Made by a program: the position numbers and the translations under genes. Source: Panacagrimonas sp. (GTDB lineage: Bacteria; Pseudomonadota; Gammaproteobacteria; Nevskiales; Nevskiaceae). Taken from it: a stretch of DNA of 64,000 bases. Positions within the stretch are counted from its first letter, which is position 1, and each line of letters begins with the position of its first letter. The notes beneath the pieces are model-generated. The model saw only the letters and a list, made by a program, of their open reading frames with translations, was not told the origin of the DNA and did not search any database. The stretch lies in contig NZ_JAJFBP010000017.1 in assembly GCF_020697055.1 (NCBI RefSeq), positions 1 through 64,000 on the forward strand, in the 5' to 3' direction. Shown one piece after another: positions 1-64,000 of the stretch.

Positions 1-886
<886 letters not shown>

Positions 887-900
887 ATAACGCTCAAGCA

Positions 901-920
901 TTCTTGCGGTCACGCAAGAA
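901..920 (+). other. Hairpin in the 23S-5S spacer
   Basis: TTCTTGCG (901-908) and CGCAAGAA (913-920) form a perfect 8-bp stem around GTCA, 15 nt after the predicted end of 23S. Its position suggests an rRNA processing stem, which is an inference. The rest of the spacer (887-1019) shows no tRNA. Confidence 0.5.
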
Positions 921-1019
921 GACAAATTCAAAGTCAACACTGAGGCATTGAGAGCTTCAGGCGTTCAACTACAAACCAAATTCGATGGATTGATCGAAGA
1001 ATCATTCCATCAGCCAGTT

Positions 1020-1137
1020 TGCCTGGCGGCATTAGCGAGTTGGAACCACCCGTTCCCATCCCGAACACGGAAGTGAAACGACTCAGCGCCGATGATAGTG
1101 CGGCAGCTGTCGTGTGAAAGTAGGTCACTGCCAGGCT
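1020..1137 (+). rRNA. rrf: 5S ribosomal RNA
   Basis: Complete 5S rRNA of the large subunit. The terminal stem is GCCTGGC (1021-1027) with GCCAGGC (1130-1136). Between them is the strongly conserved block with CCCATCCCGAACACGGAAG near 1056-1074 and the loop E region GTGAAAGTAGGTCA near 1113-1126. The ends are placed from the terminal helix and may be off by one or two bases. It is co-transcribed with the upstream 23S and followed closely by a terminator. Confidence 0.95.
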
Positions 1138-1147
1138 CTTAAATAAG

Positions 1148-1181
1148 ACCCCTCCGGATAATCCGGCGGGGTTTTTCTTTT
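1148..1181 (+). terminator. Rho-independent terminator of the rRNA operon
   Basis: The stem runs 1148-1158 with 1162-1172: ACCCC, one mismatch, CCGGA, loop TAA, TCCGG, mismatch, GGGGT. It is followed by TTTTTCTTTT. It sits 11 nt after 5S and ends the operon. Confidence 0.9.
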
Positions 1182-1309
1182 GGTTTGCAGCGCGATTGCG
1201 TTCGAAGGGCGGTGAGCTACGCGTTGGTACGCACGTATGCCGAGGGGGGCCCACAGGAAGAGGCTAGCGCTGCCGACTGTTCGGCGCGAAACCGTTACTG
1301 GAGCGAACC

Positions 1310-1570
1310 ATGAAAACCTGGAAGCTGGCCCTGGCGTCGACCCTGTTGGCGCTCAGCACTTTGGCAGCGCAAGCTGCGGTTGACCTCAATACTGCGGATG
1401 CGAAGGCACTCGAGAAGCTGCCGGGCATTGGCCCGGCCAAAGCGCAAGCAATCGTCGAACATCGAAGCAAGAACGGCGCATACAAGAACATTGAGGACCT
1501 GAAGAAGGTCGACGGGATTGGAAACAAGACGTTCGAGTCGCTGAAGAGCGAGATCTCTGTCACCAAGTGA
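1310..1570 (+). CDS. ComEA-like exported helix-hairpin-helix protein
   Basis: An 86-residue protein with a signal peptide (about residues 1-22, ending AAQA) followed by one ComEA-type helix-hairpin-helix domain. The two hairpins are visible as LPGIGPAKA (37-45) and VDGIGNKT (67-74), and the lead-in VDLNTAD is typical of the family. Such small exported HhH proteins bind DNA without sequence preference; in competent bacteria ComEA pulls incoming DNA through the envelope. No other competence gene is near, so a role in uptake is inference only. It is monocistronic, with its own terminator downstream. Confidence 0.9.
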   Translation: MKTWKLALASTLLALSTLAAQAAVDLNTADAKALEKLPGIGPAKAQAIVEHRSKNGAYKNIEDLKKVDGIGNKTFESLKSEISVTK

Positions 1571-1586
1571 GATCGTAGTGAGGCAG

Positions 1587-1626
1587 AACCAGGGCGAAGT
1601 GCAGCACCCTTCGCCTTGGTTTCTCT
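1587..1626 (+). terminator. Terminator after the HhH gene
   Basis: AACCAGGGCGAAG (1587-1599) pairs with CTTCGCCTTGGTT (1609-1621), 13 bp with one G-U, loop of 9 nt, then TCTCT. The remaining stretch to 1803 shows no convincing gene. Confidence 0.75.
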
Positions 1627-1803
1627 GACGGCAAGCGGGCATGACGCCAAACGACCAATATCGCGCGACATCGCTCCGTAGAGAAACGCCACCCGAGCGC
1701 GCCGATCGCAACGACCTGCTGCGGGGCGCCGCCCTGATTTCGCAACCCCGAGGATGCAGGCATTCTCCCAGCGTCATGCGGTCGATCGGTCAACCCAAGT
1801 CCG

Positions 1804-2724
1804 TTGAGCTCAACTACTTCCCGCGTTGAACCAGGTGTTGTTGCCGCCTTTTTGATCGTCTATCTGGTGTGGGGATCGACGTACTTGGGCATCCGGGTGA
1901 TGGTCGAGCATCTCCCACCATTCTTGTCGGCGGGAGTTCGGTTCCTGATTGCGGGAACAATCATGCTGCTTTACGCGAGATGGAAGGGATACCGTCTTCC
2001 TGCCACGATCTCAGAGCTGCAAAGCATCGTGGTGGTGAGTATCACCATGTTGGTGGGTGCCAACGGCCTCGTGACCTGGAGCGAACAGTGGGTAGAGTCG
2101 AGCCAAGCCGCCCTGATTGTCGCAACCGCAGCCTTGTGGATCGCGTGGATGGGTTCGCTTGGGCCGCAAGGTGAACCGGTGACCTTCCCGACGTACTTGG
2201 GATTGATCCTGGGCGTCGGCGGCGTGGCGCTTTTGGTTGGCCAGGGAATCGAACTCGGCCACGCGCCGTGGTTTGCTTACGTAGCGTTGCTGGTCTCTCC
2301 GTTCTTGTGGGCCCTAGGGTCTATCGTGTCGAAGCGACGACCTGTCGCCTGCGCGCCATTTGCAAACGCCGCGACGCAGGTTTTGGTCGCCGGAATGGTC
2401 ATGACGATCATCGGATTCGCCAACGGAGAAGCTGAGCGATGGACGTGGGCACCTCGCTCGCTTTACGCGCTCCTTTATTTAACGATCTTTGGAACCTGCA
2501 TCGCCTATGGATGTTTCTTCTGGCTCGTGCACCAAGTAACGCCGGCGCAGTTGGGTACCTATGCATATGTGAATCCTGCGGTGGCGGTCCTGCTCGGGAG
2601 TTGGCTCTTAGATGAAAAGCTCAGCGCAGCGCAGATTGCGGGCACCTTCATCATCCTTGCTAGCGTCGTTGTCGTGAGTTTGGCCTCCAGTAGGTCGCGA
2701 CTTCGCGCGAGCCCGTCGACATGA
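1804..2724 (+). CDS. EamA/DMT-superfamily inner-membrane transporter
   Basis: A 306-residue polytopic protein with about ten hydrophobic helices arranged as two EamA repeats (roughly 12-140 and 155-290). The first helix carries the family hallmark VWGSTYLGIRV. Members export amino acids or metabolites; YedA/RhtA-like proteins are the closest type, but the substrate cannot be read from sequence. The start is a TTG at 1804, the only start upstream of the first helix in this frame that gives a normal N-terminus. The last codons overlap the start of the oligopeptide-binding protein gene by 4 bp (ATGA), which suggests translational coupling. Confidence 0.88.
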   Translation: MSSTTSRVEPGVVAAFLIVYLVWGSTYLGIRVMVEHLPPFLSAGVRFLIAGTIMLLYARWKGYRLPATISELQSIVVVSITMLVGANGLVTWSEQWVESSQAALIVATAALWIAWMGSLGPQGEPVTFPTYLGLILGVGGVALLVGQGIELGHAPWFAYVALLVSPFLWALGSIVSKRRPVACAPFANAATQVLVAGMVMTIIGFANGEAERWTWAPRSLYALLYLTIFGTCIAYGCFFWLVHQVTPAQLGTYAYVNPAVAVLLGSWLLDEKLSAAQIAGTFIILASVVVVSLASSRSRLRASPST

Positions 2725-4313
2725 AAACGCAATTTCGCCTACGGCTCGTCCTCGCCCTCCTAGCAATTCTCTTATCCGGCCCCGCCCTTGCCGGATCGCA
2801 ATCGATTCTGCGTAAGGGAAATGGCCCCGAAGTAGAGTCGCTCGATCCCCACAAGATCGAAGGCGTATCCGCTGCCAATGTGCTGCGTGACCTGTATGAA
2901 GGTCTGGTTGCTGAAGGACCGGATGCGCAGCTCCGTCCAGGTGTCGCTGAAAGCTGGAACGTGAGCGATGACCTACTCACCTACACTTTTCGATTGAGAG
3001 AAAACGCGCGCTGGTCGAACGGCGATCCCGTTACCGCGGACGATTTTGTCGCGGGCCTGCGACGCAGCGTCGATCCGTCAACTGGATCCCACTACGCCCA
3101 AATGCTCGCCCCGATAGAAAATGCGGTGGCGGTGATCGACGGCAAGCTGCCACCAGAAAAGCTCGGGGTGACGTCGCCGGATCCGCGCACGTTGGTCATC
3201 AGGCTCAAGGGTCCGACGCCTTATCTACTGGGCATGTTGGTGCATGCGTCGACATACCCGATCCACCGGCCCAGCATGGCGCAATACGGATCGCAATTCG
3301 CGCAACCCGGGAAACTGGTCAGCAATGGAGCATATCGGCTCAAAGAACGCGTGGTGCAATCGCACATAACGCTAGAGCGCAATCCTCGCTATTGGGACGA
3401 TGCAAATACCGGCATCGAAATTGTTCAATATCTAAATACCGAGGATCTAAATTCCGAGTTCAAGCGCTTCCGCGCGGGAGAACTGGACTGGACGTACGAG
3501 ATTCCAGCAGCACAGGCGCCCTGGATCCGGGCGAACATGCCGAACGAGTACAAGCTACATACCTATCTCGGCATCTACTACTACGGCTTCAATCTTTCGC
3601 GCCCTCCGTTCAAGAACAACCCGAAGCTGCGCCGCGCGCTAACCCTCGCGATAGATCGCAAGGTGATATGTGAAAAGGTATTGGGTATGGGAGAACAACC
3701 GGCGGACGCATGGATCCCGCCTGGGACAACGGGGCATCGAACGGCGCGCGCACAGTGGTCGGGCTGGCCGCGTGAGCAATCACTGGCCGAAGCGCGACGC
3801 CTCTACGCGGAAGCCGGCTACACGCCGGATAAGCCTGCCCGGGTCGAACTGCTCTACAACACGCATGAGAATCACAAGAAGGTCGCGACCGCGATCGCTG
3901 CGATGTGGAAGCAGTGGCTCGGCGTGGACGTGGTGCTGGTGAATCAGGAATGGAAAGTCTATCTGCAGAGCCGACGACTGAAGTCCACCACACAAGTCTT
4001 TCGCGCCGGATGGATCGGCGACTACAACGACGCCAGCTCGTTCCTCGAGATCCTGCAGTCGGGACACGGTTTGAACGACACCGGGTATGCGAGCAAAAGC
4101 TACGACGACTTGCTGGCGAAGGCGGCCAGCGAAGCCGACCCGGTACGGCGCGAAGAATGGATGCATGAAGCCGAGGCGCAGCTGCTTGAGGACCTGCCGG
4201 TCATTCCGATCTATTTCTATGTGACCAAGCGCCTCGTGTCGCCGCGCGTGAAGGGATGGAGCGGAAACATCATGGACCACCATCCGTCCCGATTCATGCG
4301 GCTCGATGGCTGA
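2721..4313 (+). CDS. oppA: Oligopeptide ABC transporter, periplasmic binding protein (OppA-like)
   Basis: A 530-residue solute-binding protein of family 5. Residues 1-24 form a signal peptide ending GPALA, and the SBP_bac_5 domain covers about 65-445 (early motif VESLDPHKIEGVSAANVLRD, later DWTYEIPA and LRRALTLAIDRK). It would capture peptides in the periplasm and deliver them to the membrane permeases encoded downstream. It overlaps the EamA gene by 4 bp at its start. An intrinsic terminator lies between it and oppB, so the binding protein is probably made in excess over the permeases. The match to OppA/MppA-type proteins is clear; the exact ligand is not known. Confidence 0.92.
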   Translation: MKTQFRLRLVLALLAILLSGPALAGSQSILRKGNGPEVESLDPHKIEGVSAANVLRDLYEGLVAEGPDAQLRPGVAESWNVSDDLLTYTFRLRENARWSNGDPVTADDFVAGLRRSVDPSTGSHYAQMLAPIENAVAVIDGKLPPEKLGVTSPDPRTLVIRLKGPTPYLLGMLVHASTYPIHRPSMAQYGSQFAQPGKLVSNGAYRLKERVVQSHITLERNPRYWDDANTGIEIVQYLNTEDLNSEFKRFRAGELDWTYEIPAAQAPWIRANMPNEYKLHTYLGIYYYGFNLSRPPFKNNPKLRRALTLAIDRKVICEKVLGMGEQPADAWIPPGTTGHRTARAQWSGWPREQSLAEARRLYAEAGYTPDKPARVELLYNTHENHKKVATAIAAMWKQWLGVDVVLVNQEWKVYLQSRRLKSTTQVFRAGWIGDYNDASSFLEILQSGHGLNDTGYASKSYDDLLAKAASEADPVRREEWMHEAEAQLLEDLPVIPIYFYVTKRLVSPRVKGWSGNIMDHHPSRFMRLDG

Positions 4314-4571
4314 TCTCGCGCCATTGCGCGCCGAAATCTGACGAAAGCTGTCAGGGGTCGCCCGGTGACGGCGCCCATCGGTCTTGTCCGACGTCATGGA
4401 AAAGCCCAATTCCGTCAGGGCTAAAGCGCCACCAATTGGAAAAGTCCTTCGTCGGCCCGAAGCCTGCATCTCCATCGGCAGGACGATCGCCACGACCGCA
4501 TTTGGTCCGTGCAACTCGCAGCGCCTCCGCCGCCGTGACCGCGATTCGTCTGCCGCGTTGGGGGCGGAGAG
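4314..4571. other. Non-coding gap between oppA and oppB
   Basis: About 260 bp with no convincing gene. Several short open frames cross it on both strands but none has a ribosome-binding site or recognisable domain. It could be a decayed gene, a leader or a small RNA; nothing in the sequence decides. Confidence 0.4.
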
Positions 4572-4606
4572 GGGCGAGGTCGCACGTCGACCTCGCCCTT
4601 CTTTTC
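4572..4606 (+). terminator. Intrinsic terminator between oppA and oppB
   Basis: GGGCGAGGTCG (4572-4582) and CGACCTCGCCC (4588-4598) form a perfect 11-bp stem around a 5-nt loop, followed by TTCTTTTCT. This is the strongest terminator of the window. It would attenuate transcription from oppA into oppBCD. Confidence 0.85.
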
Positions 4607-4679
4607 TGTCCGGGTGCGCCTTCGATTGACGCCCCCTCAGCGGGCCGCGATGCTTGCCACACTCCACTCGCGCGCGCCC

Positions 4680-5603
4680 ATGGTTCGTCTCGCACTGATC
4701 CGACTCGCCAGCGCGATCCCGACGCTCTTGCTGCTGATCGCGCTGGCGTTCTTCATGATGCGGGCCGCGCCAGGCGGCCCGTTCGATTCGGAACGGGTCC
4801 TTCCGCCGGAAGTTCAAGCGCAGCTCGAACAGGCCTATCACCTCGACGAGCCGATGTGGAAGCAGCTCGCACGTTATATCGGGGGCGTGCTGCAGGGTGA
4901 CCTAGGGCCTTCTTTCCAGTACACCGATTTCACCGTCAAGGAGCTCATCCTCCAGGGTTTGCCGGTGTCGATGCAGGTCGGTCTCACCGCGATGCTGCTC
5001 GCGCTTCTCGTCGGCTGTTTCGCAGGAACTGTGGCAGCACTACGTCAGAACAGCCTGACGGACCATCTCGTGATGGGCCTTGCGATGACAGGGATGTCGG
5101 TGCCGGTCTTCGTGGTGGCCCCGCTATTGATCTTGCTGTTCGCCGTTGGCCTCGGCTTGCTGCCGGCAGGAGGCTGGCAGGGCGGGGGGCTGCGTGACAT
5201 GGCGCTGCCGGTGACCGCGTTGGCGTTGCCACAAATCGCGATCCTTGCGCGACTGATGCGCGGTTCGATGATCGAGGTGCTGAACTCCAATTACATCCGG
5301 ACGGCGCGCGCCAAAGGCCTTCCGACACGTTCCGTAATTCTGCGGCACGCTCTCCGACCCGCGCTGATGCCCGTGCTCTCCTATCTCGGTCCCGCTGTCG
5401 CCGGCATCCTCACCGGATCGGTGGTCATCGAGCAGATATTCGGGATTCCCGGAATCGGTCGCTATTTCGTCCAGGCCGCCATCAACCGTGATTACACGCT
5501 GGTGATGGGGGTCGTGGTGTTCTACGGCACACTCATCATCGCGTTCAATTTCCTGGTGGATCTCTTGTACGGCTTGCTGGATCCGCGTGTTCGCGCCTCA
5601 TGA
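4680..5603 (+). CDS. oppB: Oligopeptide ABC transporter permease (OppB-like)
   Basis: A 307-residue inner-membrane permease, the first of two BPD_transp_1 subunits forming the peptide channel. It has about six helices, a large periplasmic loop after helix 1 (PFDSERVLPPEVQ onward), and the cytoplasmic EAA loop near residues 205-228 (RTARAKGLPTRSVILRHALR) that docks on the ATPase. The ATG at 4680 is chosen because it starts directly before helix 1; a longer frame opens at 4614 but adds an unlikely basic extension. Its stop overlaps the oppC start by 4 bp. Confidence 0.92.
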   Translation: MVRLALIRLASAIPTLLLLIALAFFMMRAAPGGPFDSERVLPPEVQAQLEQAYHLDEPMWKQLARYIGGVLQGDLGPSFQYTDFTVKELILQGLPVSMQVGLTAMLLALLVGCFAGTVAALRQNSLTDHLVMGLAMTGMSVPVFVVAPLLILLFAVGLGLLPAGGWQGGGLRDMALPVTALALPQIAILARLMRGSMIEVLNSNYIRTARAKGLPTRSVILRHALRPALMPVLSYLGPAVAGILTGSVVIEQIFGIPGIGRYFVQAAINRDYTLVMGVVVFYGTLIIAFNFLVDLLYGLLDPRVRAS

Positions 5604-6505
5604 AAGCCAATGCCGCCAACGCGACCGCTCTCGCGACCGTCGCCTCGGCGCCGCCGGGTCGCAGCCTCTGGTCGGATGCCCGACGTCGGCTGATTTCAAA
5701 CCGAGCGGCGATGGCAGCGCTCGTCCTTCTGACCCTGATGGTCGCGCTGATCCTCGTCGGCCCGATGTTCAGTCCCTGGACGTACGACTACATTGATTTC
5801 GACGGCGACTGGCGCGCCCCACCCCAAGTCGAAGGCCTGCACCTGTTCGGCACCGATCAGCTCGGGCGCGACCTGTTCGTCCGCACGCTCGTCGGCGGTC
5901 GCATCTCTTTGATGGTAGGAATCGTCGCCACGCTGGTGTCGCTGTTGATCGGCGTGACCTATGGCGCCGTCGCGGGCTACTTCGGCGGACGCATCGACAA
6001 CATGATGATGCGCGCGGTCGACATCCTCTACGCGCTGCCTTTCATGTTCCTCGTGATCCTTCTGATGGTGGTGTTCGGACGCCACCTCGTGCTGATCTTC
6101 GTCGCCATCGGCGCCATCAACTGGCTCGACATGGCGCGAATCGTCCGCGGTCAGACTCTGGCGCTCAAGAACCGCGAGTTCGTGATGGCCGCGCGCGCGT
6201 CGGGAGTCAGCAATGCCCGGATCATCCGGCGGCACATCGTGCCCAATCTGCTCGGCGTGGTAGCGGTCTACGTGACGCTCACGATTCCGCACGTGATCCT
6301 GGTCGAGTCCTTCCTGAGCTTTCTCGGATTGGGCGTGCAGGAGCCGGCAACGAGCTGGGGTGCGCTGGTGAACGATGGCGCGCGCGACATGGAAGCCGCG
6401 CCCTGGGCACTGGCGTTCCCGGCGGCATTTCTGGCCCTGACGTTGTTCTGTTTCAACTTCATCGGCGATGGGCTGCGCGACGCCCTCGACCCCAAGGACC
6501 GCTGA
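5600..6505 (+). CDS. oppC: Oligopeptide ABC transporter permease (OppC-like)
   Basis: A 301-residue partner permease. It has an OppC_N-type first helix (about 38-58), the FGTDQLGRDLFVR signature before helix 2, and an EAA loop near residues 193-215 (VMAARASGVSNARIIRRHI). With OppB it forms the transmembrane pathway. The ATG lies in an ATGA overlap with oppB, indicating coupled translation. The C-terminal NFIGDGLRDALDPKDR is the standard ending of this family. Confidence 0.93.
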   Translation: MKANAANATALATVASAPPGRSLWSDARRRLISNRAAMAALVLLTLMVALILVGPMFSPWTYDYIDFDGDWRAPPQVEGLHLFGTDQLGRDLFVRTLVGGRISLMVGIVATLVSLLIGVTYGAVAGYFGGRIDNMMMRAVDILYALPFMFLVILLMVVFGRHLVLIFVAIGAINWLDMARIVRGQTLALKNREFVMAARASGVSNARIIRRHIVPNLLGVVAVYVTLTIPHVILVESFLSFLGLGVQEPATSWGALVNDGARDMEAAPWALAFPAAFLALTLFCFNFIGDGLRDALDPKDR

Positions 6506-6514
6506 AGGTCGGCC

Positions 6515-7498
6515 GTGACGACCCTGCTCGAGGTGCGGGACCTGTGTGTGAGTTTCGACACGCCCGACGGCAAGGTCCCGGCGGTGGATCATTTGAGCTT
6601 CGCGCTCGCGGCCGGCGATGCGCTCGGCATCGTTGGCGAGTCCGGTGCGGGAAAGTCGCAGACCGCTCTGGCGATACTGGGCCTTCTCGCGCGCAACGCA
6701 AGCGTCTCCGGATCGATTCGCTTCGAAGGACAGGACCTGCTGAAGCTGCGGCCGTCACAATGGTCGAAGGTGCGCGGCAATCGTCTCGCAATGGTCTTCC
6801 AGGATCCGATGACGAGCCTCAATCCGTATCTGCGCGTCGAGACGCAGATCGGTGAGGTCCTCGAACGACATCGCGGACTCTCACGCGCACAGGCGCGCGC
6901 GGAGAGCCTGCGACTCCTCGAGGCCGTCCACATCGCGGACGGTGTCAGTCGCCTTCGCGCCTACCCGCACGAACTCTCGGGTGGCCAACGCCAGCGCGTG
7001 ATGATCGCGATCGCCCTGGCCTGCAGGCCGGCGTTGCTGCTCGCCGACGAGCCGACTACCGCGCTCGACGTCACGGTCCAGGCGCAGATCCTGTCGTTGT
7101 TCGCGGAACTGAGGCGCGAGTTCGGCGTGGCGATGATCCTGATCACGCACGACTTCGGCGTCGTCACCGAGGTGTGCGACCACACGCTGGTGATGTACGC
7201 AGGACGTGCGGCGGAGTCCGGCGCCACGCGCGCGTTGCTGGAGCATCCGGCGCACCCCTATACCCGCGCACTGCTCGAGGCACGGCCGCGCCTCGACGCG
7301 CGGATCACCGAACGCCTGCTGGCGTTGCCGGGCCAGCCGCCCGACCTGCTGCACCTGCCGCCTGGCTGCGCCTTTGCGCCACGCTGTCCAATCGCGATCG
7401 AAGCCTGCACGAACGCGATCCCGCCGCTGGCGCCGATCGAGACGGGCAGGCTGGCCGCCTGCATCCGTTTGCGGAATCCGAATCGGTCTACCGGTTAA
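6515..7498 (+). CDS. oppD: Oligopeptide ABC transporter ATPase (OppD-like)
   Basis: A 327-residue nucleotide-binding subunit. Walker A is GESGAGKS (about 42-49), followed by Q-loop VFQDPMTSLNP, signature LSGGQRQRV (about 154), Walker B LLLADEP (about 173) and switch ITHDFG. The C-terminal oligo_HPY region contains the cysteine motif CAFAPRCPIAIEAC. It hydrolyses ATP to drive peptide import. The start is GTG at 6515, 9 nt after oppC. Peptide importers usually carry a second ATPase, OppF, next to OppD; none follows here, so the second site must be encoded elsewhere or OppD pairs with itself. Its stop codon overlaps that of the convergent TetR gene. Confidence 0.92.
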   Translation: MTTLLEVRDLCVSFDTPDGKVPAVDHLSFALAAGDALGIVGESGAGKSQTALAILGLLARNASVSGSIRFEGQDLLKLRPSQWSKVRGNRLAMVFQDPMTSLNPYLRVETQIGEVLERHRGLSRAQARAESLRLLEAVHIADGVSRLRAYPHELSGGQRQRVMIAIALACRPALLLADEPTTALDVTVQAQILSLFAELRREFGVAMILITHDFGVVTEVCDHTLVMYAGRAAESGATRALLEHPAHPYTRALLEARPRLDARITERLLALPGQPPDLLHLPPGCAFAPRCPIAIEACTNAIPPLAPIETGRLAACIRLRNPNRSTG

Positions 7499-8205
7499 CC
7501 GGCGCTCCAGTCGGCGGGACGAGGCGGTGCGGTGCGAACGCCGCGCCTGGACCGCATCTGCGTCGCCATCATGCTCGCCCACACTTCGAGGAAGTGCCGG
7601 CTGTCGGCCGCACTGACCGACGCGCGTTCGCCCGCGGCTATTCCGCTCAGCAGCCAGTGTGTGAGCACGAACAGATCGCGCGGCGTGACCACGCCCTCGG
7701 CGCGCTTTTCGAAGTAGTGATCGATCGCGCCGTCGATCGTTCGCAAGGTGCGCTCCGAAAGCGCCTGCATCGCTGAGGCCAGATCCGGATCGTGCTTGGC
7801 CGCGGTGATCAATTCGAAATAGGCGCCGAAGTGGCGCGTTCCGTAGATCGTTTTCCAGGCTCCATCGACCACCGCGGCCACGCGATCCGCGTCTTCGGCG
7901 ATCGCCAGCAGCATCTCCCCCAGCAGTCGATAGGCGCGACGCATGAGGAACTCTGTGGCCTCGAGGATGAGCGAGTTCTTGGTGGGGAAGTGATGCAGGT
8001 GCGCGCCGCGCGACACGCCGGCGCGTCGCACGATCGAGCTCACGGTCGTGGCCGCGTACCCGTCCTTCGTCAGACAGTGCAACGTCGCGTCGATCAAGCG
8101 GCGCCGCATCGCATCGCTGCGCTCGGTCTGCGTGCGGCGCCGGGGTCGTTCGGCGCCATCCGAGGAACTGACCGTTGACCGGGTGGTTCGGGGCACGTGG
8201 GTCAT
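7495..8205 (-). CDS. TetR-family transcriptional regulator
   Basis: A 236-residue regulator. The N-terminal helix-turn-helix reads TTVSSIVRRAGVSRGAHLHH, followed by F-T-K-N, standard for TetR proteins; the C-terminal half is the ligand-binding and dimerisation part. The ATG at 8205 is preferred over one at 8265 because the longer form would read through the palindrome at 8231-8258, which is most likely its operator. It is divergent from the acyl-CoA dehydrogenase gene, so it probably represses both itself and the acyl-CoA operon, released by an acyl-CoA or related ligand (inference from FadR/PsrA/KstR-type systems). Confidence 0.9.
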   Translation of the reverse strand: MTHVPRTTRSTVSSSDGAERPRRRTQTERSDAMRRRLIDATLHCLTKDGYAATTVSSIVRRAGVSRGAHLHHFPTKNSLILEATEFLMRRAYRLLGEMLLAIAEDADRVAAVVDGAWKTIYGTRHFGAYFELITAAKHDPDLASAMQALSERTLRTIDGAIDHYFEKRAEGVVTPRDLFVLTHWLLSGIAAGERASVSAADSRHFLEVWASMMATQMRSRRGVRTAPPRPADWSAG

Positions 8206-8230
8206 TAAGCGAGAGGTTGCCTGGCCGGAT

Positions 8231-8258
8231 TTTACATACAGTACGTACTGCATGTAAA
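8231..8258. promoter_or_regulatory. Palindromic operator between TetR and acyl-CoA dehydrogenase genes
   Basis: A 28-bp inverted repeat centred at 8244/8245 with 13 of 14 pairs matching (only 8238/8251 differ). The core is CAGTACGTACTG, flanked by TTTACAT and ATGTAAA. It lies 25 bp upstream of the TetR start and 39 bp upstream of the dehydrogenase start, the usual place for a TetR autoregulatory operator. Confidence 0.8.
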
Positions 8259-8297
8259 TTGGCACCCAGGCGTCTTCAATTCCATCCGGAGCATTCG

Positions 8298-9437
8298 ATG
8301 ATTCCCCGCACCCTGTACGGTCCCGAGCACGAAGATTTCCGCAAGACCGTGCGCCGTTTCTTCGAAACCGAGATCGTTCCGCACCGCGAGCGTTTCGAAG
8401 AGCAACAGCACATCGACCGGCAGCTCTGGAACAAGGCGGGAGAGCTCGGCCTGCTGTGCGTCACCATGCCCGAGGATTTCGGCGGGCTCGGCGTCGACCG
8501 CACGTACAGCGTGATCCTGATGGAAGAACAGTCTTACGCAGGCGACTCCGGCGCCGGCTTTTCCCTGCACTCGGACATCGTCGCGAATTACGTCAACAAC
8601 TTCGGAAGCAAGGAGCAGAAGGCGCACTGGCTGCCGAAGATGGCGACCGGCGAAGTGGTCGGTGCCATCGCGATGACCGAACCCGGAACCGGCTCGGACC
8701 TGCAGTCGGTGAAGACCACGGCCGTCGTGGACGGGGACGACTACGTGATCAACGGCAGCAAGATCTTCATCACCAACGGGTACCTCTCGGATCTGGTCGT
8801 CGTGGTCGCCCGAACCGGCAATTCCGGCGAAGGCTCAAAGGACCTTTCGCTCATTCTGGTTGAGGCCGACCGCCCCGGCTTCAGCAAGGGCAGGCCGCTC
8901 AAGAAAGTCGGAATGAAGGCGCAGGACACGTGCGAACTGTTCTTCGAGAACGTCCGCGTGCCCAAGACCAACCGGCTGGGGCTCGAAGGCATGGGCTTCA
9001 TCATGCTGATGAAGGAACTCGCCTGGGAGCGGCTGATGATCGCGATCACCTCGGTGGCCGGGGGCGAAGCGGTGCTCAAGCACACGCTCGACTACACGCG
9101 CAACCGCAAGGTCTTCGGCAAGCCGGTGGCGCAGTTCCAGAACACGCGGTTCAAGCTCGCCGAGATGAAGGCCGAACTGTCGATCGCACGCGTCTATGTC
9201 GACAAGTGCATCGAGATGCAGCTCAAGGGCAAGCTCGGGGTCGACGATGCCGCCACCGCCAAATACTGGACCTCCGACCTCATGATGAAAGTCATCGACG
9301 AGTGCGTGCAGCTGCATGGCGGTTATGGCTACATGCTCGAATACCCGGTCGCACGCGCGTGGATCGATTCGCGCGCGCAGCGGATCTATGGCGGTACCAA
9401 CGAGATCATGAAGGAACTGATCGCGCGAACGATGTGA
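8298..9437 (+). CDS. Acyl-CoA dehydrogenase, long-chain/branched-chain type
   Basis: A 379-residue FAD flavoenzyme that introduces the alpha-beta double bond in an acyl-CoA. The flavin motif MTEPGTGSDL and the C-terminal IYGGTNEIMKELIAR match the mammalian long-chain enzyme closely. The short-chain catalytic Glu (YEGT) is absent, replaced by YGGT. The base is therefore expected at Glu244 (ELAWERL), as in long-chain and isovaleryl-CoA dehydrogenases. The ATG at 8298 has a GGAG-type ribosome site and a normal family N-terminus. It is followed at 7 nt by the racemase-like gene; the operon is probably under the divergent TetR. Confidence 0.93.
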   Translation: MIPRTLYGPEHEDFRKTVRRFFETEIVPHRERFEEQQHIDRQLWNKAGELGLLCVTMPEDFGGLGVDRTYSVILMEEQSYAGDSGAGFSLHSDIVANYVNNFGSKEQKAHWLPKMATGEVVGAIAMTEPGTGSDLQSVKTTAVVDGDDYVINGSKIFITNGYLSDLVVVVARTGNSGEGSKDLSLILVEADRPGFSKGRPLKKVGMKAQDTCELFFENVRVPKTNRLGLEGMGFIMLMKELAWERLMIAITSVAGGEAVLKHTLDYTRNRKVFGKPVAQFQNTRFKLAEMKAELSIARVYVDKCIEMQLKGKLGVDDAATAKYWTSDLMMKVIDECVQLHGGYGYMLEYPVARAWIDSRAQRIYGGTNEIMKELIARTM

Positions 9438-9444
9438 GTCGAGC

Positions 9445-10557
9445 GTGACCATGTCGACCTCCGAGCTCAATCCACTGCTGTCGGGCGTTCGCGTGCTCGA
9501 CCTGTCGCGACTGCTGCCTGGACCGTTCTGCTCGCTCTATCTTGCGCAACTGGGCGCCGAGGTGATCAAGATCGAAGAACCCAGCGGCGGCGACTATGCG
9601 CGCGCCCTGTCGGCGGACCTGTTCGAGCTCGTCAACCGCGGCAAGAAGTCGGTGACGCTGGACCTGCGCAAGGCGCCGGATCGCGAGAAGTTCCTCGATC
9701 TGGCGAAGACGGCCGACGTGATCCTCGAATCGTTCCGTCCCGGTGTGATGGACAAGCTCGGCTGCGGGTTTGAAACGGTGCGGGCGCTCAACCCGCGCGT
9801 GGTCTATGCGGCGCTCACCGGTTATGGCCAGACCGGGCCGTATCGCGATCGGGCGGGTCACGACGTGAACTATCGCGGTTACGCCGGCGAACTCGATCAG
9901 ACCGGCGGCGCGGGTCAGGCGCCCGCACCCGGGAACTGCCAGGTCGCCGATCTCGCCGGCGGCGCACTGACCTGCCTGACCGGCATCCTCGCCGCGCTGT
10001 TCGGAGCACGAGCCTCCGGCGTCGGAACGTTCGTGGACGCAGCGATGCTCGACGGCACGCTCGCACTGCAGGTGATCGGACTATCGACCGTGCGACAGAT
10101 GGGCGAAGCGCGACCGCGCGGGCAGGATTTTCTGACCGGCGCGGTGCCCAACTACGCCGTGTATGAGTGCGCAGACGGCAAGCATCTGGCGGTCGGCGCG
10201 CTCGAGCCCAAGTTCTTCCACGAGGTTCTGCGAGCGGTGAACCGTCCCGACCTGCTCAAGCTGCCGATGGCGGCCGGGCCCAAGGGCGAGCCGCTGCGGA
10301 AGGCCCTGGTCGAACTGTTCCGATCCAGGACCCGCGACGAATGGGAGCGTGAACTCGCGCATCTCGACACCTGCGTCTCCGGCGTGCTGACTCCCGCCGA
10401 AGCCCTGCGCAACGAACAGGTTCTCGCGCGCGGCATGATCGAGGCCTGCAAGGGTGGCCCGGCTTTCGGCTTCCCTGTGAAATTCAGCCACGCCCGAACC
10501 CACAGCGGAGACGCGCCGCGACTGGGTGCCGACAACGCCGCCGTGCTCGAACGCTGA
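9445..10557 (+). CDS. Alpha-methylacyl-CoA racemase-like family III CoA transferase
   Basis: A 370-residue CaiB/BaiF-fold protein. The N-terminus RVLDLSRLLPGPFCS and AEVIKIEEPSGGD bind CoA. A His in AGHDVNY (residue 139 from the GTG) and an Asp in VADLAGG (169) are exactly 30 apart, the same spacing as the His126/Asp156 catalytic pair of the M. tuberculosis racemase MCR. It therefore most likely epimerises 2-methylacyl-CoA thioesters so that the dehydrogenase can act on them; a CoA-transferase role is the alternative. Start either GTG 9445 or ATG 9451. Confidence 0.88.
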   Translation: MTMSTSELNPLLSGVRVLDLSRLLPGPFCSLYLAQLGAEVIKIEEPSGGDYARALSADLFELVNRGKKSVTLDLRKAPDREKFLDLAKTADVILESFRPGVMDKLGCGFETVRALNPRVVYAALTGYGQTGPYRDRAGHDVNYRGYAGELDQTGGAGQAPAPGNCQVADLAGGALTCLTGILAALFGARASGVGTFVDAAMLDGTLALQVIGLSTVRQMGEARPRGQDFLTGAVPNYAVYECADGKHLAVGALEPKFFHEVLRAVNRPDLLKLPMAAGPKGEPLRKALVELFRSRTRDEWERELAHLDTCVSGVLTPAEALRNEQVLARGMIEACKGGPAFGFPVKFSHARTHSGDAPRLGADNAAVLER

Positions 10558-10570
10558 CCGGAACTCCCAC

Positions 10571-11272
10571 ATGAACGATCTTGCCGCGCATTGCTCCGGA
10601 GTTGCCCTTGCTCCCGCACCGTGGGACCTCTTTGGGCAGGGCTACATCTTCGCGCTGTGGATGCAGAAGGACGTGCTCGACCACGGAAGCTTCATCCCTC
10701 CGCAGACCGCGCGCGCGGGCCGTGGCCGGATGGCGTTCGCGATGTTCGTGGACTACGCCCGCAGCGACGTCGGCCCTTACCACGAACTGCTCTATATCCC
10801 GGGCAAGCTGCGCTTCGACGAGAAGACCACGCACCTGTCGATCACCCGCATCTTCGTCTCGAGCGAAGCCTCCGTCGTCAACGGTCGGATCAACTGGGGC
10901 ATTCCCAAGGATCGATGCGACTTCGACGTGTCGTACACCGCTCGGCGCGACCTTGTCGCCTTGCGCGGGGCCGACGGACGTCCGTTCGCCGAGCTCGATC
11001 TCGAACCTTTCGGCCCCCGATTGCCCGCCCCGATGCGATGGGCCCCGCGCGCATGGCGAACGCTCTCGCAGGTACGGGACGGGCGGCGCTTCACGTACGT
11101 GCCGCAAGCCGGCGGCCACTTCCGGTTCGCCCGTGTCCGCAACTGGCGTTTCGACCCGCAAATGTTCCCGGATCTCGCGCGTGGGCGCGTCATTGCCGCG
11201 CTGAAGATCACCGACTTCTCGATGCGGTTTCCGGTCGCGACCGTCTCGCCGTTCGACTCGGGCGCGAGCTGA
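10571..11272 (+). CDS. Acetoacetate decarboxylase-like protein
   Basis: A 233-residue protein of the acetoacetate decarboxylase (ADC) superfamily. The Lys in NWGIPKDRCDF lies where Clostridium ADC has its Schiff-base Lys (YPKK), but the second Lys that lowers its pKa is Asp here. It may therefore be a decarboxylase with a different substrate or another enzyme of the superfamily. It follows the racemase gene by 13 nt and would act on a beta-keto acid released during acyl chain breakdown (inference). The ATG at 10571 is preferred; an upstream in-frame ATG at 10526 lies inside the racemase gene. Confidence 0.82.
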   Translation: MNDLAAHCSGVALAPAPWDLFGQGYIFALWMQKDVLDHGSFIPPQTARAGRGRMAFAMFVDYARSDVGPYHELLYIPGKLRFDEKTTHLSITRIFVSSEASVVNGRINWGIPKDRCDFDVSYTARRDLVALRGADGRPFAELDLEPFGPRLPAPMRWAPRAWRTLSQVRDGRRFTYVPQAGGHFRFARVRNWRFDPQMFPDLARGRVIAALKITDFSMRFPVATVSPFDSGAS

Positions 11273-11278
11273 CGAGGA

Positions 11279-12064
11279 TCAGGCGGTTGACTCGAGGATC
11301 AGTCGCGCCACGGCGGCGGGGTCGTCCCACATCGGCACGTGACCCCAGCCGCGCGGTTGCAGCCATCGCGTGTGCGCGGGCAGGCCCTCGCGATTCTGGC
11401 AGGAGCGCGTCAACAGCCAGTCACGCGTTCCGAATGCCACGGTGAGCGGCACGCTGATCCGTTCGCCGCCGGTGAATCGCGTCGAAGCGGCGAGCGTCGC
11501 ATCGAACGCCGCCGCGCCGCGGAACGTGCGCACCACCTTCACCGCTTCGTCCGGGTCGAGCCGCCAGCCCTGCGACGTCATCGGCAGCGCGAAAAGCAGC
11601 GTGCGACCCAAGCGGACGCGGGCGGCTGCCTCACCGAGACGAGGCAACCGGCCCAAGGCCGCGTGTGCCGCGTGAAGGATGAGCCGCGTGTGCGCGGGCG
11701 AGCGCTGCCCGCGCCACAGCCCCGCGGGCGACAGGCCGACGACGGTGCGCGCCAGGCCCTCGCGCGCCGCCGTCAGCGCAAGCTGCCCTCCGAGTGAGTT
11801 GCCGACGAGATCGACCGGTTCGTTCACGCCCAGCGCCGTCAGTGTCTGGCGCAATCCTTCCAGCAGGTTCTCCTGTGTCGGTGCCACGCCCTGGGGCAGA
11901 GCAGCGGACTGCCCGAATCCCGCGAGGTCGACCGCGATCACCCGCCGCTCGCGCGCCAGCGGTTCCAGCACCGGTGACCAGGCCTCGTGCGACATGCCGA
12001 TGCCATGGAGCAGAACCAGCGGCCGGCCGCGACCGTGCGCGACGTGATGCCAGTGTCGGGACAT
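11279..12064 (-). CDS. Alpha/beta hydrolase
   Basis: A 261-residue hydrolase. Oxyanion motif LLHGIG (18-23), nucleophile elbow GNSLGG with Ser90, Asp215 (GTRDWLL) and His242 (GWGHVPMWDDP) make a complete catalytic triad. It resembles small esterases and C-C bond hydrolases such as MhpC-type enzymes; the substrate is unknown. It converges on the decarboxylase-like gene with a 6-bp gap and is divergent from the DUF1302 gene. Confidence 0.9.
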   Translation of the reverse strand: MSRHWHHVAHGRGRPLVLLHGIGMSHEAWSPVLEPLARERRVIAVDLAGFGQSAALPQGVAPTQENLLEGLRQTLTALGVNEPVDLVGNSLGGQLALTAAREGLARTVVGLSPAGLWRGQRSPAHTRLILHAAHAALGRLPRLGEAAARVRLGRTLLFALPMTSQGWRLDPDEAVKVVRTFRGAAAFDATLAASTRFTGGERISVPLTVAFGTRDWLLTRSCQNREGLPAHTRWLQPRGWGHVPMWDDPAAVARLILESTA

Positions 12065-12275
12065 GCAAACGGATCAGGGAAGAGGGACGCCGCGATGATA
12101 CGGTGGCGTCGTTGCGTCGTCGGCCATCGGGAAATCACGCCTTCCGTCGATGCGCAATCGTCTTTGCAATCGGCTTGCGTGAGCAGTGCCATCGCTCATA
12201 ATCGGACGCGACCGGCGCCGGAGGGGGCGTGCAGAGTCGAGAGACACCGATAACGAGGGGAGGAGGGGAGTCAGC

Positions 12276-14912
12276 ATGCGAACTCGAAGCGCATCATTCC
12301 GGCATGTCGTGCTGTGCGCGGCGCTCGCCGCGACGGCGACGCCGGCGCTGGGATTGAATTTCAATCTGCCGGGCGACGGCGAAGCCACGATCAACACCAC
12401 GGTGACACTGGGTGCGGGCTGGCGCATGGAGAACCGCGCACACGATCTGGTCGGAAAGGGAAACCTGAATCCGAACGTGTGCGGCGGCCAATACCAGTCG
12501 TGCCAGGGACTGTTCCGGGACCAATCCTTCCCCGCCGCGCGACTGACGTCCGCGCCGGGGCAGTTTTCTCCCAACTTCGACGACGGCAACTGGAACTACG
12601 ACAAGGGCGATCCGTTCTCGGCCGTGGCCAAGGTCACGCAGGACATCACGCTCACGTACGGCGACTACGGCTTCTTCATGAAGTCGCTGTTCTTCTACGA
12701 CGCGGTGAACAATGATTTCACCGAGTACCACCCCAACATCCTGACGCTGGAGAACTACCAGGAAGCGGGACTTACGATGCCGCTGCTGCTGCAGCCCAAT
12801 CCGGGCGGTGCGCTGACGCTCAACCCGCGGCAATACGGTCCGGGTCGCCCCGAACGATTCGAACGTCGCGGAGGCGAACTCCTGTCACAGGTGGGCACCA
12901 ACTATCAGCTGCTCGACGCGTACTTCTTCGGAAAGATTCCGCTGACCGACGAGAAGGACCTGACGATCAAGCTCGGTCGGCAGATCGTGAACTGGGGCGA
13001 ATCCACGCTGCTGGTGATCAACTCGATCAACCAGGCGCAGCCGGTGTCGGCGTCGAACTTCGGTCGCATCGGCTTCCAGGTGGAGGAAGTGTTCACGCCG
13101 GTGGCAATGGCGTACGCGAGCTTCGAGCCGTTCGAGAACGCGACGCTGGAGGGCTATTACCAGCTCGAGTGGCTGCCGGTGGAAGCTCCGGCGCCCGGCA
13201 GTTTCTTCTATCTGTCGGACGTGATCGGCACCGACAACGCGGTGAACCAGGCGTACGTGCACTTCGGCGGCTCGGCCGAGGATCCGGAAGGCCTGGGCAC
13301 GCCGCAGTACAACCCGCTCTCGGGCGTCACCCCGACCTCGCTGAAGATCGACCGCCTCAAGGACAACGAGGCGCGAGACAGCGGCCAGTACGGCCTCGCG
13401 TTCCGCTACTACGCGGAGAACTTCAACAACGGCACCGAGTTCGCGTTCTACTTCATGAACTACCACTCGAAGCTGCCGTACGTGAGCACGTTTGCCACGC
13501 AGGCGAGCTGCGCGCGGCGTGAAGGCAACGGCAACTGGGCGGATGCCGACGGCGATGGCTTCCCCGACGGCGGGTTCGACGCGTACGACTCGGTGAGCTT
13601 CCTGGCCGCGTGTCCCGACCTCCCGGTGGTCGCGCTGAATCCGTACGACGCGGGCTCCGATGCCGTGCCGCTGGACTCGGTGAAGCTGCTCGCGGAGTAC
13701 CCGGAGGACATCAAGCTGTTCGGCGTGAGCTTCAACACCACGGTGAGTTTCTTCGGTGCCGACCTCTCGCTGCAGGGCGAAGTCGCGTATCGCCCCGACC
13801 AGCCGCTGCAGGTCGATGTCGAAGACCTCGTCTTCGCCGCGTTCGGGCCCACGCTGTCGCGCTGTCATGATCGCTCGCTTGCGCACAACGCGCCCAACAG
13901 CGCGTTGTCGATCGGAAACGAGCTCCTCAACGGCATCGTGAACGGCCTCAACGGCCTCGGTCTGCCGGTAGGCGTGCCCAACCTGGTGACCAACGCCGGC
14001 TGCGTGGGTACCACCACCGGCATCGGATATGCCGCCGACGGCAGCCTGATCCCATACGCCCCGAGCGACGCGAATCCGGCCCTGGGTCCCGACACGTTCG
14101 ACCTGCTGATCGGACACGCTCCGGGTTCGGCGCGCGCGTTCCCCGCCTTCGTCACGGCGTACCGCGGGGAAAACGTCGGAGAGAACGCGCCCTGCGTGGC
14201 GGAGTTCATCGGCGAACGCATCCGCAATCCGCAGGCGGCCACCGACACGCGCGTGCGCAATCCCAACTTCAAAGGCTACAGCCGAAAGGACGCCTGCTAC
14301 ATCCGCGGCTGGGAGCGCTTCGACACGCTCAACTTCATCCTCGGCGCAACGCACGTTGCCGGCGCGACCGACAAGGTCAACATCGTCTTCGCCGATCAGA
14401 TCATCACGCTGTTCGAGGTCGGCGCGATGTGGATCCCGAACCTGCCGGACCTCGACGAGCTGCAGATCGAGACGCCGGGCACGTTCACGCATGCCAGCGC
14501 CGGCGCAGACGGCAGCGGCGCGGATGGTTCACGCCAGGCCTGCTCCAAGAATCCGGCGTGCGTCGCCGGCCCGGACGGCCTGCGTTTCAATCCGCATCAG
14601 CAGGACCGCTCGCAATTCGTCGACAAGGTGTCGTTCGGCTACGACATCATCCAGTTGATCCGTTACGAGAGCGTGCTGCCCGGCATCTCGCTGGCGCCGC
14701 AGCTGATCTGGAAGCACGACGTGTACGGCAACTCGCCCGGCCCTGGCGAGAACTTCATCAAGGACCGGCGCTCGCTCTTCACGCTGCTCGAGATGCGCTA
14801 CAAGTCGTCGCTGTCGATGAATATCGGCTACCAGATGTTCATGGGCGCCGGCGGCCAGAACCTGTACCGCGACAAGGATTTCGCGCAGTTCTACGTCAAG
14901 TACCAGTTCTGA
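12276..14912 (+). CDS. DUF1302-family outer-membrane protein
   Basis: An 878-residue exported protein. A signal peptide (about 1-26, ending TPALG) is followed by the N-terminal block FNLPGDGEATINTTVTLGAG and many aromatic, alternating segments. It ends in YVKYQF, a terminal Phe typical of outer-membrane beta-barrels. DUF1302 proteins are common in Pseudomonas and steroid- or lipid-degrading proteobacteria, usually beside a DUF1329 lipoprotein, which is absent here. A role in uptake or export of hydrophobic compounds is inferred from that company. The ATG at 12276 has a strong AGGAGG at 12261-12266. A possible terminator hairpin follows. Confidence 0.88.
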   Translation: MRTRSASFRHVVLCAALAATATPALGLNFNLPGDGEATINTTVTLGAGWRMENRAHDLVGKGNLNPNVCGGQYQSCQGLFRDQSFPAARLTSAPGQFSPNFDDGNWNYDKGDPFSAVAKVTQDITLTYGDYGFFMKSLFFYDAVNNDFTEYHPNILTLENYQEAGLTMPLLLQPNPGGALTLNPRQYGPGRPERFERRGGELLSQVGTNYQLLDAYFFGKIPLTDEKDLTIKLGRQIVNWGESTLLVINSINQAQPVSASNFGRIGFQVEEVFTPVAMAYASFEPFENATLEGYYQLEWLPVEAPAPGSFFYLSDVIGTDNAVNQAYVHFGGSAEDPEGLGTPQYNPLSGVTPTSLKIDRLKDNEARDSGQYGLAFRYYAENFNNGTEFAFYFMNYHSKLPYVSTFATQASCARREGNGNWADADGDGFPDGGFDAYDSVSFLAACPDLPVVALNPYDAGSDAVPLDSVKLLAEYPEDIKLFGVSFNTTVSFFGADLSLQGEVAYRPDQPLQVDVEDLVFAAFGPTLSRCHDRSLAHNAPNSALSIGNELLNGIVNGLNGLGLPVGVPNLVTNAGCVGTTTGIGYAADGSLIPYAPSDANPALGPDTFDLLIGHAPGSARAFPAFVTAYRGENVGENAPCVAEFIGERIRNPQAATDTRVRNPNFKGYSRKDACYIRGWERFDTLNFILGATHVAGATDKVNIVFADQIITLFEVGAMWIPNLPDLDELQIETPGTFTHASAGADGSGADGSRQACSKNPACVAGPDGLRFNPHQQDRSQFVDKVSFGYDIIQLIRYESVLPGISLAPQLIWKHDVYGNSPGPGENFIKDRRSLFTLLEMRYKSSLSMNIGYQMFMGAGGQNLYRDKDFAQFYVKYQF

Positions 14913-14918
14913 AAACGA

Positions 14919-14947
14919 CATCGCCGCGGCGCAGGGCCGCGGCGATG
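14919..14947. terminator. Hairpin between convergent genes, likely bidirectional terminator
   Basis: CATCGCCGCGGC (14919-14930) and GCCGCGGCGATG (14936-14947) form a perfect 12-bp stem with a 5-nt loop. AAAA at 14912-14915 gives a U-run for leftward transcripts; for rightward ones there is none. Confidence 0.65.
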
Positions 14948-14970
14948 GCACATCGGAATCGCGACGCGCG

Positions 14971-15459
14971 CTACTCGATGTAGGGCACCTGCACTCCGCC
15001 CAGGCCCACGCGCATTGCATTGCGTGCGGTTTCGGGCAGCGCCTCGAGATCGGCGCGCCGGTAGGAGCGGTTGGCGCAGTTGGCGTCGTACTCCTTCTTG
15101 AGCACGTTGACGCCGCGAATCTCGGTCTTGAGCTTTTCGACCTCGGCGTTGAACGCCAGCGTCTGCGCGTGGTGATCCTGCAGCCGCTGGCGCACGGCCA
15201 GACCGCCTTCGAGGTCGTCCTGCTTGAGCGCGTCCCGCTCGGCCTTCAGCGCCGCTGACCGCTCGTTGATGGCGTTGCGACGCACGTCGGTCTCGGCGCT
15301 CTTCTGCGTCAGCCGGGCCGAGTCCTCACGCAACTGCTGCACCTGTGCCGCACAGCGTGCCAGCACATCCGGTGCCAGGGGTGCCGTCTGTGCCGCGGCG
15401 CTGGGCGCTCCCAGCGCGCATGCCATGGCGGTGAGCGTAGGCGCGATCCACCGAATCAT
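14971..15459 (-). CDS. Small exported coiled-coil protein of unknown function
   Basis: A 162-residue protein. Residues 1-24 are a signal peptide (ending SAAAQ); the middle (about 30-120) is rich in Gln, Glu, Arg, Ala and Leu with heptad-like spacing, predicting a periplasmic coiled coil. A GGAGG lies just before the ATG at 15459. Two cysteines in the mature part (near 35 and 131) could form a disulfide. No family is recognised. It converges on the DUF1302 gene and is divergent from the OpgC-like gene. Confidence 0.75.
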   Translation of the reverse strand: MIRWIAPTLTAMACALGAPSAAAQTAPLAPDVLARCAAQVQQLREDSARLTQKSAETDVRRNAINERSAALKAERDALKQDDLEGGLAVRQRLQDHHAQTLAFNAEVEKLKTEIRGVNVLKKEYDANCANRSYRRADLEALPETARNAMRVGLGGVQVPYIE

Positions 15460-15642
15460 CGTCAGTCCTCCCTCCCAGTGCGCCGGATGGCGCGGATTGC
15501 ATTCTGTCCGGTTTGGGATTCACCCGCACCCATCGATTCAGGATCGCTTCATCGCGCCCGTCTATTTCAGAACCATCACTCCTGGTTGATTGATCCGCTG
15601 AGCGGCGTGCATCGGGCGAGCCGCACCCACCCACCGACAGAC

Positions 15643-16950
15643 ATGAATGCGCAAGCCACCGACGCCGGCCGCAACGACGGCCTGGATGCCCTACGAGGAC
15701 TCTTCCTGGTCCTGATGACGCTCACGCACATGCCGACGTCGCTGCAATCGGCGCTCGGGCAGCCGGTGGGCCAGGTATCGGCGGCCGAAGGCTTCGTGCT
15801 GCTGTCGGCCTTCCTGGCCGGACAGGTGTACCTGCGTCGCGGACTCAAGCAGGGCTTTGCCGGCATGCGCAGCGCGCTGTGGGCACGCGCCGTCACGGTG
15901 TACCGGCATCATTTGGTCCTGTTCGCGTTTGGCATCTCGATGGTGCTGGTGCTGGGCATGGTCAACGGGCACGACGCCGTGACCAATCTGTTCACGCAAT
16001 ATCTCGCGCATCCGGTGTTGAGCGCGGGCGCGGCGGCGGCCTTCCTCTATCAGCCACCGCTGCTCGACATCCTGCCGATGTACGTACTGTTCCTGCTGAT
16101 CACGCCGTGGGTGCTCGAACATGCGCGCCGGCACGGGTGGGCCGTTCCACTCGCGGCGAGCCTGGCGATCTGGATGGCGTCGCTGCTCGGTTTGCGCGCG
16201 GCCTTCTACGACGTGGCGCTCGCGTGGACGGGCCTTCCGATGGCGGCCACGGGCTCGTTCAATCTCTTTTCATGGCAGCTGATGTGGGTGATCGGGCTGT
16301 GGCTGGGCACCGCGCGCACGCTGGGTCATCCGTCGCCGCTGCAGGTGACGCCGCGCATGCTGAAGCTGGTGGTTCTGCTCGCCGTGGCGTTCTTCGCGTT
16401 TCGTCACATCGCGGGCCAGGTGCCCTTTGGCCTGACCGCAGAAGGGGCGCCCACGCCGGCGAATCGGCTCACCGACAAGTGGGACCTGGGCCCGCTGCGG
16501 TTGATGAACGTGTTCGCGCTGGCGGTGCTGATCGCGGCGTTCGGTCCGCGTGTGGCGCGGCGGCTGCCGCTCGGCGCGCTGGCGCGGCTGGGCAAGAGTT
16601 CGCTGCCCGTGTTCAGCGCGCACATCGCCTGCTGCCTGATGGCGCTGGCGTGCTTCGGCGAACCGACGCCCGAAGGCACGCTGTGGCTGGACGCGGGATT
16701 GATCGCGGGCAGCCTCGTGGTGATGTACGGCGTCGCCTACCTGCACCAGATGGCGAGCACGCCGGCGCCGGTCGCACCGCGCCGCCGGGCGGTTCAGTCG
16801 GAGCGCGTCGCTCCGGCGTCGTCCGCTGCGCCCTGGATCGCGGGGGCATCGGTTCCGCCCGCGTTGTTGCCGCCGCTGATTGCGCCGACGCCGCCAGCGG
16901 CGCGGTCATCCGTCACCGGGTCCTCGCGCAACGGAGCGTCCTGCGTCTGA
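15643..16950 (+). CDS. OpgC-like polytopic membrane protein
   Basis: A 435-residue inner-membrane protein with about ten helices beginning GLDALRGLFLVLMTLTHMP, the opening pattern of OpgC-family membrane acyltransferases. E. coli OpgC adds succinyl groups to osmoregulated periplasmic glucans; the acyl donor here is unknown and no opgGH genes are in the window. The ATG at 15643 starts shortly before helix 1. The last 65 or so residues are a low-complexity Ala/Pro/Ser tail encoded opposite the end of the SGNH hydrolase gene (16794-16950). Confidence 0.85.
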   Translation: MNAQATDAGRNDGLDALRGLFLVLMTLTHMPTSLQSALGQPVGQVSAAEGFVLLSAFLAGQVYLRRGLKQGFAGMRSALWARAVTVYRHHLVLFAFGISMVLVLGMVNGHDAVTNLFTQYLAHPVLSAGAAAAFLYQPPLLDILPMYVLFLLITPWVLEHARRHGWAVPLAASLAIWMASLLGLRAAFYDVALAWTGLPMAATGSFNLFSWQLMWVIGLWLGTARTLGHPSPLQVTPRMLKLVVLLAVAFFAFRHIAGQVPFGLTAEGAPTPANRLTDKWDLGPLRLMNVFALAVLIAAFGPRVARRLPLGALARLGKSSLPVFSAHIACCLMALACFGEPTPEGTLWLDAGLIAGSLVVMYGVAYLHQMASTPAPVAPRRRAVQSERVAPASSAAPWIAGASVPPALLPPLIAPTPPAARSSVTGSSRNGASCV

Positions 16951-18080
16951 GGCGCGGGCTGCACTGCCGCTGCGGGCGCGGCACTCTGCGGCGGCATCGT
17001 CTCCGGAACGGCGGGCTCCGGATCCTCGATCAGCGGCGGCGGCACCGGACTCGGCGCCGCCGGCTGCACATTGGTCTTCACCGTCGGCGGCGACGCGGGG
17101 GCTTTGGCCAGCTCGTTGACCGGCGCCTCCGGCGCGGATGCCGGCGCCTCCGGCCCGACGACTTCGATCGATTGCATCTCCAGCTTGCGGGACGGTGCGG
17201 ACGCCGGCGCCTTGGCTACTTCGTCTTTCACGGGTGCGGGCGCCGCGGGCGCTGCGGGCTTGCGTGCGCTCGGGGTCGCGACCGCCGTCGGCGGCGACGG
17301 TTGGTTTCCTCCATCCCGCAGCACGGCGGGCTGCTCGTCGAGCGGCAACACCGGCGAGATCAGCGCGTGCCACAACGCGTAGCCCTGTTCGTTCAGGTGC
17401 AGCGAGTCGCTTCCGAAGAGTTCGCCGCGCGGCTTGCCCTTGGCGTCGAGCATCGGCGTGAACACATCAATGTATTGGAGATAGGGCTTGGTCGCCACGT
17501 AGTTGCGGATGCGCGTGTTTGCCTCGCGGATGCGATCGAGCAGGTCCACGCGCGCCGGGCTCGGCTTGATCGAAACGAACACGATGTGGGTCTTCGGCAA
17601 TCGCTCCTGGATGCGAGCGGTCAGTTCGACGAAGTCGAGCAGGACCTGATCCGCGGTGCGGCCGCCCGCCAGGTCGTTGTCGCCGGCGTAGATCACCACC
17701 AGACGCGGCTTGTGAGGCAGCACCAGCCGGTCCATGTGTCTCACGCAGTCGGCGAGCGTCGATCCGCCGAACCCGCGATTGATCGCCGCATACGACCGGT
17801 ATCGATTTTCGAGATCGGTCCACATGCGGATCGAGGAACTCCCCACGAACACCACACCACCCGATTTCGCATCGCGCGTATCGGCGTTGGCGAATGACGC
17901 CATCGCTTCTGCGAACGGGTCGGCCGGCGTCACCACGGGCCCGGGCGTCAACACCGGTCCGGGCGCGGTGGGCGCCCTGCCGGGACCCGGGGCCGGCGCG
18001 CGCGGCGGTGCCTCGACGGCCTCCGCCGCAAAGCCCAGGCTCAGGGCCCAGGCCAGGCCCATGGCACGAAGCGACCTCAT
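16794..18080 (-). CDS. Exported SGNH/GDSL hydrolase with Pro/Ala-rich tail
   Basis: A 428-residue protein: signal peptide (1-22), a Pro/Gly-rich spacer, the SGNH domain (about 74-245), then a long Pro/Ala tail. Block I is FVGSSSI (nucleophile probably Ser82), block II NRGFGGS, block III YAGDND (Asn135) and block V DSLHLN (Asp225, His228), so the catalytic set is complete. Such enzymes are periplasmic esterases or O-deacetylases. Next to an OpgC-like acyltransferase it may act on the same acylated glycan (inference). The final 52 residues are antisense to the OpgC-like tail. Confidence 0.87.
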   Translation of the reverse strand: MRSLRAMGLAWALSLGFAAEAVEAPPRAPAPGPGRAPTAPGPVLTPGPVVTPADPFAEAMASFANADTRDAKSGGVVFVGSSSIRMWTDLENRYRSYAAINRGFGGSTLADCVRHMDRLVLPHKPRLVVIYAGDNDLAGGRTADQVLLDFVELTARIQERLPKTHIVFVSIKPSPARVDLLDRIREANTRIRNYVATKPYLQYIDVFTPMLDAKGKPRGELFGSDSLHLNEQGYALWHALISPVLPLDEQPAVLRDGGNQPSPPTAVATPSARKPAAPAAPAPVKDEVAKAPASAPSRKLEMQSIEVVGPEAPASAPEAPVNELAKAPASPPTVKTNVQPAAPSPVPPPLIEDPEPAVPETMPPQSAAPAAAVQPAPQTQDAPLREDPVTDDRAAGGVGAISGGNNAGGTDAPAIQGAADDAGATRSD

Positions 18081-18252
18081 GGTCTCGAAACCGGGCGAAG
18101 CGGAAAGAGCATGAAGTCGAGCGTAACGAGGGTGCCGGAAAAGTTCACAGGAAACCGACCATCACGAGGCGCCTGGGTTCAACGACGATGTTCGATACGC
18201 GTGGATCCGGGGTGCAGGCGCGCCGTGTCGCAGGAAATGGGCCCGAGCCGTC

Positions 18253-20634
18253 TCAATTCGCGTCGAAGGTCCACGACAGCAGCACGGACGCATAGCGACC
18301 GTAATCGGTCCGCGTCGCCACGAAGTTGCCCGGCGCCAGAGGCTGGCTGATCGCCTGGTCGGAGATCTTCTCGTTGCCCAGGTTGTGGCCGACCAGCGTC
18401 ACCGACCAGTCGTCGTCGCGGCTCAGCAGCGTCAAACGCAGATCGATCACGGTGGTCGCCGATTGCCGCTTGCGCAGGTCGTTGTCCAGGTCCAGGAATC
18501 GCGCGCTGCGGTGGCTCGCGTTGATCGAAGTCGTCGTCACGAACGCCGAGCTCAACGGCAGCACCAGCGACGGCACCAGATTGAACGACCACTTCGGCGC
18601 GAAGGCGAGCGGCTCGCCGCTCAGATCCTGGCTCGGCGTTCCCGCGTCCGAGCGTGCCGGCGCGTCACGATAGGTGCGGTACTCCGCATGCGCGTAGCCG
18701 ACCGATGTATGCATCGACACGCGCGGGTGCGGAGCCCAGAAGGTTTCCGCTTCGAACCCGCGGGAGCGGGCGCGCGCCGCGTTGAGGATCACGAAGCTGC
18801 CGTTGCGGAACGTCGAGACCTGCAGGTCGTCGAAGTCGGTCGAGAACAGGGCCAGCGATGCCCTCAGCGGCTGGCCGCCGGGCTCGCCGCCGAACTTCAC
18901 ACCCGCCTCGAAGCCTTCCGCGCGCTCGGGTTCGTACTCCAGGTTTCGCGCCGTCAGCGGCAGGCCGTTGAAGCCACCGCTCTTGAAGCCCTTGGCCCAC
19001 GTCGCGTACGCGTTGAAGCGATCGTCCGCGATCCATTTGACGCCGACCTTGGGCGACAGGTCGTGCTCGATCCGCGACAACGGCGTGTCGTGGTCCTGCT
19101 GGTCGGCGATCAGTGGAACGATCTCGCCCTGCGCGAGGCTCGAGGCGCGGCCGTTCTTGCGCTCGGCACCCCAGCGCAGGCCGCCGATGAGCGCCCAGCG
19201 TTCCAGGAAGCGATGCTCGAACTGGCCGAAATAGGCGTAGGCGAGCGTGTGCTGTCGCAGCCGCACACGCGCCGACTGCTCCGGACCCAGCACCGGTCCG
19301 AGCACCGGATCGAGCAACGCGACGAGTTCGGACAGCGGCGGCCCGAGCGCGCCGCCGATGCCCCCGACCGTGCCGGGCGGCAACGCGCTGGCCCCGGCAT
19401 TGGCGGCGGTGATGTACGCGAACGCCGCGCCCAGGTCCTGCAGCGCAAAAATGTCCGACGTCGCGAATCGCGAATCGAACAGGTAGAGGCCGGTCACGAA
19501 CGTCACGCCGTGACCCCAGCCGAACAGATCGGGTGCATGCGCCGCGATGCGCAATTCCTGGCTCAGCTGCCGGAAGGTCGCGGGCTTTTCCAGCGTGTCG
19601 CTGAGAAACGGGGCGGCGGTGAAATCCGCGTCGAAGTCTCGATGCGGAGTTCGCGACCTCGCCCAGGCGCTGATCGAGACGAGCGTCGGATCGACCAGTT
19701 GCAGGAAGGACGGAGCGCGATATTCGAGCGTGGTGCTCAGGCTGCTCAGCTGCACCTGCTCACGGCTGCGAAGGTTTGCCGAGTTGCGATCGTCGAGACG
19801 CGCTTCGGTGCGCGGATCGTAGCTGCGCGCCATCGCCAGCATCTCGGGCGTGGCGTGGGTGAACTGGAAGATGTTGAAGTGCGCATCCTGCCGCGAATGC
19901 AGCGCGCCGAAATCCACGATCAGATCGTCCGACGGCCGCGCGCGCAGGCGCACGCGCGTGCTGGCCTGTCGCGTGTTGTCCTCGTTTCGATCGAGGAACG
20001 TGTTCTGGAGACGCGCGCCGTCGCCGAACTCGTAATTGCCGGACAGGCGCAGCCAGACGTCGTCGCCCAGCGGCTGGTTCAGGTGCGGACGCAGCGAGAC
20101 GGTGCCGTAGCTCGAGGCCAGGACGTCGCCGCCGGCTTCGAACCCGCGCGTCGGTGCGCGCGTCAGCACGTTGAACAGGCCGGCGGTCGCGTTCTTGCCG
20201 AACAGCGTTCCCTGCGGTCCGCGCAGAACCTCGACGTGATCGATGTCGTGGAAGAAGCCGATCAGGAAGTTCGACCGTCCGTACGAAACCCCGTCGACGA
20301 CGGTGCCCACGCTCGGATCGAAGGCGACGTTCGTGTCCGGCGTCGTCAGCCCCCGGATGCCGAACGTCCCCGCGCTGCCCGACAACGAGATGTTGACGTT
20401 GGGGGTGTAGTCCTGGAGGTCCGTGAACGACGTCGATCCCGATTCGCGGAACACCTCGCCTTCGACGGAACTGATCGACGCGGGCACGTCTTCCAGGCGC
20501 TGCGTGATCTTCTGCGCGGTGACGGTCACGACCGGCAGCGTGTCGGTGCCCTCGTCGATCTCGTCCTGCGCGAACACCGGCTGCACCCACGGCCATGCGA
20601 GCAGCAGCAGGATCGCTGCGCGTGCAGGACGCAA
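18253..20634 (-). CDS. TonB-dependent outer-membrane receptor
   Basis: A 793-residue receptor. It has a signal peptide (1-22, ending PVFA) and a possible TonB box near TLPVVTVTAQK. The plug domain (about 45-160) includes FGIRGL and EVLRGPQGTLFGKNATAG, and a 22-strand barrel ends at the C-terminus (YASVLLSWTFDAN). The sequence is of the FecA/IroN-like type that Xanthomonadales and sphingomonads carry in many copies; the ligand may be a siderophore or organic nutrient. The start is TTG at 20634, the only one placing the signal peptide correctly. It lies 158 bp downstream of the LysR gene on the same strand. Confidence 0.9.
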   Translation of the reverse strand: MRPARAAILLLLAWPWVQPVFAQDEIDEGTDTLPVVTVTAQKITQRLEDVPASISSVEGEVFRESGSTSFTDLQDYTPNVNISLSGSAGTFGIRGLTTPDTNVAFDPSVGTVVDGVSYGRSNFLIGFFHDIDHVEVLRGPQGTLFGKNATAGLFNVLTRAPTRGFEAGGDVLASSYGTVSLRPHLNQPLGDDVWLRLSGNYEFGDGARLQNTFLDRNEDNTRQASTRVRLRARPSDDLIVDFGALHSRQDAHFNIFQFTHATPEMLAMARSYDPRTEARLDDRNSANLRSREQVQLSSLSTTLEYRAPSFLQLVDPTLVSISAWARSRTPHRDFDADFTAAPFLSDTLEKPATFRQLSQELRIAAHAPDLFGWGHGVTFVTGLYLFDSRFATSDIFALQDLGAAFAYITAANAGASALPPGTVGGIGGALGPPLSELVALLDPVLGPVLGPEQSARVRLRQHTLAYAYFGQFEHRFLERWALIGGLRWGAERKNGRASSLAQGEIVPLIADQQDHDTPLSRIEHDLSPKVGVKWIADDRFNAYATWAKGFKSGGFNGLPLTARNLEYEPERAEGFEAGVKFGGEPGGQPLRASLALFSTDFDDLQVSTFRNGSFVILNAARARSRGFEAETFWAPHPRVSMHTSVGYAHAEYRTYRDAPARSDAGTPSQDLSGEPLAFAPKWSFNLVPSLVLPLSSAFVTTTSINASHRSARFLDLDNDLRKRQSATTVIDLRLTLLSRDDDWSVTLVGHNLGNEKISDQAISQPLAPGNFVATRTDYGRYASVLLSWTFDAN

Positions 20635-20792
20635 GCGCTTGTCTGTCGTCGTGGTGTCCAGTGTTCGCCCCGTGCGCCGCTTGCGATGAATCCGCGCGGC
20701 GGATCTTCAATCGATTTCAGCCGGCGTGAAGCCGCCGGGGCGAAGTATCAGCACTTCCCCGACCGGCGAACAAGGCGGCCGGCGCGCCGCGA

Positions 20793-21695
20793 TCAGCCGT
20801 GGCCGGACGCGCGGGAAATAGTGATGGCGAGCGCGCGCAGGTTGCGGACGGTTGCCGAGCTGTCCGACCGTCGCCAGACCATGCTCATCTGCGCCGCCGC
20901 GTGGTCGTCTTCCAATGCGCGGAACACGATGCCTTCGGAGTGGATCTTGCGCATCGACGAGGGCACCACCGATACGCCCAGGCCGGCCGCGACGAGATTC
21001 ACGATCGACGTTACCTGCGATGCCTCCTGCGTGACGCGCGGACTGAACCCGGCGCGATGGCAGGCGGAGACGATCTGGTCGTACAGGCCCGATCCGACCG
21101 GGCGCGAGAAGAGCACGAACGGTTCGAGCGAGAGCGCGGCCAGTGGCAGGCGCTTGCGGCGCGCCAGCGGGTGATGCTGAGGCAGCGCCAGCACCAATGG
21201 CTCGTCGAAGAGGTGCTCGCTCGCCAGTCCCGGCGCCTCGTCGAGCAGCGGACGCACGAAGGCAAGGTCCAACGCCTGCGCACGGATGCGTTCGGCGAGC
21301 TCCGGTGTGCTCGATTCCTCCAGCGTCATCGACACCGCCGGGTGGCGTTCGCGGTACTCGCGCAGGATCCGCAGGATCACCGGATGAAACGGCGCGGAGT
21401 TGATCATCCCCACGCGCAGCCGCCCGAGTTCTCCCTGCGCTGCGCGTCGCGCACGCCCCGCGGCCGCCTGCGCTTGCGCCAGGATCGCGCGTGCGTCCTC
21501 GAGGAACGAGCGGCCCGCGTCGGTCAGCTCCACGCGACGCTGCGAGCGGCGAAACAACGGCGAGCCGATCTCGGCTTCGAGCTGGCGGATCTGCATGCTC
21601 AGCGGCGGCTGCTGGATGCCGAGCTTCTCCGCCGCGCGCCGAAAGTGCAGCGCCTCGGCCACCGCCACGAAGTAGCGCAGATGTCGGAGTTCCAT
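20793..21695 (-). CDS. LysR-family transcriptional regulator
   Basis: A 300-residue regulator with the standard N-terminal winged helix (MELRHLRYFVAVAE, then LHFRRAAEKLGIQQPPLSMQ) and a periplasmic-binding-protein-like effector domain (about 90-295). The ATG at 21695 is the family start; a longer frame to 21776 would read through the operator candidate. It is divergent from aceE, and a strong inverted repeat lies between the two starts, so control of the pyruvate dehydrogenase genes is likely. The TonB receptor gene downstream may be co-transcribed. Confidence 0.93.
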   Translation of the reverse strand: MELRHLRYFVAVAEALHFRRAAEKLGIQQPPLSMQIRQLEAEIGSPLFRRSQRRVELTDAGRSFLEDARAILAQAQAAAGRARRAAQGELGRLRVGMINSAPFHPVILRILREYRERHPAVSMTLEESSTPELAERIRAQALDLAFVRPLLDEAPGLASEHLFDEPLVLALPQHHPLARRKRLPLAALSLEPFVLFSRPVGSGLYDQIVSACHRAGFSPRVTQEASQVTSIVNLVAAGLGVSVVPSSMRKIHSEGIVFRALEDDHAAAQMSMVWRRSDSSATVRNLRALAITISRASGHG

Positions 21696-21706
21696 GGATA
21701 CGCAAG

Positions 21707-21734
21707 ATATATCAATCCAGCCCGATTCATATAT
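21707..21734. promoter_or_regulatory. Inverted repeat between lysR and aceE, candidate LysR operator
   Basis: ATATATCAATC (21707-21717) and GATTCATATAT (21724-21734) match at 10 of 11 positions around a 6-nt spacer. It is AT-rich in a GC-rich neighbourhood, 11 bp from the lysR start and 70 bp before aceE. Confidence 0.7.
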
Positions 21735-21804
21735 TGGACAGAGCGCGCGGCCCATCACTATGGTGGCGGCTTTCACGCTTCAGCCGCCGCACGGAGACCA
21801 TGCA

Positions 21805-24465
21805 ATGACGCAGCCGATCACCGATCAGGATCCGATCGAGACCACCGAGTGGGTGGACGCCCTGCAGACGGTGCTCGAGCGCGAAGGCCCGGAGCGCGCG
21901 CACTTCCTGCTCGAGACGTTGATCGAGAAGGCGCGCCTGTCGGGTGCGTACATCCCGTTTTCGCCCAACACCGCCTACGTCAACACCATCCCGCCGCATC
22001 TGGAGGAGCGCTCGCCCGGCAACCACGAGTTGGAGTGGAAGCTGCGCAGCTACATCCGCTGGAACGCGATGGCGCTGGTGCTCAACGCCAACAAGGAGCA
22101 CGCGGGCATCGGCGGGCACATCGCGAGCTTCGCGTCGTCGGCGACGCTGTACGACGTCGGCCTCAATCATTTCTGGAAGGGTCCGGACCATCCGCAGGGC
22201 CAGGACCTGGTCTACATCCAGGGCCACGTGACGCCGGGCATCTACGCGCGCGCGTTCCTCGAAGGCCGTCTGACCGAACAGCAGCTCGATCGTTTCCGCA
22301 TGGAGGCGCTCGAGCCCGGCCTTTCGAGCTATCCGCATCCCTGGCTGATGCCCAAGTTCTGGCAGTTCGCCACGGTGTCGATGGGCCTGGGTCCGATCAT
22401 GGCGATCTACCAGGCCCGCCTGATGAAGTACCTGCACAACCGCGGCATCAAGGACATGACCGGCCGCAAGGTCTGGTGCTTCTGCGGTGACGGCGAGATG
22501 GACGAGCCCGAATCGCTGGGCGCCATCGACATCGCCGACCGCGAGAAGCTCGACAACCTGGTGTTCGTCATCAACTGCAACCTGCAGCGACTCGACGGCC
22601 CGGTGCGCGGCAACGGCAAGATCATCCAGGAACTCGAGGGCATGTTCCGCGGCTCGGGCTGGAACGTGATCAAGGTGGTCTGGGGCGGCGCCTGGGACGG
22701 CCTGCTGGCACGCGACAAGGACGGCCACCTGCTGCGCGTGATGAACGACACCGTCGACGGCGAATACCAGAGCTACAAGGCCAAGGGCGGCGCGTTCACG
22801 CGCGAGCACTTCTTCGGCAAGGATCCCGAGACCGCCAAGATGGTCGCCACGATGAGCGACGAGGAGGTCGCGCAGCTCAATCGCGGTGGCCACGATCCGC
22901 ACAAGGTCTACGCCGCGTACGCCGCCGCGATGAAGCACACCGGCGGTCCCACCGTGATCCTGGCAAAGACCGTGAAGGGCTACGGCATGGGCGAGGCCGG
23001 CGAAGGCCAGAACATCACGCACCAGCAGAAGAAGATGGGGCTCGAGGCGCTGAAGAAGTTCCGCGACCGCTTCAAGATCCCGGTTCCCGACGACCAGATC
23101 GAATCGATCCCGTTCTACAAGCCGGCCGACGATTCGCCCGAGATCCGGTACCTGAAGGAGCGGCGCGAGGCCCTGGGCGGCTTCCTTCCGCAGCGCACGG
23201 TCAAGGAGGAGACGCTGACGGTACCGCCGCTCTCCACGTTCCAGCGGCAGCTCGATTCCAGCGGCGAGCGCGAGATCAGCACGACGATGGCGTTCGTGCA
23301 GTTCCTGCAGACGCTGCTGCGGGATAAATCGTGCGGCCCAAGGGTCGTCCCGATCATTCCCGACGAAGGCCGCACCTTCGGCATGGAGGCGATGTTCCGC
23401 AGCCTGGGGATCTACTCGATCGTCGGGCAGAAGTACAAGCCCGAGGACGCCGACCAGCTCGCCTTCTACAAGGAAGACATCAAGGGGCAGATCCTCGAGG
23501 AGGGCATCACCGAAGCCGGCGCGATGTCGAGCTGGATCGCCGCGGGCACCAGTTACGCGAACCACGGCACCGCGCTGATCCCGTTCTATACGTTCTATTC
23601 GATGTTCGGCTTCCAGCGCGTGATGGACCTGTGCTGGGCCGCCGGCGACATGCGCACGCGCGGCTTCCTGATGGGCGCCACCGCGGGCCGCACCACCATC
23701 AACGGCGAGGGCCTGCAGCACGAGGACGGACACAGCCACGTGATGGCGTCCCTGGTGCCCAACTGCAAGGCCTACGACCCGGCGTTCTCCTATGAACTCG
23801 CCGTGATCATCCAGCACGGCATGAAGGAGATGGTCGAGGAGCACAAGGACAACTACTACTACCTGACGATCTACAACGAGAACCACACGCACCCCGCCAT
23901 GCCTCCGGGCACCGAGAGCGGCATCGTGCGCGGCATGTACCTGTTCAAGTCCGAGGACGAGCCGACCAAGGCGCACGTGCAGCTGCTCGGATCCGGATCG
24001 ATCTTCCGCGAGGTGCTCGCCGCCTCCGAGATCCTCAAGGCCGACTGGGGCGTGACCAGTGACGTGTGGAGCGTACCCAGCGTCAATGAACTCGCGCGCG
24101 ACGGTCGCGAATGCGAGCGCTGGAATCTGCTGCATCCGGATGCACCGCCGAAGAAGAGCTACGTCGAGGAGTGCCTGGGCGGCATGACCGGCCCGGTGAT
24201 CGCCAGCACCGACTACGTGCGCGCGTTCACCGAGCAGCTGCGTCCCTACATCAAATCGCCGTTCCACACGCTGGGCACCGACGGCTTCGGTCGTTCGGAC
24301 AATCGGCCCGCGCTGCGCGACTTCTTCGAGGTCGACCGCCGCTGGATCGCGGTCAAGGCGCTGCGCGCGCTCGCTGATCTGAAGCTGGTGCCGGCCGAGC
24401 GCGTGAGCCAGGCGATCAAGCTCTACGGCATCCGCCCGGATCGCGCCGCTCCCTGGACCGTGTGA
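21805..24465 (+). CDS. aceE: Pyruvate dehydrogenase E1 component, homodimeric type
   Basis: An 886-residue thiamine-diphosphate enzyme that decarboxylates pyruvate and acetylates the lipoyl groups of E2. The ThDP motif runs from GDGEMDEPES (229) to NCN (257), with the normal spacing. The length equals the E. coli enzyme (887), so it is the single-chain gammaproteobacterial type, not alpha/beta. The ATG at 21805 follows GGAGA and gives the family N-terminus. aceF starts 10 nt after the stop with its own GAGGA, forming a two-gene operon, probably controlled by the divergent LysR. Confidence 0.97.
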   Translation: MTQPITDQDPIETTEWVDALQTVLEREGPERAHFLLETLIEKARLSGAYIPFSPNTAYVNTIPPHLEERSPGNHELEWKLRSYIRWNAMALVLNANKEHAGIGGHIASFASSATLYDVGLNHFWKGPDHPQGQDLVYIQGHVTPGIYARAFLEGRLTEQQLDRFRMEALEPGLSSYPHPWLMPKFWQFATVSMGLGPIMAIYQARLMKYLHNRGIKDMTGRKVWCFCGDGEMDEPESLGAIDIADREKLDNLVFVINCNLQRLDGPVRGNGKIIQELEGMFRGSGWNVIKVVWGGAWDGLLARDKDGHLLRVMNDTVDGEYQSYKAKGGAFTREHFFGKDPETAKMVATMSDEEVAQLNRGGHDPHKVYAAYAAAMKHTGGPTVILAKTVKGYGMGEAGEGQNITHQQKKMGLEALKKFRDRFKIPVPDDQIESIPFYKPADDSPEIRYLKERREALGGFLPQRTVKEETLTVPPLSTFQRQLDSSGEREISTTMAFVQFLQTLLRDKSCGPRVVPIIPDEGRTFGMEAMFRSLGIYSIVGQKYKPEDADQLAFYKEDIKGQILEEGITEAGAMSSWIAAGTSYANHGTALIPFYTFYSMFGFQRVMDLCWAAGDMRTRGFLMGATAGRTTINGEGLQHEDGHSHVMASLVPNCKAYDPAFSYELAVIIQHGMKEMVEEHKDNYYYLTIYNENHTHPAMPPGTESGIVRGMYLFKSEDEPTKAHVQLLGSGSIFREVLAASEILKADWGVTSDVWSVPSVNELARDGRECERWNLLHPDAPPKKSYVEECLGGMTGPVIASTDYVRAFTEQLRPYIKSPFHTLGTDGFGRSDNRPALRDFFEVDRRWIAVKALRALADLKLVPAERVSQAIKLYGIRPDRAAPWTV

Positions 24466-24475
24466 GGATCTGGCC

Positions 24476-26137
24476 ATGGGCAATCTCATCGACGTGCAGG
24501 TCCCGGATCTCGGCGACTTCAAGGACATCCCGGTCATCGAGCTGCTGGTCAAGGACGGCGACACCGTCGAGAAGGACCAGGCGCTGCTGGTGCTCGAGTC
24601 GGACAAGTCGACGATGGAAGTCCCGTCGCCAGGCAGCGGCATCGTGCGCGGGCTCAAGGTCAAGCTCGGCGACAAGCTGTCGAAAGGCGATCGCATTTGC
24701 CGGCTCGAAGGCGAGGGCGCCGCGCCCGCGGCCAAACCGGCACCGGCGGCGAAGCCTGCGACCGAAGCACCGGCACCGGCGAAGAAGGAATCGAAACCCG
24801 CGTCGGCCGATCTGTTCGCTGACAGCAGCGCGCCCGCGAAAGTCGCGGCAGCATCGGGCGGCGGCACGCTCGTCGTTACCGTTCCGGATCTCGGCGACTT
24901 CAAGGACATTCCGATCATCGAACTGCTGGTCAAGGATGGCGACTCCGTCGAGAAGGACCAGACCCTGCTCGTGCTCGAATCCGACAAGTCGACGATGGAA
25001 GTTCCGTCGCCCGGCAGCGGCGTCGTGCGCGGGCTCAAGGTCAAGGTCGGGGACAAGGTCTCCAAGGGCCACGCGCTGCTGAGCCTGGAAGGTGTGGCCG
25101 GTGGCGGCGAGGCGCCCAAACCCGCGCCGAAAGCCGCTGCAGTGACCGGGAAGCCGGCCGAGGAGCCCAGCAAAGCCGAGCCGCCTCCGGCCGCGAAACC
25201 GGCCGAGGACATCGTCGTGGCCTCCGGCACCGTCGCGCACGCCGGCCCCGCCACGCGCAAGTTCGCGCGCGAACTCGGCGTCGACCTGGCACGCGTGCCG
25301 GGCTCGGGGCCGAAGAACCGCGTCGTCATCGAGGACGTCCAGAAGTACGTCAAGCAGCAGATGACGGCTTCGCCGAGTCCCGAGTCCCGCGTCCCGAGTC
25401 CCGGCGGTTCCGGCATTCCGCCGATCCCCGTTCAGGACTTCTCGAACTACGGCGAGATCGAGGAGAAACCGCTCGCCCGCATCCGCAAGCTTTCGTCGGC
25501 GCACCTGACGCGCTCGTGGCTCAACGTTCCGCACGTCACGCAGCACGACGAGGCCGACATCACCGAGCTCGAGGCCTTTCGCAAATCGGCCAGCGAGGAC
25601 GGCGGTGTGAAGCTGACGTTGCTGCCGTTCGTGATGAAGGCGGTGAGCGTGGCGATCCGGCAGTACCCCGAGTTCGGCAGCTCGCTGTCGCCCGACGGAG
25701 GCAGCCTGATCATGAAGAAGTACTGCCATGTGGGCTTCGCGGCGGACACGCCCAACGGCCTGGTGGTGCCGGTGGTGCGCGACGTCTGGAGCAAGTCGAT
25801 CACGCAGCTCGCGACCGAGACCGCGGAACTGGCGAAGAAGGCGCGCGACGCCAAGCTCGGCCCCAACGACATGCGTGGAGGATGCTTCTCGATCTCGAGC
25901 CTGGGCGGCATCGGCGGCAGCTACTTCACGCCGATCGTCAACGCACCAGAGGTCGGCATCCTCGGCGTGTCGCGCGGCGTCATCAAACCGGTGTGGGACG
26001 GCAAGGCCTTCCAGCCTCGGCTGATGCTGCCGCTGTCACTGTCGTACGACCACCGCGTGATCGACGGAGCGTATGCGGCGCGCTTCATCGTCGCGCTGGG
26101 ACGGCTGCTCGGCGACATCCGGCGACTGAGCCTCTGA
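24476..26137 (+). CDS. aceF: Pyruvate dehydrogenase E2, dihydrolipoamide acetyltransferase
   Basis: A 553-residue E2 core protein. There are two nearly identical lipoyl domains (about 5-78 and 132-205), each with the lipoylated Lys in ESDKSTMEVPSP (Lys44 and Lys171), joined by Ala/Pro/Lys linkers. These are followed by the E1/E3-binding domain (about 254-290, AGPATRKFARELGVDL) and the catalytic domain ending in SYDHRVIDG (His near 525). The linker before the catalytic domain is coded by four tandem CGAGTCC-type heptamers (25374-25401). No E3 gene (lpd) follows, so dihydrolipoamide dehydrogenase must be encoded elsewhere. Confidence 0.97.
   Translation: MGNLIDVQVPDLGDFKDIPVIELLVKDGDTVEKDQALLVLESDKSTMEVPSPGSGIVRGLKVKLGDKLSKGDRICRLEGEGAAPAAKPAPAAKPATEAPAPAKKESKPASADLFADSSAPAKVAAASGGGTLVVTVPDLGDFKDIPIIELLVKDGDSVEKDQTLLVLESDKSTMEVPSPGSGVVRGLKVKVGDKVSKGHALLSLEGVAGGGEAPKPAPKAAAVTGKPAEEPSKAEPPPAAKPAEDIVVASGTVAHAGPATRKFARELGVDLARVPGSGPKNRVVIEDVQKYVKQQMTASPSPESRVPSPGGSGIPPIPVQDFSNYGEIEEKPLARIRKLSSAHLTRSWLNVPHVTQHDEADITELEAFRKSASEDGGVKLTLLPFVMKAVSVAIRQYPEFGSSLSPDGGSLIMKKYCHVGFAADTPNGLVVPVVRDVWSKSITQLATETAELAKKARDAKLGPNDMRGGCFSISSLGGIGGSYFTPIVNAPEVGILGVSRGVIKPVWDGKAFQPRLMLPLSLSYDHRVIDGAYAARFIVALGRLLGDIRRLSL
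25374..25401 (+). repeat. Heptamer tandem repeat in the aceF linker
   Basis: Four copies of CGAGTCC (the third is CGCGTCC) in a row, encoding the Ser/Pro/Glu/Arg part of an interdomain linker. A 7-bp unit is out of phase with codons, so gain or loss of one unit would shift the frame. Confidence 0.85.
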
Positions 26138-26197
26138 TCGACCGCGTTCTGTCGTAACCTTCGCGCCACTGGGAGTGGGGAAGCAGGGAACCGACAC

Positions 26198-27529
26198 GTG
26201 GGTGCTGGCTGGTTGCGGGTTCTGCGCGCCGTATTCGGCGTCGATCGGATGCAGGTGGCCTTGCGCGACGAGTTCGCCGCGCATGCCTACCGCGTCAGCG
26301 CCGAGCGCGGCCTGCGCGTGTGTTGGGCTGTCCTGCTGTTCGATCTGCCGCTGTTCGCGCTGATCGACTGGTCCACCTGGAATTCCGGTCAGTGGTCGCT
26401 GCAGCCGGCGCATGGGCGCGTGTTCTGGTGGCGCGTGGCGCTGGTGTCTTCGATCGGATTGCTGCTGGTCGCGCGCGAGTTCATCGGCGACGAGCGCCGG
26501 CGCGATCGCGTCTTCGCCTGGTGCTGCGCAGTGGGCTTTCCGCTGTTCGGCGCCTGGTTCACGGTGATCTGCCAGACGCTGATCACCGACGCCTCGATCT
26601 ACGCGCTGTTCCTGATCGGTGCCTCGGTGGTGTTTCCGCTGCCGGGGCTGCGCAAGCTGCTCATCTACCCGGTGTCGCTGCTGCTGGTCCTGATCGGCGT
26701 GCAATGGGTGGGCGTGGGGCCGGTCCCGGAACTGCACGTGACGGTGAACGCCACATGCGTGGCGGTCGGCGCGCTGACGGTCGAGGCCATCGCGATGCGG
26801 ACCTACGTTGCGGACTTCACCAAGAGCCTCGAGATCGAACGCGAGCGTGGGCGCGCCGACGAGCTGTTGCGCAACGTGTTGCCCGCCGCCGTTGCCGAGC
26901 GTCTCAAGACCAATCCGGCGACGCAGGTCGAGCACCACCCGGCCGTCAGCGTGCTGTTCGCCGACTTCGTCGGCTTCGGGCGGCTGGCGCAGGAGCTCGC
27001 GCCGGGCGAAATGATCGGCCTGCTCGATCACCTCTTCAACGAGTTCGACGAAGCGGCCGACCGTTTCGGCGTCGAGAAGATCAAGACGCTCGGCGACACC
27101 TACATGGCCGCCTGCGGGGTTCCGGCGGCGCAGCCCGATCACGCCGAGCGCATGGCGAACCTGGCGCTGCGCATGCTCAGCATCGCGGACCGGTTCGAGT
27201 CCGATCGCCGGCTGCCGGTGCACTTCCGCGTCGGCATGCACACCGGCCCCGCGATCGCGGGCATCATCGGCAGCCGCAAGTTCTGCTACGACCTCTGGGG
27301 CGACACGATCAACGTCGCGGCCCTGCTACAAGGTTCGGGCGCGCCGGATCGCATCCACGTGAGCCAGGCCATGCGCGATGCGCTGGGCGACGGGTTCCGC
27401 TTCCAGGCTCGGGAACCGATCGAACTCAAGGGCCGCGCGCCGGCGGCGACGTACTACCTGCTCGGACGCGCCGACGAAGACCAGATGCTGAAAGATCGCG
27501 CCCGCCTGCTGCAGGCCGCGCCCAGCTGA
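26198..27529 (+). CDS. Membrane-bound class III adenylate cyclase-like protein
   Basis: A 443-residue protein with about five N-terminal transmembrane helices (roughly 40-200) and a C-terminal class III cyclase domain (about 245-430). Metal-binding Asp256 (FADFVGF) and Asp300 (LGDTYMA) are present, as are the adenine-selecting pair Lys296 (EKIKTLG) and Asp365 (YDLWGD) and transition-state Asn372. The usual transition-state Arg four residues later (NVAAR) is Leu376. The ATP-type pocket is therefore intact but activity may be low or depend on a partner. Start GTG 26198. It lies 60 bp after aceF and could be read through from it. Confidence 0.88.
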   Translation: MGAGWLRVLRAVFGVDRMQVALRDEFAAHAYRVSAERGLRVCWAVLLFDLPLFALIDWSTWNSGQWSLQPAHGRVFWWRVALVSSIGLLLVAREFIGDERRRDRVFAWCCAVGFPLFGAWFTVICQTLITDASIYALFLIGASVVFPLPGLRKLLIYPVSLLLVLIGVQWVGVGPVPELHVTVNATCVAVGALTVEAIAMRTYVADFTKSLEIERERGRADELLRNVLPAAVAERLKTNPATQVEHHPAVSVLFADFVGFGRLAQELAPGEMIGLLDHLFNEFDEAADRFGVEKIKTLGDTYMAACGVPAAQPDHAERMANLALRMLSIADRFESDRRLPVHFRVGMHTGPAIAGIIGSRKFCYDLWGDTINVAALLQGSGAPDRIHVSQAMRDALGDGFRFQAREPIELKGRAPAATYYLLGRADEDQMLKDRARLLQAAPS

Positions 27530-27619
27530 ACCCGATGGGCATGCGCATTGCTGTGGCCGGGCTCCGCCGACGCAGCTAGGATTCCGAATCATGTCCGCCG
27601 ATCGACCTCCGCCGCGCCG

Positions 27620-28093
27620 ATGACCAAGGGCCCACGTCTGGCGCTGCACAACCTCAAGACCGTGGGCTGGCGCGAATGGGTTTCGCTGCCCGACCTGGGC
27701 ATCGGCCATATCAAGGCCAAGATCGACACCGGCGCGCGCACGTCCGCGATCCACGCGTTTGCGATCGAACGCCTCTCGATCGATCGCGTGCGTTTCGGCG
27801 TCCACCCGTTGCAGCGCGGCGACCGCGAGGTCTGGTGCGAGTGCGAAGTGGTCGACGAGCGTTGGGTGACCGACTCGGGCGGCCACCAGGAATTTCGTCC
27901 CGTGATCGTCACCCACGTGATGCTGGGCGAGGACCGCTGGCCCGTCGAGGTGACCCTGACCGCGCGCGACAACCTGCTGTTCCGCCTGCTGCTCGGCCGC
28001 ACGGCGCTGGTGGCGCGTTATCGCGTCGATCCGGCGGCCAGCTATCTCATCGGCGAGTCGCCGCGCCTGCGCCGTCGGGCCGCGAAATCCTGA
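27620..28093 (+). CDS. rimB: RimB/RloA-type retropepsin-like protease
   Basis: A 157-residue protein of the so-called ATP-dependent zinc protease family (PF05618), which has a retropepsin fold. The single active-site motif is [12 protein letters not shown] with Asp36; one Asp per chain means it works as a dimer. In Pseudomonas, RimB acts with RimK and RimA to control glutamate tails on ribosomal protein S6, which fits the next gene. The stop and the rimK start share bases (TGATG). Confidence 0.87.
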
Positions 28094-28998
28094 TGAAGAT
28101 CGCGATCCTGTCCCGCAACAAGAAGCTGTACTCGACCCGGCGCCTGGTCGAAGCCGCGCAGGGGCGCGGTCACGAGGTGAAGGTCATCGACGTGCTGCGC
28201 TGCTACATGAACATCGCGCCGCACCATCCCGAGATCCACTACCGCGGCGAGAGGCTCGAAGGTTTCGACGCGATCATTCCGCGCATCGGCGCCAGCGTGA
28301 CGTTCTACGGCAGCGCGGTCGTGCGCCAGTTCGAGATGCAGGGCGTCTACTCGCTGAACGAATCGGTGGCCATCACGCGCTCGCGCGACAAGTTGCGCGC
28401 GCACCAGCTGCTGGCGCGCAAGGGCATCGGCATGCCGGTGACCGGGTTCGCGCACGCACCGGACGACACCGCCGACCTCGTCGGTCTCGTCGGCGGCGCG
28501 CCGGTGGTGCTGAAGCTCACCGAGGGCACACAGGGCCGCGGCATCGTGCTGTGCGAGACCGACAAGGCGGCCGAGTCGGTGATCGATGCGTTCCGCGATC
28601 TCGACGCGTATTTCCTGGTGCAGGAGTTCGTCGAGGAGGCCAAGGGTTCCGACATCCGGTGCTTCGTTATCGGCGGCCGCGTGGTCGCCGCGATGATGCG
28701 CCAGGCCAAGGCCGGCGAATTCCGCTCCAACCTGCATCGAGGCGGCTCCGCGATGAAGGTCAGGATCACGCCGGAAGAGCGCTCCACCGCCGTGCGCGCC
28801 GCGAAGATCATGGGGCTGAACGTTGCTGGCGTGGACATCCTGCGCTCCAACCACGGACCGGTGGTGATGGAGGTGAACTCCTCGCCGGGCCTCGAAGGCA
28901 TCGAAACCGTCAGCGGCGTGGACATCGCGTCGCGGATCCTCGAGTTCGTCGAAAAGAATGCCCGTCCGGGGAACACCAAGACCAAGGGCCAGGGATGA
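28093..28998 (+). CDS. rimK: RimK-type ATP-grasp ligase
   Basis: A 301-residue ATP-grasp enzyme. The N-terminal [20 protein letters not shown] is the RimK signature. The ATP-grasp part has [27 protein letters not shown] and the magnesium-binding [12 protein letters not shown]. RimK adds glutamates to the C-terminus of ribosomal protein S6 and makes polyglutamate in E. coli. The length matches E. coli RimK (300). It is translationally coupled to the RimB-like gene. Confidence 0.95.
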
Positions 28999-29032
28999 GC
29001 ACGTCCGCGGCCGTGAAGCGGATCTAGCGGTG

Positions 29033-30670
29033 ATGGCGGGGCGAAACACGGCGTGGAACGTCGCCATCGCGGGTGTGGCGTTCGCTGTCTACCTGCTGAC
29101 GCTCACCCACAATTTCACCGATGGCGAAGATGCGCTGCGCTACGTGCGCGACATCACCACGGGCCAGAACCTGTGGGTGTTCGGCAATCACCTGCTCTTC
29201 AACATCGTCGGCGTGAGCTGGTACGGGCTGTGGACCGCGCTCGGCCATGCGGACGACGCCCTGATCCCGATGCAGGTGCTGAGCGCCGCCTGCGCCGGTA
29301 TCAGCGTGGGTCTGATGGCCTGGATCGGTGCGCTGCTGCGACTGCCGCGTGCGCTGGCGCTGTCGGCCACGCTGGGTGCGGCGGTGAGCAGCTCGTTCTG
29401 GGCCTACGCGGTGCTGCCCGACACCTACCTGCTGCCGATGCCGTTCGTGCTGTTCGGCTTCGGCTGTCTTCTGCGCGCGCTCGCCGCATCGGGCGAGTCG
29501 CCGACGGCGTGGGTGATCGGCGCAACACTGAGCTGGTCGCTCGCGACACTGCTGCACCAGCAGAACGTGCTGTTCTTCGGCCCCGGCGCGCTGATGCTGA
29601 TCATGGGCAGCGGGGATCGGCGGGCGGGATTCGGCCGCGCCGCGCTGCTGCTGGGCGTCGGCGGCGCGCTGACCCTGGGCTGCTACATCCTGGTGGCCGT
29701 GTACGGACTCGGGCTGCGCACGATCCCGGCGTTCATCGGCTGGACGCTGGGCTACGCCAAGGACGGTCCGTGGACGCCGTGGTCGTGGGTGAGCCTTCCC
29801 AAGGGTGTGATCGGTCTGGTCCGCGCGATCTTTGCGGTCAATCTTGCCCTCGGCGTCGACTCGATCGCGCAGCTCGCCCAGCGCGCGCTGCCGAACATGA
29901 TCCTGGTCGAAGAGCGCTACTTCACCGCGTTCCTGCGTCCCGCCGTGCTGTACGCCTCGCTCGCGATGCTGGTGGCCAGCGCCGTGGTCGTGGTGGCGCT
30001 GCTCGGCGTGCTGCTGCGACGCGTGTTCGTCGCCCGCGGGGCGGAAGTCGCATCGCACGGCGCCATGTGGCTCGGCTGGATGATCGCGTCGCAGGCGATC
30101 GCGGTGGTCGCCTGGGAGCCGATCAATCCGGAGTTCTGGATCGCGGTACTGCCCTGGTCGTGGTTGCTGGTCGCGCTGGCGATCGATCGCCACGGTGATC
30201 GGCTCGCGCGCAACCTCTGGTTCGCGTTCATCGTGTTGTTGGGCATGACCAACGCGGTGGGATACGTGATTCCCCAGACCGATCCCGAGAGCGACTACTG
30301 GCATGGCGTCAACGCGCTGCCACTGAGCCTGCTCAGGCAGGGCGATCAGATCGTCTCGATGGGCGGCTACGTGTCGGACGGTTATCTTGCGCTGCAGACG
30401 CGCCGGGAAATCATCAATGGCGCCTACGGCATCGCGGAGGTCCGCAAGATGATCGAGGACACGCCGTCCGACACCCGGTTGCTGGTCTCGTCGTGGTGGA
30501 TCGATCCGCCGGCGTTCCTGGTCGGCAACACGCAGCTCGAATTGTGGGATCGCGACCAGGCGCTGCGGCTGCTGGACTGCTATCGCCCCAACCTGACGGA
30601 GCTGGGACGTGCCGGCGACCAGACGGTATGGGAGCTGCGCCGCCCGCTGCCGACCTGCCCCGCGTCGTAG
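29033..30670 (+). CDS. Polytopic membrane protein, glycosyltransferase-C-like
   Basis: A 545-residue protein with about ten transmembrane helices in the first 420 residues and a soluble C-terminal part of about 110. Near the N-terminus, on the outer side of helix 1, is HNFTDGEDALRY, an acidic loop position like that of GT-C glycosyltransferases that use lipid-linked sugars. No family is firmly recognised. It starts 34 bp after rimK (ATG 29033, or GTG 29030) and ends 7 bp before the AstE-like gene, so it belongs to the same operon, but a link to S6 modification is not obvious. Confidence 0.72.
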   Translation: MAGRNTAWNVAIAGVAFAVYLLTLTHNFTDGEDALRYVRDITTGQNLWVFGNHLLFNIVGVSWYGLWTALGHADDALIPMQVLSAACAGISVGLMAWIGALLRLPRALALSATLGAAVSSSFWAYAVLPDTYLLPMPFVLFGFGCLLRALAASGESPTAWVIGATLSWSLATLLHQQNVLFFGPGALMLIMGSGDRRAGFGRAALLLGVGGALTLGCYILVAVYGLGLRTIPAFIGWTLGYAKDGPWTPWSWVSLPKGVIGLVRAIFAVNLALGVDSIAQLAQRALPNMILVEERYFTAFLRPAVLYASLAMLVASAVVVVALLGVLLRRVFVARGAEVASHGAMWLGWMIASQAIAVVAWEPINPEFWIAVLPWSWLLVALAIDRHGDRLARNLWFAFIVLLGMTNAVGYVIPQTDPESDYWHGVNALPLSLLRQGDQIVSMGGYVSDGYLALQTRREIINGAYGIAEVRKMIEDTPSDTRLLVSSWWIDPPAFLVGNTQLELWDRDQALRLLDCYRPNLTELGRAGDQTVWELRRPLPTCPAS

Positions 30671-30677
30671 GCCGGCC

Positions 30678-31712
30678 ATGGACAGCCTCCGAATTTCCGA
30701 TGTGGTGGTCGCCGCGGGCGAACGCCGCCTGGTCAACATCCCCGTCGCCAAGCTGACCACCAGCCAGCCGGTGCTGCTGCCGGTGATCGTGCACCGCGGC
30801 ACGCGGGCCGGGCCGACGATGTTCCTGAGCGCCGCGCTGCACGGCGACGAGATCATCGGCGTCGAGATCATCCGCCGCGTGCTCAAGATTCCGGAGCTCT
30901 CCGAACTCAAGGGCACGCTGCTGGCGGTGCCGATCGTCAACACGCTCGCGTTCATCCACCAGTCGCGCTACCTGCCCGACCGGCGCGATCTCAATCGCAG
31001 CTTCCCAGGCAGTTCCGGCGGCTCGCTGGCGGCGCGACTGGCCTGGCTGTTCCTGCGCGAAGTGGTGGGCCGCTGCGATTTCGGCATCGACCTGCACACC
31101 GGCGCGGTGCACCGGCCCAACCTGCCGCAGATCCGCACCGATCTGCGCAACGAGACCAACGTGCGCCTGGCCAAGGCCTTCGGCGCGCCGCTGTTCCTGG
31201 ATTCGCTGCCCACCGACGGAACGCTGCGCCAGTACACGACCAAGAAGAACATCCCGGTGATCCTGTACGAATCGGGCGAGGCGCTGCGCTTCGACGAGAC
31301 CGCCATCCGCGTGGGCGTGCAGGGCGTGCAGAACGTGATGTGGGAGATGGGCCTGCTCGATCGGCCGCCGTTCTCGCCGCTGCGCGCGGCCGAGCCGGTG
31401 CTGGCGCATTCGAGCCGCTGGATCCGCGCCGCCTCGAGCGGAATCCTGCGCACCGGCATCGCGCTGGGCGATCACGTCCGCAGAGGCCAGGTGCTGGGCA
31501 TCATCGGCGACCCGTTCGGCGAGTCCGAGCAGGCCGTGGTGTCGCCCACCGAAGGCGTGGTGATCGGCCGGCTCAACCTGCCGCTGGTGCACGAGGGCGA
31601 CGCGTTGTTCCACGTCGGCACGTTCGAGGTGCCCGAGGACGCCAAGCAGGCGGTCGATCAGCTGTCCGCCGAGATGCGGACGCGCACCGGCGAAGAGCCG
31701 CCGATCGTCTAG
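30678..31712 (+). CDS. Succinylglutamate desuccinylase/aspartoacylase-family deacylase
   Basis: A 344-residue zinc carboxypeptidase-like deacylase. Zinc ligands are in SAALHGDEIIG (His, Glu) and GIDLHTG (His); RDLNRSFPG binds the substrate carboxylate, and LYESGE supplies the catalytic Glu. The C-terminal 100 residues form a small beta domain as in AstE/AspA proteins. Members of this subgroup often sit beside rimK, which suggests it trims or deacylates a glutamate-containing product (inference). Its stop shares CTAG (31709-31712) with the stop of the convergent AraC gene. Confidence 0.88.
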   Translation: MDSLRISDVVVAAGERRLVNIPVAKLTTSQPVLLPVIVHRGTRAGPTMFLSAALHGDEIIGVEIIRRVLKIPELSELKGTLLAVPIVNTLAFIHQSRYLPDRRDLNRSFPGSSGGSLAARLAWLFLREVVGRCDFGIDLHTGAVHRPNLPQIRTDLRNETNVRLAKAFGAPLFLDSLPTDGTLRQYTTKKNIPVILYESGEALRFDETAIRVGVQGVQNVMWEMGLLDRPPFSPLRAAEPVLAHSSRWIRAASSGILRTGIALGDHVRRGQVLGIIGDPFGESEQAVVSPTEGVVIGRLNLPLVHEGDALFHVGTFEVPEDAKQAVDQLSAEMRTRTGEEPPIV

Positions 31713-32761
31713 AGCCGCCCGGCCGTGACCGCGTTGACGTCGGCCACGACGCGTCGGCGATACGCGCCGGGGGATTCCCCGTTCCAGCGTCGGAACGCGT
31801 GCTGAAACGGACTCTGCTCCGAGTAGCCGAGCAGGAACGCCACTTCGGCGAGCGAGACGCGCGGATCGCGCAGATGCCGCTCCGCGTGACTGCGACGCAC
31901 GTCGTCGAGCACTTCGCGAAAGGATAACGAGGCCTGATCGAGCCGACGCTGCAGCGTGCGCGGCGCCAGCCTCAGATCCTGCGCCGCGTGCGCCAGCGTG
32001 CAGCGGCCGCTGGCGAGCTTGAGCGACAGCACCGTCTTGAGCTCGCGCACGAAATCCGGTTCGTCGCGCGCGCGCTGCCCGAGCATCGATTCGGCCTGTT
32101 CCTGCAGCACGCGATGCGTATGCAGGTCGGAGTGCGCGATGCGCAGATCCAGGTAATCGGTCGGCATCACCAGTCGCGTTGCCGGCTGATCGAAGCGCAC
32201 ATTGCCGCCGAAGATCCGCGCGTACTCCGTGACGTCGCGCGGTCGCGGGAACTCGAAGCAGGCGTCCGCGCGCAGGTCGGGCCGGTCGGTGAGCAGGCGC
32301 GCGAAGCAGATCCATCCGGACAGCGAGAGCTGCGACATCGTCGGCGAGGCCTTGGCGCTCGCCGGCAGCCAGTGCACCGCGGCGTGTTTCTTTCCGACGA
32401 CCAGCTTCGAATCGTTGATGTCGTCGGTGAGGCGCTCGTAGCGGCCCATCATCGCGATCACGTCGTGCAGCGTTCCGCAGGCCATCGCGAGGTAGCCGAG
32501 CATGCCGTAGTGGCGCGGCTTGTAGGACTCGCCGACCTTCAGCGGCAGATGCGCGTCGCCCGTCGCGACGATCGCCGCGTCGAACATCGCCTGCCAGCGA
32601 CGCAGTGGAATGGGTGTGCGGGCGTCGTCCGATTCGATCGCCTTCAGCAGATCGGCGTCGACCAACCGCGCCGGATCGACGCCGCGGCCGCGCAGGTAGT
32701 CGACCAGCGCGCGCGCATGGGCCGCGATGATCTTTCCGCCTTCCGGTTCCGCCTGGGTCAT
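31709..32761 (-). CDS. AraC-family regulator with arabinose-binding-type N-domain
   Basis: A 350-residue regulator. The N-terminal 200 residues match the PF12625-type effector domain seen in OruR/ArgR-like AraC proteins. The C-terminal 90 hold two helix-turn-helix motifs (CTLAHAAQDLRLAPRTLQRRL and VSLAEVAFLLGYSEQSPFQ). The ATG at 32761 is chosen over an upstream ATG at 32860. It is divergent from the ceramidase-like gene with 101 bp between the starts, so it is the likely activator of that operon. No palindrome stands out in the gap. Confidence 0.9.
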   Translation of the reverse strand: MTQAEPEGGKIIAAHARALVDYLRGRGVDPARLVDADLLKAIESDDARTPIPLRRWQAMFDAAIVATGDAHLPLKVGESYKPRHYGMLGYLAMACGTLHDVIAMMGRYERLTDDINDSKLVVGKKHAAVHWLPASAKASPTMSQLSLSGWICFARLLTDRPDLRADACFEFPRPRDVTEYARIFGGNVRFDQPATRLVMPTDYLDLRIAHSDLHTHRVLQEQAESMLGQRARDEPDFVRELKTVLSLKLASGRCTLAHAAQDLRLAPRTLQRRLDQASLSFREVLDDVRRSHAERHLRDPRVSLAEVAFLLGYSEQSPFQHAFRRWNGESPGAYRRRVVADVNAVTAGRL

Positions 32762-32862
32762 GCCGCCTCCGTGGCGCGATTTCTCAATGACCGGGCGCCA
32801 TTCGTCAAGACCAGAATCCGGGCGATCGCCATGCTTGGCGCCGCACGATGAGGAGCACACCG

Positions 32863-34587
32863 ATGTACCGGGCGGGATGGAGTCGACGGGAGATCGCGGT
32901 CCAGGCGCGGGGCCACGCCATGCACGGCTACGGCAACTGGCGTCAGCGCGCGCGCTCGCAGCGCTCGCCGCTGTTTGCGCGCGCGTTGTTCCTGCAGGAC
33001 GAGCAGGGCAAGACCGTGGATTTCTGCTGCCTGGACCTGGGATACGTCACGCACGCGATGCGGGCCGGTGTGTGCGCGCGATTGCAATCGACGCTCGGCG
33101 AGGCGTTCGACGCGGCCGCGCTCGTGCTGACGTGCACGCACACGCACTCGGGTCCCGGCGGGTGCACGCACGACGTGCTCTACAACGTCGTCACGCCCGG
33201 CTTCGTGCCGGCGCATCTGGAGGCGGTGATCGCCACCACCGTCGAGGCGATCCTCGCGGCCCGCGCCCACGCCGCGCCGACGTCCCTTTCACTGTCGCGC
33301 GGCGATTTCGACGCGAACGTGCCGGTCGCATGGAACCGCTCGTTGCGCGCCTACAACCGCAACCCCGACGTGCGCCCTCGCGGCGACACCGAGGCCCACC
33401 TGGCGCTGGACCGCTCCATGCAGGTGCTCGGCCTGCGCCGCGAAGGCCGGCTGCACGCGGTCGTGTCGCTGTTCGGCGTGCACGCCACCTGCGTCGGGAG
33501 CTCGCAGAACCGGTACGACGGCGACAACAAGGGCTACGCCGCGACGCAGGCCGAAGACGCGCTGCGCCGCTCCGGCGTCGAAGACGCGGTGGCGATCTTC
33601 GCGCAGGCCACCGCGGGCGACGTGTCGCCGCACTTCCACGGCCCCGGCCAGGAGCGGATCCGGCGTCGGATCCGCGGCGAGGCGGAGTACGCCTACGCGG
33701 AGCAGAACGGTCGTCACCAAAGCCGTCGCGCGATGTCGCTGACGGCCGCGCCCGGTGTGGAAACCGCGATCAGCGGCGGGATCGACGCGATCTTGAGCTA
33801 CGTCGACTTCACGTCGATCCATGCCGATCCGCGCTACGCCGGCGGACAAGCGCAGGCCTGGACCAGCCAGCCGTGCCACGGCGCGGCGTTCTTCGGCGGC
33901 ACGCCGGTGGACGGCCGCACCGCCTCGAACGCGGTCGTGGCCGCCGCGGGCAGCGCCGCGCAGGCGCTGAAGGCCTGGCGGCTGAGCGCGGCCAACCCCA
34001 TCTCGCCCGAGCAGCGCGAATCGTATCGGCGCCTGTATGCCGCGCAGGGCGCCAAGGCGATCCTGCTGGAGACCGGCGGCAAGCGGATCCTCGGCCGGCC
34101 GCTGGAGCAGCTCGTGCTGCCCGACTTCCTCGATCCCAACCTCAAGGAGCTCAAGCGTCTCGCGCGCCTGGGCGCCGTGCGGGAAAGCGATCTGGTGCCC
34201 ACGGTGCTGCCGCTGCAGATCGTGACGATCGGTCCGCTGGCGCTGGTCTGCTGTCCGGGTGAATTCACGACGATGGCGGGCGCGCGCGTCGTGCAGGCGG
34301 TGCGGTCGGTGCTGGGCGAGCGCGCCGGCGAAGTGCTGATCTGCACCTACTGCAACGACTACATGGGCTACGTCACGACGCGCGAGGAGTACGAGGAACA
34401 GGCGTACGAAGGCGGACACACGATCTTCGGACAGTGGACGCTCGCGGCGTTTCAGACCCGGTTTGCGCAGCTCGCCGCCGAGATGCTGAAACCGGTGGAC
34501 GCGCGCCGCCACGATCGGCGCACGCAGCCGCGCGCGGCGGTGGCCGCCGAACTGGCGCTTCGAACCGATCTGCCGGTGCCGGGATGA
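32863..34587 (+). CDS. Neutral ceramidase-like hydrolase, no signal peptide
   Basis: A 574-residue protein of the neutral/alkaline ceramidase family. It keeps the catalytic features of the Pseudomonas enzyme: zinc-binding THTHSGPGG and FGVHAT, nucleophile Ser255 in AGDVSP, PGEFT (Glu ligand) and YMGYVTTREEY (Tyr ligand). It would hydrolyse an N-acyl amide. Unlike secreted ceramidases it has no signal peptide and stops before the usual C-terminal Ig-like domain. The ATG at 32863 has AGGAG at 32851-32855; the ATG at 32848 is too close to serve. Its stop overlaps the next start (ATGA). Confidence 0.9.
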   Translation: MYRAGWSRREIAVQARGHAMHGYGNWRQRARSQRSPLFARALFLQDEQGKTVDFCCLDLGYVTHAMRAGVCARLQSTLGEAFDAAALVLTCTHTHSGPGGCTHDVLYNVVTPGFVPAHLEAVIATTVEAILAARAHAAPTSLSLSRGDFDANVPVAWNRSLRAYNRNPDVRPRGDTEAHLALDRSMQVLGLRREGRLHAVVSLFGVHATCVGSSQNRYDGDNKGYAATQAEDALRRSGVEDAVAIFAQATAGDVSPHFHGPGQERIRRRIRGEAEYAYAEQNGRHQSRRAMSLTAAPGVETAISGGIDAILSYVDFTSIHADPRYAGGQAQAWTSQPCHGAAFFGGTPVDGRTASNAVVAAAGSAAQALKAWRLSAANPISPEQRESYRRLYAAQGAKAILLETGGKRILGRPLEQLVLPDFLDPNLKELKRLARLGAVRESDLVPTVLPLQIVTIGPLALVCCPGEFTTMAGARVVQAVRSVLGERAGEVLICTYCNDYMGYVTTREEYEEQAYEGGHTIFGQWTLAAFQTRFAQLAAEMLKPVDARRHDRRTQPRAAVAAELALRTDLPVPG

Positions 34588-35999
34588 ACAACATGACCGG
34601 ACGTGATGCTGGGCCCGACGTCCGACGACGGCGGCTGCTCAAGGCCGGGCTCGCGCTCGCGGGCGGCGCAGCGGTGGGCCCCGGCCTGTCGGGCTGCGGC
34701 AAGGCGTCGAAGAACCCCGTTCCCGGCGACGCCGCGTGGCGCAACTGGTCGGGGTCGCAGGTCTCCGCGCCCAGGGCCTGGCTCAACCCCCGCGACGAAG
34801 CCGAACTGGCCGCCCAGATGCGAGCGGCGAGCGGCACGCTGCGGGTGACCGGCGCGAGCCATTCGTTCAGCGCGCTGTGCAACACCGACGACACGCTGTT
34901 CTCGCTGGACCACCTCAGCGGCGTGGTCAGCCACGACGTGCAGACGCTGCAGGCGACGGTCTGGGCCGGCACGCGGCTGCGTGACCTGGGCGGGCCGCTG
35001 TGGGATCGGGGCCAGGCGCTGTCCAACCAGGGCGACGTCGATCCGCAGTCGGTGGGCGGCGCATGCGGCACCAGCACGCACGGCACCGGCATCACGCTCG
35101 GCTCGTTCTCGTCGATGGTGCGCGGTGTGCGCCTGGTCACCCCGCAGGGCGAGATCGTCGAGGCCGACGCCGAGCACGACGCCGAGGTCTTCCAGGCCGC
35201 CGCGACCTCGCTCGGCGCGCTGGGCATCGCCAGCCAGATCCGCCTGCAGAACCGTGCGCCGTACAAGCTGCACGAGCGCGAATTCCTCGAAGACCTGCCG
35301 TCGGTGCTCTCGAAGCTCGACGCCTACGTGCGCGACAACCGTCACTTCGAGTTCTGGGCGTTCTTCGAAACCGACCGCGCGATCGTCAAGCTGCTCAACG
35401 AGACCGCCGCCGAGGACACGCCGCCGCCGTCGCTGGAACTGCCGGTGGACCACGTGCTCGACCTCGCCTCCGAGATCGCCCACAACGTCGGCGGCATGGA
35501 CGGCGCGATGCAGAAGCTGCTCACCGTGCTGCATACCGACAGCGAGCGCGTGGGCCGCGCGCACGCGATCTTCCCGACGCCGCGCAATTCACGCTTCAAC
35601 GAGATGGAATACGAGCTCCCCGCGGCCAAGGGTCCGGAATGCCTGATGGAGATCCTGGAAACGGTGCGCAAGTCGGGCATCCGCACGCTGTTCCCGGTGG
35701 AGTACCGCACCGTGGCCGCGGACACGTGCTGGCTGTCCCCGTTCTACGATCGCGACACGGCGTCGATCTCGGTGCACCAGTACCACAAGGTCGACTACCG
35801 CGAACTGTTCGACCTCGTCGAGCCGATCTTCTGGAAATACGAAGGCCGACCGCACTGGGGCAAGCTGCACCGGCTCGAGGCCCGGCAGTTGGCTCCGCTC
35901 TATCCGCGCTGGGACGATTTCCGGCGCGTGCGTGAGCGCCTCGACCCCGCAGGCCGGATGCTCAGCGCGCACCTGCGCAGGCTGCTGGTGACCGCGTGA
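34584..35999 (+). CDS. Exported FAD-linked oxidase, D-arabinono-1,4-lactone oxidase family
   Basis: A 471-residue flavoprotein. The leader RRRRLLKAG (14-22) is twin-arginine-like and ends in a lipobox-like LSGC (Cys38), so it is probably a Tat-exported lipoprotein or periplasmic enzyme. The FAD_binding_4 domain (about 60-230) shows TGASHSFSAL and VGGACGTSTHGTG; the C-terminal ALO domain ends with GRPHWGKLH. Family members oxidise sugar lactones or alditols at a C-OH with oxygen or a dehydrogenase acceptor. It overlaps both neighbours by 4 bp, so all three genes are translated together. Confidence 0.9.
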   Translation: MNNMTGRDAGPDVRRRRLLKAGLALAGGAAVGPGLSGCGKASKNPVPGDAAWRNWSGSQVSAPRAWLNPRDEAELAAQMRAASGTLRVTGASHSFSALCNTDDTLFSLDHLSGVVSHDVQTLQATVWAGTRLRDLGGPLWDRGQALSNQGDVDPQSVGGACGTSTHGTGITLGSFSSMVRGVRLVTPQGEIVEADAEHDAEVFQAAATSLGALGIASQIRLQNRAPYKLHEREFLEDLPSVLSKLDAYVRDNRHFEFWAFFETDRAIVKLLNETAAEDTPPPSLELPVDHVLDLASEIAHNVGGMDGAMQKLLTVLHTDSERVGRAHAIFPTPRNSRFNEMEYELPAAKGPECLMEILETVRKSGIRTLFPVEYRTVAADTCWLSPFYDRDTASISVHQYHKVDYRELFDLVEPIFWKYEGRPHWGKLHRLEARQLAPLYPRWDDFRRVRERLDPAGRMLSAHLRRLLVTA

Positions 36000-37279
36000 A
36001 GCGGCGGCGCCTGCTGCTCGGTGGCCTGGGATTGGGCGCGGCCGTCCTTGGAGCCGGCGCGCTGCTGCGTCCGGACGACGAGGGCGCGCCGCACGATGCG
36101 TATTTCGCCGCGCTGAACCAGGAGCTCAAGGAGAACGGTCCGATGCGGCCCTGCCTGCTGATCGACCTCGACCGGCTGGATCACAACATCGATCAGGTGG
36201 TGGCCTCGGTGGCCCGTCATCGCGGGCGGCGCTACCGCATCGTCGAGAAGTCGCTGCCGTCGCCCGGGCTGATCGACTACGTGATGCGGCGCTCCGGCAG
36301 CCGCCGGCTGATGTCGTTTCATCAACCGTTTCTCAACCACGACGCGGCCCGGTTCCCCGACGCCGACATCCTGCTCGGCAAGCCGCTGCCCGTGCGCTCG
36401 GTGGAGCGGTTCTACCGCGAGCTCAAAGGCGGCTTCGATCCGTCGCGACAGCTGCAATGGCTGGTCGATACGCCCGAGCGGGTGGCCCAGTACCTCGAGC
36501 TCGCGCGCGGCCTGGAAACGCGGTTGCGGCTCAACATCGAGATCGACGTGGGCCTGCATCGGGGCGGCGTGACGGATCCGGCGATGCTCTCGATGATGCT
36601 CGGCACGATCGCCGCGCATCCCGACCAGCTGGGCTTCGCCGGATTCATGGGGTACGACCCCCATGTTGGCATGGGCGTGCCGCGGATCCTGGGCACGCCA
36701 CAGGAGCTGCTCGCCAAGGCCATGGGCCTCTATCAGGGGTACGTCGACCAGCTGCGGGGCGAGCATGCCGATCTCTGGCATGAGGACCTCACGCTCAACA
36801 CCGCCGGCAGCCCGACCTACCGCCTTCACGAGGCCGAAACGCTGTCCAACGACATCTCGGTCGGAACCGGGCTGCTCAAGCCGGGCCACTACGACCTGCC
36901 CTCGCTGGCCGAGCACCACCCCGCCGCCTGGATCGCGACGCCCGTGCTGAAGTCCACCGGATCCGTTCGCATTCCGGCGCTCGACGAGCGCTCGCGCGTC
37001 TTGTCCTGGTGGGACGTGAACCAGCGCCAGACGTTCTTCATCTACGGCGGGAACTGGATGGCGGACTACGCCTCGCCCCGTGGACTGCACGCGAATGCGA
37101 TCTACGGCCGCAGCTCCAACCAGGAGATCGTCAACGGTCCGGCTTCGATGGGCCTGGCAGTCGACGACCTCGTCTTCCTGCGCCCGCACCAGAGCGAAGG
37201 CGTGCTGCTGCATTTCGGCGATCTGCTCGCCGTGCGCGGTGGCCGCATCCAGGAGCAGTGGCCGGTGTTCGCCGGGTAG
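35996..37279 (+). CDS. Exported PLP-dependent aldolase/racemase-like protein (DSD1-type)
   Basis: A 427-residue protein with an alanine racemase-type barrel. The PLP Lys is Lys85 in VEKSLPSPG; IEIDVGLHRGG and GFMGYDPHVG lie along the barrel. The C-terminal domain has LRPHQSEGV in place of the metal-binding NHxCxT of D-threonine aldolases, so the metal site is altered. A short twin-arginine-like leader (RRRLLLGG, 3-10) and hydrophobic stretch suggest export, unusual for a PLP enzyme. Start GTG at 35996, overlapping the FAD oxidase stop. It probably acts on a beta-hydroxy amine or D-amino acid. Confidence 0.83.
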   Translation: MKRRRLLLGGLGLGAAVLGAGALLRPDDEGAPHDAYFAALNQELKENGPMRPCLLIDLDRLDHNIDQVVASVARHRGRRYRIVEKSLPSPGLIDYVMRRSGSRRLMSFHQPFLNHDAARFPDADILLGKPLPVRSVERFYRELKGGFDPSRQLQWLVDTPERVAQYLELARGLETRLRLNIEIDVGLHRGGVTDPAMLSMMLGTIAAHPDQLGFAGFMGYDPHVGMGVPRILGTPQELLAKAMGLYQGYVDQLRGEHADLWHEDLTLNTAGSPTYRLHEAETLSNDISVGTGLLKPGHYDLPSLAEHHPAAWIATPVLKSTGSVRIPALDERSRVLSWWDVNQRQTFFIYGGNWMADYASPRGLHANAIYGRSSNQEIVNGPASMGLAVDDLVFLRPHQSEGVLLHFGDLLAVRGGRIQEQWPVFAG

Positions 37280-37431
37280 ATCGCGCTCGTCGCTTTGGTG
37301 CCGATGTTCGCGCCGGGGCAGGATCGGGTCGTGCGGCGGCGTTTGGCGAGCGCAGGCGACAGCGCGATGCAATGCGGATCGTCCCTATAACAGGAGGGAT
37401 GTTCGTCGTCCCTGCGCGCAATCTTCTCCGT

Positions 37432-37477
37432 TACAATCCCTAGCGGTACGCCCGATGGTCTCTCCGGGGAGAGAGCC
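37432..37477 (+). promoter_or_regulatory. Possible nuo promoter -10 and leader hairpin
   Basis: TACAAT at 37432-37437 is a good -10 hexamer but no clear -35 lies 16-18 bp upstream. It is followed by a hairpin at 37457-37477 (GGTCTCTC with GAGAGAGCC, one bulge). This is the only promoter-like sequence in the 255-bp gap before nuoA. Confidence 0.35.
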
Positions 37478-37534
37478 GGGCCCCTCCGAAGCGATCCAAA
37501 GACGGACCAACAGAGCATGACGGGAGCGGCATCC

Positions 37535-37939
37535 ATGTCAGCCGAAACCTGGGCCATTGCGGTCTACGTCCTCGCGACGTTCGCGATCATCGGCATCATG
37601 CTGCTCGGCTCGTGGCTGCTCGGTGGGCGGGCCTGGGGTCGTGCCAAGGACGAGCCGTTCGAATCCGGCGTGCTCGGCGCGGGTTCCACGCGACTGCGCC
37701 TCTCGGCCAAGTTCTACCTCGTGGCCATGTTCTTCGTGATCTTCGACCTCGAAGCGGTGTACCTCTTCGCGTGGTCGATCAGCGTCCGCGAGTCCGGGTG
37801 GCCGGGATTCGTCGAGGCGCTGATCTTCATCGTCATCCTCATCGCCAGCCTCGTGTACCTGTGGCGCATCGGCGCGCTCGAGTGGGCGCCCGAGGGCCGA
37901 CGCAAGATCGCGCAGCGGGCTCACACCCAAGGCCCCTGA
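37535..37939 (+). CDS. nuoA: NADH-quinone oxidoreductase subunit A
   Basis: A 134-residue membrane subunit with three helices. The conserved loop between helices 1 and 2 reads [13 protein letters not shown], and helix 2 contains [13 protein letters not shown], with the acidic residues of the quinone-site region. The ATG at 37535 is preferred over 37517 because GGGAG at 37522-37526 is well spaced from it. It is the first gene of the complex I operon. Confidence 0.95.
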
Positions 37940-37977
37940 TTCGCGACGACGGCGACGGCCAGCATTCGCAAGCCAAA

Positions 37978-38646
37978 ATGGAATACACCCTCACACGCAT
38001 CGACCCGAACAAGCAGACGTATCCGATGCAGCAGCGTTCCACCGGGCCCGACCCGATGGAGACGCAGGTGCACAAGAACGTCTTTCTCGGAAAGCTCGAG
38101 TCGATGATGCACGGCGCCGTCAACTGGGGCCGCAAGAACTCGATCTGGCCGTACAACTTCGGCCTCTCCTGCTGCTACGTGGAGATGGCCACGGCGTTCA
38201 CGCCGACGCACGATCTCGCGCGCTTCGGCGCCGAGGTCATCCGTGCATCGCCGCGCCAGGCCGACCTGATGGTCGTGGCCGGTACCTGCTTCATCAAGAT
38301 GGCCCCGGTCGTCCAGCGCCTCTATGAGCAGATGCTGGAACCCAAGTGGGTCATCTGCATGGGTGCCTGCGCCAACTCCGGCGGCATGTACGACATCTAT
38401 TCGGTGGTGCAGGGCGTGGACAAGTTCCTGCCCGTCGACGTCTACATTCCCGGCTGTCCGCCGCGACCCGAGGCGTTCCTGCAGGCGCTGACGCTGCTGC
38501 AGGACTCGATCGGCAAGGAGCGCCGGCCGTTGTCGTGGGTGGTCGGCGAACAGGGCATCTACAAGGCGAACATGCCGGCGCAGCGTGATCTGAAACACGC
38601 CGAGCGCGTGCAGCAGACCGTGCTTCGCACGCCGGATTCCGTCTGA
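37978..38646 (+). CDS. nuoB: NADH-quinone oxidoreductase subunit B
   Basis: A 222-residue peripheral-arm subunit carrying cluster N2, the last iron-sulfur centre before quinone. Its ligands are Cys65 and Cys66 (GLSCCYVEM), Cys131 (MGACANSGG) and Cys160 (PGCPPRPE), shifted by two from E. coli. The long N-terminus MEYTLTRID resembles E. coli-type NuoB. It is followed by a 115-bp gap holding a palindromic repeat. Confidence 0.97.
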
Positions 38647-38705
38647 ACGACATGGTGCAGACGACGAGTGCCCTCGCCCCACCGCGCGCGCCGCGCGCGG
38701 TCCTC

Positions 38706-38730
38706 CCCTCTCCCGCAATGCGGGCGGGGG
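38706..38730. repeat. REP-like palindrome between nuoB and nuoCD
   Basis: A hairpin with CCCGC/GCGGG core (38712-38716 with 38720-38724) extended by pairing of CCCTC with GGGGG across one mismatch. Its core CCCCTCTCCCGC recurs at 57119-57130 inside another gene. It may act as an mRNA stability or processing site within the operon. Confidence 0.7.
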
Positions 38731-38761
38731 ACATTGGCGCCGCTTCGCGGCAGGCGCGTTG

Positions 38762-40558
38762 ATGGCGGCCGACGACGCACCGCAGGCCAAGGGCCTCCAG
38801 CACGAGATCGTGCGCGAGGTCTATCGCCGTTTCGGCGAGAGCGGGTTCCTGTTCCAGGCCACCGTCGACGGCATGCCGACGCTGTGGGTGGAGGCCGGGC
38901 GCATCCTCGACGTGCTGCGCTTCCTGAAGAACGAGGTCGCGCGGCCCTACCGGATGCTGTTCGACCTCACCGCGCTCGACGAGCGCGTGCGCAAGCACCG
39001 CGACGGCCAGCCGGCGAGCGACTTCACGGTGGTCTACCACCTGCTGTCGATCGATCGCTGCAACGCCAAGGAACTCGGCGGCGGTGACATCCGCCTGAAG
39101 GTCGCGCTCACCGGTGACAAGCACGAGTGTCCGTCGTGCATCAGCGTGTTCAAGAACGCCAACTGGTACGAGCGCGAAGCCTGGGACCTGTTCGGCGTGG
39201 TCTTCACCGGGCATCCGAACCTGCGACGCATCCTGCTGCCGCCGCGCTGGGAAGGGCATCCGGGCCGCAAGGACTATCCGGCGCGCGCCACCGAGTTCGA
39301 TCCGTTCCTGCTCGACCAGATGCGCCAGGACCTCGACCAGGAAGCGCTGCTGTTCAAACCCGAAGAGTGGGGCATGAAGCGCTCGAGCGAGGACGCGGAC
39401 TTCATGTTCCTCAACCTCGGGCCCAACCACCCGAGCGCGCACGGGGCGTTCCGCATCGTACTTCAGCTGGACGGCGAAGAGATCGTCGACTGCGTGCCCG
39501 ACATCGGCTACCACCATCGTGGCGCCGAGAAGATGGCCGAGCGCCAGAGCTGGCACACCTACATCCCGTACACCGATCGCATCGACTATCTCGGCGGGGT
39601 GATGAACAACCTGCCGTACATCCTCAACGTCGAGAAGCTGGCCGGCATCGAGGTGCCGGACCGGGTCAAGACCATCCGCGTGATGATGTCGGAGTTCTTC
39701 CGCATCACCTCGCACCTGCTGTTCTACGGCACCTACTGCCAGGACGTCGGCGCGATGAGCCCGGTGTTCTTCATGTTCGTGGACCGGCAGAAGGCCTACG
39801 ACGTGATCGAGGCGGTCACGGGCTTTCGCATGCACCCGGCGTGGTTCCGCATCGGCGGCGTCGCGCACGATCTCCCGAACGGCTGGGAGAAGAAGGTCAA
39901 GGAGTTCATCGATTGGCTGCGGCCGCGCATGGACGAGTACGAGAAGGCCGCGCTCAAGAACGCCGTGCTGGTCACGCGTTCCAAGGGCGTGGCGGCGTAC
40001 AACGCCGCGGAAGCCATCGAGTGGGGCGTCACCGGTCCGGGGCTGCGTGCCGCCGGTGTGAACTTCGACTACCGCAAGGCGCGTCCGTATTCGGGCTACG
40101 AGAACTTCGAGTTCGACGTGCCGCTGGCCGACGTCAGCGACGTCTACACCCGCGGCTGCCTGCGCGCCGAGGAGATCCGGCAGTCGATCCGGATCATCGA
40201 GCAGTGCCTCAACCACATGCCCGCGGGTCCGTTCAAGGCCGATCACCCGCTGACCTGTCCGCCGCCCAAGGAACGCACGCTGCACGACATCGAGACGCTG
40301 ATCACGCACTTCCTGGGCGTGAGCTGGGGGCCGGTGATCCCGCCGGGCGAGTCGACCACGATCATCGAGGCGACCAAGGGCCTGAACAGCTACTACTCGG
40401 TGGCCGACGGCAGCACGACCGCGTATCGCACGCGCATCCGCACGCCGAGCTTTGCGCACCTGCAGCAGATCCCGGCGGCGATCAACGGCCACATGATCCC
40501 AGACCTGATCGCGTACATCGCATCGATCGATTTCGTGATGGCGGACGTGGACCGCTAG
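38762..40558 (+). CDS. nuoCD: NADH-quinone oxidoreductase subunits C and D, fused
   Basis: A 598-residue fusion of the 30-kDa (NuoC, about 1-190, with [19 protein letters not shown] and [19 protein letters not shown]) and 49-kDa (NuoD, about 205-598, with [20 protein letters not shown] and the C-terminal [10 protein letters not shown]) subunits. Together with NuoB they form the quinone-binding site. The fusion and its length (E. coli 600) mark this as the E. coli/Pseudomonas type of complex I. The ATG at 38762 is used; a TTG precedes it directly. nuoE starts 5 nt after the stop. Confidence 0.97.
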
Positions 40559-40563
40559 CCGAC

Positions 40564-41091
40564 ATGTCGAACACCACCGCACAACCCGTCATCAAGCTCG
40601 CGGATCTCGGAAAAGCGCCGCCGTTCGCACTCAGCGACCAGGAGCGTCACGAGATCATCGATGAAATGCATCACTACCCGGACCCGCGGGCGGCGAGCAT
40701 CGGCGCGCTCAAGATCGTGCAGAAGCATCGCGGCTGGGTGCCGGATGCCGCGATCCCCGTCGTGGCCAAGATGATCGGCACCGACGCCGCGGATCTCGAA
40801 GGGGTCGCCACGTTCTACAGCCTGATCTTCCGCCAGCCGGTCGGCCGCCACGTGGTCACCGTGTGCGACAGCATCTCGTGCCACCTCACCGGCTACGACG
40901 AGCTGCGCGTCGCGCTCGAGGCCAAGCTCGGAATCCGCTTCGGCCAGACCACGCCGGATCAGCGGTTCACGCTGCTGCCGATCTGCTGTCTCGGCGCCTG
41001 CGATCGCGGGCCGACGATGATGATCGACGAGGATCTGCACGGTGACGTGGACCCCGCCGGCCTCGACAAGATTCTCGGAGCGTACTCGTGA
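40564..41091 (+). CDS. nuoE: NADH-quinone oxidoreductase subunit E
   Basis: A 175-residue thioredoxin-like ferredoxin subunit carrying the binuclear cluster N1a. Ligands Cys101, Cys106, Cys142 and Cys146 have the same spacing as in E. coli. It binds NuoF in the NADH-oxidising module. The stop overlaps the nuoF start (GTGA). Confidence 0.96.
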
Positions 41092-42389
41092 AGATCAGCG
41101 CCGAGACGCATCCGCTGACGCACACGATCGACGCCAAGCGCGGCCCGCTGGATCTGAAGGGCTACGAGAAGGTCGGTGGCTACGAGGGCCTGCGCAAGGC
41201 GATCAAGGAACTTCAGCCGCTGGAGGTGCAGCAGCGCGTCAAGGACGCCAACCTGCGCGGCCGCGGCGGTGCGGGCTTTCCCACCGGCATCAAGTGGAGC
41301 CTGGTCCCGATGGGACCGGACGCCGGCGCCAAGTACCTCGTCTGCAACGCCGACGAGATGGAACCCGGCACGTTCAAGGACCGCCTGCTGATGGAAGAGG
41401 CGCCGCACCTGATGGTCGAGGCGATGATCGTCGCCGCGTACGCCATCGGCGCCTGCACCGGTTACATCTTCCTGCGCGGCGAGTACGTGGTCTCGGCGAA
41501 CAATCTCAACAAGGCGCTCGCCGAAGCGCGCGCCGCCGGCCTGCTGGGCAAGAACATCCTCGGCAGCGGCTGGGACTACGACTGCTTCGTGCACACCGGC
41601 GCCGGCCGCTACATCTGCGGTGAAGAGACCGCGCTGATCAACTCGCTGGAAGGCCGCCGCGCCAATCCGCGCGCCAAGCCGCCGTTCCCGCAGATCAGCG
41701 GCCTGTGGGGCCGCCCGACGGTCGTCAACAACGTCGAGACGCTCTGCAACATCCCGTCGATCGTGGTCAACGGCGGCGACTGGTTCAAAGGCCTGTCGCA
41801 GGGCAAGACCAAGGACGGCGGCACCAAGCTCTATGGCTGCTCGGGGCGCGCCAACAAGCCGGGGTGCTGGGAGCTGCCCTTCGGCACCACCACGCGCGAG
41901 ATCCTGGAAGTTCACGCCGGCGGCATGAAGGGCGGCAAGAAGCTCAAGGCCTGGCTACCGGGCGGCGCGTCGACCGACTTCCTGCTGCCCGAGCACCTCG
42001 ACCTGCCGATGGATTTCGACACGATCTCCAAGGCCGGCTCGCGCATGGGCACGGGCCTGATCACCGTGGTCGCCGAGGACCAGAGCATGGTCTCGGCGGT
42101 GCGCAACCTCGAAGAGTTCTTCTCGCGCGAGTCCTGCGGCTGGTGCACGCCGTGCCGCGACGGCCTGCCGTGGTCGGTGCGCCTGCTGCGCGCGATCGAG
42201 AACGGCGAAGGCAAGCCGGGCGACATCGAAAAGCTGATGACGCTGACCAAGCAGCTGGGTCCGGGTCGCACTTTCTGCGCGCACGCACCGGGCGCGATGG
42301 AACCGCTGCAGTCGGCGATCAAATATTTCCGCGGTGAATTCGAGGCGGGCATCCGCGCGGGCGCGGCCACGGCCGCGGTGCAGGCGTAA
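41088..42389 (+). CDS. nuoF: NADH-quinone oxidoreductase subunit F
   Basis: A 433-residue subunit that binds NADH, FMN and cluster N3. The nucleotide/flavin glycine-rich motif is [15 protein letters not shown]3 ligands are Cys350, Cys353, Cys356 (CGWCTPC) and Cys397. GTG start at 41088 overlaps the nuoE stop. Electrons from NADH enter complex I here and pass to NuoG. Confidence 0.97.
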
Positions 42390-42396
42390 AAAACAC

Positions 42397-45093
42397 ATGG
42401 CGAAAATTCACGTCGACGGCAAGGTCTACGAGGTCAGCGGCAGCGACAACCTGCTGCAGGCCTGCCTGTCGCTCGGGCTCGACATTCCGTACTTCTGCTG
42501 GCATCCGGCGCTGGGCAGCGTCGGCGCCTGCCGCCAGTGCGCGGTCAAGCAGTACCGCGACGAGAACGACAAGAACGGCCGCATCGTGATGTCCTGCATG
42601 ACGCAGGCGCAGGACAACATGTACATCTCGATCGCGGACGGCGAGGCAACCGAGTTTCGCGAGGCGATCATCGAGTTCCTGATGACCAACCACCCGCACG
42701 ACTGCCCGGTCTGCGAGGAAGGTGGCCACTGTCATCTGCAGGACATGACGGTGATGACGCGGCATCACGCGCGCTCCTACCGCTTCGACAAGCGCACGCA
42801 CCTCAACCAGGATCTCGGGCCCTTCATCGGCCACGAGATGAACCGCTGCATCTCCTGCTACCGCTGCGTGCGCTACTACCGCGACTACGCCGGCGGTACC
42901 GACCTGGGTGTGTTCGGCGCGGCGTCCAACGTCTACTTCGGTCGCGCCGAGGACGGCACGCTGGAGAGCGAATTCAGCGGCAACCTGACCGAGGTCTGCC
43001 CGACCGGCGTGTTCACCGACAAGACCCACTCCGAGCGCTACGTGCGCAAGTGGGACATGCAGTTCGCGCCGAGCATCTGCGCCGGCTGCTCGGTGGGCTG
43101 CAACGTGTCGCCGGGCGAGCGCTACGGCGAAGTGCGCCGCATCGAGAACCGCTACCACGGCGCGCTCAACGGCTATTTCCTGTGCGATCGCGGCCGCTTC
43201 GGCTACGGCTACACCAATCGCAAGGATCGTCCGAAGCTGCCGATCCTCAAGATCGAAGGCAAGCACCGCACGGTGTCGGGCGAAGTCGGCGCCGAGCAGG
43301 CGCGGGCCATCGTCGGCGGTGCGAAGAAGATCATGGGCATCGGCTCGCCGCGCGCGTCGATCGAAGCCAACTTCGCGCTGCGTCACCTCGTCGGCGCCGA
43401 CCGCTTCAGCAGCGGCGTCGCGGCCGGGGAGCACGAGCTGGTCAAGCTCGCGTCGTCGATCCTGACCGGACCGCTGGGCAGTACCACGGTGCGCGACATC
43501 GAGGGCGCCGACTGCGTGCTCGTGCTCGGCGAGGACCTGACGCAGACCGCCGCGCGTCTCGCGCTCGCGGTGCGCCAGGCCGCACGCGGCCGCATGGTCT
43601 CCGAAGGCGCCAAGAAGAACATTCCCGAGTGGCAGGTCATCGCGCTCGCCGACCTGGTGCAGCAGGCCAAGAACCCGGTGTTCGTCGCCACGCCCGAGAT
43701 CTCGCGGCTCGACGACATCGCCACCGCGACGCATCGCGCCTCGCCCGAACAGATCGCCAAGCTCGGCTTTGCCATTGCGCACCGCCTCGATGCCGGCGCG
43801 CCGGTGGCCGCGGGTCTGGACGAGGCGACCGCCAAGCTCGCCGACCAGATCGCCGAAGCGCTCGGAAAAGCGAGCCGGCCGCTGGTGGTGTCCGGCTGCG
43901 GCACGGGATCGGTCGCGGTGATGCAGGCGGCGGCCAACGTCGCCTGGGCGCTGAAGAAGAAGGGCAACGGGGCCGGCATCGCGCTGGCCCTGCCCGAAGC
44001 CAACAGCATGGGTCTGAGCCTGTTCGACGCGCCGCCGCTGGGTCACGCGCTCGCCGCGGCGGCCAACGGCGAAGTCGACGTGCTGGTGGTGCTGGAGAAC
44101 GATCTGTATCGCCGCGCGCCCAAGGCGGCGGTGGACGCGGCGCTGTCCAAGGCGCGCGTCATCGTCATCGATCATCAGCTCACCGAGACGGCGCAGCAGG
44201 CGGACCTGATGCTGCCGGCCGGCACGGTGTTCGAGACCGACGGTACGTTCGTCAACTACGAAGGCCGCGCGCAGCGCTACTTCCAGGTGTTCGACCCGGC
44301 CTACTACGACCGCACCGTCTCGCTGCAGGAGTCGTGGCGCTGGATCGCCGGAGCCGGCGACAGCGGCTGGAACAAGCTCGATGACGTGACCGGTGCCTGC
44401 GCACGCGAGATGCCGCAGTTCGCGGTGATCACCGAGACCGCGCCGAACGCCAAGTTCCGCCTCAATGGAATGAAGCTCGCGCGTGCGCCGCATCGCTACT
44501 CCGGCCGCACCGCGATGCGCGCGAACCTGTCGGTGCACGAGCCGCGCGCCACGCAGGACGCCGATTCGGCGCTTGCGTTCTCGATGGAAGGCGCCAACGG
44601 CTCGATGAGCATGGAACGTCCGTCCGAGCTGATCCCGTTCGCGTGGTCGCCCGGCTGGAACTCGCCGCAGGCCTGGAACAAGTTCCAGGACGAGGTCGGC
44701 GGGCAGATGAAAGGCGGCGATGCGGGCGAGCCGGTGATCGTCACCGATCCCAACGCGACGCAGGCCTACTTCGCGCCCGGCTCGGGCGGCGCGGGCAACG
44801 AGCTGCGCGTGGTGCCGATGCGGCACCTGTTCGGCAGTGAAGAGCAGAGCGCGCGCGCCGAGGTCATCCAGCAGCGTGCGCCCAAGCCCTATGTCGCGAT
44901 CAGCCGGGCCGATGCGGAGCGTCTGAACATCAGCGGCGGCAGCGTGAAGGTCAGTTTCGCGGGGGGTGCGTCGGCGAACCTGCCGGTGCACGTGAGCGAC
45001 ACGCTGCCTTCCGGCACGGTCGGATTGCCGGTGGGTCTGCCGGGCGTGCCGTACGCGGCGCCTGGCAGCGCGATCACCGTGGGGACCGCGTGA
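42397..45093 (+). CDS. nuoG: NADH-quinone oxidoreductase subunit G
   Basis: An 898-residue iron-sulfur subunit. The N-terminal 2Fe-2S domain ([15 protein letters not shown]), the His-Cys N5 site ([16 protein letters not shown]) and the N4 motif CISCYRC are followed by [10 protein letters not shown], the extra N7 cluster site of E. coli-type NuoG. The rest is a molybdopterin-oxidoreductase-like fold without cofactor. Length is close to E. coli (908). The stop overlaps the nuoH start (TGATG). Confidence 0.97.
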
Positions 45094-46130
45094 TGGATCT
45101 GCCGTCCTGGATCACGCAGGAGATGATCGACATCGCCATCAAGGTGGTGCAGACGATCGTGATCCTGCTGGGCCTGGTCATCAGCGCCGCGTGGATGATC
45201 TGGCTCGAACGCCGCCTGCTCGCGTTGTGGCAGGACCGCTACGGTCCGAACCGCGTCGGCCCGTTCGGTCTGGGCCAGGTCATCGCCGACATGCTGAAGA
45301 TCTTCTTCAAGGAAGACTGGACGCCGCCGTTCGCCGACAAGGCGATGTTCTGGATCGCACCGGCGATCGCGATGGCGATGATGATGCTCGGCTTCCTGGT
45401 CATCCCGCTGACCGACACGATCTGGGTGGGCGATCTCAATATCGGCCTGCTGTTCTTCCTGGCGATCGCCGGCCTGGCGGTCTACGCGGTGATCCTCGGC
45501 GGATGGGCCAGCAACTCCAAGTACGCGCTGCTCGGCGGCGTGCGCTCGACCGCGCAGACCATCAGCTACGAAGTGTTCATGGGCATCTCGCTGATGGGCG
45601 TGGTGATGCTCGCCGGCTCGTTCAACCTGCGCGAGATCGTGCACGACCAGCAGGCGACATGGTTCGGCTTCATCCCGCAGTGGAACGTCTTTGCGCAGTT
45701 CCTCGCATTCCTGGTTTGGGTGCCGGCGGCACTGGCGGTCACGCATCGCACGCCGTTCGACCTGCCCGAGGCCGAGCAGGAACTGGTGCAGGGCTACCAC
45801 ACCGAGTACTCGTCCATGAAGTTCGGCATGTTCATGGTCAGCGAGTACGTCGGCATCGTGATGGTGTCGGCGCTGACGACGACGCTGTTCTTCGGCGGCT
45901 GGGACGTGCCTTTCGTGGAGAACGAAGGCTGGTTCCTGTCGTTCCTGTCGTTCACCGGCAAGACCTTCTTCTTCATGTGCGCCTACATCCTCGTGCGTGC
46001 CGCGCTGCCGCGGCCGCGCTACGACCAGATCATGGCGGCGGGCTGGAAGGTGTGCCTGCCGATCTCCCTGGTCAATCTGCTCGGCACCGCCGCGGTCATC
46101 CTGTGGACGGCACCCGGAGCCACCGCATGA
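45093..46130 (+). CDS. nuoH: NADH-quinone oxidoreductase subunit H
   Basis: A 345-residue membrane subunit with about eight helices that links the quinone chamber to the proton channels. Conserved loops are [19 protein letters not shown] and [20 protein letters not shown], lined with the acidic residues of the E-channel. ATG 45093 (a GTG at 45090 is possible). Its stop overlaps the nuoI start. Confidence 0.96.
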
Positions 46131-46666
46131 TCGGAAAAATCCTCCACGGCATTTGGACCCAGCTGCGCAGCATCGGCATGATCTTCATGCACAGCTTCCG
46201 CAAACGGGACACGATCCAGTATCCGGAAGTGAAGCCCTACATGCCGCCGCGCTACCGCGGTCGCATCGTGCTCACGCGCGACCCCGACGGCGAAGAGCGC
46301 TGCGTGGCCTGCAACCTCTGCGCGGTGGCCTGCCCGGTGGGCTGCATCTCGCTGCAGAAGGCCGAGAAGCCGGACGGGCGCTGGTATCCCGAGTTCTTCC
46401 GCATCAACTTCTCGCGCTGCATCTTCTGCGGCCTGTGCGAGGAAGCCTGCCCGACGACGGCGATCCAGCTGACGCCGGATTACGAGATGTGCGAGTACGA
46501 CCGCCAGAACCTGGTCTACGAGAAGGAGCACCTGACGATCAGCGGGCCGGGCAAGTATCCCGACTACAACTTCTATCGGGTCGCGGGACTGGCGGTGAAG
46601 GACAAGCCCAAGGGCGCGGCGCTGAATGAAGCACAGCCGATCGACGTGAAGAGTCTCTTGCCGTGA
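46127..46666 (+). CDS. nuoI: NADH-quinone oxidoreductase subunit I
   Basis: A 179-residue ferredoxin-like subunit with two 4Fe-4S clusters (N6a, N6b): Cys59/62/65/69 and Cys98/101/104/108, each in CxxCxxCxxxCP form. It passes electrons from NuoG towards NuoB. Length equals E. coli (180). The stop overlaps the GTG start of nuoJ. Confidence 0.97.
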
Positions 46667-47160
46667 ATCTTCACGAAATTGCTTTCTACTTCTTCGGCTT
46701 CATCGCCGTGGTCTCCACGATCCTGGTGATCGTGAATCCCAACCCCGTGCACGGCCTGATGTACCTGGTGGTGTCGCTGCTCGCGGTCGCCAGCGTGTTC
46801 TTCTCGCTCGGCGCGCCGTTCGCCGCGATGCTCGAAGTGATCGTCTATGCCGGCGCCATCATGGTGCTGTTCGTGTTCGTCGTGATGATGCTCAACCTCG
46901 GCGAGACCGTGGTGAAGCAGGAACAGGCCTGGCTCAAGCCGGGCACGTGGATCGGGCCGGGCATCCTGTGCGCGGCGCTGCTGTTCCCGATCCTGCAGCT
47001 GCTGCTGGACGGGCACCAGACGCCGGCCGGGGTCAAGGAAGTGGATGCCAAGGCGGTGGGCGTGGCGCTGTACGGGCCGTACCTGCTGGCGGTGGAGCTG
47101 GCCTCGATGATGCTCACCGCGGGACTCGTGGCGGCATATCACCTGGGCAAGCACGACTAG
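46663..47160 (+). CDS. nuoJ: NADH-quinone oxidoreductase subunit J
   Basis: A 165-residue membrane subunit with five helices. Helix 3 has the expected [18 protein letters not shown] segment with the pi-bulge region of complex I. GTG start overlaps nuoI. It is about 20 residues shorter than the E. coli protein at the C-terminus. Confidence 0.95.
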
Positions 47161-47200
47161 TCGTACCGGGAAGCACGCAAGAGAACGAAGAAGAAAAGGA

Positions 47201-47518
47201 ATGACCGAATTCACCGGCATACCGATGGAGCACGGCCTGGCGCTGTCGGGCGTGCTGTTCTCGCTCGGGGTGATGGGCCTGCTCGTGCGCCGGAACATCC
47301 TGTTCATGCTGATGTCGCTCGAGATCATGCTGAACTCGGCGGCGCTGGCCTTCGTCGTCGCCGGCAGCCGCTGGCAGCAGCCCGATGGCCAGATCATGTT
47401 CATGCTGATCATCACGCTCGCGGCCTGCGAGGCCTGCGTGGGACTGGCGCTGCTGCTGCAGCTCTACCGTCGCTTCGGCTCGCTCGACGTCGATGCGGCC
47501 TCGCAGATGAAGGGATAA
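47201..47518 (+). CDS. nuoK: NADH-quinone oxidoreductase subunit K
   Basis: A 105-residue subunit with three helices, related to Mrp[17 protein letters not shown] holds the conserved Glu of the E-channel and a second Glu lies in [16 protein letters not shown] precedes the ATG, which follows nuoJ by 40 bp. Confidence 0.96.
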
Positions 47519-47531
47519 GGCCAAGACGACC

Positions 47532-49379
<1,848 letters not shown>

Positions 49380-49416
49380 TGCCCGCCCTCGTACCGAACC
49401 CGGGACGGTTCTTCGC

Positions 49417-50979
49417 ATGATTCTCGTCTGGCTCATCCTGATTCCGTTCATCGCGGGCCTGCTTTCCTGGCAGGCCGAACTGCGCTTCGGAACGAAGTAC
49501 CCGCGCTGGATCGCGCTGATCGGCATGCTGATCGCGCTGGGCATCTCGATCTGGTTGTGGCTCGCGTTCGACTACACGATCGCCACCGCGGGCGAAAAAC
49601 CGGACTGGGTCATCGAGTACAAGGCGCCGTGGATCCCGCGCTTCGGCATCTCGTTCCACTTCGCGCTCGATGGCCTGTCGATCCTGTTGGTGCTGCTGAC
49701 CAACCTGCTCGGCGTGATGGCGATCATCTGCTCGTGGAAGGAGATCGATCGCAACGTCGGCTTCTTCCATCTGAACCTGCTGTGGAACCTGGGCGGCGTC
49801 GTCGGCGTGTTCCTGACGCTCGATCTGTTCCTGTTCTTCTTCCTGTGGGAAATGATGCTGGTGCCGATGTACTTCCTGATTGCGCTGTGGGGGCATGACA
49901 CCCCGGGCGGCAAGGGCAAGGTGTACGCGGCGACCAAGTTCTTCCTCTTCACCCAGGCCTCGGGCCTGGTGATGCTGCTCGCGATCCTGGGCCTGGTGTT
50001 CGTCAACTACCAGACCAGCGGCGTCATCACGTTCAACTACGAGGACCTGCTCAAGGCCGAGATGAGCGCGAACGTCGAGTACATCCTGATGCTCGGCTTC
50101 TTCATCGCGTTCGCCGTCAAGACACCGGCGGTGCCGCTGCACACCTGGCTGCCGGATGCGCACTCGCAGGCGCCGACCGCGGGCTCGGTCGATCTCGCGG
50201 GCATCCTGCTGAAGACGGCGGCCTACGGCATGCTGCGGTTCGGCATCCCGCTGTTCCCGAACGCGTCGGCGGAGTTCGCACCCATCGCGATGTGGCTGGG
50301 CGTGGCCGGCATCGTGTACGCCGGCGTGATGGTCTTTGCGCAGACCGACATCAAGCGCCTGGTGGCGTACTCCTCGGTCTCGCACATGGGCTTCGTGCTC
50401 GTCGGCATCTACGCCGGTACGGAGATCGCGCTGCAGGGCGTGATCATCCAGATGCTCGCGCACGGCATCTCGGCCGGGGCGCTGTTCATCCTGTGCGGCG
50501 AGATCTACGAACGCCTGCATACCCGCGACCTGAGGAAGATGGGCGGCTTGTGGTCACGCTTCCCGTACCTGCCGCCGATCACGCTGTTCTTCGTCGCGGC
50601 GAGCCTGGGCCTGCCGGGCCTCGGCAACTTCATCGGCGAATTCCTGGTGCTGATCGGCACGTGGAGCGTCGATCCGATCCTGACCGTGGTCGCGTCGACC
50701 GGCCTGATCCTCGCGGCGGTGTACTCGTTGATGATGATCCAGCGCGCGTTCCACGGGCCGACGCAGGACGACGGGCACGGTCACGGCGAAGAGAAGCTGG
50801 AGGATCTCAACCGTCGCGAGCTGGGCATGCTCGGCGCGCTGATGGTGATCATGCTGTGGCTGGGACTGTATCCGCAGCCCTTCCTCGATACCTCGGCAGC
50901 GGCGATGCAGCACGTCGCGGCGGTCTATGCGGCGGCGCAGCCTGAAGCGGTCGCGGCGGTGGTGGGGGTGACCCGGTGA
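49417..50979 (+). CDS. nuoM: NADH-quinone oxidoreductase subunit M
   Basis: A 520-residue antiporter-like pump subunit. The helix-5 Glu is in FFLWEMMLVPMYFLIALWG and the helix-7 Lys in AVKTPAVPLHTWLPDAH; the helix-12 region is NFIGEFLVLIG. The stop overlaps the GTG start of nuoN. It follows nuoL after 37 bp. Confidence 0.97.
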   Translation: MILVWLILIPFIAGLLSWQAELRFGTKYPRWIALIGMLIALGISIWLWLAFDYTIATAGEKPDWVIEYKAPWIPRFGISFHFALDGLSILLVLLTNLLGVMAIICSWKEIDRNVGFFHLNLLWNLGGVVGVFLTLDLFLFFFLWEMMLVPMYFLIALWGHDTPGGKGKVYAATKFFLFTQASGLVMLLAILGLVFVNYQTSGVITFNYEDLLKAEMSANVEYILMLGFFIAFAVKTPAVPLHTWLPDAHSQAPTAGSVDLAGILLKTAAYGMLRFGIPLFPNASAEFAPIAMWLGVAGIVYAGVMVFAQTDIKRLVAYSSVSHMGFVLVGIYAGTEIALQGVIIQMLAHGISAGALFILCGEIYERLHTRDLRKMGGLWSRFPYLPPITLFFVAASLGLPGLGNFIGEFLVLIGTWSVDPILTVVASTGLILAAVYSLMMIQRAFHGPTQDDGHGHGEEKLEDLNRRELGMLGALMVIMLWLGLYPQPFLDTSAAAMQHVAAVYAAAQPEAVAAVVGVTR

Positions 50980-52466
50980 TCCTGACCTGGCAACACTGGG
51001 CGGCGCTGTCGCCGATCCTGTTCACCAGCGCCGCGATCGTCGCGGTGCTGCTGGCGATCGCGATCAAGCGCGACCACTTCTGGAACGTCACCGCCGGCAT
51101 CGCGTTCGGCAACCTGGCGTGGATCGCCGTGGCGGTGCTGTTCTTCGGGCCGCTGGTCGCACCCGAAACCATTCCCGCGATCCTGCCGCTGAAGGTCACG
51201 CCGTTGCTGGTGATCGACAATTACGCGCTGTTCTACTTCGGCATCATCATCGTCTGCACGCTGGCCTGCGCGACGCTGCTGCAGGGCTACCTCGAGGGCT
51301 ACAGCGGCAACAAGGAGGAGATGTACCTGCTGCTGGCGCTGTCGGCGCTGGGTGCGATGGTGCTGGTGGCGAGCTGCCACTTCGCGTCGTTCTTCATCGG
51401 CCTGGAACTGATGTCGATCCCGCTGTACGCGATGATCGCGTATCCCCATCGATCCCGGCGTTCGCTCGAAGGCGGCCTGAAATACCTGGTGCTGTCCGCC
51501 GCCGCGTCGTCGTTCATCCTGTTCGGCATCGCGCTGATCTACTCGCTGGTCGGCAGCCTGTCGTTCGCCGCGGTCGGCACCTACATGGCCCAGCCCGGTC
51601 CGGTGCCCGGCATCGTCACGCTCGGCGGCGCGCTGTTCCTGGTCGGCATCGGATTCAAGCTCTCGCTCGTGCCGTTCCACCTCTGGACGCCCGACGTGTA
51701 CGAAGGCGCCCCCGCGCCGGTGACCAGTTTCCTGGCGACCGCGAGCAAGACCGCGGTGTTCGCGGTGCTGCTGCGCTACTACGTCGAGGCGCGCGGGCAC
51801 GAGGACGGCGACCTCATCCAGGTGCTCACGGTGCTCGCGATCCTGTCGATGCTCGTCGGCAACGTGCTCGCGCTGCTGCAGAACAACGTCAAGCGCATGC
51901 TGGCGTACTCGTCGGTCGCGCACTTCGGCTACTGCCTCGTGGCCCTGATCGCATCGGGTCCGCTGGCGGTGGAAGCGGTGGGCGCCTACCTGATCACCTA
52001 CGTGGTGACGACGCTGGGCGTGCTCGGCGTGGTCACGCTGATCTCCAGCCCGTACAACAACGACGGTGACGCAGACGAGCTCGAGGATTACCGCGGCCTG
52101 TTCTGGCGCCGGCCCTACATCTCGTCGATCCTCACCGCACTGCTGCTGTCGCTTGCCGGCATTCCGGTGACGGCCGGCTTCGTCGGCAAGTTCTACGTGA
52201 TCGCCGCGGGTGTCGACTCCCAGGAATGGTGGCTGCTCGGCGCGGTGGTACTCGGCAGCGCGATCGGCCTGTTCTACTACCTGCGCCTGATGATCGTGAT
52301 GTTCATGGATCGCGATCGCCAGCAGCGCTTCGAGGCGCCGCTCAACTGGGGGCTGCAGACCGGCGGTGCGATGGTGGTCGCGGTCACGCTCGCCAGCTTC
52401 GTGCTCGGCCTGTATCCGCAGCCGTTCATCGAGATCATCCAGCTCGCGCCGCTGGTGGGTCCGTAA
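50976..52466 (+). CDS. nuoN: NADH-quinone oxidoreductase subunit N
   Basis: A 496-residue antiporter-like pump subunit, last gene of the operon. Conserved elements are FIGLELMSIPLYAMIAY (Glu), GFKLSLVPFHLWTPDVYEGAP (Lys) and AYSSVAHFGY. E. coli NuoN is 485 residues. GTG start at 50976. No clear terminator follows before the next gene at 52506. Confidence 0.97.
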   Translation: MILTWQHWAALSPILFTSAAIVAVLLAIAIKRDHFWNVTAGIAFGNLAWIAVAVLFFGPLVAPETIPAILPLKVTPLLVIDNYALFYFGIIIVCTLACATLLQGYLEGYSGNKEEMYLLLALSALGAMVLVASCHFASFFIGLELMSIPLYAMIAYPHRSRRSLEGGLKYLVLSAAASSFILFGIALIYSLVGSLSFAAVGTYMAQPGPVPGIVTLGGALFLVGIGFKLSLVPFHLWTPDVYEGAPAPVTSFLATASKTAVFAVLLRYYVEARGHEDGDLIQVLTVLAILSMLVGNVLALLQNNVKRMLAYSSVAHFGYCLVALIASGPLAVEAVGAYLITYVVTTLGVLGVVTLISSPYNNDGDADELEDYRGLFWRRPYISSILTALLLSLAGIPVTAGFVGKFYVIAAGVDSQEWWLLGAVVLGSAIGLFYYLRLMIVMFMDRDRQQRFEAPLNWGLQTGGAMVVAVTLASFVLGLYPQPFIEIIQLAPLVGP

Positions 52467-52505
52467 CGGACCGCGCGGACCGGACCGGCCATCGATAACC
52501 CGACG

Positions 52506-53006
52506 ATGAGCCGACGCTCGCTGCCCGCCTTCCTGTTCGCCGCGCTCGCCGGCACGGGTGCGGCGCCGGCATTCGCGGACGGATCGGATCCTGCCTGCAA
52601 GCCGGTGATCGACGCCGACAAGGCCCGCGCCGCGGCGCCGGCCTGGCACGCGAAGAAGACGATGGGCGGGATGAGCATGGAGATCATCCGCCTGGGCAAC
52701 GACGTGTACGCCGACATGGGCGGCACGGGCTGGAAGCAGATGCCGCCGCCGATGGCGGCGAACATCGTCAACGCCGGAAACCAGGCGGACCAGTTCACCG
52801 TCAGCGACTGCCGCAAGCTCGGCGACGAAACGATCAATGGCGTGGCAACGACGCTGTGGTCGTTCAAGACCAAGGTCAAGGACCTGGCACCGATCACCGG
52901 CAAGGTGTGGATCGGTCAGCGCGACGGTCTGCCGTACCGCGAGGAAGGCGAGAAGCACGCCGGTACGACGACCTACCAGGGCGTTGCGGCACCCAAGCTG
53001 AAGTAG
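52506..53006 (+). CDS. Exported protein of unknown function
   Basis: A 166-residue protein with a signal peptide (1-24, ending PAFA). Two cysteines, near 31 and 102, could pair. The C-terminal GKVWIGQRDGLPYREEGEK pattern (a strand with W-I, then short polar strands) resembles LolA-like half-barrels that bind lipid, but this is a weak impression. It lies 39 bp after nuoN and 64 bp before the SulP gene on the same strand and may be part of the nuo transcript. Confidence 0.75.
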   Translation: MSRRSLPAFLFAALAGTGAAPAFADGSDPACKPVIDADKARAAAPAWHAKKTMGGMSMEIIRLGNDVYADMGGTGWKQMPPPMAANIVNAGNQADQFTVSDCRKLGDETINGVATTLWSFKTKVKDLAPITGKVWIGQRDGLPYREEGEKHAGTTTYQGVAAPKLK

Positions 53007-53070
53007 TTCTGCAGGAGCGCGGCATGAACCGAGGCGCAACAGGCGAATTCCCGCGCTGCCGCGGGCTGCC

Positions 53071-54720
53071 TTGATCGCCATCGTCGAAGCGGCCCGCGTC
53101 GGACTGCTGCGTCCGCCTCACTGGATGCGCAACGTCGTATCCGGGGTCATCGTCGGCGTCGTTGCGCTCCCGCTCGCCATGGCCTTTGCGATCGCCAGCG
53201 GCGCGAAGCCCGAACAGGGTCTCTACACCGCGATCATCGCGGGCCTGCTGGTATCCGTGCTCGGCGGCACGCGCCTGCAGATCGCAGGACCGACCGGCGC
53301 CTTCGTCGTGATCCTTGCCGGCATCACGGCGACGCACGGCATCGAGGGTCTGCAGATCGCGACGCTGATGGCCGGCGTGATGCTGCTCGCGCTCGGCGCG
53401 GCGCGCCTGGGCGGCGTCATCCGCTTCATTCCCGACCCGGTGATCGTCGGCTTCACGGCCGGCATCGGCCTGATCATCTTCGTCGGACAGTGGCCCGCGT
53501 TCTTCGGCCTGCCCGCCGTCGGTGGCACGCACTTCCACGAAAAGCTCTGGCAGCTCGTGCACGCGCTGCGCGGCATCCACGTGTCGACCACCGCCATCGC
53601 GGTCCTGAGTCTGGTGCTGGCGATCTTCGGCGCGCGTCTTCTGCGAATGCCGCGCCTGCCGGGTCCGCTGCTCGCGCTGGTCGCCGCGACGGCGCTGCAG
53701 AGCCATTGGCAATTCGAGGGCGTCGCGACCATCGGCAGCGCGTTCGGCGGCATCCCGCAGGGGCTCCCGAGCTTCGGCCTGCCCGAGATCACCGGCGCGA
53801 AGCTGATCGAGCTGATCGGACCGGCATTTGCCATCGCGATGCTGGGCGCGATCGAGTCGCTGCTCTCCGCGGTGGTCGCCGACGGCATGGCCGGCACGCG
53901 CCACGACTCCAACCAGGAACTGGTCGGGCAGGGCATCGCCAACATCGTCGCGCCGCTGTTCGGCGGGTTCGCCGCCACCGGCGCGATCGCGCGCACCGCC
54001 ACGAACGTGCGCAACGGCGGCAACAGTCCGCTCTCCGGCATGGTCCACGCGGTCACGCTGCTGGCGATCATCCTGTTCCTGGCGCCGCTGGCTTCCGCGA
54101 TCCCGCTGTGCACGCTGGCGGCGATTCTTTTCGTCGTGGCGTGGAACATGAGCGAAGTGCATCGCTTCGCGCGGATGGTGCGCGAGGCGCCGCGGGCCGA
54201 CGTGGTGATCCTGGTCATCACGTTCCTGCTCACCGTGTTCGCCGACCTGGTGCTCGCGGTGAACATCGGCGTGATCATCGCGACGCTGCTGTTCATGCGC
54301 CGGATGGCGTCGACCGTCGAGGCCAGGATCCAGACGGCGCAGGACCTGCATTCCGAACTCGGAGCGCTCGGGGCCACGCGGCTGCCCCCGACGCTGGTGG
54401 TCTGCTCGATCGAAGGACCGCTGTTCTTCGGCGCGGTCGACAGCGTCGAGCACGTGCTCGAGCAGACCCGGACCGGTGCCAAGGTCTTCCTGATACGGCT
54501 CAAGCACGTGCCCTTCATGGACATCACCGGCCTGCAGACGCTGGAGGACGCGATCACGGGCCTGCAGCAGCGCGGCGTGCAGGTGATGCTCAGCGAGGCC
54601 AACCTGCGGGTGACACGCAAGCTTCTGCGAACCGGGATCATCCGGCGGATCGGGCGGGCGCACTATCACCGCGACCTGGCGGACGCGCTGCGCGCGGCGG
54701 GCGTCGCACCCGAAGCCTGA
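53071..54720 (+). CDS. SulP-family anion transporter with STAS domain
   Basis: A 549-residue inner-membrane transporter. The N-terminal membrane domain (about 15-410) shows VVALPLAMAFAIASG, GPTGAFVVILAG and GFAATGAIARTATNVRNGG, all SulP hallmarks. The C-terminal STAS domain (about 435-540) includes VPFMDITGLQTLED, where a phosphorylatable Ser often stands in anti-sigma antagonists; here it is Thr or absent. Likely substrate is sulfate, bicarbonate or a dicarboxylate. Start is TTG at 53071. Confidence 0.92.
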   Translation: MIAIVEAARVGLLRPPHWMRNVVSGVIVGVVALPLAMAFAIASGAKPEQGLYTAIIAGLLVSVLGGTRLQIAGPTGAFVVILAGITATHGIEGLQIATLMAGVMLLALGAARLGGVIRFIPDPVIVGFTAGIGLIIFVGQWPAFFGLPAVGGTHFHEKLWQLVHALRGIHVSTTAIAVLSLVLAIFGARLLRMPRLPGPLLALVAATALQSHWQFEGVATIGSAFGGIPQGLPSFGLPEITGAKLIELIGPAFAIAMLGAIESLLSAVVADGMAGTRHDSNQELVGQGIANIVAPLFGGFAATGAIARTATNVRNGGNSPLSGMVHAVTLLAIILFLAPLASAIPLCTLAAILFVVAWNMSEVHRFARMVREAPRADVVILVITFLLTVFADLVLAVNIGVIIATLLFMRRMASTVEARIQTAQDLHSELGALGATRLPPTLVVCSIEGPLFFGAVDSVEHVLEQTRTGAKVFLIRLKHVPFMDITGLQTLEDAITGLQQRGVQVMLSEANLRVTRKLLRTGIIRRIGRAHYHRDLADALRAAGVAPEA

Positions 54721-54735
54721 GAGGGGCGGGCGCTG

Positions 54736-56076
54736 CTACTCGATCACGGTGAAGACGCTCACCGGGTAGTGCACGCCGCGGCACTCGATCTGGCCGCGCG
54801 GGACGCAGCGGACCGAGCCATTGAGCAGGCGGTAGGTCGCATTGCTGACCAGGATGCCGCCCGGCTCGGCTTCCTTCTCGATCCGCGAGGTGATGTTCGT
54901 CTCCAGGCCCATGGCCGTGTACGTCATGCGCCCTCTTGAACCGAAGCTGCCGACGCTGACCGTGCCGGTATTGACGCCGATGCGGATCATCAGCGGCCGG
55001 CCGATGCCGAGCTTTTCCCAGCGCGCGTTGAGTTCCTGCATCTGCCGCTGCATGTCGCGCGCCGCGGCGATCGCGCGCTTGGCCTGGTCTTCCGGCGCCA
55101 GCGGATACGGCGCGCCGAACATCGCCATCAGGCCGTCTCCGGCGAACTCGTTGAGCGTGCCGCCGTGCTTCTCGACCAGCTCGCCCATGCTGGAGAGGTA
55201 GTCGATCAGCAGCGCGGTCAGGTCTTCGGGCTCGAGCAGGTCGCTGACCTCGGTGAACCGCACCATGTCGGCGAACAGGATCGTGACGCGGCGCCGCACC
55301 GGCGTGTCGATGCTGTGCGCCTCGCCGCGGATGATGAGATCCGCCACCGACGGCGGCACGTAGCGCCGGATCGCGTCGCGGCTCTGTTCGAGCTGGCCGC
55401 GTTGCCGCTCGATGATCTGGTCCTTGCGAAACGCGCGACGATTCCACTGCTCGATGACCCAGGACACGAATATTCCGGTGTTGCACGCGATCAGCTGCAT
55501 CGCCGCCATGCTGCCGGCCATCGCAAGCGAGATGTCACCGACGCGATGGTCGACGAACAGGAAGCGCATCGACATCGCCACGAACGGCAGGGTTGCGATC
55601 ATCGCCAGCAACGGACTGAGCTGGTAGACGCAGGTCCCGTACATCACGGGGATCAGCACCGCGGTGGCCGACAACGCGAAACGGTCGGGCGAGTCGATCA
55701 GCTCGTGGATCTGCCATCCCAGCAGCATTCCGGAGAGGCAGTTCGCGACGACGGTGGACGGGACCAGCCATGGGCGCAGCGCCCGGAAGAAGGTGGCGAC
55801 GAAGATGGCGCCGAGCATGCCCAGGAACGCGAGCACGGCCGGAAACACTTCGGCGAAGCTGCCCGGCTCGAGCACGTACACCGTGAGCAGGTACACCGCG
55901 TAGCCGGCCGCCGACGCCAGCATGCCGACCTGGATCAGCGGGATCTTACGGTCGATGCTCCAGTCGCGATAACGCAGCTCGATGGCCGGGTCGGCGAACC
56001 GGAAACCCAGGAAGCGCGAGCCCAGGTCCGACGAAACGTTCACGGCCAGAGACGGCGGCGACCCTTCGGCTGACAT
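54736..56076 (-). CDS. Membrane-bound class III nucleotide cyclase
   Basis: A 446-residue protein with about six N-terminal helices (45-210), a short coiled linker (210-235) and a cyclase domain (about 255-440). Metal ligands Asp270 (LFADMV) and Asp314 (FAGDG), Asn394 and Arg398 are all present, so it should be active. The purine-selecting positions are Glu310 and Thr387, where adenylate cyclases have Lys and Asp/Thr and guanylate cyclases Glu and Cys. Substrate choice is therefore uncertain. It converges on the SulP gene with a 15-bp gap. Confidence 0.9.
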   Translation of the reverse strand: MSAEGSPPSLAVNVSSDLGSRFLGFRFADPAIELRYRDWSIDRKIPLIQVGMLASAAGYAVYLLTVYVLEPGSFAEVFPAVLAFLGMLGAIFVATFFRALRPWLVPSTVVANCLSGMLLGWQIHELIDSPDRFALSATAVLIPVMYGTCVYQLSPLLAMIATLPFVAMSMRFLFVDHRVGDISLAMAGSMAAMQLIACNTGIFVSWVIEQWNRRAFRKDQIIERQRGQLEQSRDAIRRYVPPSVADLIIRGEAHSIDTPVRRRVTILFADMVRFTEVSDLLEPEDLTALLIDYLSSMGELVEKHGGTLNEFAGDGLMAMFGAPYPLAPEDQAKRAIAAARDMQRQMQELNARWEKLGIGRPLMIRIGVNTGTVSVGSFGSRGRMTYTAMGLETNITSRIEKEAEPGGILVSNATYRLLNGSVRCVPRGQIECRGVHYPVSVFTVIE

Positions 56077-56159
56077 GGCGGCGCGGAGCGCGGTGGTGAC
56101 GGTGCGGTCGATTCTACGAGAGCGTCGGCTGCATCACCGGCGCCGCAGGTCGCACCCCG

Positions 56160-59100
56160 CTAGACCCCGGCTGGGCGACGCAGGTCCAGCGTGCAGGGAT
56201 AGTCCGGGTTCGCCGTTTCGGCAGGCGGCCAGTAGGTCGACGGCGTATGCCCTAGCGGCTCGAAGCGCGACAGTCGCCGCGCCTCGGCCTCGTAGTGGTT
56301 CACCGGGAACGTGTCGTAGCTGCGGCCGGCCGGATGCATCACGTGGTACGTGCAGCCGGCGACGGCGCGGCGATGGCGCGCGTCGAACAGGTCGAAGACC
56401 AGCGGCGAGTGCACCCCGATGGTCGGATGCAGCGCCGAGGCCGGCTGCCACGCGCGGTAACGCACGCCGCAGACGGTTTCGTCCTTGATGCCGGTGGCGC
56501 GCAGCGGCAGGCGGCGACCGCCGACGGTGACGAAGTGGCGGCCCGGCGTGAGTCCGCGCGTGCGCACCTGCACGCGCTCGAGGCTGGAATCGACGAAGCG
56601 CGTCGTGCCGCTCTGCGCGGCTTCCTCGCCCAGCACCGGCCAGGGCTCGAGCGCGTGGCGCAGTTCGATCTCGATGCCTTCGTGGTTCAGCGTGCCGTGC
56701 ACCGGGAAGCGGAACTCGAGGTGCGGTTCGAACCATTCGGCGCGGAACGGGTAGCCCCGTCCGCGCAGGTCGCGCAGCACGTCGAGAAAATCGGCCCAGA
56801 CGTACTGCGGCAGCATGAACTCGTCGTGCAGGCGCGTACCCCAGCGCACCAGCGGTTCGGTGTACGGCCGCTCCCAGAACGCCGCGATCAGCGCGCGCAC
56901 CAGCAGCTGCTGCACCAGGCTCATGCGCGCGTGCGGCGGCATCTCGAAGCTGCGGATCTCGACCAGGCCGAGCCGGCCGGTGGGACCGTCGGGCGAATAG
57001 AGCTTGTCGATCGACAGCTCGGTGCGATGCGTGTTGCCGCTGATGTCGACCAGCAGGTTCCGGAAGAGGCGGTCGACGAGCCACAGCGGGAGCTGCTGGG
57101 CGGAGAGACCCTCTCCCCCCCCTCTCCCGCCTTGCGGGAAAGGGGCGTCAGGCGTCGGTCGGTGACCGCCGACTCGACCCAAGGGTACCTGCGACAGCGC
57201 GATCTCCAGCTCGTAGAGCGCCGAATCGCGGCCTTCGTCCGGGCGCGGGTGCTGCGACGTCGGGCCGATGAAGAGTCCGGAGAACAGGTAGCTCAGCGCG
57301 GGATGGTTCTGCCAGAAACGGATCATGCTGCCGAGCAGATCGGGCCGGCGCAGGAACGGCGAGTCTTCCGGCGTCGCGGCGCCCACGACGATGTGATTGC
57401 CGCCGCCGGTGCCGACGCCGCGCCCGTCGATCAGGAATTTCTCGGTGCCCAGGCGCGTCAGGCGCGCCTGTTCGTAGAGCTCGAGCGTGACGTCGCGCAG
57501 CTGCGGCCACGAATGCGAGGGATGGACGTTGACCTCGATCACGCCGGGATCCGGCGTCACCTTGAGCACGTTGAGACGGCCGTCCGTAGGCGGTGGATAG
57601 CCTTCGATCCGCACCGGCACGTCGAACTCGGCGGCGGCGTCCTCGACGGCGCCGACCAGATCGAGGTAGTCCTCGATGCCCTGGACCGGCGGCATGAACA
57701 CGCACAGGTGGCCGTCCCGCGGCTCGACCGTCAGCGCGGTGCGCACGTTGCCGCCCTGCAAATAGGCGCCGCGACGCTGCGGCGTCGGCTGGTCGCGCTC
57801 CTCGGTGAGCTTCTGCTGGCGTTCGCGACGGCGCTTCTCCTGCTCGGTCACCGGCGCCTGCAGGAAGGGTTGGCGGCGCGCGTCGACGGTCGCCGGCAGC
57901 GGTGCGCGCGGCGTGAACGGATCGCGTGGGATCAAATGGGGATAGCTCAGCGGCGCGATCCACGGCAGCGCCTCGAGCGGCAGGCGATAGCCCACCGGGG
58001 AATCGCCGGGGATCAGGTACATGCGCCCGCCGCGAAAGCTCCAGCGCTCGCTGATCCACGCCCGCGACTGCCAGCGCTGCACCGGCAGCACGTAGCCCTT
58101 GGGCGTATCCAGGCCGCGCGACAACACGCGGGCCAGGCGCGCGCGTTCCTCGGGATCCTTGAGCTTGCTCGCCTCGGCCGTGACGTTGTCCGGCAGTCGG
58201 CGCTCGCGGTGCAGGTAGTAGAACGCGTCCTCGTAGCCCGGCACCACGTTGGCCGGATCGACTTCGAGGCGCTCGGCGATCGCGCGCACCAGCGCGCGGG
58301 CGCTGTCGACGTCGGCCGGCATCGAGCCGTCGGCCAGATCGCCGCGCACGATCGGCTTGCCATCGCCGCGCCAGTACAGCGCGTAGGCCCAGCGCGGCAG
58401 CGATTCGCCCGGATACCACTTGCCCTGGCCGTAGGTCAGCAGGCCCTCGGGCGCGAACCGGTCCTTGAGCCGGCGGATCAGCTTGTTGGCGAGCCCTTCC
58501 TTCATCGGACCGACCGCGGCGGTGTTCCACTCCGCGCCCTGCATGTCGTCGATCGAGATGAACGTCGGTTCGCCGCCCATCGTCAGGCGCACGTCGCCGG
58601 CCGCGAGCCTGGAATCCACCACGGTGCCGAGCGCATCGATCGCCGACCATTGCTCGTCGGTGTAGGGCTTGGTGACGCGCGCGCTTTCCACCACGCGCGT
58701 GACCTTCATCGTGTGGCCGAACTCGGTTTCGAGTTCGCCTTCGCCGGCGAAGCTCATCGAGCCGGTGATCGGCGCGGCGGTGGAGGGCTCGGGCGTTGCG
58801 CACAGCGGGATGTGGCCTTCGCCCGTCATCAGGCCCGAGGTCGGATCGAAGCCGATCCAGCCGGCGCCGGGCACGTACACCTCGCACCAGGCGTGCAGGT
58901 CGGTGAAATCGACCTCGGTGCCCGACGGTCCATCGAGCGACTTCACGTCCGGCGTCAGCTGGATCAGGTAGCCGGAGACGAATCGCGCGGCCAGGCCCAG
59001 GTTTCGCAGCAGCTGCACCAGCAGCCACGACGTGTCGCGACACGAGCCCGAGGCGGCCTTCAAGGTCTGCTCCGGCGTCTGTACGCCGGGCTCGAGGCGG

Positions 59101-59585
59101 ATCAGGTAGCGGATCGACTGCTGCAGCGAGCGGTTCAGATCCATCAGGAAGTCGACCGTGCGCGCCCGCGTGCGCGGGATGCTGTCGATCAGCTGTTTGA
59201 ACAGCGGCGTGGCCGCGGTGGACTCGACGCGCAGGTAGGGCTCGAGATCGCGCTTGAGCGCGTCGGCGTACTTGAACGGGTAGTGCTCGGCCTCGGGTTC
59301 GACGAAGAAGTCGAACGGGTTGTAGACCGCCATGTCGGCGACCAGGTCGACCGTGACGGTGAAGTGGTCGACCGCCTGCGGGAACACCACGCGCGCCTGC
59401 CAGTTCGAGAACGCGTCCTGCTGCCAGTTGATGAAATGCGGCTGCGGTTCGACGCGCAACGAGTAGCTCAGCACGCGCGTGCGCGAATGCGGCGCCGGAC
59501 GCAGCCGGATGATCTGCGGCGACAGCGTGACCTGTCGGTCGTAGCGATAGACCGTCTGGTGGAACAGCGCGGCGTGCAGGGGCAT
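56160..59585 (-). CDS. Transglutaminase-like protein fused to DUF2126 putative amidoligase
   Basis: An 1141-residue protein. Residues 5-90 are the Bact_transglu_N domain (HQTVYRYDRQVTLSPQIIRL); the transglutaminase core has the complete triad Cys182 (GSCRDTSW), His231 (DLHAWCEVY) and Asp247 (GFDPTSG). From about 330 to the end runs DUF2126, a putative circularly permuted-type amidoligase (GTGGGNHIVVG). Such fusions are thought to make or cleave amide bonds on an unknown peptide. Around 807-828 a palindromic repeat is read in frame as a Pro/Gly/Arg-rich insert. The start at 59585 matches the family; a longer frame to 59711 is unlikely. Confidence 0.9.
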   Translation of the reverse strand: MPLHAALFHQTVYRYDRQVTLSPQIIRLRPAPHSRTRVLSYSLRVEPQPHFINWQQDAFSNWQARVVFPQAVDHFTVTVDLVADMAVYNPFDFFVEPEAEHYPFKYADALKRDLEPYLRVESTAATPLFKQLIDSIPRTRARTVDFLMDLNRSLQQSIRYLIRLEPGVQTPEQTLKAASGSCRDTSWLLVQLLRNLGLAARFVSGYLIQLTPDVKSLDGPSGTEVDFTDLHAWCEVYVPGAGWIGFDPTSGLMTGEGHIPLCATPEPSTAAPITGSMSFAGEGELETEFGHTMKVTRVVESARVTKPYTDEQWSAIDALGTVVDSRLAAGDVRLTMGGEPTFISIDDMQGAEWNTAAVGPMKEGLANKLIRRLKDRFAPEGLLTYGQGKWYPGESLPRWAYALYWRGDGKPIVRGDLADGSMPADVDSARALVRAIAERLEVDPANVVPGYEDAFYYLHRERRLPDNVTAEASKLKDPEERARLARVLSRGLDTPKGYVLPVQRWQSRAWISERWSFRGGRMYLIPGDSPVGYRLPLEALPWIAPLSYPHLIPRDPFTPRAPLPATVDARRQPFLQAPVTEQEKRRRERQQKLTEERDQPTPQRRGAYLQGGNVRTALTVEPRDGHLCVFMPPVQGIEDYLDLVGAVEDAAAEFDVPVRIEGYPPPTDGRLNVLKVTPDPGVIEVNVHPSHSWPQLRDVTLELYEQARLTRLGTEKFLIDGRGVGTGGGNHIVVGAATPEDSPFLRRPDLLGSMIRFWQNHPALSYLFSGLFIGPTSQHPRPDEGRDSALYELEIALSQVPLGRVGGHRPTPDAPFPQGGRGGGEGLSAQQLPLWLVDRLFRNLLVDISGNTHRTELSIDKLYSPDGPTGRLGLVEIRSFEMPPHARMSLVQQLLVRALIAAFWERPYTEPLVRWGTRLHDEFMLPQYVWADFLDVLRDLRGRGYPFRAEWFEPHLEFRFPVHGTLNHEGIEIELRHALEPWPVLGEEAAQSGTTRFVDSSLERVQVRTRGLTPGRHFVTVGGRRLPLRATGIKDETVCGVRYRAWQPASALHPTIGVHSPLVFDLFDARHRRAVAGCTYHVMHPAGRSYDTFPVNHYEAEARRLSRFEPLGHTPSTYWPPAETANPDYPCTLDLRRPAGV
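57119..57145. repeat. REP-like palindrome inside the transglutaminase/amidoligase gene
   Basis: CCCCTCTCCCGC (57119-57130), loop CTT, then a complementary arm 57134-57145 with one mismatch. The same core appears between nuoB and nuoCD at 38705-38730. Here it is translated, adding DAPFPQGGRGGGEG to the protein. Confidence 0.8.
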
Positions 59586-59719
59586 GGGAGGAAGCGTCGT
59601 CGTCGGGACCAGGCGCGGGGCCGATGATACGGACCCTGGAGCGCGCCACGGGCGGGTGCGGGCGCGCCAGGGAGTCTTAGCAAGAATCGCTGCAGGGTGC
59701 GGCCAGTACACTCGGGTGC

Positions 59720-60778
59720 ATGAGCGGCGTCCTGACCCACCCCGAATACGACGACCACGAACTGGTCGCCTTCCATCGCGATCCGGGATCGGGCCTGCGC
59801 GCGGTCGTGGCGGTGCACAGCACGGTGCTCGGTCGCGGGCTCGGCGGCTGCCGCGTCCATCCCTATGCCAGCGAGGCCGACGCGATCACCGACGTGCTGC
59901 GCCTGTCGCGCGGCATGACCTACAAGGCCGCGCTCGCCGGACTGCAGCAGGGCGGGGGCAAGGCGGTGGTGATCGCCGATCCGCGCCTGGACAAGACGCC
60001 CGCGATGATGCGGGCGATGGGGCGCCTGGTGCAGACGCTCGGCGGCCGCTACGTGATCGCCGAGGACTCGGGCACCGACGAGGCCGACATGCGCGAAGTC
60101 GCGCACGAGACCGCGTTCATCGGCGGTGGTGCGGCGCCGATCAATCCGGACGACCCGGGCGATCGCGACACCTCGGCCGCCACCGCGCTGGGCGTGTACT
60201 TCGGCATCCAGGCCGCCGTGCGCTTTCGCTTGGGCCGCGAAGACCTGCGCGGACTGCGCGTCTCGATCCAGGGCGTCGGCAAGGTCGGCCAGGTGCTGGC
60301 GCAGCATCTGCACGACGCTGGCGCGCGGCTGTTCGTCTGCGATGCGTACGCGCCGGCGGTGGACGCGTGCGTGCAGCGCTTCGGGGCAACGCCGGTGGAT
60401 GCGCGCGAGTTGATCGGGCTCGACGTCGACGTGTTTTCACCGTGCGCGCTCGGGGCCGTGTTCGACGACGACAGCGTGCCGCGACTGCGCGCGCCGATCG
60501 TCGCGGGCGCCGCCAACAACCAGCTCGCGGAGCCGCGCCACGGCGGCATGCTGATGGACCGCGGCGTGCTCTATGCGCCGGACTACGCGATCAACGCCGG
60601 CGGCATCATCAATCTCTACTACGAAGGGCCGACGCGCCGCTGGGCCGATGTCGAGGCGCACCTGCAGCGCATCGGCCGGACGCTGGACACGATCTTCATG
60701 CGCGCGCGCGACGAGGTGCGGCCGACGCACGAGATCGCCGATCGCATGGCCGAGACGGTATTCCGCAAGCAGCCGTAA
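59720..60778 (+). CDS. Leucine/branched-chain amino acid dehydrogenase
   Basis: A 352-residue NAD-dependent enzyme of the Glu/Leu/Phe/Val family. Substrate-binding Lys69 (GMTYKAALAG) and catalytic Lys81 (GGGKAVVI) are in place; the Rossmann motif is QGVGKVGQVL (about 183). The short size is typical of leucine dehydrogenases, which deaminate Leu, Ile and Val to their keto acids. It is divergent from the transglutaminase gene (134-bp gap, nothing palindromic seen) and converges on the DUF616 gene. Confidence 0.93.
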   Translation: MSGVLTHPEYDDHELVAFHRDPGSGLRAVVAVHSTVLGRGLGGCRVHPYASEADAITDVLRLSRGMTYKAALAGLQQGGGKAVVIADPRLDKTPAMMRAMGRLVQTLGGRYVIAEDSGTDEADMREVAHETAFIGGGAAPINPDDPGDRDTSAATALGVYFGIQAAVRFRLGREDLRGLRVSIQGVGKVGQVLAQHLHDAGARLFVCDAYAPAVDACVQRFGATPVDARELIGLDVDVFSPCALGAVFDDDSVPRLRAPIVAGAANNQLAEPRHGGMLMDRGVLYAPDYAINAGGIINLYYEGPTRRWADVEAHLQRIGRTLDTIFMRARDEVRPTHEIADRMAETVFRKQP

Positions 60779-60790
60779 CGGCGGCGCGCG

Positions 60791-61591
60791 TCAGCGCGAC
60801 GCGAACACGCGCAGCAGCCGCGTCCGGCAACGAAGGAACCACTCCCGCACCGCCACGCGCAGGCGCTCGGTCGGCGTGCGCCGCACGTGGTGGCGCTGCA
60901 GCCGATAGATCGGATCGGGCGCCGGCTTTCGCGGCAGTGATCGCACGGGCAGCGACCGGATCGGCGCACCCGTGCGCCAGGCCACCCACGCGAGGCTCAG
61001 CTGGTCGCGCCGGCTGCGCTGCAGGTATTCGCGCCACCAGCTTTCCATCAGCGCGATCACCTGCGGCTGGCGATGACGCCGCACGATCAAAGTCGCCTCC
61101 CACAGTCCGCTGTGGGGCGGAAGGCCGCCGTCGCGATAGGCCTGCGCCTGCGCCTGCAACGCGGCCTCGGCGTCCTTGCCCAGGTTCACGCAGGTCTCGA
61201 TCTCCTCGAACGCACAATCGCGCGCCGGATGTTTCGGGATCGCGAAGTCGGCGCCGTCGAGCGCACGACGCGCCAGCGTCACCGGATCCACCAGCAGCAC
61301 CGCGCTGGCGTCGATCCAGATGCTGACGTCGCAGGCCGCGTCGAGATATCGGTGGGGCAGCAGCTTGGGCAGGCGCGAACGGCGGACCGGATCGAGCGTG
61401 TCGTCGCCTTGGAGCGGCACGCGTGTCCAGGTGGCCGAGCGCAGCCGCGGCGCATCGGTGAAGCACAGGTGCGGGCAGCGCAGCGCCCACGGCGATTCGA
61501 GCGGGATGTCGTAGTCGCCGGTGATGCAGGTGTAGACCACCAGCCGGCCGACGCCGGGAATCTCGGGAATCTCGGGACGTTCGGCGCGCAC
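60791..61591 (-). CDS. DUF616-type glycosyltransferase-like protein
   Basis: A 266-residue cytoplasmic protein. The opening VVYTCITGDYD and later VSIWIDASAVL (DxD-like) are the features of DUF616/TOD1-like glycosyltransferases. The first residues, PEIPEIPG, are encoded by a 9-bp tandem repeat (61555-61577). GTG start at 61591 is weakly supported; the domain itself begins near residue 17. The basic C-terminus (many Arg) might bind membrane or nucleic acid. Confidence 0.82.
   Translation of the reverse strand: MRAERPEIPEIPGVGRLVVYTCITGDYDIPLESPWALRCPHLCFTDAPRLRSATWTRVPLQGDDTLDPVRRSRLPKLLPHRYLDAACDVSIWIDASAVLLVDPVTLARRALDGADFAIPKHPARDCAFEEIETCVNLGKDAEAALQAQAQAYRDGGLPPHSGLWEATLIVRRHRQPQVIALMESWWREYLQRSRRDQLSLAWVAWRTGAPIRSLPVRSLPRKPAPDPIYRLQRHHVRRTPTERLRVAVREWFLRCRTRLLRVFASR
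61555..61577 (-). repeat. Nine-base tandem repeat at the start of the DUF616 gene
   Basis: CGGGAATCT is present twice in a row followed by CGGGA. The unit is in phase with codons, giving Pro-Glu-Ile steps. It resembles the CGAGTCC array in aceF. Confidence 0.75.
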
Positions 61592-61615
61592 GTGCGGTCG
61601 GTCGTGCGAACCCGA

Positions 61616-62509
61616 TCAGCGCTGCGGCGCGGCCTTGGGTTCCTGTGGCGGCGTCGCGGCCGGCGCCTCGGGCGCGGGCGGCGGCGGGATGTGGAACAGC
61701 TCGTCGACCAGCGCCTTCGAGAGCGTGTACCGCACGCCCAGCGCCTTGCTCGACAGCACCAGCTGCGGATCGCGTGCCACCACCACCAGGTCGATCGTGC
61801 GGTCGTCGTCGAGCGTCAGCTTCACCGCGTCGCCCTTGGATCCTTCGGCCGGCTCGGCCGCGTTCCACATCGCGTTGGCGTTGCGCCACGACTCGGCGAG
61901 CTGCGCGACCTGCGCCGGCGCGGCATCGCCCTGCTGTGCACTGGTCCACGCACCGTCCTTGTCCTTTTCCAGCGTCAGGCCGCCGGGCAGCTCGATGCGC
62001 TTGAGGTTGGCGCCTTCGGGGACCAGCGCCTTCGACACCAGGTCGGAGTAGTCCGGATCGAGCGCCGCGCTCGGCGGGTCGTCGACCAGGCCGATGACGC
62101 CGCCGGAGGACACGTAGCGCCGGTACTTGATCGGCTCGGCGCCGCCCAGGTCGATGCGCGTGTCGTCGAGCGTGACGCTGTACCGGGGCGGATCGAGCTC
62201 GAGCGCCTTGCGATCCACGTCGGCGTCGAGCCTGGATTTCACCTCGAGGTCGGCCAGCGACAGGATGCCGCCGATCTCGTACTTGTCGGTGGCGCTCTGC
62301 ACCGGCTCGGTCAGGAACCACGCCTGGCCTTTCTTCTCGAGCTTGATCGCCGGCTTGCCGGGATGTTCGACCGCGATGCGGGTGATCGCGTCCTGCTGCA
62401 GCGGCGTCAGCGGCGGACCTTTGACTTCCTTCTTCTGGCCGAACCACAGGGCCGCGCCGAGCCCGCCGGCGACCACGAGCAGCGCGAGATTGAGATGGCT
62501 GCGTTTCAT
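61616..62509 (-). CDS. DUF4340-domain protein
   Basis: A 297-residue protein with one N-terminal membrane anchor (LALLVVAGGLGAALWFG) and a periplasmic DUF4340 region built of repeated strand-rich units, ending in a Pro/Ala-rich tail. DUF4340 proteins are usually encoded beside GldG-like and ABC-2 permease genes, as here; together they are thought to form an export or envelope complex. It starts 3 bp after the GldG-like gene. Confidence 0.87.
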   Translation of the reverse strand: MKRSHLNLALLVVAGGLGAALWFGQKKEVKGPPLTPLQQDAITRIAVEHPGKPAIKLEKKGQAWFLTEPVQSATDKYEIGGILSLADLEVKSRLDADVDRKALELDPPRYSVTLDDTRIDLGGAEPIKYRRYVSSGGVIGLVDDPPSAALDPDYSDLVSKALVPEGANLKRIELPGGLTLEKDKDGAWTSAQQGDAAPAQVAQLAESWRNANAMWNAAEPAEGSKGDAVKLTLDDDRTIDLVVVARDPQLVLSSKALGVRYTLSKALVDELFHIPPPPAPEAPAATPPQEPKAAPQR

Positions 62510-62512
62510 GGC

Positions 62513-63919
62513 TCAGCGACGGCGCCGCACGATCCAGCGCGTGACGCCGATGCCGATCAGCAGCAGCGGCAGCGCGATCACGAAGCCGCCGGCGATCAGC
62601 ACGATCGCCCAGTTGGGCAGGAACAGGTTGGTGTCGGGCGCCTTGGGCACGTCGATGTCGAGCTGCGCGTCGCGGCTGGCGAGCCACTGGACGACGTTGA
62701 GGCCGAGCTGCTGGTTGCCGAGCTGGCTGAGCGAACCGTCGGAGATGAAGTCGGCGTCGCCGATCAGCACCACGCGCTGCTGATGCGTGGCCGCGGGCGC
62801 GGGCGGCTCGCCTTCCTTGGCCGGCGCCGGTGCAGGTGCCGTCGGGTCGGGCAGCTCGCGCGTCAGCGTCATGCCGATGGTGAGCGGACCGGCGATGTCA
62901 CCGGCCGCAGGATCGAGCGACACGCCGGCGTCACCGATCGGCTGCGTTTCCAGCCAGGCCTCGGGGCTCGACGTCAGCAGCGGCGTGGCGGTCCAGCCGC
63001 CGGCGGATTTCTCGCTGGCCTTGAGCGAGCGCACCAGCGGGAACAGCGTGACGCGGTCCATTCCGCGCGTGACCGGGTTCGGCGGATAGTCGAGCGCGGC
63101 GAAGATGCCCGGGTGGCCGGTGCCGAGCAGCTCGTACTCGGGGAACACCGCGTAGCCGTCCTGCCACGTGATGCCCAGGCGCTCGGCGACCGGCTTCAGG
63201 CCCGGCGTGTGGTCCGGGTCGGCCATCCACAGCAGGTTGCCGCCCTTTTCCACGTACGCATCGATCAGCCGGATCTCGCCTTCGAGCAGTTCGCTCCGGG
63301 GGCTCGCGACCACCAGCACCGAGGTGTTGTCGGGAATGGACGGCGTCTTGATCAGGTTCAGCGCCTGGTAGTTGAGGCCCTTGTCCTTGAGCACCTGCGC
63401 GAAGCGCGTGTACGCGCCCTGGTCCTGGCCTTCGACCACCGCGCGCTCGCCGTGGCCTTCGAGGAACACGATCCACTTCTCGCCGGAATAGCTCAGGCGC
63501 TGCAGTGCACCGGTGATGTTCTGTTCGGACAGCGCGCGCAGGTTCTCGCGGCGGCCCTGGTATTCGAGCACCACCTCGCCTGCGAAGGAGACGTTGAACT
63601 CCTTGACCTTCTGCGGCTGGCTGCTCGGATCGATGTACTCGAGCGAGACGTCCTTCTTGAAGCGCTGGTACTGCTCGACGAAGAACTGCACCGACGCGCG
63701 CTCGGGTGCGCCGGGGTAGGCGAACGCCACGAAACGCACCGGGTCCTTCATGCCGGCGAGCTGCTTCTGGCTCGCAACGGAAATGGTGTTGCGCTTGTTG
63801 AACGTCCAGTCCTGCTTGACGTTGTAGCGCACGGACAGCACGCCGAGCATCACGATCACGCCGAGGAACAGCGCGCCGCCGATCAGCTGCTGGATCAGAT
63901 TCTGGTTCTTCTGCTTCAT
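62513..63919 (-). CDS. GldG-like ABC transporter auxiliary protein
   Basis: A 468-residue protein. One helix near the N-terminus (IQQLIGGALFLGVIVMLGVL), a large periplasmic domain of the GldG/ABC_transp_aux type (about 45-400, with IVFLEGHGERAV and NLLWMADPDHTPGLKPV) and a C-terminal helix followed by RRRR. In Bacteroidetes GldG works with GldF and GldA in gliding; in proteobacteria homologues belong to uncharacterised exporters. A permease gene lies directly upstream. Confidence 0.88.
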   Translation of the reverse strand: MKQKNQNLIQQLIGGALFLGVIVMLGVLSVRYNVKQDWTFNKRNTISVASQKQLAGMKDPVRFVAFAYPGAPERASVQFFVEQYQRFKKDVSLEYIDPSSQPQKVKEFNVSFAGEVVLEYQGRRENLRALSEQNITGALQRLSYSGEKWIVFLEGHGERAVVEGQDQGAYTRFAQVLKDKGLNYQALNLIKTPSIPDNTSVLVVASPRSELLEGEIRLIDAYVEKGGNLLWMADPDHTPGLKPVAERLGITWQDGYAVFPEYELLGTGHPGIFAALDYPPNPVTRGMDRVTLFPLVRSLKASEKSAGGWTATPLLTSSPEAWLETQPIGDAGVSLDPAAGDIAGPLTIGMTLTRELPDPTAPAPAPAKEGEPPAPAATHQQRVVLIGDADFISDGSLSQLGNQQLGLNVVQWLASRDAQLDIDVPKAPDTNLFLPNWAIVLIAGGFVIALPLLLIGIGVTRWIVRRRR

Positions 63920-63938
63920 GGTCTGGATGGGCGTCCGA

Positions 63939-64000
63939 TCAGTTCCGTTCCATGTCCAGCCGCATCACCGTCAGCCACAGGAACAGCGCGGTGAACAGCA
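63939..64000 (-). CDS. ABC-type permease (GldF-like), C-terminal end only
   Basis: The last 20 codons of a gene continuing past the right edge. The protein ends LFTALFLWLTVMRLDMERN, a final membrane helix with a charged tail, as in ABC-2/GldF permeases. It lies 19 bp upstream of the GldG-like gene. The matching ATPase is expected beyond the window. Confidence 0.7.
   Translation of the reverse strand, partial: LFTALFLWLTVMRLDMERN

Follow-up and report, generated by a model that had tools for sequence, protein, structure and literature searches.

Genes at the locus

The window (the whole stretch of 64,000 nucleotides of Panacagrimonas sp. DNA analysed here) contains three genes that run in one direction, away from a regulator gene on the opposite strand. 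The features considered are the following:

31709-32761, minus strand: AraC-type regulator (Arabinose_bd + HTH_18), divergent from the operon, start at 32761
32762-32862: intergenic region of 101 bp from the AraC start to the ceramidase start, presumed to hold divergent promoters
32863-34587, plus strand: ceramidase-type amidase, open frame of 574 aa
34584-35999, plus strand: FAD oxidase (ALO/TIGR01679 family, SphC homologue), open frame
35996-37279, plus strand: PLP enzyme, SphD orthologue with a D-threonine aldolase fold and a Tat-type leader, open frame

The first-pass annotation had described three genes overlapping by 4 bp at each junction and facing an AraC gene, and the frames and junctions agree with it, the overlaps being ATGA at 34584-34587 and GTGA at 35996-35999. 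On its other side, the AraC gene is adjoined by a convergent gene for an AstE/AspA-type zinc deacylase (30678-31712).

The first product matches the Pfam family Ceramidase_alk (2.5e-90), is about 28% identical to the solved Pseudomonas aeruginosa ceramidase and yields a model of moderate confidence (mean pLDDT 69) whose best structure matches are 2ZXC and 2ZWS. Its score of 230.7 bits against the CerN equivalog NF041649 does not reach the cut-off of 1200 bits. The residues that are catalytic or zinc-binding in the solved structure (2ZWS/2ZXC) are all kept: H97, H99, H204, S250, E411 and Y448 in 2ZWS chain numbering align with H93, H95, H207, S255, E467 and Y503 in the window protein, and the zinc ligands and catalytic residues are invariant across the seven short ceramidases aligned. 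A GAGGAG ribosome-binding site lies 5' of the ATG at 32863 and the protein begins MYRAGWSRREI, which leaves no room for a signal peptide; the start falls at the domain edge, and a Pfam search gave no match to the C-terminal domain PF17048. The earlier description of a ceramidase homologue that retains every catalytic residue and lacks a signal peptide is thus borne out by the alignment and the start site. Judged from these features, the protein is a short paralogue of CerN, of predicted cytosolic type, that is coupled to the pathway.

The second product carries the ALO (1.9e-61) and FAD_binding_4 (3.8e-22) domains and belongs to the TIGR01679 family. Its leader (VRRRRLLKAG...LSGC) is of the Tat type and has a lipobox (LSGC) at its end; the protein looks like a membrane-anchored lipoprotein. 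The third product matches Ala_racemase_N (3.1e-11) and has the leader KRRRLLLGG, in which the RR is retained in nearly all relatives; the twin-arginine-type leaders previously reported for the second and third genes were therefore correctly read. The PLP enzyme is 71% identical over its full length to SphD of P. aeruginosa PA7, lies within the SphD clade on the tree and is encoded next to an SphC-type oxidase gene, and we assign it as the SphD orthologue. Export of a PLP enzyme had been singled out as unusual, which may hold in general but is normal for SphD, since PA7 SphD has a leader of the same type.

The model of the PLP enzyme (mean pLDDT 81) is closest to D-threonine aldolase (4V15, Z 31.1) and beta-hydroxyaspartate aldolase (BhcC, 6QKB, Z 29.8), with alanine racemases scoring lower (Z about 24-27). 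SphD shares with these aldolases the fold and the PLP-lysine region, but differs from them in its Tat-type leader and is only 18-22% identical in structure alignment. In a weak sequence alignment, the metal-ligand His of the aldolases (His-x-Asp/Cys site) falls opposite Gln, Ile or Val in SphD, and the Asp opposite an invariant Glu. A second SphD copy, reduced to a C-terminal fragment, was seen downstream of an intact gene in another genome (L039:12104-12400).

Relation to the sphingosine pathway of Pseudomonas

The first-pass annotation knew of no described pathway with this gene set, which was wrong, as sphBCD and cerN of P. aeruginosa had already been described. For that organism, LaBauve and Wargo (2014; PMC3900636) put forward almost identical chemistry for SphC and SphD and placed CerN in one regulon with them. 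The published regulon is induced by sphingosine: the base is bound by SphR, a member of the AraC family, which switches on sphA, sphBCD and the neutral ceramidase gene cerN. A 2025 study found that sphBC is needed for sphingosine metabolism and depletion and that sphD is dispensable for growth; the reaction product was not identified, and direct action of SphB and SphC was left undecided (PMC11893366). In the PA7 genome (L118), we found sphB, sphC and sphD, then sphA and sphR beside argB, which matches the PAO1 map (PMC3900636). The sequence originally suggested, amide hydrolysis, oxidation and C-C cleavage of a sphingoid-like molecule, remains the best reading and agrees with the 2014 proposal.

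The window operon resembles sphBCD (PA5328-PA5326) and the SphR regulon, which includes cerN (PA0845) and sphA, in its SphD, in an SphC homologue with a Tat leader, in having a ceramidase within the regulatory unit and in an AraC-type regulator beside the pathway genes. It departs from P. aeruginosa in that the ceramidase lies within the operon and is short and signal-less, SphB is absent, the oxidase belongs to another lineage and has a Gly gatekeeper, the AraC protein is not SphR and no SphR box is present. The earlier interpretation was partly right and overlooked the absence of SphB, the exchanged oxidase lineage and a regulator other than SphR.

The regulator has the expected AraC architecture (N-domain 8.1e-36, HTH_18 6.4e-18). 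A reciprocal best-hit search between it and PA7 SphR fails both ways, and no SphR box above shuffled background was found in the window upstream region, whereas the same scan recovers both PA7 boxes with no mismatch. Identification of the AraC gene as sphR, and of the operon as an SphR target, was rejected on these two results; with a regulator other than SphR, the operon gives no support for induction by sphingosine. In the accessible literature, three papers deal mainly with sphBCD and none describes this operon variant; within that literature, the architecture together with the oxidase exchange is an undescribed variant of a described sphingosine pathway.

Gatekeeper residue and absence of a cytochrome c gene at the locus

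The window oxidase shares its fold family with the aldonolactone oxidoreductases (plant GalDH, ALO and GULO), in which a single position, the oxygen gatekeeper at the flavin, bears on the electron acceptor: GalDH, with Ala, uses cytochrome c, ALO and GULO, both with Gly, use O2, and the A113G substitution raises the O2 reactivity of GalDH 70- to 300-fold (Boverio et al., 2024; PMC11099136). These enzymes act on sugar lactones and their overall identity to the window oxidase is low; what is shared is the gatekeeper position and the Ala/Gly contrast in acceptor. The site was set by alignment to 8QNR (GalDH, Ala) and 8QNC (the A113G variant). GalDH position 113 aligns with Gly in the window oxidase (NQGD) and with Ala in PA7 SphC (NMAD). 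An alternative placement at VWAGT/FGGGT was dropped, since alignment to 8QNC and to the wild type put the site elsewhere.

No CxxCH frame occurs within 1.5 kb upstream of the window oxidase gene, and SphB is absent from the locus. In a first set of homologues, such a frame lay within 1.5 kb upstream of all Ala, Ser and Pro enzymes (81/81) and of none with Gly (0/10). The enlarged set, restricted to 92 homologues with a clear motif by excluding distant paralogues without it, gave an upstream cytochrome c gene for 0 of 42 Gly enzymes, 28 of 29 with Ala or Ser and 19 of 21 with Pro, a test that covers nearby genes only. The sole exception to the Ala rule is a divergent sphC-sphD pair in G091 (L245:7270-9920), which has an Ala gatekeeper and is without a cytochrome c gene. 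The supported branches force at least three changes involving the Gly state, only about two independent pairs change in both features, and a sign test on the phylogeny, comparing gatekeeper with cytochrome, had three independent pairs, too few for significance. The association between Gly and the missing cytochrome is strong, but it is built on few independent events (2-3). Moreover, alditol oxidase (2VFR), although an oxidase, has Ala at the aligned site; Ala therefore does not exclude the use of O2, and Gly is likewise no proof of it.

The FAD enzyme tree places the window oxidase beside L038, L195, L047 and Halopseudomonas, separate from the clade of SphB-linked SphC. With the oxidase in a separate lineage and a canonical SphD, exchange of the oxidase is the simplest reading, and a cytochrome-dependent enzyme has apparently given way to one able to use O2 directly. 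A search for an SphB encoded elsewhere in the genome gave only one cytochrome-c-like match, a protein 37% identical to SphB that is encoded on the same contig (C9:71639), about 34 kb downstream of the operon.

Gene linkage across genomes

Ceramidase and oxidase genes no more than 8 kb apart form 12 pairs in 10 genomes of the family, whereas copy number and an assumed genome size of 4.3 Mb predict 0.19; such coupling is far beyond chance. The pair of FAD oxidase and PLP enzyme is found repeatedly in dozens of genomes, and a scan of bacterial genomes for the PLP family returned dozens of Pseudomonas and other loci. The short ceramidase gene abuts the FAD enzyme gene in three genomes (the window, G006 and G008), and in the same three the FAD enzyme gene abuts or nearly abuts that of the PLP enzyme. 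The clusters of G006 (L172) and G008 (L168) are like the window operon in that a short ceramidase, an FAD enzyme with a Gly gatekeeper and a PLP enzyme are adjacent and encoded in one direction. Unlike in the window, all three proteins are leaderless, similarity of the PLP enzyme to SphD is only about 24%, a TonB receptor, a PhyH dioxygenase and an SDR follow, and the regulator is of the TetR type; the trio thus recurs with diverged parts.

Long ceramidases stand beside related pairs of PLP enzyme and FAD oxidase in G004, G005, G028, G006 and G008, some of these pairs being followed by an MFS transporter, and in G007 an FAD enzyme gene lies beside a long ceramidase gene at a contig end. Whether the trio is found together elsewhere had been named beforehand as the check on the proposal, and ceramidase, FAD oxidase and PLP enzyme do recur together, in several arrangements, so that the proposal was not refuted on this point. 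In Solimonas (L111:7058-14132, also L109 and L115), sphB, sphC, sphD and cerN are followed in one direction by a further exported lipoprotein-like gene, in what is apparently a complete exported ceramide-degradation operon. As in the window, the ceramidase is linked to sphCD in one direction; in contrast, the Solimonas ceramidase is long, carries a lipoprotein-type signal and is the last of the four, SphB is present and the gatekeeper is Ala.

The short ceramidase type occurs in eight genomes of the order and is rare elsewhere in the class sample. The idea that it always accompanies the oxidase was rejected, as the two are paired in only three of the eight; in the remaining genomes the gene lies mostly beside those of a TonB receptor, a PhyH dioxygenase and an SDR, and one copy stands alone. 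Groupings of this kind (L167, L169-L172) suggest a cluster for sphingolipid uptake and degradation, in which the fatty acid set free might be a substrate of the PhyH-type dioxygenase. A short ceramidase frame in G091 (L178:1820-3451) contains one in-frame TGA.

Proposed pathway and alternatives

Homology, gene order and residue conservation make it probable, in our view, that the operon is a module for the degradation or detoxification of ceramide and sphingoid bases, a variant of the CerN-SphBCD set whose oxidase would most likely use O2. The ceramidase would hydrolyse the amide bond of ceramide, releasing a sphingoid base and a fatty acid, and the FAD enzyme would then oxidize the C1 hydroxyl of the base. 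Given the Gly gatekeeper and the lack of a cytochrome c partner, the electrons would most likely pass to O2, giving H2O2, instead of to SphB. SphD would finally cleave the C2-C3 bond in a retro-aldol reaction to yield a long-chain aldehyde together with glycine (or glycinal). If C1 of D-erythro-sphingosine (2S,3R) is oxidized to the carboxylate, C2 becomes 2R under the usual priority rules and the product would be a D-beta-hydroxy amino acid; compounds of this type are cleaved by the D-threonine and beta-hydroxyaspartate aldolases, whose folds are closest to SphD. The stereochemistry of oxidized sphingosine would thus suit the D-aldolase fold and offers a specific rationale for SphD acting after SphC. 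That the ceramidase looks cytosolic by its sequence while its partners look exported counts against this scheme, as does the dispensability of sphD for growth of P. aeruginosa.

A homologue that is probably independent of a cytochrome partner would allow the action of SphC and SphD on sphingosine to be followed through peroxide formation, in a simple assay needing three proteins encoded by a single operon. Since the Gly/Ala split is tied to the presence of SphB, a single residue would also predict which electron acceptor is used by each of some 90 homologues.

With the same pathway and substrates, the electrons could instead go to a quinone in the membrane or to a cytochrome whose gene lies elsewhere, the absence of SphB reflecting rearrangement only. 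The apparent membrane anchoring of the oxidase, the cytochrome-c-like protein on the same contig and the retention of SphB by most Pro-type relatives would fit such a route, but we regard it as unlikely, because all 42 Gly enzymes, from several lineages, are without a neighbouring cytochrome c gene, and many of them are without an export leader and so could not meet a periplasmic cytochrome. It seems rather improbable that the ceramidase homologue cleaves a different N-acyl amine or amino alcohol, which the operon would degrade in place of sphingolipids. The low CerN score, the modest identity to the solved enzyme, the missing C-terminal domain and a regulator other than SphR speak for such a substrate; against it stand the intact catalytic residues, the coupling to an SphD so close to that of P. 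aeruginosa and the long, CerN-like ceramidases that relatives encode next to genes of these kinds. Turnover of the bacterium's own sphingolipids, to which a cytosolic-type ceramidase and an operon without a TonB receptor, porin or other importer would be suited, is very unlikely in view of the export leaders on the oxidase and SphD, the published response of the homologous known pathway to outside sphingolipids and the TonB or MFS importers beside these genes in relatives.

Returning to the O2-linked degradation of sphingoid bases, a broader evolutionary reading is plausible, although we hold it tentatively. Cytochrome-free, O2-driven degradation may form a separate lineage, recognizable by Gly, that arose more than once with loss of SphB; in some lineages the whole set, importer included, would be cytosolic, and the window operon would be an intermediate stage that retained the exported SphD but exchanged the oxidase and ceramidase. 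On the FAD enzyme tree, L107, from a contig labelled Verrucomicrobia, falls inside Nevskia sequences and is probably mis-binned or mislabelled.
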